Below are positions 1 to 32,069 of a DNA stretch of 32,069 bases, piece after piece. This stretch comes from Solirubrobacterales bacterium. GTDB lineage: Bacteria; Actinomycetota; Thermoleophilia; Solirubrobacterales; Solirubrobacteraceae. Position 1 is the first letter of the stretch, and every line of letters starts with the position of its first letter. A program made the translations under genes and the position numbers. The stretch lies in NCBI GenBank assembly GCA_003165655.1, contig PMOY01000063.1, forward strand, positions 1 to 32,069. Reading direction: 5' to 3'. A model generated the notes under the pieces. That model worked only from the letters and a program-made list of their open reading frames with translations. It searched no databases and had not been told where the DNA came from.

Positions 1-1809
1 CCGGGCGGCGCCGCGGAGCCGATCCGCGCCGACATGCTGCCGCCGGAGATCGGGCAGGGCGCGCCCGCCTTGCTGAATTTCGACGAGTTCGCGGACGTGA
101 TGGCGCTGCCGTTCGAGATGGCCGTGCTCGAGTCCGGCGCGCGCAGCGTGATGAGCGCCTACACCGACGTTGACGGAATCCCGGCGGCTGCCAACAGGGA
201 GCTGCTCACCGGGCTGCTGCGCGAGACGTGGGGGTTCGAGGGCACGGTCGTGGCGGATTACTTCGGCGTCACCTTCCTGCGCACCCTGCACGGCGTCGCC
301 GGGAGCGCTGGCGAGGCCGCCGTTGCAGCGCTGACGGCGGGAGTCGACGTCGAGCTGCCGACCGTGAGCGCCTACAGCGATGCGCTCGCCGCCGAGATCG
401 ACGCGGGGCGGATCGACATCGAGGTGATCGACACCGCGCTGCGGCGCGTGCTGCGCCAGAAGCTCGAGCTCGGGTTGCTCGACCCGGACTGGGAGGCGCT
501 GCCCGAGGGCTTCACCGAGGCTGACCTCGCAGACGCCGAAGCGGCGCGTGGACGGCTGACACTCGACACCGACGAGGACCGTGCTCACGCCAGGCGGGTG
601 GCCGAAGCGGCAGTCGTGCTGCTCGCCAACGACGGAACGCTGCCGGTGGAGGCCGGTGCGGGCAAGCGGATCCTCGTGGTCGGCCCCACCGCCGACGACA
701 ACTTCACCCTGCTCGGCTGTTACTCGTTCCCCGGCCACGTTGGCGCTCTGCACCCGGAGGTACCGATTGGGATCGAGATTCCGACGGTGCTCGAGAGCAT
801 TCACTCTGCGTTCCCGGACGCGGAGATCACGTACATGCAGGGTGTGACGATCGACTGCGACGACCCCTCCGGGATCGAGCCCGCCGTCGCCGCCGCGGGC
901 GAGCACGATCTCGTGGTAGCGATGCTGGGCGATCGTGCCGGGCTGTTCGGGCGCGGCACCTCGGGTGAGGGCTGCGATGCCCTCGACATGAGCCTACCGG
1001 GGCGCCAGCAGGATCTGCTCGAGCGGCTGCTGGATAGCGGCGTGCCGGTGGTCGTCGGCCTGATCGAGGGCCGCCCGTACGCGCTCGGCACGGCTCCGGA
1101 GCGCGCTGCCGCGATACTCGTCTCGTTCTTCCCGGGTGAGGAGGGCGCGAGCGCGATCGCGGGCATCCTGAGCGGGCGAGTCGAGCCCTCGGGCCGCCTG
1201 CCGGTCAGCGTTCCGGCTACGCCGGACGGCCAGCCGAGCACCTACTTCGGCGCTCCGCTGACCCGCAGGAGCGGAACCTCGAACATCGATCCGACGGCGC
1301 GATACCCGTTCGGGCACGGCCTCTCCTACACGAGCTTCGAATGGAATCAGCTCACGGTCGACGGCCGGCTGGTCGAATCGCTCCCGCTCGACACCCCTCT
1401 CGAAGAGGTGCGATCGGTGGCGAGCGCCGCCACCGACGGTTCGATGTCGGTCGGCCTCACCGTCCGAAACACAGGGGAGCGAGCGGGTGTTGAGGTGATC
1501 CAGCTGTACCTGCACGACCCGGTGGCGTCGGTGGTGCGCCCCGTCAACCGTCTGATCGGCTACGCGCGGGTGGCGCTGGCGGCCGGCGAAGGCGCGACCG
1601 TGACGTTCGAGGTTCCCGCCGATCTCAGCGCCTTCACAGGTCGTGACGGCCGCAGGATCGTCGAGCCGGGGATGCTGCAGTTGCGGCTCGGCGCCTCGAG
1701 CGCGGACCTGCGCATGAATGCGGCGGTCGAGCTCACCGGCGATGCACGCGTCGTTGACCACACTCGGGAACTGCATTGCGAGGTCCGTGTACGGGCGCTG
1801 TTCGGGTAA
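1..1809 (+). CDS. Glycoside hydrolase family 3 beta-glucosidase, 5'-truncated by the window edge
   Basis: Frame open from base 1. MSAYTDVDGIPAAANRELLTGLLRETWGFEGTVVADYF matches the GH3 N-domain nucleophile region (VxxDY/W). C-terminal fibronectin-III-like domain (GVEVIQLYLHDP...RPVNRLIGYARVALAAGE). Confidence 0.92.
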   Translation, partial: PGGAAEPIRADMLPPEIGQGAPALLNFDEFADVMALPFEMAVLESGARSVMSAYTDVDGIPAAANRELLTGLLRETWGFEGTVVADYFGVTFLRTLHGVAGSAGEAAVAALTAGVDVELPTVSAYSDALAAEIDAGRIDIEVIDTALRRVLRQKLELGLLDPDWEALPEGFTEADLADAEAARGRLTLDTDEDRAHARRVAEAAVVLLANDGTLPVEAGAGKRILVVGPTADDNFTLLGCYSFPGHVGALHPEVPIGIEIPTVLESIHSAFPDAEITYMQGVTIDCDDPSGIEPAVAAAGEHDLVVAMLGDRAGLFGRGTSGEGCDALDMSLPGRQQDLLERLLDSGVPVVVGLIEGRPYALGTAPERAAAILVSFFPGEEGASAIAGILSGRVEPSGRLPVSVPATPDGQPSTYFGAPLTRRSGTSNIDPTARYPFGHGLSYTSFEWNQLTVDGRLVESLPLDTPLEEVRSVASAATDGSMSVGLTVRNTGERAGVEVIQLYLHDPVASVVRPVNRLIGYARVALAAGEGATVTFEVPADLSAFTGRDGRRIVEPGMLQLRLGASSADLRMNAAVELTGDARVVDHTRELHCEVRVRALFG

Positions 1810-1830
1810 CGACCGCGGTCCCGACGAACG

Positions 1831-3330
1831 TCAGGCGGGGGTCAGCATCCGCGCGCCCGTGCCCAGGTAGCCGCGCTCGTCGGCGTCGATGTGGGCGGCG
1901 AGGCGGCTGGCGAGCGCCATGATCGTCAGCGACGGGTTGACCGACAGGGTGCGCGGGATCACCGACGAGTCGCCGACGAACAGGCGCATGACGTCATGGG
2001 ACTCCCCGTTGGCGTCGACGACGGAGCGCTCGGGGTCAGAGCCCATCCGGCAGCTGCCCTGAACGTGCGTGCTGACCACGCCGGTCGGCAGCACCCGCTT
2101 GGCGCCGGCCGCCTCGAGGATCCGCCGGGCGGTGTCGAGCGAGGCGTCGAGCCGCTGCTGCTCGCGCTCGTTCCAGCCGTAGGAGTAGCGGTCGCGACCG
2201 TCCTCGTCGACCCACACGACCCCCGTGTTCTCGTCATTGACCATCGTCAGCAGGCTCGAGATGTGGCGGTAGCGACGGGTCACCTCGACGAGTGCCTGAC
2301 CCCACATCGGCAGGCCCTGCTCATCGCACAGCCCGGTGGCGAACCCGATCGGATCCTGCACAGTCGCGGCCTCGACCAGGAAGCCGCCGTCGGCGTCGCG
2401 CTGCCACTGCTTGCAGTGCGAGCTGATCGGATAGACCATGTGGGCGTCCATGCGCTCGTCGAACAGGCCGGCGATCAGCCGCGCGGCATGGAAGCCGAGG
2501 TTGCGTCCGAGCAGGCGGCTGGAGGGCGAGCCGCCGGCGATCTCCCGCACGCCCGAGCGCAGGAGCACCCCCGGCGTCGCGAGCGCGCCCGTCGCCACGA
2601 CGACCACGTCGGCGAGCGCCTGCTGGAGGTCCCCGCCGGGCCCGAGGTACTCGACGCCGGTCGCCTGCGGGCGACCGGCGCCATCCTCGATCAGCACCCG
2701 GCGTACTTCGCATCCGGCCCGCAGCTCGAGGCCACCGAACACGACGGCGGGCTGGATGTAGGTGTTGAGCGTCGACTTGCCCGCGTTGGTCGGGCAGCCC
2801 TGCATGCACGAGCCGCAGCGCATGCAGTTCGGATCGGTGTAGGACATCACCGGCGCGAGCTTGGCGCCGATCGCCTCGAAGCCGGGCTCGACCGCGGTCA
2901 CGCACCGCTGCCAGTCGGTCCGTGGCCGAACCCCCAACCGCTGCTCGACGCGCTCCAGATATGGCAGCAGGTCGTCCTCGGCGAACGGCTCGCCGTCCCG
3001 GCCGAGTAGTCCCGCTGCGGCGTACCACTTCGAGTAATCCTCGGCGTCCGGGCGGACCGCCACCTTGGTGTTGACGGTCGTCGTGCCGCCGACGCAACGG
3101 CCGCGGAACAGCGGCACCGGCGGCTGGTCCGGGGCGGGGGGCTCGGCGAACGCCACCGGGAACCAGATCTCGTGGTTGGCCCGCGCCTCCCAGCGCATGT
3201 GGTCGGCAGCCGAATGATGTGGCCCGGCCTCGAGCAGGAGCACCGAGCGGCCGCGCTCCGCGAGCTCGCCCGCGACGACGCCGCCACCGGCGCCCGAGCC
3301 GACGACGATCGCGTCGAACCGCTCGGTCAT
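1831..3330 (-). CDS. GMC-family FAD-dependent oxidoreductase (glucoside/gluconate dehydrogenase large-subunit-like)
   Basis: MTERFDAIVVGSGAGGGVVAGELAERG Rossmann motif; C-terminal GSCRMG and VNPSLTIMALASRLA motifs; internal CMRCGSCMQGCP motif. Start at 3330 overlaps the upstream small-subunit stop (ATGA). Confidence 0.9.
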   Translation of the reverse strand: MTERFDAIVVGSGAGGGVVAGELAERGRSVLLLEAGPHHSAADHMRWEARANHEIWFPVAFAEPPAPDQPPVPLFRGRCVGGTTTVNTKVAVRPDAEDYSKWYAAAGLLGRDGEPFAEDDLLPYLERVEQRLGVRPRTDWQRCVTAVEPGFEAIGAKLAPVMSYTDPNCMRCGSCMQGCPTNAGKSTLNTYIQPAVVFGGLELRAGCEVRRVLIEDGAGRPQATGVEYLGPGGDLQQALADVVVVATGALATPGVLLRSGVREIAGGSPSSRLLGRNLGFHAARLIAGLFDERMDAHMVYPISSHCKQWQRDADGGFLVEAATVQDPIGFATGLCDEQGLPMWGQALVEVTRRYRHISSLLTMVNDENTGVVWVDEDGRDRYSYGWNEREQQRLDASLDTARRILEAAGAKRVLPTGVVSTHVQGSCRMGSDPERSVVDANGESHDVMRLFVGDSSVIPRTLSVNPSLTIMALASRLAAHIDADERGYLGTGARMLTPA

Positions 3331-3701
3331 GCGCCGACTCCGAGGTAGGACCAGTCCTTCTGCAGCCGTGCCGCGAGCGGCGGCGCGAAGTCGATCTCGG
3401 CCCAGGCGCCCGGGCCGGGCGCGCCGGGCGCGACGAAGTCGCTGTAGAACGCCTCGCACGCGAGCGCTCGCACGAGCATGAACTCCGGCGTGAGCGCGTG
3501 CTCGGCGAGCGCCTCGGTCCCGCCCGCGACGAGCGGCGCGAGCGCGGCGATCGCGGCCAGCGCGACGGCGCGGTCGGCTCCGGGCATGCGTGCCAGCAGC
3601 GCGTCGATGTACACCTCGGGCTGGACACGAGCCGAGCCCGGCACGATCAGCTCACACAGCGACCGAACCACGGTCGACCTGTGGTCGTCAAGAACCTTCA
3701 T
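3327..3701 (-). CDS. Small subunit, gluconate 2-dehydrogenase subunit 3-like
   Basis: MKVLDDHRSTVVRSLCELIVPGSARVQPEVYIDALLARMPG...EAFYSDFVAPG. Good ribosome binding site (GGAGGAG) before ATG at 3701. ATGA overlap with the GMC gene. Confidence 0.65.
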   Translation of the reverse strand: MKVLDDHRSTVVRSLCELIVPGSARVQPEVYIDALLARMPGADRAVALAAIAALAPLVAGGTEALAEHALTPEFMLVRALACEAFYSDFVAPGAPGPGAWAEIDFAPPLAARLQKDWSYLGVGA

Positions 3702-3869
3702 CGCTCTCCTCCGGGCCGATGTGATCGGGCGCAAGGACACCCGCGTGGAAGCTTAAAGCGCGCCCACGGGCGCTGGGTCGCTCATCGTCGCCGTCTGCGC
3801 TGATCGCCGCCTCGCGCTGCGCTCTCTGGCGAGGCCCGGCGCAGATGTATGATCCGCCCCGAATTATGG

Positions 3870-3892
3870 TTGACAAGATTGTTGACAATCTT
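3870..3892. promoter_or_regulatory. Operator-like palindrome AAGATTG-TTGA-CAATCTT with repeated TTGACA, upstream of gntR
   Basis: Perfect 7-bp arms at 3875-3881 and 3886-3892; TTGACA at 3870-3875 and again at 3882-3887; lies between divergent transcription units. Confidence 0.55.
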
Positions 3893-3913
3893 CGGGCTCG
3901 TGGTGACCCAGGG

Positions 3914-4002
3914 CGGAGATCGCCCGTCGGAGATCGCCCGTTCCGACATCGCCCGTTCGGAGATCGCTCGTTCGGCGATCGCCCGTTCGGAGATCGCCCG
4001 TG
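3914..4002 (+). repeat. 15-bp tandem repeat (GGAGATCGCCCGTTC-like, about 6 copies) ending at the gntR start codon
   Basis: Read directly: gagatcgcccgtcg / gagatcgcccgttcc / gacatcgcccgttcg / gagatcgctcgttcg / gcgatcgcccgttcg / gagatcgcccgtgag. Confidence 0.9.
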
Positions 4003-4620
4003 AGTCCCGAGGACGCCCTGCGGGAGGCGATCGTGAGCGGCCGTCTGTTGCCCAACCAGCGTCTCGTGGAGGCCGACCTGACGCGGACGCTCGGAGTGGG
4101 TCGCTCGGCGGTGCGCGCCGCGCTCGCCCGGCTCGAGCACGAGGGACTCGTGGAGCACGAGCGCAACCGCGGCGCTCGGGTTCGGCTCGTCGAGGAGCGC
4201 GAGGCCGTGGAGATCCTCGAGGCGCGTGCTGCGCTCGAAGCGCTCGCCGCTCGACACGCGGCGACGCGGGCCGGCGAGGCGGACATCGCGGACCTGCGAC
4301 GCATCCTCAGCGAGATGCGCTGCCTGCTCGATCGCGGGGATCTGCTCAGCGCCTCGGACCAGAACGCCGTGCTGCACGAGCGCTTGCTCGAGATCGCCGG
4401 GCACGCCACGGCGGGGCGGCTGATCTCGACCCTGAAGTCGCAGCTCGTGCGCTTCCAGTACCGGACGATCCTCGTGCCGGGTCGCAGCGAGCGCTCGTTC
4501 GCCGAGCACGGGAGGATCGTCGATGCCGTGGCGGCCGGCGATCCGGACGCCGCCGAGGCGGCGATGCAGACGCACCTCTCGCACGTGGCGGAGGCGCTGC
4601 GGGGAGCCGAAAGCCGATGA
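4000..4620 (+). CDS. GntR family transcriptional regulator, FCD-domain (FadR subfamily)
   Basis: EALREAIVSGRLLPNQRLVEADLTRTLGVGRSAVRAALARLEHEGLV winged-HTH signature; FCD-type C-terminus with HERLLEIAGHATAGRL and EHGRIVDAVAAGDPDAAEAAMQTHL. GTG start at 4000. Confidence 0.9.
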   Translation: MSPEDALREAIVSGRLLPNQRLVEADLTRTLGVGRSAVRAALARLEHEGLVEHERNRGARVRLVEEREAVEILEARAALEALAARHAATRAGEADIADLRRILSEMRCLLDRGDLLSASDQNAVLHERLLEIAGHATAGRLISTLKSQLVRFQYRTILVPGRSERSFAEHGRIVDAVAAGDPDAAEAAMQTHLSHVAEALRGAESR

Positions 4621-5534
4621 GCGCCACGCCTTCGGATCGTGCTCGTGAGCTCCTTCGCGGAGCGTTCGACACGCACGTGCATATCGCGCCCGACGTCGTC
4701 GAGCGCAAGATCGATGACATCTCGCTGGCTCGCCGCTTCGGCGGGCTGGGGATGGCGGGCTTCCTCCTGAAGTCGCACTACGGCTCCACCGCGGAGCGAG
4801 CGAGCGTCGTGCGAGCGGCGGTCCCCGGAGTGCACGTGCTCGGCGCGCTCGCCCTCAACCGGGCCGTAGGCGGCATGAATCCGCTGGCGGTGGAGATCGC
4901 GGCACGCGAGGGCGCCCGTACCGTCTGGCTGCCGACCGTCGACTCGGTGAACGAATCCCATGAGCGTGACGCTCCGCCCGGGGCCAAGGTGCCGGTGTGG
5001 GTCAAGCTCCAGCTGGAGCTGCGCGAGCAGGGAATCGAAATCGAGCCGGTGCCCGTCCTCGACGACGGCGGGGCGGTGCTGCCCGCCACGCGCGCGGTGC
5101 TGGCGACGATCGCGCGAAACGGGATGCTGCTGGCCACCGGACACCTCGGCCGCGATGAGATCTTCGCGGTGGTGGAGGCGGCGCTCGAGGAGGGGGTCCG
5201 TGAGATCGTGATCACGCACCCCGAGTTTCCTTCCCAGAACCTCTCCGTCGAGGACCAGCGCGCGCTGGCCGAGCGCGGTGCGCTGCTCGAGCGGTGCTTC
5301 ACCACCCCGCACACGGGCAAGATCGAGTGGGAGCAATGGATCGAGAACATCAGGGCCGCCGGGACCGAGCACTCGATCCTCTCGACGGATCTCGGACAGA
5401 TCTTCAACCCACCGGTCGAGGACGGCATGGCGCTGATGGTGGACCGGTTGCTCGCGGCCGGCGTCGATGACCAGGAGGTGCACGTGATGGCGGTTGTGAA
5501 CACGCGCCGGGTGGCGGGAGCGGACCCGTGGTGA
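4617..5534 (+). CDS. Amidohydrolase-like protein (DUF6282-type)
   Basis: FDTHVHIAPDVV (HxH), FLLKSHYGSTAERA, LLATGHLGRDEI, IVITHPEFPSQNLS, ILSTDLGQIFNPP metal-ligand-like motifs. ATGA overlap with gntR. Confidence 0.8.
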   Translation: MSATPSDRARELLRGAFDTHVHIAPDVVERKIDDISLARRFGGLGMAGFLLKSHYGSTAERASVVRAAVPGVHVLGALALNRAVGGMNPLAVEIAAREGARTVWLPTVDSVNESHERDAPPGAKVPVWVKLQLELREQGIEIEPVPVLDDGGAVLPATRAVLATIARNGMLLATGHLGRDEIFAVVEAALEEGVREIVITHPEFPSQNLSVEDQRALAERGALLERCFTTPHTGKIEWEQWIENIRAAGTEHSILSTDLGQIFNPPVEDGMALMVDRLLAAGVDDQEVHVMAVVNTRRVAGADPW

Positions 5535-5639
5535 GCGCGATGACGGTGGCGGGAGCGGACGCGTGGTGAGCGCGATGACGGTGGCGGGAGTGGACGCGTG
5601 GTGAGCGCGATGACGATGGCGGGAGCGGACCCGTGGTGA
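5512..5639 (+). repeat. 35-bp tandem repeat array, each unit a complete minicistron (MTVAGADAW*, MTVAGVDAW*, MTMAGADPW*)
   Basis: Units 5531-5565, 5566-5600, 5601-5635 plus flanking partials. Mini-ORFs at 5540-5569, 5575-5604, 5610-5639. Confidence 0.95.
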
Positions 5640-6352
5640 GGTCGCGGAGGATGATGGTGATCGGCGCGCACTCCGCGGACTTCGTCTGGCGCGCGGGCGG
5701 CGCGATCGCCGTGACCACCTCGGATGGGGGAGCCGCGAGCGTGATCGCGCTCTCCTACGGCGAGCGCGGCGAATCGGGTGAGCTGTGGAAGCAGGAGGGC
5801 CAGACGATCGAGCGCGTCAAGGAGATCCGCGGGGGCGAGGCCGAGCGGGCGGCCGCTGCGCTCGGAGCCGAGTTCGACTGCCTGGACCTCGGCGACTACC
5901 CACTCGAGATCGACGGCGACGCGCTGCGGACGATCTCGGACCGAATCCGCGAGTTCGCCCCGGACGTGCTGATCACGCATACCGATACCGATCCCTTCAA
6001 CCCTGATCACCCGATTGCGTCCGTGGCCGTGGCGCGGGCCCGCTCGCTGGCCGCCGGAGCGGGCGTGCAGAGCGCGTTTGCGACGGTGAACCCGCCGGAG
6101 CTGTTTCTGTTCGAGCCCCACCAACCGGAGCTGTGCAACTTCACCCCTACCACCTTCGTCGACATCACGCCCGTGATCGACAAGAAACTCGCAGCGATGG
6201 GGGAGATGAAGGCGCAGAATTACCTCGTGACCTACTACGAGCAGCGGGCCGACCATCGTGGCAACCACGCGCGCCGCAGCTCGGGGAACGCGGAGATCAG
6301 ACAGGCCGAGGCGTTCCAGCGGGTGACGCCCCAGGTGGTGAGCGCGCTGTGA
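5633..6352 (+). CDS. galB: PIG-L family zinc hydratase, GalB-like (4-oxalomesaconate / 4-carboxy-2-hydroxymuconate hydratase)
   Basis: MMVIGAHSADFVWRAGGAIA N-terminal motif and THTDTDPFNPDHPIASVAV. Next gene is an RraA/LigK-like aldolase, as in gallate/protocatechuate pathways. Start could be GTG 5633, GTG 5636 or ATG 5651. Confidence 0.78.
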   Translation: MVRSRRMMVIGAHSADFVWRAGGAIAVTTSDGGAASVIALSYGERGESGELWKQEGQTIERVKEIRGGEAERAAAALGAEFDCLDLGDYPLEIDGDALRTISDRIREFAPDVLITHTDTDPFNPDHPIASVAVARARSLAAGAGVQSAFATVNPPELFLFEPHQPELCNFTPTTFVDITPVIDKKLAAMGEMKAQNYLVTYYEQRADHRGNHARRSSGNAEIRQAEAFQRVTPQVVSAL

Positions 6353-6999
6353 CCGAACCGATCGACCACGCAACCAGCGAGCGCTACGAGGAGCTCGCGC
6401 GGCTCGGCTCCGCCACGGTGTACGAGGCCGGCGGCCGGCGCGGCTACGTGGACGCCAACCTGGTACAGGTCGTGCCGGGCTCACGCGCCGCCGGACCGGC
6501 GCGCACCGTGCGCTGTGGCCAGGACGACAACCTGATGGTGCACGCCGTAATGGCTCAGGTGCAGCCTGGCGAAGTGATCGTGCTGACCATGCCCGAGCCG
6601 CGGCCGGTGGCGCTCGTGGGAGAGCTACTGGCGACCCAGGCCAAGGCGCACGGCGCGGCCGCGATCCTGATCGACGCGTCGGTGCGAGACGTGGAGGAGC
6701 TGACCGAGCTCGGCCTGCCGATCTGGGCCCGCTGGGTGCGTGTCCACGGCGCGACCAAGGACGTAGCCGGCACGATCGGCGAGCCGGTGCGGGTCGGAGC
6801 GGCCACGATCCGCCAGGGCGATGTCGTCGTGCTCGATGCCGACGGAGCCGCCGTGGTGGAGCGGCTGCGGATCGATCAGGTGCTCGAGTCCTCGCGCGAG
6901 CGAGCCCGGCGCGAGGCCGTCAAGCGGGGGAAGCTCGAGGCCGGCGCTCTGTCCTATGACCTCGACGGATTGCGCGAACGCGTGGAAGGCGGGTCATGA
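6349..6999 (+). CDS. galC: RraA-like HMG/CHA aldolase (4-carboxy-4-hydroxy-2-oxoadipate aldolase/oxaloacetate decarboxylase-like)
   Basis: ATVYEAGGRRGYVDANL, ARTVRCGQDDNLMVHAV, LVGELLATQAKAHGAAAILIDASVRDVEEL motifs. GTGA overlap with galB-like gene. Confidence 0.82.
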   Translation: MTEPIDHATSERYEELARLGSATVYEAGGRRGYVDANLVQVVPGSRAAGPARTVRCGQDDNLMVHAVMAQVQPGEVIVLTMPEPRPVALVGELLATQAKAHGAAAILIDASVRDVEELTELGLPIWARWVRVHGATKDVAGTIGEPVRVGAATIRQGDVVVLDADGAAVVERLRIDQVLESSRERARREAVKRGKLEAGALSYDLDGLRERVEGGS

Positions 7000-8021
7000 C
7001 CGAGCCGATTCACGATCTTGCCCACATCGGGCACGCGGAGCTGCTCACGCCGTTCCCGCAGGACAGCCTGCGCTTCTTCGTCGATTTGTTCGGGATGGAG
7101 GTGGAGGCGCGTGAGGGCAACTCGGTCTATCTCCGCGGCTGGGGCGACTATCAGCGCTACAGCCTCAAGCTCACGGAGTCAGACCTGCCCGGGCTCGGCC
7201 ACATGGCGATCCGCGCCTGGAGCCCGGCAGCGCTCGATCGGCGCGTGGCGGCGATCGATGAGGGCGGCCTGGGCATCGGCTGGATCGACGGCGATCACGG
7301 CCACGGCCCCGCCTACCGTTTCACCGACCCCGATGGGCATCCGATGGAGCTCTACTACGAAACCGACAGGTACGACCCACCCGAGGGGCTGCGTCCGGCG
7401 CTCAAGAACGTGCCCCAGCGCTACCTGGGCCGCGGCGCGGCGGTCAAGCGGCTCGATCACGTGAACCTGCTGGCCAGGGACGTGGAGGCCAACCGGCGCT
7501 TCGCCGAGGAGACGCTCGGCTTCCGGCTCTACGAGCAGATCGTCAACGACGACGGCAGCGAGACCGGGGCGTGGATGAGCCTCACAATCGCCGCGCACGA
7601 GCTCATCTACGTGGCCGACCACGCCGGCGCTCGGGGTCGCCTCCACCATTTCGCCTTCTTTGTCGACACGCGCGAGGAGCTGCTGCGCGCCGCGGATCTG
7701 TTCCTCGATGCCGACGTGCCGATCGAAGCGGCGCCCTCGAAGCATGCCGTGGCGCAGGGCATGTTCCTCTATGTCTACGAGCCAGGCGGAAACCGGGTTG
7801 AGGTGACGACCGGGACGCACTTCATCTACGACCCGGCTTACGAGCCGGTGGTCTGGACCCAGGCCGAGCGAGCGCGCGGCCAGGCCTGGGGCGTCAAGAC
7901 GATCGAGACGTTCCACACCTATGGCACGCCGGATCTGAGCGGACAGGCGACGGGACCGCCGATCCCGCCGACCAGCCGTGTCCCCGACCTCGGACACATT
8001 CCTGATCTCGGACACACATAG
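6996..8021 (+). CDS. Type I extradiol ring-cleavage dioxygenase (catechol 2,3-dioxygenase-like, VOC)
   Basis: Two VOC modules; putative 2-His-1-Glu ligands in RLDHVNLL, RLHHFAFFVDTREELLRAADL and YVYEPGGNRVEVTTG. ATGA overlap with the aldolase gene. Confidence 0.88.
   Translation: MTEPIHDLAHIGHAELLTPFPQDSLRFFVDLFGMEVEAREGNSVYLRGWGDYQRYSLKLTESDLPGLGHMAIRAWSPAALDRRVAAIDEGGLGIGWIDGDHGHGPAYRFTDPDGHPMELYYETDRYDPPEGLRPALKNVPQRYLGRGAAVKRLDHVNLLARDVEANRRFAEETLGFRLYEQIVNDDGSETGAWMSLTIAAHELIYVADHAGARGRLHHFAFFVDTREELLRAADLFLDADVPIEAAPSKHAVAQGMFLYVYEPGGNRVEVTTGTHFIYDPAYEPVVWTQAERARGQAWGVKTIETFHTYGTPDLSGQATGPPIPPTSRVPDLGHIPDLGHT
7983..8018 (+). repeat. 18-bp in-frame direct duplication at the dioxygenase C-terminus (PDLGHI-PDLGHT)
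   Basis: cccgacctcggacacatt / cctgatctcggacacaca directly before TAG. Confidence 0.8.
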
Positions 8022-8057
8022 CGACGGGGTGGCTGCGCTGCGCCCCCCGCCGGGCTC

Positions 8058-8099
8058 GTCGATGCCGGCTGCGCCGCCCGGGTCCGTCGATGCCGGCTG
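8058..8099 (+). repeat. 28-bp-period duplication of the MFS start-codon context
   Basis: gtcgatgccggctg at 8058-8071 and at 8086-8099; the second copy carries the MFS ATG (8090). Confidence 0.8.
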
Positions 8100-9316
8100 A
8101 GCCGCAGCAGCGGTCGACTCGCGAGCTGGTCGTGATCCTGGGCGCGCTGTCTGCGTTCGGGCCGCTGTCGATGGACATGTACCTGCCGGGGCTTCCCTCG
8201 CTCACGCGCCAGCTCGACGCCTCGGCGTCCACGGGCCAGTTGACGCTCACCGGGTGCATGCTTGGGATTGCCCTGGGGCAGCTGATCGCCGGTCCGGTCA
8301 GCGACTCGCTCGGCCGTCGCCGGCCGCTGCTCGCCGGTCTCGTTGGCTACACGGCCGCATCGGCCGCGTGCGCCTTCGCCCCGTCGATCTGGACGCTGAT
8401 CGTCCTGAGACTGATGCAGGGCCTCGCGGGCGGCGTCGGGGTAGTGATCGCCCGGGCGATCGTGCGCGACCTGTTCGATGGAACCACCGCGGCTAGGATG
8501 TTCGCCGCGCTGATGATGGTCACGGGCGTGGCGCCGGTGTTCGCACCGCTCGTGGGCGGGCAGGCGCTCGCGGTCACCTCGTGGCGCGGCATCTTCATCC
8601 TCCTGACCGCGATCGGCGTTCCCCTGTTCCTGGTGACACTGCGCCGTGTGCCCGAGACGCTGCCGCCGGAGCGTCGTCACGGCGGCGGTCTTGGCGCCAC
8701 GCTGCGCACCTTCCGCCGGCTGCTGAGAGATCGCCGCTTCAGTCCCTACGCGGTGTCGTTCTCACTCTCCTTTGCCGCGATGTTCGCCTACATCGCGGGC
8801 TCGTCGTTCGTGCTCGAGGATGTCTACGGGGCCTCTCCCCAGGTGTTCAGCATCGTCTTCGCTGTGAACTCGGCGGGTCTGATCGCGATGTCTCAGGTGA
8901 GCGCCCACCTGGTGGGGCGTGTGGGCCCGGCCTTCCTGCTGAGGTGCGGGCTGGGCGCCGTCGCGCTGGCCTCAGCCGCCACGCTTCTCGTCACCGTGAC
9001 CCATGCCGGCCTCGGATTGCTGCTTGTGTGCCTGTTCGTGCTCCTCGCCGGCAACGGCCTGGTCCTCCCCAACGGGACGGCAGCGGCGATGGCGGAGCAG
9101 CCCCAAGCCCTTGGAAGTGCGTCTGCCCTGCTCGGCCTGGGACAGTTCGGCTGCGGCGCGGCGGTCGCCCCGCTCGTCGGCCTTGCCGGCTCCCACGACG
9201 CGCTGCCGATGGCGATCGTGATTTCGGTCTGCGGCGTGAGCGCATTCGCCTTCAACCAGATATTCGCCCCGCGGGGAATCCGGCCCCGTGCCGCCGCGGA
9301 CCGTGGCGCTGCGTAA
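8090..9316 (+). CDS. Bcr/CflA family MFS efflux transporter
   Basis: ILGALSAFGPLSMDMYLPGLPSL, GPVSDSLGRRRPLL, RLMQGLAGGVGVVIARAIVRDL; twelve-helix hydrophobic pattern. Confidence 0.92.
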   Translation: MPAEPQQRSTRELVVILGALSAFGPLSMDMYLPGLPSLTRQLDASASTGQLTLTGCMLGIALGQLIAGPVSDSLGRRRPLLAGLVGYTAASAACAFAPSIWTLIVLRLMQGLAGGVGVVIARAIVRDLFDGTTAARMFAALMMVTGVAPVFAPLVGGQALAVTSWRGIFILLTAIGVPLFLVTLRRVPETLPPERRHGGGLGATLRTFRRLLRDRRFSPYAVSFSLSFAAMFAYIAGSSFVLEDVYGASPQVFSIVFAVNSAGLIAMSQVSAHLVGRVGPAFLLRCGLGAVALASAATLLVTVTHAGLGLLLVCLFVLLAGNGLVLPNGTAAAMAEQPQALGSASALLGLGQFGCGAAVAPLVGLAGSHDALPMAIVISVCGVSAFAFNQIFAPRGIRPRAAADRGAA

Positions 9317-9620
9317 GCTGGGTTCCGGAAGGCAAGCTGTGCGACTGCTGGCTCCCGTGTGAGAGCCGGTGAGTTCAACGGGCTTGACACAGTCGAGCGA
9401 GCTAGCCGCCCGACGCTATGGAGAAACAGCGGGGCAGCCGACGTCGCCGGCCTCGGGTCGAAGCCACGAATTGCTCGAAACCCAGGTCAAGCCGCTCGAG
9501 GCGATTACCGCTCACAACCTACAAGACGTTCCGAGCGACCTCGAGGTTGCACTGCCTCCACAAAAGAAGGGCACGCCGAGGTCGAGATGCAACCCACTAT
9601 GAATTATTCACGACCAGTGA

Positions 9621-9803
9621 CCACACGCCCGGGAGCTCGCAGACCACACGCCCGGGAGCTCGCAAGCCGCCGCCCCGGAGCTCGCATCGACCCCGGAGCT
9701 CGCACACCACCCGGGATCTCACAACCCGCCGCCCCGAAGCTCGCAAACGGCCCCGGAGCTCGCAAACGGCCCCGGAGCTCGCAAACGGCCCCGGAGCTCG
9801 CAT
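9621..9803. repeat. Nine-copy degenerate repeat, core CCCGGAGCTCGCA, period 18-23 bp
   Basis: GAGCTC-type cores begin near 9633, 9656, 9678, 9696, 9715 (variant GATCTC), 9737 (variant AAGCTC), 9756, 9775, 9794. Confidence 0.9.
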
Positions 9804-9811
9804 CGACCCCA

Positions 9812-10747
9812 CTACCAACGCGACGGCTCACGCGGGACGGTGACGATGCCCTCAGCGGCGGCCCGCACGAACGCCGCGCCCGCCTGCAACGCCTCGTGCT
9901 GCTCGCCCGTGAGCTCCCATTCGTGAATCCGCTCGGCGCCGCCGGGCCCGAGCGACACGGGCACGCTCAGGCTCACTCCCTCGATGTCGTACTCACCGGC
10001 GAGCATCACCGAGGCGGGCCAGACAGCGTCAGGACCGCTGCGGTCGATCGCACCAACCATCCGGGCGACGCCGAGCCCGGAGGTCCAGGTTGACGATCTG
10101 CCCGAGTCGAGCGCGACGTGGCGGGTGTACCAGCCGCCCGTGAAGTCCGCGATCTGAGCTCGCTGCGTGTCGCTGAGCTCGATCCGAGCGCCGTCCAGGC
10201 GCACGCGGTCCAGCAGCGGCACAGCCAGGTCGCCGTGCTCACCGATGGCCCAGGCCTCCACCCGTCCCGGATCGACGCCCAAGGCCTTGCCGATCCCGGT
10301 ACGCAGCCGCAGCGAATCGTTCACGGTGTAGCCGAGCACGCGACGCCGGTCCAGACTCGCGCGCCGCTGCACCCACGTGCAGAGCGGGTCCACCGGGTTG
10401 GCGACGACGAGCAGCAGCCCGCCCCACTGGGCGGGCAAGAGATCGGCCACCGAGGCGAGGATGCGCGCGTTCGCGTCGAGGTAAACCATGCGCGATTCGT
10501 TCACGGTGAGCGGAGCGGCAGCGGTCAGCACGAGCACATCGGCCTGCGGCACATCCTCCTCGTCGCCTCCGCGAATGCGTCCGGTCGCTCCCTGCTCGAG
10601 CACCTGCTCGAGGTCCATCACGTGCGAGAGCACCATCTCGCGTCGGTGGTCCAACAGCACCACTTCGTGATCGCCCGGGCCGATCAGGAGGTTGAAGGCC
10701 ACCGAGGAGCCCACCCCTCCGCCCCCGCCGGCGATGATCACCTTCAT
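9812..10747 (-). CDS. Malate/lactate dehydrogenase family protein
   Basis: MKVIIAGGGGGVGSSVAFNLL; VANPVDPLCTW; TVNDSLRLRTGIGKALGVDP; AIGEHGDLAVPLL catalytic His region. Confidence 0.88.
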   Translation of the reverse strand: MKVIIAGGGGGVGSSVAFNLLIGPGDHEVVLLDHRREMVLSHVMDLEQVLEQGATGRIRGGDEEDVPQADVLVLTAAAPLTVNESRMVYLDANARILASVADLLPAQWGGLLLVVANPVDPLCTWVQRRASLDRRRVLGYTVNDSLRLRTGIGKALGVDPGRVEAWAIGEHGDLAVPLLDRVRLDGARIELSDTQRAQIADFTGGWYTRHVALDSGRSSTWTSGLGVARMVGAIDRSGPDAVWPASVMLAGEYDIEGVSLSVPVSLGPGGAERIHEWELTGEQHEALQAGAAFVRAAAEGIVTVPREPSRW

Positions 10748-10760
10748 CGCATCTGGCTTG

Positions 10761-12356
10761 CTACGCCACTCCGGCCGCGGCGTGCGCGCCGCTGGGCTCC
10801 CGAATCAGATCCGCCGCGCGCTCGGCGATCATGATCGTGGGAGCGTTCGTGTTGCCCCTCGTGACCTGCGGCATCACCGAGGCATCGACCACGCGCAACC
10901 CCTCGAAGCCGTAGACCCGCAGCTGTGGGTCGACGACCGATCCCATCGCGCACGTCGACGTCGGGTGATAGACGGACTGGCCAACGCGTCGGACAAAAGC
11001 CATCAAGTCCTCGTCGGAGCCCGAGTCGGGGACGCTGAACGGTGCCCGCTCGACCGCCCGCAGCGGTGCCTGGCGCGCGATCTCGAGTGCCAGTCGCATC
11101 CCCTCGAGCATGCTCTCGCGGTCCTCGTCGGTGGTCAGGAAGTTACACAGCACCCGGGGCTTGGAATCGGGTAATGGGCTGCGCAGCATCACCCGCCCGC
11201 GGCTGGTGGGGTGGATCACCACGGGGCCGAAGCAGTAGCCGTGATCCGAAGGCGCCGTCAGCCCCTCGTCGAAGAACATCGACGGCGCGAAATGGAACTC
11301 GATGTCGGGCGCGTCGACTCCCGGCCGCGCCCGGAAGAAGCCGGCCGCCTCGGGGATGTTCGAGGTCAGCGGGCCGCGACCCTCGGACTCGAGCAGCGCG
11401 ATGTTCTCCGGTGTCACCGTCATGTACAGCGAGGGCTCGTCCGTGAGGTAGTTGACTTGGGCCATGCAGTGATCCTGTAATCCGTGACCAACCGGCAGCG
11501 GTGCTCGCAGGGAGATCCCCAGCGGTGTCAGCTGGTCCTCGGGACCGATGCCTGACAGCATCAGCAGCACGGGCGACTGATACGCGCCCGCCGAGAGGAT
11601 GACTTCCCGCTCGGCGCGGATCTGCTCCACGCGGTCACCATGGGCGACCTCGACGCCCACAGCCCGGTCTCCCTCGAACAGGATCCGCAGCGCCATCATG
11701 CCCGTGATCACCTCGAGGTTGGGACGGCCGGCGGCGGGACGGAGGTAGGCGTCGGCGGTGCTGCAGCGCAGGCCATCGCGCTGTGTGAGCTGGAAGCGGC
11801 CGACGCCCTCCTGGCGGGCGCCGTTGAAGTCGGGGTTGTGCTCGTGTCCGGCTTGGCGGGCGGCCTCGAGCATGGTGTCGACGAGCGGGTGCATCGAGCG
11901 GCTCTCGGACACTCGCGTCGGTCCGCCGACTCCGTGGTAGGCGTTCTCACCGCGCTCGTTGTCCTCGGCGCGCTTGAAGTAGGGCAGGACCTCGTCGTAG
12001 CTCCAGCCCTCGCAGCCGGCCTGCGCCCAGCCGTCGTAGTCGGCACGGTTCCCGCGCACGTAGATCATCGCGTTGATCGAACTGCACCCCCCGAGCATCC
12101 GTCCCCGAGGGAGATACAGACGGCGGTTGCCCAGCCCGGGCTCTTGCTCGCCGAGCAGATCCCAGTCGAGGCCCGATTTGAACAGGGCCGGGAACGCGGC
12201 CGGAATGTGGATCTCCGGCTGGCGGTCCTCACCTCCGGCTTCGAGTAGGCCAACGCTGACGTCGCCATCCTCGCTCAGGCGGCCGGCGAGAACGCAGCCC
12301 GCAGACCCGGCGCCGACGATCACGTAGTCGTACGTTCGTTCCGGGCGCTCACTCAC
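10761..12356 (-). CDS. GMC oxidoreductase (choline dehydrogenase-like)
   Basis: YDYVIVGAGSAGCVLAGRLSE; PRGRMLGGCSSINAMIYVRG; YHPTSTCAMG; NTNAPTIMIAERAADLI. Confidence 0.93.
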   Translation of the reverse strand: MSERPERTYDYVIVGAGSAGCVLAGRLSEDGDVSVGLLEAGGEDRQPEIHIPAAFPALFKSGLDWDLLGEQEPGLGNRRLYLPRGRMLGGCSSINAMIYVRGNRADYDGWAQAGCEGWSYDEVLPYFKRAEDNERGENAYHGVGGPTRVSESRSMHPLVDTMLEAARQAGHEHNPDFNGARQEGVGRFQLTQRDGLRCSTADAYLRPAAGRPNLEVITGMMALRILFEGDRAVGVEVAHGDRVEQIRAEREVILSAGAYQSPVLLMLSGIGPEDQLTPLGISLRAPLPVGHGLQDHCMAQVNYLTDEPSLYMTVTPENIALLESEGRGPLTSNIPEAAGFFRARPGVDAPDIEFHFAPSMFFDEGLTAPSDHGYCFGPVVIHPTSRGRVMLRSPLPDSKPRVLCNFLTTDEDRESMLEGMRLALEIARQAPLRAVERAPFSVPDSGSDEDLMAFVRRVGQSVYHPTSTCAMGSVVDPQLRVYGFEGLRVVDASVMPQVTRGNTNAPTIMIAERAADLIREPSGAHAAAGVA

Positions 12357-13383
12357 CGCGGATCACCACCTTCATCACTTCGGTCGGGTTGCTCATCGCG
12401 AAGCGGAGCGCCTCCGGCGCCTGCTCCAAGGGAAACTCGTGACTGATCATGCGCGCCAGGAGTGCGCCGTTGCGCTCGACCACCCGCACCGCCTCGGCGA
12501 ACGCGTCGCTGTCACAGCAGCTGACGCCGAGCAGGTCGAGCTCCTTCTCGGTGAGGCTGCCGATCCGCAGCGAGACCTCGTCGGTCGACATCCCGACCTG
12601 TACGGCCCGCCCCGCTGAGGCCACCATGTCGACCATCGCTCTCACGGCTCCAGGCGCTCCGGTCGCGTCGACCGCCACCGGCGGCCCTGCCGGTCCCGCC
12701 CAGCGCCGTGCGAACGCGACGACATCGTCGCGCTCGGTCCACACGAGGGTGTCTGCTCCCATCTCCCGGCTCAGCTCGAGCCGCCCCTCCTGGAGGTCGA
12801 CGACGAGCACCTTGGCACCGCGCTCACGCGCGAGGAGGCACACGCACTGGCCGATCGGTCCCGCGCCCAGCACCACTACCCGCTCGTCGGGTTCGATCGC
12901 GGCCCGGTCCGCGGCGCGCACGGCAATCGAGACCGGCTCGGCCAGCGCCGCGACGGCGGAGTCTTCGGCGCGGATCGGGAACACCTGCTCCTGGGCGGTC
13001 GACAGCAGGCCCTGGAGCCCGCCATCGACGTGGATCCCGATGAGCTCGAAGTTGTCGCACGCGTTCGGGCGCCCGACGCTGCACGGATAGCAATGCCCGC
13101 ACGCACGGAGCGGCCACAGCGCCACCTGCTGGTCGAGCTCGAGCTCCGCGCGACAGCCCGGCCCGAGCGCGGTGATCGTGCCCGCCACCTCGTGCCCTTG
13201 GACGCGCGGGAATTGCGACCCGCCTGCCGCCTCGGACAGCTCTCCGGAGAAGAAGTGGTAGTCGGAGCCGCAGATCCCGACCGCCTCAGGGTGCACGAGC
13301 ACCTGACCGGGACCGGGGGTGGGGGGGTCGGGGCGCTCGGTCATCGCCATTGCCCCGACCCTCTCGGTCACCGCCGCGCGCAT
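12349..13383 (-). CDS. Zinc-binding medium-chain alcohol/polyol dehydrogenase
   Basis: GICGSDYHFF, GHEVAGTI, CGHCYPCSVGRPNACDNF structural zinc, VVVLGAGPIGQ. Start at 13383 lies in the last copy of the 35-bp repeat. Confidence 0.92.
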   Translation of the reverse strand: MRAAVTERVGAMAMTERPDPPTPGPGQVLVHPEAVGICGSDYHFFSGELSEAAGGSQFPRVQGHEVAGTITALGPGCRAELELDQQVALWPLRACGHCYPCSVGRPNACDNFELIGIHVDGGLQGLLSTAQEQVFPIRAEDSAVAALAEPVSIAVRAADRAAIEPDERVVVLGAGPIGQCVCLLARERGAKVLVVDLQEGRLELSREMGADTLVWTERDDVVAFARRWAGPAGPPVAVDATGAPGAVRAMVDMVASAGRAVQVGMSTDEVSLRIGSLTEKELDLLGVSCCDSDAFAEAVRVVERNGALLARMISHEFPLEQAPEALRFAMSNPTEVMKVVIRGE

Positions 13384-13479
13384 CAGCGCACCCGCCTCTC
13401 GGTCACCGCCGCGCGCATCAGCGCACGACCCTCTCGGTCACCGCCGCGCGCATCAGCGCACGACCCTCTCGGTCACCGC
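13357..13479 (-). repeat. 35-bp tandem repeat array, units encode MRAAVTERVVR* / MRAAVTERRVR* minicistrons joined by TGATG
   Basis: Units 13357-13391, 13392-13426, 13427-13461, partial 13462-13479. On the minus strand ATGs at 13453, 13418 and 13383 (the last is the ADH start). Confidence 0.95.
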
Positions 13480-13488
13480 GACCCTGCG

Positions 13489-14649
13489 TCACCCCCACAC
13501 CTCTGCCGCGGTCTCGACGAGCAATTCGAGCTTGGCGACCTCTTGGTCGTAGCTGAGCGTATTGCCCTCGAAGGTCGAGGAGAAGCCGCACTGCGGCGAG
13601 AGGCACAGCTGCTCGATCGGGACGAAGTGCGAGGCCTCCTCGATCCGCCGCTTGAGCAGGTCCTTGCTCTCCAGCTCGCCGCGCTTGGTCGTCATCAGCC
13701 CGAGCACCACCATCTTGCCCTTGGGCACGAAGCGCAGCGGCTCGAACCCGCCCGAGCGCGTGTCGTCGTACTCGAGGAAGAAGCCGTCGATGTCCAAATC
13801 CCCGAACAGTGCCTCGGCGACGAAGTCGTAGCCGCCCTCGGACGCCCATGACGAGCGGAAATTGCCGCGGCACAGGTGAGTGGTGACGGTCAGGCCCTCC
13901 GGCCGGTGTGCGAGCGCCTCGTTGATGTGTCGAATATAGGTCTCATGCAGGTGCTCGGCGTCCTCGCCCTTGCTCTCCATCTGCTGGCGTTGGTGCGGGT
14001 CGTTGAGATACGCGAGGGTGGTGTCGTCGAACTGCAGATACCTGCAGCCCAAGTCGGCAACGGCGCGAACCTCGTCAGCGTACGCCGCGCTCAGGTCCGT
14101 CCAGAACTCCTCCACATCGGGATACACGCTCGGATCGATCGCGGCGCGGCCGCCGCGGTAGTGGACCATGCTCGGCGAGGGGATCGTCAGCTTCGGCGTG
14201 ACCCCATCCTCGACGACGCCCGTGAGGAACTCGAAGTCCTCGGCGAAGATCGGATGATCGAGATGGACCTTCTCAGCCACGTGGATGGCCGCCGGCTTGT
14301 ACTCGATCTCACCGTGCTCGTTGGTGAACTTGACCTTGATGTCGCCCGCGACCTGCTCGATCCCGCCGAGCTGGTAGATGAAGTCCATGTGCCACGACGC
14401 CCGGCGAAACTCGCCGTCGGTCGCCGACTGCAGTCCCACATCGCGCTGCATCTTCACGACCGCGCGGATCGCCTCGTCCTCCAGTGAGCGCAACTCCTCG
14501 CGCGAGATCCGGCCGGCCGCGAGCTCCTCCCGCGCGCGCAGCAGCTCGGGCGGCCGCAACAGGCTCCCCACGTGATCGGCGCGAAACGGCGGCGACGTGC
14601 GTTGGCCACCGCTGGTCGTTGTCCCGCTCGCTGTCTGTGGTTCAGCCAT
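13489..14649 (-). CDS. Cobalamin-independent methionine synthase (MetE) C-terminal-like methyltransferase family
   Basis: FRADHVGSLLRPPELL N-terminus; TTHLCRGN; FFLEYDD; LCLSPQCGFSSTFEGN zinc/thiol-site-like motifs. Confidence 0.85.
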   Translation of the reverse strand: MAEPQTASGTTTSGGQRTSPPFRADHVGSLLRPPELLRAREELAAGRISREELRSLEDEAIRAVVKMQRDVGLQSATDGEFRRASWHMDFIYQLGGIEQVAGDIKVKFTNEHGEIEYKPAAIHVAEKVHLDHPIFAEDFEFLTGVVEDGVTPKLTIPSPSMVHYRGGRAAIDPSVYPDVEEFWTDLSAAYADEVRAVADLGCRYLQFDDTTLAYLNDPHQRQQMESKGEDAEHLHETYIRHINEALAHRPEGLTVTTHLCRGNFRSSWASEGGYDFVAEALFGDLDIDGFFLEYDDTRSGGFEPLRFVPKGKMVVLGLMTTKRGELESKDLLKRRIEEASHFVPIEQLCLSPQCGFSSTFEGNTLSYDQEVAKLELLVETAAEVWG

Positions 14650-14665
14650 TGCTACCTCGCTTGGG

Positions 14666-15070
14666 TCAGGGATGTCTCACGTTGATCTCGATCCGAACTC
14701 CGTTGGGATCGTCGATGAACAGCTGGCGCGGTCCGCCCGGAACGGTGTTGGCGACCGCTGGCACGCCGTCGCGCTCGAGCCGCACGCTGAGCTCCTCATA
14801 GTCGCTGGCGTTGAAGGCGATGTGGTCCACCGGCCCCGCGTCCGGCGCCTCGGCGGGGACGGACAGGCCCAGATGTGCTGCGTGGGCCCCATACGTCCGG
14901 CGTTCGGCGATGTGCAGGCACGGGGTGGCGCCCGCGTAGAGCCAGTAGCCGGGGAACTCGAGCGGTGGGCGCTCGCCGACGCGCAGTCCGACGACCCGAC
15001 AGTAGAAATCGCGCGTCGCCTCGATGTCGTCGCTGAGGACCAGCACGTGCTCCATGGCGGTGACGCTCAT
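14666..15070 (-). CDS. VOC family (glyoxalase/dioxygenase-like) protein
   Basis: MEHVLVLSDDIEATRDFYCRVVGLRVGERPPLEF...VDHIAFNASDYEEL...LFIDDPNGVRIEINV. ATGA overlap with livF. Confidence 0.85.
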   Translation of the reverse strand: MSVTAMEHVLVLSDDIEATRDFYCRVVGLRVGERPPLEFPGYWLYAGATPCLHIAERRTYGAHAAHLGLSVPAEAPDAGPVDHIAFNASDYEELSVRLERDGVPAVANTVPGGPRQLFIDDPNGVRIEINVRHP

Positions 15071-15885
15071 TTCGCGCTGCCGGGAGCCGGCCTTGGTGCG
15101 GCGCGCGCGTCCGGCGCACCGTTCACGGCCCCGCTCCCGCGCAGCAGGTAGGCCGACTGGAGCAGCTCCGGCTGCTCACGCAGCTCACTGGCGAGCCCGG
15201 AGTACTGCAGCCGGCCCCCCTCCATGATGTAGGCCCGGTTGGCGAGGCCGAGCGCGACGATGGCGAACTGCTCGATCAGGAGCACGCCGACCCCGGACTC
15301 GGCGATCCCCTGGATGATCGGGATCAGGCGCTGGACGACGACCGGAGCCAACCCGAGTGACAGCTCGTCGATGCACACGTAACGCGGACGAGAGACGAGC
15401 GCCTGAGCCAGCACGAGCATCTGCTGCTCGCCGCCCGAGAGCGAGCGGGCGGAGGAGCCGAGGAGCCGCTGGAGCTCCGGGAACAGCTCCAGCGCGCGCG
15501 CTCGACCGGCCTCTGCATCCGCGCGGGAGAGGGCGTAGGTCGCGACCCGGAGGTTGTCCTCGACGGTGAGCTCGGCCAGCAACCGCCGGCCCTCGGGGAC
15601 GACAGCGACTCCTGCCTGGCGGATCTTCTCTGGTCGGCGTCCGACCAGGTCCCCACCGTCGAGGAGCACGGATCCGCTCTCCGGGCGCAGCACCCCCCCC
15701 ACGGCCAGCACCAGGCTCGACTTGCCTGCCCCGTTCGGGCCCAGCAGCGCCGTGACCTCGCCGGCTGCGATCTCGAGCGATACGTCGCGTACCACCGCGC
15801 GCCCGCCTCGCGCCACGGTCAGGTCGCGCACGCTCAGCGCATCGCCTGTGGTCACCGTGTCCGCCGCGACTTCCGGACTACTCAC
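15067..15885 (-). CDS. livF: Branched-chain amino acid-type ABC transporter ATP-binding protein (LivF)
   Basis: Walker A GPNGAGKSS; signature LSGGEQQML; Walker B YVCIDEL; GTG start overlaps livG stop (GTGA). Confidence 0.9.
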   Translation of the reverse strand: MSSPEVAADTVTTGDALSVRDLTVARGGRAVVRDVSLEIAAGEVTALLGPNGAGKSSLVLAVGGVLRPESGSVLLDGGDLVGRRPEKIRQAGVAVVPEGRRLLAELTVEDNLRVATYALSRADAEAGRARALELFPELQRLLGSSARSLSGGEQQMLVLAQALVSRPRYVCIDELSLGLAPVVVQRLIPIIQGIAESGVGVLLIEQFAIVALGLANRAYIMEGGRLQYSGLASELREQPELLQSAYLLRGSGAVNGAPDARAAPRPAPGSAK

Positions 15886-16598
15886 AGCACCGACTCGGTT
15901 CCCAGGTAGGCGCGGATCACGCGTTCGTCTCGGAGCACCTCGGCGGTGGGACCCGAGGCGATCAGCTTGCCGAAGTCGAGCACAGCGGTCTTCTCGCAGC
16001 ACGACGAGACGAGACCCATGTCGTGATCGACGAGGATCGTCAGGGCACCGGTGTGCTCGGGGATCTGGCGAATCACCTCGCCCATGCGCTCCGTCTCTTG
16101 GTCAGGCAGGCCGGCGGCCGGCTCGTCCAGTAAGACCACGCGCGGCCGTCCCACGACCGCGCGTGCGACCTCGACCAGGCGGCGCTCACCGGCGCCGAGC
16201 GTCCCCACTCTCAGTTGCGGGTCCAGGTCGAGCCCGACGAACGAGATCGCGTCCAGCACGTCCTTGCGGCGTGAGGCGGCGCCCACCTTCGAGTGCTCGT
16301 GGACCATCGCCACGTTGTCAAACACCGAAAGCTGCTCGATCGCCTGCTCGGTCTGAAACGTTCGTCGGAGCCCCCACCGCGCGCGCCGGAAGTGGGCCAT
16401 CCCGAGCAGGTCCTGGTCGAACGCGCGCACGGTGCCCGCGACGGGCCGCACAAAGCCGCTGAGCACGTTGAAGAAGGTCGTCTTACCGGCCCCGTTGGGT
16501 CCGATCAGCCCGCACGTTCCCTCCGCGAAGCTCACGTTCATGTCGTCGAGTGGAGTGACTCCTCCGAACCGAACCGATAGCCCGGTGACTTCGATCAC
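15882..16598 (-). CDS. livG: Branched-chain amino acid-type ABC transporter ATP-binding protein (LivG)
   Basis: GPNGAGKTTFFNVLSGF; RTFQTEQ; LGAGERRLVEVARAVVGRPRVVLLDEPAAGL. Confidence 0.92.
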   Translation of the reverse strand: MIEVTGLSVRFGGVTPLDDMNVSFAEGTCGLIGPNGAGKTTFFNVLSGFVRPVAGTVRAFDQDLLGMAHFRRARWGLRRTFQTEQAIEQLSVFDNVAMVHEHSKVGAASRRKDVLDAISFVGLDLDPQLRVGTLGAGERRLVEVARAVVGRPRVVLLDEPAAGLPDQETERMGEVIRQIPEHTGALTILVDHDMGLVSSCCEKTAVLDFGKLIASGPTAEVLRDERVIRAYLGTESVL

Positions 16599-17680
16599 GG
16601 GGAGCGCCCCCCGGCTGGCGCGACGCGGCGGGCGAGGCCGCGCAGCAATCTGCCGAGCCGTGCCAGATCCTTGGGCACCTGATCGACGAGACCGGCAGGG
16701 GCGGTCAGCAGCACCTGGAGAACGCCGATGCCAAAGAGGATCGTGAGCCAGTCAGGCGAGACTCCCCAGCTGTTGAGCAGCTGTGGCAGCAGCTGCAGCA
16801 GCAGCCCGGCGATGATCGCGCCCCAGAGGCTGAAGATCCCGCCCATCAGGACGACGGCCAGCAGGGTAATCGACTCCTGGGTCGTGAAGTCGTACGAATA
16901 CAGGTAGCGGGAGCTGCCGGCGAGCAGGCCGCCGGCCACGCCGGTGACGAACGACGCGAGGGCGAACGCCCACAGCTTGTACAGGGTGGTGTTGATGCCC
17001 GCCGCGAGGGCGGCCGACTCGCTCTGGCGGATCGCTGCCCACGCTCTCCCCGGCCGCGTTCGCACGTGCGCGAGCACGAGGAGGAACATGAGCGCTGCCA
17101 CGATCACCGAGTACCTGAGGAAGGCGGTGTCCGTGTTGGCGATGCTCGGGCGGCGGATCTGCGGAATGTGGACCGCACTGCCGTTGTAGCCGAGGAAGCC
17201 GTGGCCGCCGTTGGGGAAGTTGGTCGTGGCCAGCACCACGGTGATCGCCCCCGCGAGCATCAGCGTGATCAGCGCGAGGTAGAGGCCGCTCAGCCTCAGT
17301 GCCGGTAGGCCGACGAGCGTTCCCAGCACCATCGTGATCAGCCCCGCGGCGAGCAGCACCAGCGGATAAGGCAGCGAGGTCGCGAAGAGGATCCGCGCCG
17401 CGACCCAGGCGCCGAGCGCCAACACCGCGGCTTGCCCCAGCGACACCAGGCCGACCCGCCCCACGAGTAGTCCGAGGCCGAGCGCGACGATCGACCAGAT
17501 CGCCACCTGGATCATCGCGTCGACGTAATAGGTGCTGAGGATCGACGGCAGCGCGAGCACCACGAACAAGAGCAGCGCTGCGATCACCGCCGGGCGTACG
17601 AGCGTTCGAGTGTCGAAGCCACCGGGTGAGGACGGCGGCTGCGTGGTGGTGTCGGCCGTCTCCACGCCCGCCGCGCTCAT
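16595..17680 (-). CDS. livM: Branched-chain amino acid-type ABC transporter permease (LivM)
   Basis: Hydrophobic permease; GLPALRLSGLYLALITL, GGIFSLWGAIIAGLLLQLLPQLL motifs; start chosen at MSAAGVETADTTTQ. Confidence 0.9.
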   Translation of the reverse strand: MSAAGVETADTTTQPPSSPGGFDTRTLVRPAVIAALLLFVVLALPSILSTYYVDAMIQVAIWSIVALGLGLLVGRVGLVSLGQAAVLALGAWVAARILFATSLPYPLVLLAAGLITMVLGTLVGLPALRLSGLYLALITLMLAGAITVVLATTNFPNGGHGFLGYNGSAVHIPQIRRPSIANTDTAFLRYSVIVAALMFLLVLAHVRTRPGRAWAAIRQSESAALAAGINTTLYKLWAFALASFVTGVAGGLLAGSSRYLYSYDFTTQESITLLAVVLMGGIFSLWGAIIAGLLLQLLPQLLNSWGVSPDWLTILFGIGVLQVLLTAPAGLVDQVPKDLARLGRLLRGLARRVAPAGGRSP

Positions 17681-17682
17681 CG

Positions 17683-18609
17683 CTAGATCCCCTCCTGGGA
17701 GATCGAGATCACGCGATGGCGGTTGATCACCAGCAGTGCCACCGCGGCGAGCACGAACGGCGTCATGTCCCGGTAGTTGCTGAGCGACTGGATCGGCGTG
17801 ATCAGCGCGTCGACGACACCGATCACGATCGCCGCCACGAAGGTGATCACGATCGAGCTGAGCCGCGCGATCAGCGCCGCCGCCAGGGAGGAGATCACCA
17901 GGAAGGTCAGCGTGGTGGCGTCGAGCGCCACGAGATCGGCGAGCAGAATTCCCGCCACGCCTGAGACGATGCCGCAGCCGAACCAGGCCGCGGCTTCGAC
18001 CCGCCGCACCGGCACGCCGAGGGTGGCGGTGATCTCGCGATCGTTGGCCATCGCCCGCATCGCGGTGCCCAGCTTGCTGTAGCGGAGGAACGCCGTCGTG
18101 ACGATCGTGAGCGCGACTCCGACCGCCAGTCCGATCACGTCGGTGGTGCTCACCTGGACCTGGCCGATCATGAAGCCGTGGTTGTCGGTCGGCAGCGTGA
18201 TCGCGCGCGACGCGCCGCCGCTCGACGTCCACAGTAGGTCCATCACCCCGAGCAAGACGAGCGTCAGGCCGAGCGTGGCCGTCGTCTTGACCAGTGGGTC
18301 ACGACCCGCCAGCGCTCGGCCGAACACCATCCCGTAGGCCAACGTCAGCACGCCGGAGAACAGAATGCACACCAGGTATGCGAGCCACTGGTTCACACCC
18401 GAGTGGTTGATCAGCTGCCACGCGATCAGGGCACCGAACGCGCCCACGGCACCGAACGACAGGTTGAGCACCCCCGTCGTCCGGTAGAGCACGATCATCC
18501 CCACCCCGGAGAGGGCGTAGACCCCTCCGAGCGCCAGCCCGGTGACGAGAAACGGCCATTCGTCCTGCCAGCTGGGCAGTGATAGCGCCATGAGGATGAA
18601 CGGATGCAT
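17683..18609 (-). CDS. livH: Branched-chain amino acid-type ABC transporter permease (LivH)
   Basis: LALGGVYALSGVGMIVLYRTTGVLNLSFGAVGAFGALIAW; MRAMANDREITATLGVPV. Confidence 0.92.
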   Translation of the reverse strand: MHPFILMALSLPSWQDEWPFLVTGLALGGVYALSGVGMIVLYRTTGVLNLSFGAVGAFGALIAWQLINHSGVNQWLAYLVCILFSGVLTLAYGMVFGRALAGRDPLVKTTATLGLTLVLLGVMDLLWTSSGGASRAITLPTDNHGFMIGQVQVSTTDVIGLAVGVALTIVTTAFLRYSKLGTAMRAMANDREITATLGVPVRRVEAAAWFGCGIVSGVAGILLADLVALDATTLTFLVISSLAAALIARLSSIVITFVAAIVIGVVDALITPIQSLSNYRDMTPFVLAAVALLVINRHRVISISQEGI

Positions 18610-18653
18610 GTTTGCTGTCGTTCAGCGCCCTGATCGTATGGTTTCCTGCGCCC

Positions 18654-20033
18654 CTAGCTTAGCCCAGAGGCGACCCCGTGGGCTGACGCGACCTTATGGT
18701 ATTGGGCGATCTGCGGATCCGCCGAGGAGATGCTGGTGCAGCCCTGAACGGTGATCATCTTGCCGCTCTCGGGCGTCACCGTGTAATCGGCGTTGTTGGG
18801 GATGTGCAGCGCCAGATTGCCATACGTCCAGGGTTGGCAGAGCATCTCGGACTTGTAGTCCTTGATGCCCTCGATCGCCGTGTTGACGCTCTTGATCGTG
18901 TATGCACCATGGACGGTGTCGAGCGCCTGCACGAGGAACTTGGCCAGGAGGAAGCCGAACTGGCTGAACGAGCCGATGCCACCGGCGACGCTGGAGCCGT
19001 ACTTGGCGAGGATCGCCTTGTAGAGCTGCATCTCGGGTCCGTTGTGGTCATCGGCGTCGGTCGCCTCGGCGTTGACGAACAGCTTGTGGTCCCACTTCGG
19101 TCCCAACGCCTTGGCCAGGAAGTCGGTGTCGCACGGCGTCGAGCACCCCCATGACTTGACCCGATCCTCGAGGCCGAGCTTCTGAACGGCCTGCAGGATC
19201 ACCAGCGCCTCGGGCGGGGTGAAGTTGAGCACCACAGATCCGTTGGAGCCGGCGTCGTCGACGAGGTTGAGCGCGACCGAGCTGGCGTCGGTGATCGGCA
19301 CGTTCTCGGTCAGCTCGGTGATCGGCACCTTCGAGGCCTTTGCGAGCGCGGCCGGACCGGCGGCGATGTAGCCGGTTCCCGGGACGTTGGACTGGACGAA
19401 TACGATCTTCGACGCGTGCTCGCTCGCGAGCGCGTACTGCACTGCTCCATCGGAGCTGTAGCGGGGGCCCATGTTGACGGCGGCGCTGTTGGGCGTCGAC
19501 CAGCATTCGGGCGCGATCCCCGCGTCCATCTCGAAGATGCCCAGCGACTTCCAGTAGGACTGATCGATCGTGCACTCGAGCAGGTCGAACACGCCGTCGA
19601 TGGCGACGACGTGATCGGACTGGATCAGCTGCTTGGCGGCCGCCGCCACCTGCGCCGGCTGGGTCTGGTCGAGCTCGACGAAGAGCTTGAGCGGGTGCCC
19701 GTCGACTCCGCCGTTGGCGTTGACGCAGGCGAAGTAGGCATTGATCATGTTCGGCCCATCGGTGAAGTCGGTGCCCGGCTGATGGGTGTCGATCGTGCCG
19801 ATGTTGATCGGCGTGCCTGTCGCCGCGACGCCCGGCTTGGAGCCGCACGCCGACGTGCTGCTGCTGGTCGCTGCGGTGGTGCTGGTGGTCGTGCTCGGCG
19901 CCGGCGCCGGCGCCGGCGTGGTGGTGCTTGTTGACTTGCTGCTACTCCCGCATCCGGCCAGAATCATCGCGCCGACCGCGGCGGCCAGCGCGAAGCTCAA
20001 GCGCACACGCGGCGCATCTTTGTACTTGCTCAC
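18654..20033 (-). CDS. livK: ABC transporter substrate-binding lipoprotein, LivK-like
   Basis: VSKYKDAPRVRLSFALAAAVGAMILAGCGSSS lipobox; Thr/Pro/Ala-rich linker; periplasmic binding type I fold (INIGTIDTHQPGTDFTDGPNMINAYFACVNANGGVDGHPL). AGGAGGAG ribosome binding site upstream of GTG 20033. Confidence 0.9.
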   Translation of the reverse strand: MSKYKDAPRVRLSFALAAAVGAMILAGCGSSSKSTSTTTPAPAPAPSTTTSTTAATSSSTSACGSKPGVAATGTPINIGTIDTHQPGTDFTDGPNMINAYFACVNANGGVDGHPLKLFVELDQTQPAQVAAAAKQLIQSDHVVAIDGVFDLLECTIDQSYWKSLGIFEMDAGIAPECWSTPNSAAVNMGPRYSSDGAVQYALASEHASKIVFVQSNVPGTGYIAAGPAALAKASKVPITELTENVPITDASSVALNLVDDAGSNGSVVLNFTPPEALVILQAVQKLGLEDRVKSWGCSTPCDTDFLAKALGPKWDHKLFVNAEATDADDHNGPEMQLYKAILAKYGSSVAGGIGSFSQFGFLLAKFLVQALDTVHGAYTIKSVNTAIEGIKDYKSEMLCQPWTYGNLALHIPNNADYTVTPESGKMITVQGCTSISSADPQIAQYHKVASAHGVASGLS

Positions 20034-20095
20034 CGATCTCTCCTCCTCGGTTTGATCACGGTTGAAGCCACGCCGGGTTCGCGAGGCAACAATCG

Positions 20096-20124
20096 ATAGT
20101 AGTTGCCCATACACTTGCATGCAA
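20096..20124 (-). promoter_or_regulatory. Putative livK promoter: -35 TTGCAT (20124-20119), 17-bp spacer, -10 TACTAT (20101-20096)
   Basis: Read on minus strand; the -35 lies inside the CTTGCATGCAAG palindrome. Confidence 0.5.
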
Positions 20125-20187
20125 GAACTCCCTAACAAGACCCCAAAAGAGCCATTGACGGGTCCGGGATGATACTTCTGCATGCAG
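20114..20187. promoter_or_regulatory. Pair of TGCATGCA-centred palindromes (CTTGCATGCAAG 20114-20125; CTGCATGCAG 20178-20187)
   Basis: Perfect dyads, centres 63 bp apart, in the livK/gntR divergent region. Confidence 0.65.
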
Positions 20188-20285
20188 GATTTTGTGGATG
20201 AACCGAATCGACCTATCGCGCAAAGGCACCGCTGGATGCCCGAGGCGGACACGACGCGCTCGAGCCCCTGAGCAACGGTAACGCC

Positions 20286-21044
20286 GTGGCGACTCCAGCC
20301 AACCGAACCCAGATCATGCGGGCGCTGCTGCGTCTGCGTGAGCAGATTCTCAGCGGCGAATTCGCGCCCGGCGAGCGGATGTCGGAGCTGCCGCTGGTGG
20401 AGCGACTGGGCGTCTCGCGCACACCGCTGCGGCTCGCGCTCGCCGAGCTCGAGCACGAGGGCCTGCTGCGGGGGCTCGTCGGCGGCGGTTACGCCGTGCG
20501 CGAGTTCACCCAAGCCGACATCCGCGACGCGATCGAGCTGCGTGGGGTCCTCGAGGGCACGGCCGCCCGCTTCGCCGTCGAGCGTCGAGTCACGCGCCGT
20601 GACCTGCGCGCGCTGGGCACGATCAACGATGGGATCGAAGAGCTCGTGCACCGGGCGGACTACGATTCCTTCGAGCGCTACGTCGACCTCAACGAGCGCT
20701 TCCACGCGCGCCTGGTCAAGATCGCGCGCAGCCCCATGCTCGAGCGGGCGCTGGCGGGACTGGTCTCGCTGCCGTTCGCCGGTCCGAGCGCGGCCTTCGT
20801 CCTCAGTGAGGCGGAGCTCCCCGAGTCGCGCGAGATTCTCGTGATCGCCCACCGCCATCACGTCGGGCTGATCGAGTCGATCGAGCGCCGCGAGGGCGCC
20901 CGGGCCGAGAGCCTCGCTCGCGAGCACGCGCATCTGGCGCTCACGAACCTCGAAATCGCGCTGCGCCACCGCGATGTGCTGAAGCGGATGCCGGGCGCGT
21001 CGCTGATCGCGCTCCCGCGCGACGGTGAACCTCAGCATGCCTGA
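20286..21044 (+). CDS. GntR family transcriptional regulator, FCD-domain
   Basis: RLREQILSGEFAPGERMSELPLVERLGVSRTPLRLALAELEHEGLL HTH; FCD motifs IELRGVLEGTAARFAVER and DLNERFHARLVKIARSPML. Confidence 0.92.
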   Translation: MATPANRTQIMRALLRLREQILSGEFAPGERMSELPLVERLGVSRTPLRLALAELEHEGLLRGLVGGGYAVREFTQADIRDAIELRGVLEGTAARFAVERRVTRRDLRALGTINDGIEELVHRADYDSFERYVDLNERFHARLVKIARSPMLERALAGLVSLPFAGPSAAFVLSEAELPESREILVIAHRHHVGLIESIERREGARAESLAREHAHLALTNLEIALRHRDVLKRMPGASLIALPRDGEPQHA

Positions 21045-21052
21045 GCCTCGGC

Positions 21053-22081
21053 CTACGGCGCCGTGACGGCGCCCGGTTCGGGGGACGCGGCGAAGGGCTC
21101 GTCCCAGTGGGCGGCGATCCGCGCCGCGCGGTGGATCTCGGCCGCTCCCGGCCGGTAGGCGTCCTCGAGCGGCGGGCTGACCGGGACCGGCGTGAACGGT
21201 GCGCCGACCCGCTGGATCGGCGCCTTGAGGAAGTCGAAGGCGGCCGCCTGGAGCTGGGCGGCGATCTCCGCCCCGAAGCCGCCTGTGTAGACCGCCTCGT
21301 GCGCGACCACGGCGCGGCCGGTGCGCCGGACCGATTCGGCGATCGTGTCCAGATCGAGCGGCGTCAGCGTGCGCGGGTCGATGACCTCGGCTTCGATCCC
21401 GTCGGAGGCGAGCTGCTCGGCGGCGCTCAGCGCCTCGCCGACGAGGCGCGAGAGTGCGACGATCGTGAGATCGCGGCCGGGGCGGAGCGTGCGTGCACGT
21501 CCCAGCGGCACCGGTGCGGGGTCCTCGGGCGCGAGCTCCCGGCGGAAGTAGAGCGACTTGTTCTCGACGAACACCACCGGGTTGGGATCGGCGATCGCGC
21601 TGGCCAGGAGCCCCGCCGCGTCGGCCGCGCAGCTCGGCATCACGACCTTCAGTCCGGGCACATGCGTGAGCCAGGCCTCGAGGCTCTGAGAGTGCTGTGC
21701 TCCGCTCCGGCTCCCAGCCCCGCCCTGGGTGCGGACGACGAGCGGGACGGTCAACTGACCGCCGGACATGAAATGCGCCTTCGCGGCCTGGTTGACCAGC
21801 TGGTCGAGCGCAAGCGTGAGAAAGTCGATGAACATGATCTCCACGACCGGACGCAGGCCGGCCTGGGCCGCGCCGATTGCCGCGCCGCACACCGCTGCTT
21901 CGCTGATCGGCGTGTTGATCACCCGCTCGATGCCGAACTCCTCGGCGAGCCCGGCAGTGGTCGTGTACGGCCCTCCCTCCGCCACGTCCTCGCCCAGCAC
22001 GATCACTCGCTCGTCCGCTCGCATCGCGCGTGCGAGCGCGGCATTGATCGCCTTGACGAACGTGGTCTGCACCTCGGCCAT
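21053..22081 (-). CDS. 2-oxoacid/acetoin dehydrogenase E1 beta subunit (copy 1)
   Basis: AINAALARAMRADERVIVLGEDVAEGGPYTTTAGLAEEFG; GAAIGAAQAGLRPVVEIMFIDF; VIDPRTLTPLDLDTI. Confidence 0.92.
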   Translation of the reverse strand: MAEVQTTFVKAINAALARAMRADERVIVLGEDVAEGGPYTTTAGLAEEFGIERVINTPISEAAVCGAAIGAAQAGLRPVVEIMFIDFLTLALDQLVNQAAKAHFMSGGQLTVPLVVRTQGGAGSRSGAQHSQSLEAWLTHVPGLKVVMPSCAADAAGLLASAIADPNPVVFVENKSLYFRRELAPEDPAPVPLGRARTLRPGRDLTIVALSRLVGEALSAAEQLASDGIEAEVIDPRTLTPLDLDTIAESVRRTGRAVVAHEAVYTGGFGAEIAAQLQAAAFDFLKAPIQRVGAPFTPVPVSPPLEDAYRPGAAEIHRAARIAAHWDEPFAASPEPGAVTAP

Positions 22082-22087
22082 CCGCCT

Positions 22088-23092
22088 TCAGCGCTCGCTC
22101 GCGTAGACAAGCTCTCCGGCCAGCTCGAGCGCCGGAAACGGACTCGCACGCGCAAAGCTCACCGCCTGCTCCACTTCGGCTCGCGCCCCCTGCTCGAGTG
22201 CGCCGGCCCCCGCTTCGTCGAGCCAGCGCTGAGCGATCGCGTCTGCCTGTAACCGCGCGAGCGGATCACGCCGTTGCCATTCGGCGTCCGCCAGCGCGTC
22301 GCGGTACGCCTCCTGGTCACCCTCGTAGTGCCCGCGGCGGCGGTGGGTCATGCACTCCAAGAGCAGCGGCCCGCGGCCACGGCGAGCGAGGTCGAGATCG
22401 GCGGCGAATACCGCGAACAGGGCTCCGACATCGGTGCCGTCGACCGACTGGCACGGAAATCGATAGGGCGCCACGGCGTCGCAGACGCGCTCCACGGTGG
22501 TGTGTGCGGATCGCGGCGTGAACTCGGCGAAGCCGTTGTTCTCACACACGAGGATCAGTGGCAGCTCCCACAGTGCGGCCAGGTTCACCGACTCGCTGAA
22601 ATACCCGGTCTGCACCGCGCCGTCGCCGAAGAAGACGACGGTGACCTGGTCCGAGCCGCGCAGTCGCGCCGCCAACGCGTTTCCGACCGCCAGCGGGATG
22701 TTGCCGGCCACCACGCCGGTGGCCCCGAGCAGACCGTGAGCACGATCGACGAGATGCATCGACCCGCCCAGGCCACGGCAGAGCCCGTCGGAGCGCCCCA
22801 TCAGCTCCGCCATCACCCGATCGAGCGGCGCTCCCTTGGCGATCGCGTGTCCGTGGGCGCGGTGCCCGCTGTAGACGGTGTCGTCGTCGCGTAGCTGCCC
22901 GCAGATCGCCGCGGCGACGCCTTCACCGCCGATGCTCAGGTGAATCAGTCCGTGCACCTGGAGCGTACGCTTGAGCTGGGCGACGCGTTCCTCGAAGCAG
23001 CGAATCCGCCACATCGTGCGCAGCAGCCCGAGCGCCGTCTCGCCGTCCAGCTCCGCGGAGGTCGACGCGGGTGGCGGTGTCGGCGTTCCCAC
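22088..23092 (-). CDS. 2-oxoacid/acetoin dehydrogenase E1 alpha subunit (copy 1)
   Basis: TPP motif FFGDGAVQTGYFSESVNLAALWELPLILVCENN; phospho-loop-like THRRRGHYEGDQEAYR. GTG start at 23092 inferred because the upstream beta gene ends at 23103. Confidence 0.9.
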   Translation of the reverse strand: MGTPTPPPASTSAELDGETALGLLRTMWRIRCFEERVAQLKRTLQVHGLIHLSIGGEGVAAAICGQLRDDDTVYSGHRAHGHAIAKGAPLDRVMAELMGRSDGLCRGLGGSMHLVDRAHGLLGATGVVAGNIPLAVGNALAARLRGSDQVTVVFFGDGAVQTGYFSESVNLAALWELPLILVCENNGFAEFTPRSAHTTVERVCDAVAPYRFPCQSVDGTDVGALFAVFAADLDLARRGRGPLLLECMTHRRRGHYEGDQEAYRDALADAEWQRRDPLARLQADAIAQRWLDEAGAGALEQGARAEVEQAVSFARASPFPALELAGELVYASER

Positions 23093-23102
23093 GAGTGCGC
23101 GC

Positions 23103-24083
23103 TCAGGCCGCGACCGGTGCGGTACCGAGGACCTGGTGCACGGCACAGAGGATCTTCGCCTCGTCCGGTAGCACGTAGGCTTCCATCGGCTCGCTGTAGG
23201 GCACGGACGCGTCGAGGGCGGTGACCTGCTTGATCGGTGCCTTCAGCGCCGAGAACCCGTGGTCGGCGATCTCCGCCGCGATCAGGGCCGACGCCGACGC
23301 GTGGCGGGTGGCCTGGTCGACGAGCACAACGTGGCCGGTCTTCTCCACCGAGGAGAGAATCGTGTCGATGTCGAGGGGAACCAGCGTGCGGGGGTCGATC
23401 ACCTCGGCCTCGATCCCTTCGGCGGCCAACGACTCGGCGGCGGCCAGCGCCTTACCCACCATCCAACCCGTGGCGACGATCGTCACGTCGCCGCCGGAGC
23501 GCCGGACCGAGGCCTGCCCAAACGGGACCAGGTATTCGCCCTCGGGCACTTCGCCGGGCTCGAGCGTGAGCAGATAATGGTGGAAGTAGCAGACGGGATT
23601 CTCGTCCCGGATCGCCGTCGCCATCAGCCCCTTGGCGTCGGCTGCGGTCGCCGGCAGCGCCACCTTCAATCCCGGGATGCCCATGAACATCCCATAGATC
23701 GAGCCCGTGTGCTGGCCGGCCCAGCCGGCGGTGAAGCCGTAGCCGGCCTTGAGAACGAGCGGCACCTTGACCCTGCCACCGCTCATATAGCGGAAGCGCG
23801 GCGCCTCGTTGACCACCTGATCCATGGCCACAAGCATGAACTCGGCCATGTAGAGCTCGACGACCGGTCGCATGCCGGCGATAGCGGCGCCGACGGCCAT
23901 CCCGATCTCGGCGGTCTCGGAGATCGGGGTCACGCGCACCCGGTCGCTGCCGAAGGCCTTGAGGAACTCGTCGTTCTCGGTGGTGGCGAGGTTCTGTCCG
24001 AAGTACAGGACGCTCTCATCGCGCGCCATCTCCTGGTGGATAGCCTCGTTGATCGCCGCGATGTAGGGGATCTCCCGTGCCAT
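23103..24083 (-). CDS. 2-oxoacid/acetoin dehydrogenase E1 beta subunit (copy 2)
   Basis: AINEAIHQEMARDESVLYFGQNLATTENDEFLKAFGSDRV; AVGAAIAGMRPVVELYMAEF; VIDPRTLVPLDIDTI. Confidence 0.92.
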   Translation of the reverse strand: MAREIPYIAAINEAIHQEMARDESVLYFGQNLATTENDEFLKAFGSDRVRVTPISETAEIGMAVGAAIAGMRPVVELYMAEFMLVAMDQVVNEAPRFRYMSGGRVKVPLVLKAGYGFTAGWAGQHTGSIYGMFMGIPGLKVALPATAADAKGLMATAIRDENPVCYFHHYLLTLEPGEVPEGEYLVPFGQASVRRSGGDVTIVATGWMVGKALAAAESLAAEGIEAEVIDPRTLVPLDIDTILSSVEKTGHVVLVDQATRHASASALIAAEIADHGFSALKAPIKQVTALDASVPYSEPMEAYVLPDEAKILCAVHQVLGTAPVAA

Positions 24084-24103
24084 CAGCTCGTGCCTCCTCG
24101 GGC

Positions 24104-25126
24104 TCAGGCGTAGACGTTGTGCAGGGCCGCTTCGGGCTCTGGATAGGGACTGTCGATGCCGAACTGCACGGCGACCTGCATCTCCTCGCGCACGTGCGCG
24201 GCGATCTGGTCGGCCGCGTCGACCGTCAGCGAGCCGTCACTGATGAGCCTGGCGCGGAAGCGCGGCACCGGGTCGCCGCGGAGGGCCGCCTCGTACTCCT
24301 CGCGCGCACCGAACACCTCGATCGCCTCGTGCTCGGGGTAGTGCAGGGGTACGCCCGGCGGCGCGATGATGTTGCCGTGGGCGCTCAGGCGGTAGACCTT
24401 CGACTCCACCAGCGTGGGGCCGGCGCCCGAGCGGGCACGATCGACCGCGGCTCCCACCGCCTCGTAGACCGCAATCGGATCGCCGCCGTCGACGGTCACC
24501 CCGGGCATGGAGAACGCCTTCGCCTTCATCGCCAGCGGCTCGCCCGCGGCGGCGTTGGCGTCTTCCTGCTCGACGCGCGTCACGACGTTATACGAGTTGT
24601 TCTCCATCACGTAGACGATCGGGAGCTTCCACAGCGACGCGACGTTCAGCGACTCCGAGAACGCGCCCTGCTTGGACGCTCCGTCGCCGAAGAAGCACAG
24701 AACCACCTGGTCCTGCTTGCGGATCTGGGCGGCGTAGGCGGCGCCGGTGGCCTGCGGGATGCCCTGTCCGACGATTCCCGAGGTCCCGAGGAAGCCGCGC
24801 TCGGTGTCGACCAGGTGCATCGATCCCCCGTAGCCTCCGCACAGGCCGGTGCTCCGGCCGTAGATCTCGGCCATCATCGCCTTCGGGTCGGTGCCCAGGG
24901 CGAGCGGGTAGCCGTGGCAGCGGTAGGTGGCCATCAGCTGGTCGCTGGGGCGCAGTGTGGCCAGAGACCCGACGATCGAAGCCTCGGCTCCGTCGGCCAG
25001 GTGCGTGTGACCGCGGATCACTCCGGGGTACTCCTCGAACGTTCCCTTGACTCGCTCCTCGAACTCGCGGATCCGCAGCATCTGTGTGTAGATCCAGACG
25101 AGCCTCTGGTTGTCCAGCTCCTTCAT
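24104..25126 (-). CDS. 2-oxoacid/acetoin dehydrogenase E1 alpha subunit (copy 2)
   Basis: MKELDNQRLVWIYTQMLRIREFEERVKG; TPP motif CFFGDGASKQGAFSESLNVASLWKLPIVYVMENN. GAGGAGGA ribosome binding site before ATG 25126. Confidence 0.92.
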   Translation of the reverse strand: MKELDNQRLVWIYTQMLRIREFEERVKGTFEEYPGVIRGHTHLADGAEASIVGSLATLRPSDQLMATYRCHGYPLALGTDPKAMMAEIYGRSTGLCGGYGGSMHLVDTERGFLGTSGIVGQGIPQATGAAYAAQIRKQDQVVLCFFGDGASKQGAFSESLNVASLWKLPIVYVMENNSYNVVTRVEQEDANAAAGEPLAMKAKAFSMPGVTVDGGDPIAVYEAVGAAVDRARSGAGPTLVESKVYRLSAHGNIIAPPGVPLHYPEHEAIEVFGAREEYEAALRGDPVPRFRARLISDGSLTVDAADQIAAHVREEMQVAVQFGIDSPYPEPEAALHNVYA

Positions 25127-25136
25127 GCTCTCCTCC

Positions 25137-26006
25137 TCATGCCACACCGGCGGCGAATTGGGCGGCCGTGGTCTCGTAGGCGCGCGTGAACTCCTCCTCG
25201 ATCGGCAGGCTGCGCAGCTCGGCCGAGAGCACCTCGACTCCCCACGGGCCCGGATAGCCGACCTCCTGGCAGGCCTCGACGTAGGCGACGATGTCGAACT
25301 CGCCTTCGCCGGGCAGCCGGCGATGGTTCACGGTCTCGTCGACGAGGTCGTCCATATTCTCGAGCTGCCCGTCGGAGAGCTCGACCCAGGTCAGGTACTC
25401 GGCCGGGATTGCGCGCAGCGACGCCGGCGCGATTCCCAGCTTCGCCATGTGCCACGTGTCGATCGCGAGCCCGCCGTTCGGAGCCGCGGCGCTCTGCACG
25501 AGCTCGAGTGCGGCGTCCAAGGTATTCACGTTGACATCGAAGGGCATGAACTCGTAGACGACCTTCGCGCTCGTGTGCCGCGCCGCGTCCTCACACAGCT
25601 CGGCGAACGCCTCGGTGAGCTCGCCGAGCCCACATGGGGTGCCCGGGATGTTGCCGACCTTGATGTGATGGGCGCCGAACGCCGCCGCCGTCTCGAACAG
25701 CAGCGTGCGCCGCGCGTCTGACTCCGCTCGAGCCGGCTCCCCCCGGGCGACGAAGAAGTCCGCGAGGAACTCGACCTGGAGATACGTGAGCCCGGCGTCG
25801 TCGAAGATCTGCTTCATCTCGGTCAGCGTCCGTGTCTCGAGCTGGTGCTCGATGTCGGCGTGCCAGAGGCCGAGTCCCTTGAACCCGACGCGCTGGGCTT
25901 CGGCGCAGCGCTCGCGCCAGTCGAAGGTGCTCCACTCGCGGCCGACGTGGACATCAGCGGGACCGCTCACCGTCCAGTACAGAGCCAGAAGCTCAACCTC
26001 GTCCAT
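25137..26006 (-). CDS. Sugar phosphate isomerase/epimerase-like TIM-barrel protein
   Basis: RCAEAQRVGFKGLGLWHADIEHQ; VVYEFMPFDVNVNTLDAAL; LAIDTWHMAKLG; WGVEVLSAELRSL - AP endonuclease family 2 pattern. Confidence 0.87.
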   Translation of the reverse strand: MDEVELLALYWTVSGPADVHVGREWSTFDWRERCAEAQRVGFKGLGLWHADIEHQLETRTLTEMKQIFDDAGLTYLQVEFLADFFVARGEPARAESDARRTLLFETAAAFGAHHIKVGNIPGTPCGLGELTEAFAELCEDAARHTSAKVVYEFMPFDVNVNTLDAALELVQSAAAPNGGLAIDTWHMAKLGIAPASLRAIPAEYLTWVELSDGQLENMDDLVDETVNHRRLPGEGEFDIVAYVEACQEVGYPGPWGVEVLSAELRSLPIEEEFTRAYETTAAQFAAGVA

Positions 26007-26109
26007 CGTCACTCCTCGTCTCTCGCACGCGGACATCAACGTAGCGCCGGCGAGGCGACGCGGCCAGCCAACGCGCGCAAGTGTTCTTGTCGGCCAGCGC
26101 TCGACGCCG

Positions 26110-26247
26110 CGCTCGCCTGCGCCCGCGAGGCGATCCGGGCAGGGCGAGCGCCTCGACCGCGTGGCCGGCGGCGCGCAGGTCGGGCAACACCGGCTCCCAG
26201 CACCATGCTCCGGCGAACGCTCCATGGAACAACAGGATCCGCGCCAT
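26110..26247 (-). pseudogene. N-terminal remnant of an alpha/beta hydrolase
   Basis: MARILLFHGAFAGAWCWEPVLPDLRAAGHAVEALALPGS matches the hydrolase N-terminus, then homology is lost; no catalytic Ser nucleophile elbow follows in any minus-strand frame. Confidence 0.6.
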
Positions 26248-26256
26248 CTCTCCTCC

Positions 26257-27177
26257 TCAGTGGGTCGTGAGTACGATCTTGCCGCGCAGCCCGCCGCGCT
26301 CGGCGAGCCGGTGTGCCTCGGCGGCGTCTCCCAGGTCGAGCGTCCGCGCGACGCGCGTGCGCAGCGAGCCGCTCGCGACCCGGCGCGCCAGCTCCGCCAG
26401 GGCGGTCGGGTCGCAGTGCACGAGCGGCGTCTGCACCCGGAGCGCGCGCTCGGCGCCGACCTCCACGCGCCTGGTGAACACGGCGACGCCGGCGTCGCGC
26501 ACCGGCGCCGCGGCCGCCGCGCCGATCGGCACGGCATCGATGACGGCATCGACCGGGTCAAGGCCGGCCAGGTCGGTGGACCGCGGCAGCACCTCGTCCG
26601 GTCCGAGCCCGGCCACCCATTCCTCGTCCCCCTCGGAGGCGATCGCCAGCACCCGCAGCCCGTCCTGCACGGCCAGCTGGGTGGCGTAGCCGCCGACGGC
26701 GCCGCTGGCGCCCGTCACGAGCACGGTCGCGCCCGCCGGCGCCGCGATCAGGTCGAGCGCCTGGCGGGCGGTCAGCGCATTCAGCGAAACCGTCGCTGCG
26801 GTCACGTCGTCGAGATTCTCGGGCCGCGGCGCCAGCCACGCGGGCATGACCGCGGCCGCCTCCGCATAGGCGCCCACGCGACCGCCGGTCTGGATCCAGG
26901 GGATCATTCCCAGTACGCGATCGCCGACCGCGTATCCGGACGCCCCCGCCCCGACCTCGCTGACGGCGCCGGCGAGATCCCACCCGAGCACGAACGGCGT
27001 CAGCAGGTCCGGCATCCGCCGGCGGTGGGCCCCGCTGCGGGCGGCGAGGTCGCTGGGATTGACGTTGGCAGCGGCGATGCTGACCACCACTTCGCCGGCG
27101 GCAGGGACCGGCCACGGGTGCTCGCTCGGGCGCAGAACCTCCGGGCCGCCGAACTCGGTGACCTCGCAGACACGCAT
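26257..27177 (-). CDS. NAD(P)-dependent MDR-family quinone oxidoreductase-like alcohol dehydrogenase
   Basis: MRVCEVTEFGGPEVLR; AANVNPSDLAARSG; GWDLAGAVSEVGAG; VLVTGASGAVGGYATQLA. Confidence 0.9.
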   Translation of the reverse strand: MRVCEVTEFGGPEVLRPSEHPWPVPAAGEVVVSIAAANVNPSDLAARSGAHRRRMPDLLTPFVLGWDLAGAVSEVGAGASGYAVGDRVLGMIPWIQTGGRVGAYAEAAAVMPAWLAPRPENLDDVTAATVSLNALTARQALDLIAAPAGATVLVTGASGAVGGYATQLAVQDGLRVLAIASEGDEEWVAGLGPDEVLPRSTDLAGLDPVDAVIDAVPIGAAAAAPVRDAGVAVFTRRVEVGAERALRVQTPLVHCDPTALAELARRVASGSLRTRVARTLDLGDAAEAHRLAERGGLRGKIVLTTH

Positions 27178-27309
27178 CGCGCGACTGTCCGCTGCTCTCC
27201 TCAAGCGGGCGATCGTAGTCGGCGCCGAGCACAGGCGCGGCCTCGGGCCGGCGCGGTGATCGAATCGAGCGCCTGTGTGCATGAGGCCCTGCGCTGAGGG
27301 GCAAGGGTA

Positions 27310-27338
27310 TTGACTTCACGGGCATGCGTCCCTATAAG
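27310..27338 (+). promoter_or_regulatory. Sigma70-like promoter TTGACT-17 bp-TATAAG upstream of the dikinase operon
   Basis: -35 TTGACT 27310-27315, spacer 17 bp, -10 TATAAG 27333-27338; CDS starts at 27390 with GGGAGG ribosome binding site. Confidence 0.65.
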
Positions 27339-27389
27339 CCGAGGTGATCTCGCCGCGGCGAGGCGACCCGTAGCGCGAGGGAGGTTCGT

Positions 27390-29225
27390 ATGGACAGCAC
27401 GGCGCCTGCAGTCGGCGCTTTTCCCAGTCCGTTCTCGATCGAGGCCCCGCCGGGCTGCGAGGGCTGGCAGGAGATGTACCCCTACTACGCGCTGTTCGAC
27501 GAACGCCGGCGCGAGTCCGACGAGCCCCGCTTCTGGTTCTGGAACTCGATGCACTTCCCCGTACCGATGCCGGCGTTCGACGTGATCTGCATCGACTCCC
27601 CCTACCAAGCGGTGGGATCGTGGCAGAACCGCGTCTTCGCGGTGCCCCCGGCGATGGGCATCGACTACCGGATCGTCAATGGCTACGTCTACATCTCGGG
27701 CAATCCCGTCACCGATCCCGCCAAGATCGCCGAGCGCGCTGAGTTCTTCCAGAAGCGAGCGGGCTTCTACTACGAGAACTGGACCGAGCTCTACGGCAAG
27801 TGGCGGGCGAAGATGGAGTCGCTGATCGCAGAGCTCGGCGATCTGCACGTACCCGAGCTTCCGGAGTACGAGCCGGACGAGGTCGCCTTCGGCGATGACC
27901 GCAACACGGCGTTCTACGAGGTCCTCGACGCCTATGGCCGCGCGCTTCGGCTCGATGACCTCATGTGGCAGCACCACTTCGAGTTTCTCTTGCTCGGCTA
28001 CGGCGCCTACGGCACGTTCGTGGAGTTCTGCAAAGGTCACCTGCCCGACATTCCGGACCAGCACATCGCCCAGATGGTCGCGGGCATCGACGTGCTGCTG
28101 TTCAAGCCCGACGCGGAGCTGCGGCGCCTGGCGCGCCTCGCGCTCGACACGGGCGTCGATGGCGCGTTCGCTCAGGGTCGCTCGCCGGAGGAGATCGACG
28201 CAGCCCTCGAGCAGTCCGAGGCGGGCCGGAGCTGGCTGGAGGAGCTCGAGAAGGCGAAGGACCCGTGGTTCAACATGGCCACCGGCGACGGCCTATACCA
28301 CTACTACCGCAGCTGGCTCGACGATCCGAGCATCCCCTATGCGGCGTTGATCGGGTACGTCACCGCGCTCCGCTCGGGCGAGCAGATCGAGCGTCCCGCC
28401 GAGGAGATCAAGCGCGAGCGCGACCGACTCGCGTACGAGTACGGGGCGCTGCTCGACGACGACTCGCGCGGCGCCTTCAACAATCTCCTGGCTCTCTCGC
28501 GCACCGTGTTCCCCTATGTGGAAGAGCACAAGTTCTTCTGCGACTACTGGTTCCTCACCCGATGGTGGAACAAGATTCGCGAGTTCGGCGCGCTGCTCGC
28601 CGAGCGCGGCTTCCTGCAGGACGGCGAGGACATCTTCCAGCTCACGCGCCACGAGGTCGCCTCCGCGCTGGACGAGATGGTGCTCACCTGGGCCACCGGC
28701 GGTGAGCCGCTCGGTCCCAAGCACTGGCCGCCGATCGTCGCGCGCCGGAAGGAGATCCTTGAGAGGCTCGCGCAGTGGAACCCCCCGCCCGCTCTCGGCG
28801 TGACACCGGAGGCGATCACCGATCCGATGACGATCATGCTGTGGGGCGTGACGACCGAGCGCGTTCGGGAGTGGGCGCGTCAGCAGGACGGCGGCCGGGT
28901 GTTGAACGGTGCTGCGGCGTCGCCCGGCCTGATCGAAGGCGTCGCTCGCGTCGTCAAGTCCGTCAACGAGCTCTCGGACCTACAGGACGGCGAGATCCTC
29001 GTCTGCGGCAGTACATCGCCCGCGTGGGCACCGATCTTCTCGAAGATCAAGGCGACGGTCACCGACGTCGGCGGCGTCATGTCGCACGCCGCGATCGTCT
29101 GCCGCGAGTACGGGCTCCCGGCCGTGGTGGGCACGGGCCGCGCCACCTCGGAGATCCACACCGGACAGACGATTCGCGTCGACGGCACAGAGGGCGTCGT
29201 CACCCTGCTCGATGTGGAGGGGTAG
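27390..29225 (+). CDS. PEP-utilising (phosphohistidine) subunit of a split dikinase, phenylphosphate synthase subunit A-like
   Basis: C-terminal swivelling His domain DVGGVMSHAAIVCREYGLPAVVGTG; about 480-aa N-terminal region (GWQEMYPYYALFDERR...FWFWNSMHFP...NGYVYISGNPV...DPWFNMATGDG) resembling phenylphosphate synthase PpsA; no PEP/pyruvate TIM-barrel domain. Confidence 0.82.
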   Translation: MDSTAPAVGAFPSPFSIEAPPGCEGWQEMYPYYALFDERRRESDEPRFWFWNSMHFPVPMPAFDVICIDSPYQAVGSWQNRVFAVPPAMGIDYRIVNGYVYISGNPVTDPAKIAERAEFFQKRAGFYYENWTELYGKWRAKMESLIAELGDLHVPELPEYEPDEVAFGDDRNTAFYEVLDAYGRALRLDDLMWQHHFEFLLLGYGAYGTFVEFCKGHLPDIPDQHIAQMVAGIDVLLFKPDAELRRLARLALDTGVDGAFAQGRSPEEIDAALEQSEAGRSWLEELEKAKDPWFNMATGDGLYHYYRSWLDDPSIPYAALIGYVTALRSGEQIERPAEEIKRERDRLAYEYGALLDDDSRGAFNNLLALSRTVFPYVEEHKFFCDYWFLTRWWNKIREFGALLAERGFLQDGEDIFQLTRHEVASALDEMVLTWATGGEPLGPKHWPPIVARRKEILERLAQWNPPPALGVTPEAITDPMTIMLWGVTTERVREWARQQDGGRVLNGAAASPGLIEGVARVVKSVNELSDLQDGEILVCGSTSPAWAPIFSKIKATVTDVGGVMSHAAIVCREYGLPAVVGTGRATSEIHTGQTIRVDGTEGVVTLLDVEG

Positions 29226-29231
29226 CCGCTG

Positions 29232-30323
29232 ATGGCCGGCGCCGATGGTCTGGTGCAGTACAGCCGGCCGCTGAGCGAACTGCGGGCGGCCGACGAGTCC
29301 CGGTTCGGCGGCAAGAGCGCCGGCCTCGGCGAGCTGCTGGGCGCCGGAATCCCGGTGCCGGACGGCTTTGCGCTCTCGACCGCCGCCTTCAGCACGTTTC
29401 TCGTCCGGGCGGGCTTGGTACCCGAGATCGAACGGCGGCTGGCCTCGCTTCGCCTGGAGGACCTGGATTCCGTCGGCCTGGCCTGTGCTGAGATCGCCGA
29501 GGCCATCGGATCGGCCTCGGTCCCTGGCGCCGTCGAGGCGGAGATCGCCGGCGGCTACGCCGAGCTCGCTCGCGCCAGCGGCGAGTCCGCCCCGCCCGTC
29601 GCCGTGCGCTCCAGCGCGATCGGCGAGGACAGTGCCACCGACACCTTCGCCGGCCAGCAGCAGACACTCCTGTGGGTACGGGGAGCCGAGGATGTCACCC
29701 GCGCCGTGCGCGACTGCTGGGCAAGCCTCTATAGCCTGACCGCCGTCAGCTACCGGGCCAGGGCGGCCCGGGCCGGTGAGGCGCCGGCCATGGGTGTGGC
29801 CGTGCAGCTGATGGTCGATGCTTCGGTCTCGGGCGTGATGTTCACCTGTAACCCGGTCAGCGGCGATCCGAGCATCATCGCCGTCAACGCGAGCTGGGGT
29901 CTGGGCGAGGCGGTGGTCGGGGGGGAGGTGACGCCGGACGAGTACCTGCTCAGCAAGATCACCCGCGAGGTCGTCCGCACGCGCATCGGAGCCAAGCTGA
30001 TTGAGTACGTACCCGCACCCGCCGGCGGCGGGACCGTGCGGCGGGAGGTACCCGATGAGCGCCGGGAGGTCCCGTGCTTGCCGGAGGGCGCGCTCGGTGC
30101 GCTCGTCGACCTCGCGCGCCGGGTCGAGCGCCATTTCGGATCCCACCAGGACATCGAGTGGGCGATCGCGCGCGCCGGAGCGCTGCCCGACACCCTGTCG
30201 GTGTTGCAGTCGCGCCCCGTCACGGCGATACCCGAGCGCCAGCGTCGGCCACAGCCGCAATCCGCGATCTCGCTCGTGATGAGCACGTTCGGCGCCGGCC
30301 GGCCGCCGTCGATCGACGCCTGA
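29232..30323 (+). CDS. ATP-grasp (PPDK/PEP synthase N-terminal) subunit of a split dikinase, phenylphosphate synthase subunit B-like
   Basis: RFGGKSAGLGELLGAGIPVPDGFALSTAAF; VAVRSSAIGEDSATDTFAGQQQTLLWV; SGVMFTCNPVSGDPSIIAVNASWGLGEAVVGGEVTPDEY; ends after the ATP-grasp domain. Confidence 0.88.
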   Translation: MAGADGLVQYSRPLSELRAADESRFGGKSAGLGELLGAGIPVPDGFALSTAAFSTFLVRAGLVPEIERRLASLRLEDLDSVGLACAEIAEAIGSASVPGAVEAEIAGGYAELARASGESAPPVAVRSSAIGEDSATDTFAGQQQTLLWVRGAEDVTRAVRDCWASLYSLTAVSYRARAARAGEAPAMGVAVQLMVDASVSGVMFTCNPVSGDPSIIAVNASWGLGEAVVGGEVTPDEYLLSKITREVVRTRIGAKLIEYVPAPAGGGTVRREVPDERREVPCLPEGALGALVDLARRVERHFGSHQDIEWAIARAGALPDTLSVLQSRPVTAIPERQRRPQPQSAISLVMSTFGAGRPPSIDA

Positions 30324-30329
30324 TCTGGC

Positions 30330-30887
30330 ATGGCGCTCAGCAACGAAGACGTCCGCGAGATCCTGAGGATCATCGACACCACTCCGCTGGCTGAGCTGCG
30401 CATTGAGACTGAGGGGTTCTCGCTCCAGGTGCTGCGTCAGGGTCCGGCGATGGGCGACGCCGTCTCCCGGACTCCGGAAATGCAAGGAGTCCGGGAGACG
30501 GCGTCCCCCACCGCCGGTGGCGAACCTGGGGGTGGCACGGCGGCCGTCTCGATCGCCGCCTCCGCCGACTCCGCAGCCCCGGGCTCCGGCACGCCGGCGT
30601 CGCCCGGCGCCGCCGACACGCCCGCCGGCGCAGCCCCCGCCGACGGCCTGCTCACCGTCCAGGCGCCGATGCTTGGCATCTTCTATCGTGCCGAGTCGCC
30701 CGGTCAGCCGCCGTTTGTCGAGGTCGGCAGCCGGGTTGAGCCGGACACGACTGTGTGCATCATCGAGGTGATGAAGATGATGAACTCGGTGCCTGCCGGG
30801 GTCTCCGGGACGATCGTGGAGGTCTGCGAGGAGAACGCCGGGCTGGTCGAGTACGCGCAGCCGCTGTTCCGGGTGCAACCGGAATGA
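30330..30887 (+). CDS. accB: Biotin carboxyl carrier protein (AccB-like)
   Basis: Biotinylation motif IIEVMKMMNSVPAG; VQAPMLGIFYRAESPGQPPFVEVGSRV; Ala/Pro/Gly-rich linker. Confidence 0.93.
   Translation: MALSNEDVREILRIIDTTPLAELRIETEGFSLQVLRQGPAMGDAVSRTPEMQGVRETASPTAGGEPGGGTAAVSIAASADSAAPGSGTPASPGAADTPAGAAPADGLLTVQAPMLGIFYRAESPGQPPFVEVGSRVEPDTTVCIIEVMKMMNSVPAGVSGTIVEVCEENAGLVEYAQPLFRVQPE
30451..30510. repeat. 60-bp palindromic element (25-bp arms, one mismatch, 10-bp loop) inside the BCCP linker
   Basis: tgggcgacgccgtctcccggactcc - ggaaatgcaa - ggagtccgggagacggcgtccccca; 20 of the inner arm bp are perfect, then one mismatch, then 4 more. Confidence 0.95.
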
Positions 30888-30903
30888 GCGGCGAGGGGGT
30901 GCG

Positions 30904-32069
30904 GTGACGATCACGCGGGTGTTCGTGCCCAACCGGGGCGAGATCGCCTTGCGGATCGTGCGCGCGTGCCGGAAGCTCGGGGTGGAGAGCGTGGTCGGTA
31001 CCTCGGATGTCGACCGCGACGGAGTCGCCGCGCTCAGCGCCGACCGGGCGGTCTGTCTCGGTCCGGGACCGGCGGCCGACAGCTACCTGCGCGACGACGT
31101 CGTGGTGCAGGCGGCGCTGGGCACCGGCTGCGACGCGATCCACCCGGGATACGGCTTCCTGTCCGAGAGCCCACAGCTGGCGAGGCGGGCGAGGGAGCAC
31201 GGGCTCGTGTTCGTGGGCCCGTCCCCTGAGGTGATCGAGCTTGCAGGCGACAAGGTGCGGGCTCGTCGCGAGGCGGCTCGCGCCGGGCTGGCGGTCCTGG
31301 CGGGGCAGGAGGTGCAGTCCGCGGCGGACGCCCATGAGGTGGCGGAGCGGATCGGTTACCCGATCCTCGTCAAGGCGGCCGGCGGGGGTGGCGGGCGCGG
31401 CATCAAGCTTGCGCAGAGCTCCACCCGCCTCGAGGAGCTCCTCGCTCTCGCGGGCCGCGAGGCGAGCGCGGCGTTCGGCGACGACCGCCTCTACCTCGAA
31501 CGTTTCATCGCGGCCGCGCGTCATGTCGAAGTGCAGGTCGCCGCCGACGAGCACGACGTGATCGAGCTGGGCGAGCGCGACTGCTCGGTTCAGCGGCGGT
31601 ACCAGAAGGTGATCGAGGAGGCGCCCGCGCCGTCGCTCCCGGAATCCGCACGCGACGCGCTGAGGACCGCCGCCGTGACGTTCGCGCGTGCGATCTCGTA
31701 CCGCAACCTGGGGACCGTCGAGTTCGTCCTTGACGCCGACAGCGGCCGGTTCTCCTTCCTCGAGATGAACTGCCGGATCCAGGTCGAGCACCCGGTGACC
31801 GAGGCGCTCACCGGCTGCGACCTCGTCTGCGAGCAGCTGCGAATCGCCGGCGGCGGTTCGCTGAGCCTCTCTCAATCGCAGGTCGCCTGCGAGGGGCACG
31901 CCGTCGAATGCCGGCTGACTGCCGAAGACGCCGAGCGCGGCTTCAGGCCGAGTCCGGGCACGATCTCGCGGTTCTCGATTCCGCTCCTGCCCGGCCTGCG
32001 CATCGACACGCACTGCGCAGCGGGGACGCGCGTGCCCCCGTTCTATGACTCCCTGCTGGCCAAGCTGAT
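30904..32069 (+). CDS. accC: Biotin carboxylase (AccC-like), 3'-truncated by the window edge; absent from the supplied ORF track
   Basis: GTG start; own translation VTITRVFVPNRGEIALRIVRACRKLGVES...IHPGYGFLSESPQLARRA...VKAAGGGGGRGIKLA...GERDCSVQRRYQKVIEEAP...FLEMNCRIQVEHPVTEALTG. Confidence 0.93.
   Translation, partial: MTITRVFVPNRGEIALRIVRACRKLGVESVVGTSDVDRDGVAALSADRAVCLGPGPAADSYLRDDVVVQAALGTGCDAIHPGYGFLSESPQLARRAREHGLVFVGPSPEVIELAGDKVRARREAARAGLAVLAGQEVQSAADAHEVAERIGYPILVKAAGGGGGRGIKLAQSSTRLEELLALAGREASAAFGDDRLYLERFIAAARHVEVQVAADEHDVIELGERDCSVQRRYQKVIEEAPAPSLPESARDALRTAAVTFARAISYRNLGTVEFVLDADSGRFSFLEMNCRIQVEHPVTEALTGCDLVCEQLRIAGGGSLSLSQSQVACEGHAVECRLTAEDAERGFRPSPGTISRFSIPLLPGLRIDTHCAAGTRVPPFYDSLLAKL

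What the first reader, a model, noticed from the sequence alone, without database searches (positions are those of the whole stretch)
27390..32069. Split phenylphosphate-synthase-like dikinase directly followed by BCCP and biotin carboxylase: candidate phosphorylation-coupled carboxylation system
Sequence: one + strand operon encodes a 611-aa phosphohistidine-domain protein (GGVMSHAAIVCREYGLPAVVG) with a large unusual N-terminal region, a 363-aa ATP-grasp protein (PPDK_N type), then BCCP (EVMKMM) and biotin carboxylase; gaps are 6, 6 and 16 bp. Knowledge: this two-protein split without a PEP/pyruvate barrel is the architecture of phenylphosphate synthase of anaerobic phenol degraders (Thauera aromatica), where ATP yields a phosphoryl-enzyme that phosphorylates phenol, and carboxylation is then done by a UbiD-type, not biotin-type, enzyme. 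Inference: pairing with BC/BCCP suggests activation of a phenol, enol or ketone substrate linked to biotin-dependent carboxylation (conceptually like acetone carboxylase, which also passes through an enol phosphate). I know of no described system with this gene set.
Basis: partly seen in the sequence, partly recalled or inferred. Interest (0 to 1): 0.85.

Follow-up and report, generated by a model that had tools for sequence, protein, structure and literature searches.

The report
Hpe-type phenolic-ketone kinase–carboxylase operon
This soil bacterium carries an operon that probably attaches phosphate to a plant-derived phenol and then adds CO2 to its side chain with a biotin enzyme; the same pathway was worked out in Rhodococcus in 2022, so this is a new lineage of a known system, not an unknown one.

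Summary
Relatives, and a second contig of the same genome, supply what follows: a pyruvate-carboxylase-type carboxyltransferase and a NagD-like phosphatase. This is the gene set and order of the hpe/acv (hydroxyphenylethanone) pathway of Rhodococcus rhodochrous GD02 and Sphingobium SYK-6 (PMC9618137, PMC12167813, PMC13101465). There, a two-part dikinase phosphorylates the phenol OH of 4-hydroxyacetophenone or acetovanillone, a biotin enzyme carboxylates the acetyl methyl, and phosphatase and CoA steps yield 4-hydroxybenzoate or vanillate. The closest PDB sequence to the ATP-grasp gene is HpeI (9GOJ). The operon is conserved across Solirubrobacterales and Rubrobacter but forms its own branch, about 49% identical to a Rhodococcus HpeH, so the exact substrate is inferred. 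A twist not met in the papers read: some relatives have H–carboxyltransferase–phosphatase modules lacking the ATP-grasp, BCCP and BC genes.

The parts
27390..29225 (+). hpeH/acvA-like phenolic kinase, substrate-binding plus swivel (phosphohistidine) subunit, 611 aa; catalytic His566 predicted
   Evidence: PF00391 at 532-602; NF006153 913 bits; AlphaFold model pLDDT 89.8, best PDB match over about 600 columns is rifampin phosphotransferase, E 5e-18; 48.7% identical to H of a Rhodococcus hpe cluster (L140), 46.7% to Azoarcus PpsA (L138), 42.8% to a cre-like H (L139)
29232..30323 (+). hpeI/acvB-like ATP-grasp subunit, 363 aa
   Evidence: PF01326 E 3e-94; best PDB sequence match is 9GOJ (HpeI), E 1.2e-83, 44% identity
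30330..30887 (+). biotin carboxyl carrier protein (hpeC-like), biotinyl Lys149 in EVMKMM
   Evidence: PF00364 E 2e-16; TIGR00531 114.6 bits against a cut-off of 115.2; motif
30904..32069 (+). biotin carboxylase (AccC-like), last ~56 residues lost at the contig end
   Evidence: PF00289, PF02786, partial PF02785; complete homologues of 444-448 aa in relatives

Best explanation
The four genes are the first part of a hydroxyphenylethanone (Hpe/Acv-type) catabolic operon of a Solirubrobacterales bacterium. Inferred mechanism: the ATP-grasp subunit (29232-30323) uses ATP to phosphorylate His566 of the swivel domain of the 611-aa subunit (AMP + Pi formed); the swivel domain turns to the N-terminal rifampin-phosphotransferase-like pocket and phosphorylates the phenol OH of a 4-hydroxyphenyl ketone (most likely 4-hydroxyacetophenone or acetovanillone). 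Biotin carboxylase charges BCCP with CO2 (one ATP), and a pyruvate-carboxylase-type carboxyltransferase, lying just beyond the contig end, moves the carboxyl group to the acetyl methyl of the phospho-ketone. A NagD-like phosphatase removes the phosphate, an acetoacetate-CoA-ligase-like enzyme makes the beta-ketoacyl-CoA, and an amidohydrolase-family beta-ketoacyl-CoA hydrolase releases 4-hydroxybenzoate or vanillate for the protocatechuate branch. Shown here: gene content, order, conservation, predicted fold and catalytic motifs, and homologues of every downstream step in the same genome. Inferred: chemistry and substrate, by homology with the assayed Rhodococcus enzymes.
For: Same gene set and order H-I-BCCP-BC-CT-phosphatase-(CoA ligase) in a Rhodococcus plasmid cluster whose I protein is 97% identical to crystallised HpeI (L140) and in annotated Rhizobium leguminosarum L136, which adds an amidohydrolase. 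Products of the published hpeHICBADEF cluster have these activities in vitro for kinase, carboxylase and phosphatase (PMC9618137). Close relatives continue H-I-BCCP-BC-CT-D, and Rubrobacter taiwanensis and its kin add the ligase. Own genome: contig C277 begins inside the carboxyltransferase (residue ~122) and goes on into the phosphatase and an AraC regulator, the layout of the relatives. Elsewhere in the genome: CoA ligase, 67%; amidohydrolase, 62%, on the same contig as pobA and pcaH. H model resembles rifampin phosphotransferase, as published for HpeH. TxxGGxMxH motif as in HpeH, with Met not Thr two residues before the His.
Against: H is only 48.7% identical to the Rhodococcus HpeH-type protein, little more than to PpsA (46.7%). 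The H tree puts the window with carboxylase-linked H proteins, but the node joining them with Hpe has only 87/87 support, and the I tree 81/52. The CT tree makes Solirubrobacterales/Rubrobacter a separate clade. Substrate is therefore not fixed. The carboxyltransferase and phosphatase are on another contig, with about 0.5 kb missing between. CoA ligase and hydrolase are unlinked and could serve other pathways (acetoacetate; p-coumarate).
Confidence: 0.85

Rival explanations
1. Same chemistry, different substrate: the operon acts on another phenolic ketone (for example a longer-chain 4-hydroxyphenyl ketone, or an acetosyringone-like syringyl ketone) rather than 4-hydroxyacetophenone/acetovanillone. 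(A sub-case of the best explanation, so the two confidences overlap.)
For: The window H and CT form their own clades, separate from the Rhodococcus Hpe and Aromatoleum Xcc-like clusters. Kinase specificity differs among known Hpe/Acv pathways (PMC13101465). Rubrobacter relatives have a GMC oxidoreductase immediately upstream of H, suggesting a carbinol precursor.
Against: The genome holds PobA- and PcaH-type genes with a HpeF-like hydrolase on the same contig, as expected for release of 4-hydroxybenzoate. Nothing points to a particular other ketone.
Confidence: 0.35
2. Phenylphosphate synthase for phenol para-carboxylation (Thauera type), with BC/BCCP only an adjacent acetyl-CoA carboxylase.
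For: The H/I pair is homologous to PpsAB: 46.7% and about 39% identity to the Azoarcus pair.
Against: A true pps cluster (Azoarcus KH32C) has a CBS-domain protein and ppcBDAG/UbiD/UbiX genes; none follows here. H-I-BCCP-BC-CT-phosphatase is conserved in relatives. The CT is PYC/OADA type, not an acyl-CoA carboxyltransferase.
Confidence: 0.03
3. A cresol-type (CreHI) kinase: phosphate as a handle for oxidation, with the carboxylase unrelated.
For: CreHI is a homologous actinobacterial kinase (PMC9618137).
Against: A cre-like cluster (L139) has P450, ferredoxin, reductase, HD-domain and aldehyde dehydrogenase genes, absent downstream here; H identity to it is lower, 42.8%.
Confidence: 0.02
4. 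Chance neighbourhood: PEP-synthase-like genes beside a housekeeping AccBC.
For: BCCP and BC score near AccB/AccC models.
Against: Arrangement conserved in at least 14 contigs of one order and in Rubrobacter, with H identities from 69 to 84%. Genes of the other H clades in the same order mostly lack BC/BCCP, so adjacency follows this clade.
Confidence: 0.01

Closest known systems
Hpe pathway of Rhodococcus rhodochrous GD02 (hpeHICBADEF; PMC9618137, PMC12167813)
   Same: Same gene families in the same order: two-part dikinase, BCCP, BC, PYC-type CT, NagD-like phosphatase; CoA-ligase and hydrolase homologues in the genome; I protein matches 9GOJ best.
   Different: About 49% (H, against the L140 proxy) and 44% (I) identity; separate phylogenetic branch; ligase and hydrolase homologues lie on other contigs in this genome; substrate untested.
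Acv pathway of Sphingobium lignivorans SYK-6 (described in PMC13101465)
   Same: Kinase, three-part carboxylase and phosphatase in one cluster, CoA steps elsewhere in the genome, as here.
   Different: Alphaproteobacterial; its sequences were not retrieved here.
XccABC-type cluster of Aromatoleum (4-hydroxyacetophenone; L127 from A. toluclasticum)
   Same: BCCP, BC, CT, phosphatase, H and I in one cluster.
   Different: Carboxylase genes come before H-I; H 43.7% identical; distinct clade in all three trees.
Phenylphosphate synthase PpsAB(C) plus phenylphosphate carboxylase (Azoarcus KH32C, L138)
   Same: Homologous two-part phenol dikinase.
   Different: Has a CBS-domain third subunit and UbiD-type carboxylase, no biotin enzyme.
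CreHI 4-cresol kinase cluster (L139-like)
   Same: Homologous two-part phenol dikinase.
   Different: Surrounded by oxidation genes, no carboxylase.
Rifampin phosphotransferase
   Same: Predicted fold of H and ATP-grasp/swivel design.
   Different: Single chain, antibiotic substrate, about 18% identity.

Membership tests
Hpe/Acv pathway | Two-part dikinase HpeH + HpeI, adjacent | tested here: met
Hpe/Acv pathway | Catalytic phosphohistidine in T/SxxGGxxxH with Met (not Thr) two residues before | tested here: met
   TDVGGVMSH, His566; motif from PMC12167813
Hpe/Acv pathway | BCCP + BC + PYC-type carboxyltransferase in the same operon | tested here: met
   BCCP and BC in window; CT in the same operon in relatives, and on own contig C277 that starts mid-CT. 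The physical join C7-C277 is inferred.
Hpe/Acv pathway | NagD-like HAD phosphatase after the carboxylase | tested here: met
   C277 phosphatase, 72% identical to that of L048
Hpe/Acv pathway | CoA ligase and beta-ketoacyl-CoA hydrolase (in the operon in GD02, elsewhere in SYK-6) | tested here: met
   Unlinked homologues at 67% and 62% identity; their role in this pathway is not shown
Hpe/Acv pathway | H and I nest with characterised HpeH/HpeI | tested here: inconclusive
   Support 87/87 for H, 81/52 for I
Hpe/Acv pathway | Phosphorylation of 4-hydroxyacetophenone/acetovanillone and carboxylation of the phosphorylated ketone only | not testable with these tools
   needs enzymology
Phenylphosphate synthase/carboxylase (phenol) | CBS-domain subunit and UbiD-type ppc genes next to ppsAB | tested here: not met
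   After H-I come BCCP-BC-CT-D in window relatives; ppc genes present in Azoarcus L138
4-cresol Cre cluster | P450 and oxidoreductase genes around creHI | tested here: not met
   Gene content downstream against L139
Acyl-CoA carboxylase | AccA/AccD or PccB-type carboxyltransferase | tested here: not met
   CT is PYC_OADA/HMGL-like
Acetone/acetophenone carboxylase (biotin-independent) | Biotin-independent carboxylase subunits | tested here: not met
   BCCP/BC present; no such genes among the annotated neighbours

The most novel reading that the evidence does not exclude
In Solirubrobacterales the pathway is modular: the substrate-recognising parts (H, carboxyltransferase, phosphatase) exist as separate H-CT-D or H-I-CT-D units in genomes that also hold complete operons, so one set of energising subunits (ATP-grasp, BCCP, BC) may serve several substrate-specific sets, giving interchangeable phospho-carboxylases for different phenolic ketones.
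Probability: 0.3. Interest if true: 0.55.

Novelty: new member of a known kind. Interest (0 to 1): 0.33.

Why it matters
Complete, contiguous kinase-carboxylase clusters were called uncommon (52 of 836 cases, cited in PMC13101465; only four further syntenic genomes in PMC9618137). Finding them conserved in uncultured soil Solirubrobacterales and in Rubrobacter taiwanensis widens the known reach of lignin-ketone breakdown, supplies divergent and possibly heat-stable enzymes for lignin conversion, and lets the conserved order be used to annotate PRK08296 'hypothetical proteins'. The H-CT-D modules suggest a testable rule for which subunits carry specificity.

Tried and rejected
MarK paper (PMC12624787) not held. 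Only one held paper contains both 'hydroxyacetophenone' and 'Solirubrobacter', once each. Reference sequences of GD02, Actinomadura macra and SYK-6 were not retrieved by the single genome-contig scan; L140 served as the Hpe reference through its 97% match to 9GOJ. Own-genome hits on C198 and C293 were examined as possible second H/I copies and set aside: only a 55-residue end match and a weak PPDK_N match. A UbiD-type, cre-type or acyl-CoA-carboxylase reading was rejected on gene content. The overlapping minus-strand ORFs (for example 28980-30932) were rejected on codon-position G+C.
Full report
What is there. The window is the whole contig C7 of a draft Solirubrobacterales-type genome (4.2 Mb, 434 contigs, about 76% complete; the affiliation is inferred from its same-genus relatives G018, G016 and others, whose contigs are named Solirubrobacterales MAGs). 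At its right end four genes run in one direction: 27390-29225, 29232-30323, 30330-30887 and 30904 to the end, spaced 6, 6 and 16 bp. Domains: a C-terminal PEP-utilizer swivel domain on a 611-aa protein whose first ~530 residues match no Pfam family, a PPDK_N ATP-grasp protein, a biotin/lipoyl carrier and a biotin carboxylase truncated at residue 388.

The 'large unusual N-terminal region' is known. The whole protein fits the PRK08296 family (913 bits, cut-off 578). An AlphaFold2 model from 27 homologues (pLDDT 89.8, pTM 0.90) matches only rifampin phosphotransferase over its length (E 5e-18, TM 0.60 on the query), as Dexter et al. reported for HpeH (PMC12167813). The ATP-grasp protein's best PDB sequence is 9GOJ, crystallised HpeI, E 1.2e-83. 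The motif TDVGGVMSH with His566 fits the T/SxxGGxxxH rule given for HpeH.

The known system. In Rhodococcus rhodochrous GD02 the hpeHICBADEF genes degrade acetovanillone and 4-hydroxyacetophenone. HpeHI phosphorylates the phenol, HpeCBA (biotin) carboxylates only the phosphorylated ketone, HpeD removes the phosphate, and HpeE and HpeF are proposed to make the CoA ester and cleave it (PMC9618137). [quoted passage not shown] A Rhodococcus plasmid cluster (L140), whose I protein is 97.4% identical to 9GOJ over 343 residues, has the order H, I, BCCP, BC, CT, phosphatase, CoA ligase. Rhizobium leguminosarum L136 shows the same plus an amidohydrolase.

Completing the operon. A carboxyltransferase profile made from seven relatives (A1) finds, in the same genome, contig C277 beginning at about CT residue 122, followed by the phosphatase (72% identical to that of L048) and an AraC-family regulator, as in relatives L043 and L048. 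So C277 is very probably the next piece, with about 0.5 kb missing; this join is inferred. The CT is PYC_OADA/HMGL type and carries the LKDPGGLL stretch. Elsewhere in the genome: a CoA ligase 67% identical to the operon-linked one of L048, and on one contig (C415) a protocatechuate dioxygenase beta subunit, a PobA (586 bits, cut-off 351), PcaB- and PcaF-like genes, and an amidohydrolase 62% identical to the one in the Rhizobium cluster. A full route to the beta-ketoadipate pathway is thus plausible.

Conservation. Of 232 genomes of the order, 27 have a strong H match. Counting places with H at least 63% identical, window included: 21. Fourteen have H-I-BCCP in a row, each continuing into BC or running off the contig; two have H-I-CT-D without BCCP/BC; two have H-CT-D; one has H with the I-BCCP-BC-CT set about 5 kb on; one has H alone; one is cut by the contig end. 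Rubrobacter taiwanensis and a Rubrobacteraceae MAG carry the full set with the CoA ligase.

Phylogeny. In the H tree the window clade (15 rows, 100/100) is sister (99/99) to carboxylase-linked H proteins of Rhizobium, Agrobacterium and Burkholderiales, then to the Rhodococcus/Blastococcus Hpe group (87/87), away from the cre-like, pps and Xcc-like proteins. The I tree agrees but with weak deep nodes. The CT tree gives Solirubrobacterales and Rubrobacter one clade. This supports the same kind of pathway but leaves the exact substrate open.

Verdict. It is a new, divergent lineage of the Hpe/Acv kind. What is fresh is its conservation in Solirubrobacterales and Rubrobacter and the split H-CT-D modules, where H and CT overlap by 4 bp (L064: 7547-9379 and 9376-10851) in genomes that also hold complete operons (L070 and L063 come from the same MAG as L064).

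Noticed in passing
L064:7547-11662, L066:8169-12284 (also L071 and L192): H-CT-phosphatase modules without ATP-grasp, BCCP or BC genes (L071 and L192 keep I), in genomes that, for L064 and L066, also carry other copies of the carboxylase genes; suggests shared energising subunits.
   Followed up: partly
L140:12995-16484: In a cluster whose HpeI is 97% identical to 9GOJ, predicted masses are BCCP 17.6, BC 49.5 and CT 57.5 kDa in gene order. PMC9618137 gives HpeC 17.4, HpeB 49.3, HpeA 57.4 kDa but calls HpeB the carboxyltransferase and HpeA the biotin carboxylase; the two labels look swapped.
   Followed up: partly
window:25993-26247: Short alpha/beta-hydrolase remnant (84 aa, matching only the start of PF12697); relatives have an intact gene of about 245 aa at the same place (L048:7492-8232). 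Decay or a sequence error.
   Followed up: partly
window:21053-26000: Divergent upstream block (xylose-isomerase-like TIM barrel and TPP-dependent E1 dehydrogenase genes) recurs upstream of the operon in L041, L043 and L048; link to the pathway unknown.
   Followed up: partly
L067:301-2244, L068:3336-5279: In Rubrobacteraceae a GMC oxidoreductase with a gluconate-2-dehydrogenase-subunit-3-like domain lies immediately upstream of H (2 bp gap), perhaps making the ketone from a carbinol.
   Followed up: partly
L192, L197, L203, L204 (G119): One single-contig genome has four H homologues: one H-I-CT-D, one complete H-I-BCCP-BC-CT-D of a different clade, and two H-I pairs without carboxylase.
   Followed up: partly
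L137:9983-14493: Thermomicrobium roseum plasmid has H-I next to a convergent accC with no BCCP or CT beside it.
   Followed up: no
L210:4461-13949: Own contig C415 groups pca, pob, an aldehyde dehydrogenase, a MaoC-like protein and a HpeF/CouO-like hydrolase: a 4-hydroxybenzoate catabolic island.
   Followed up: partly
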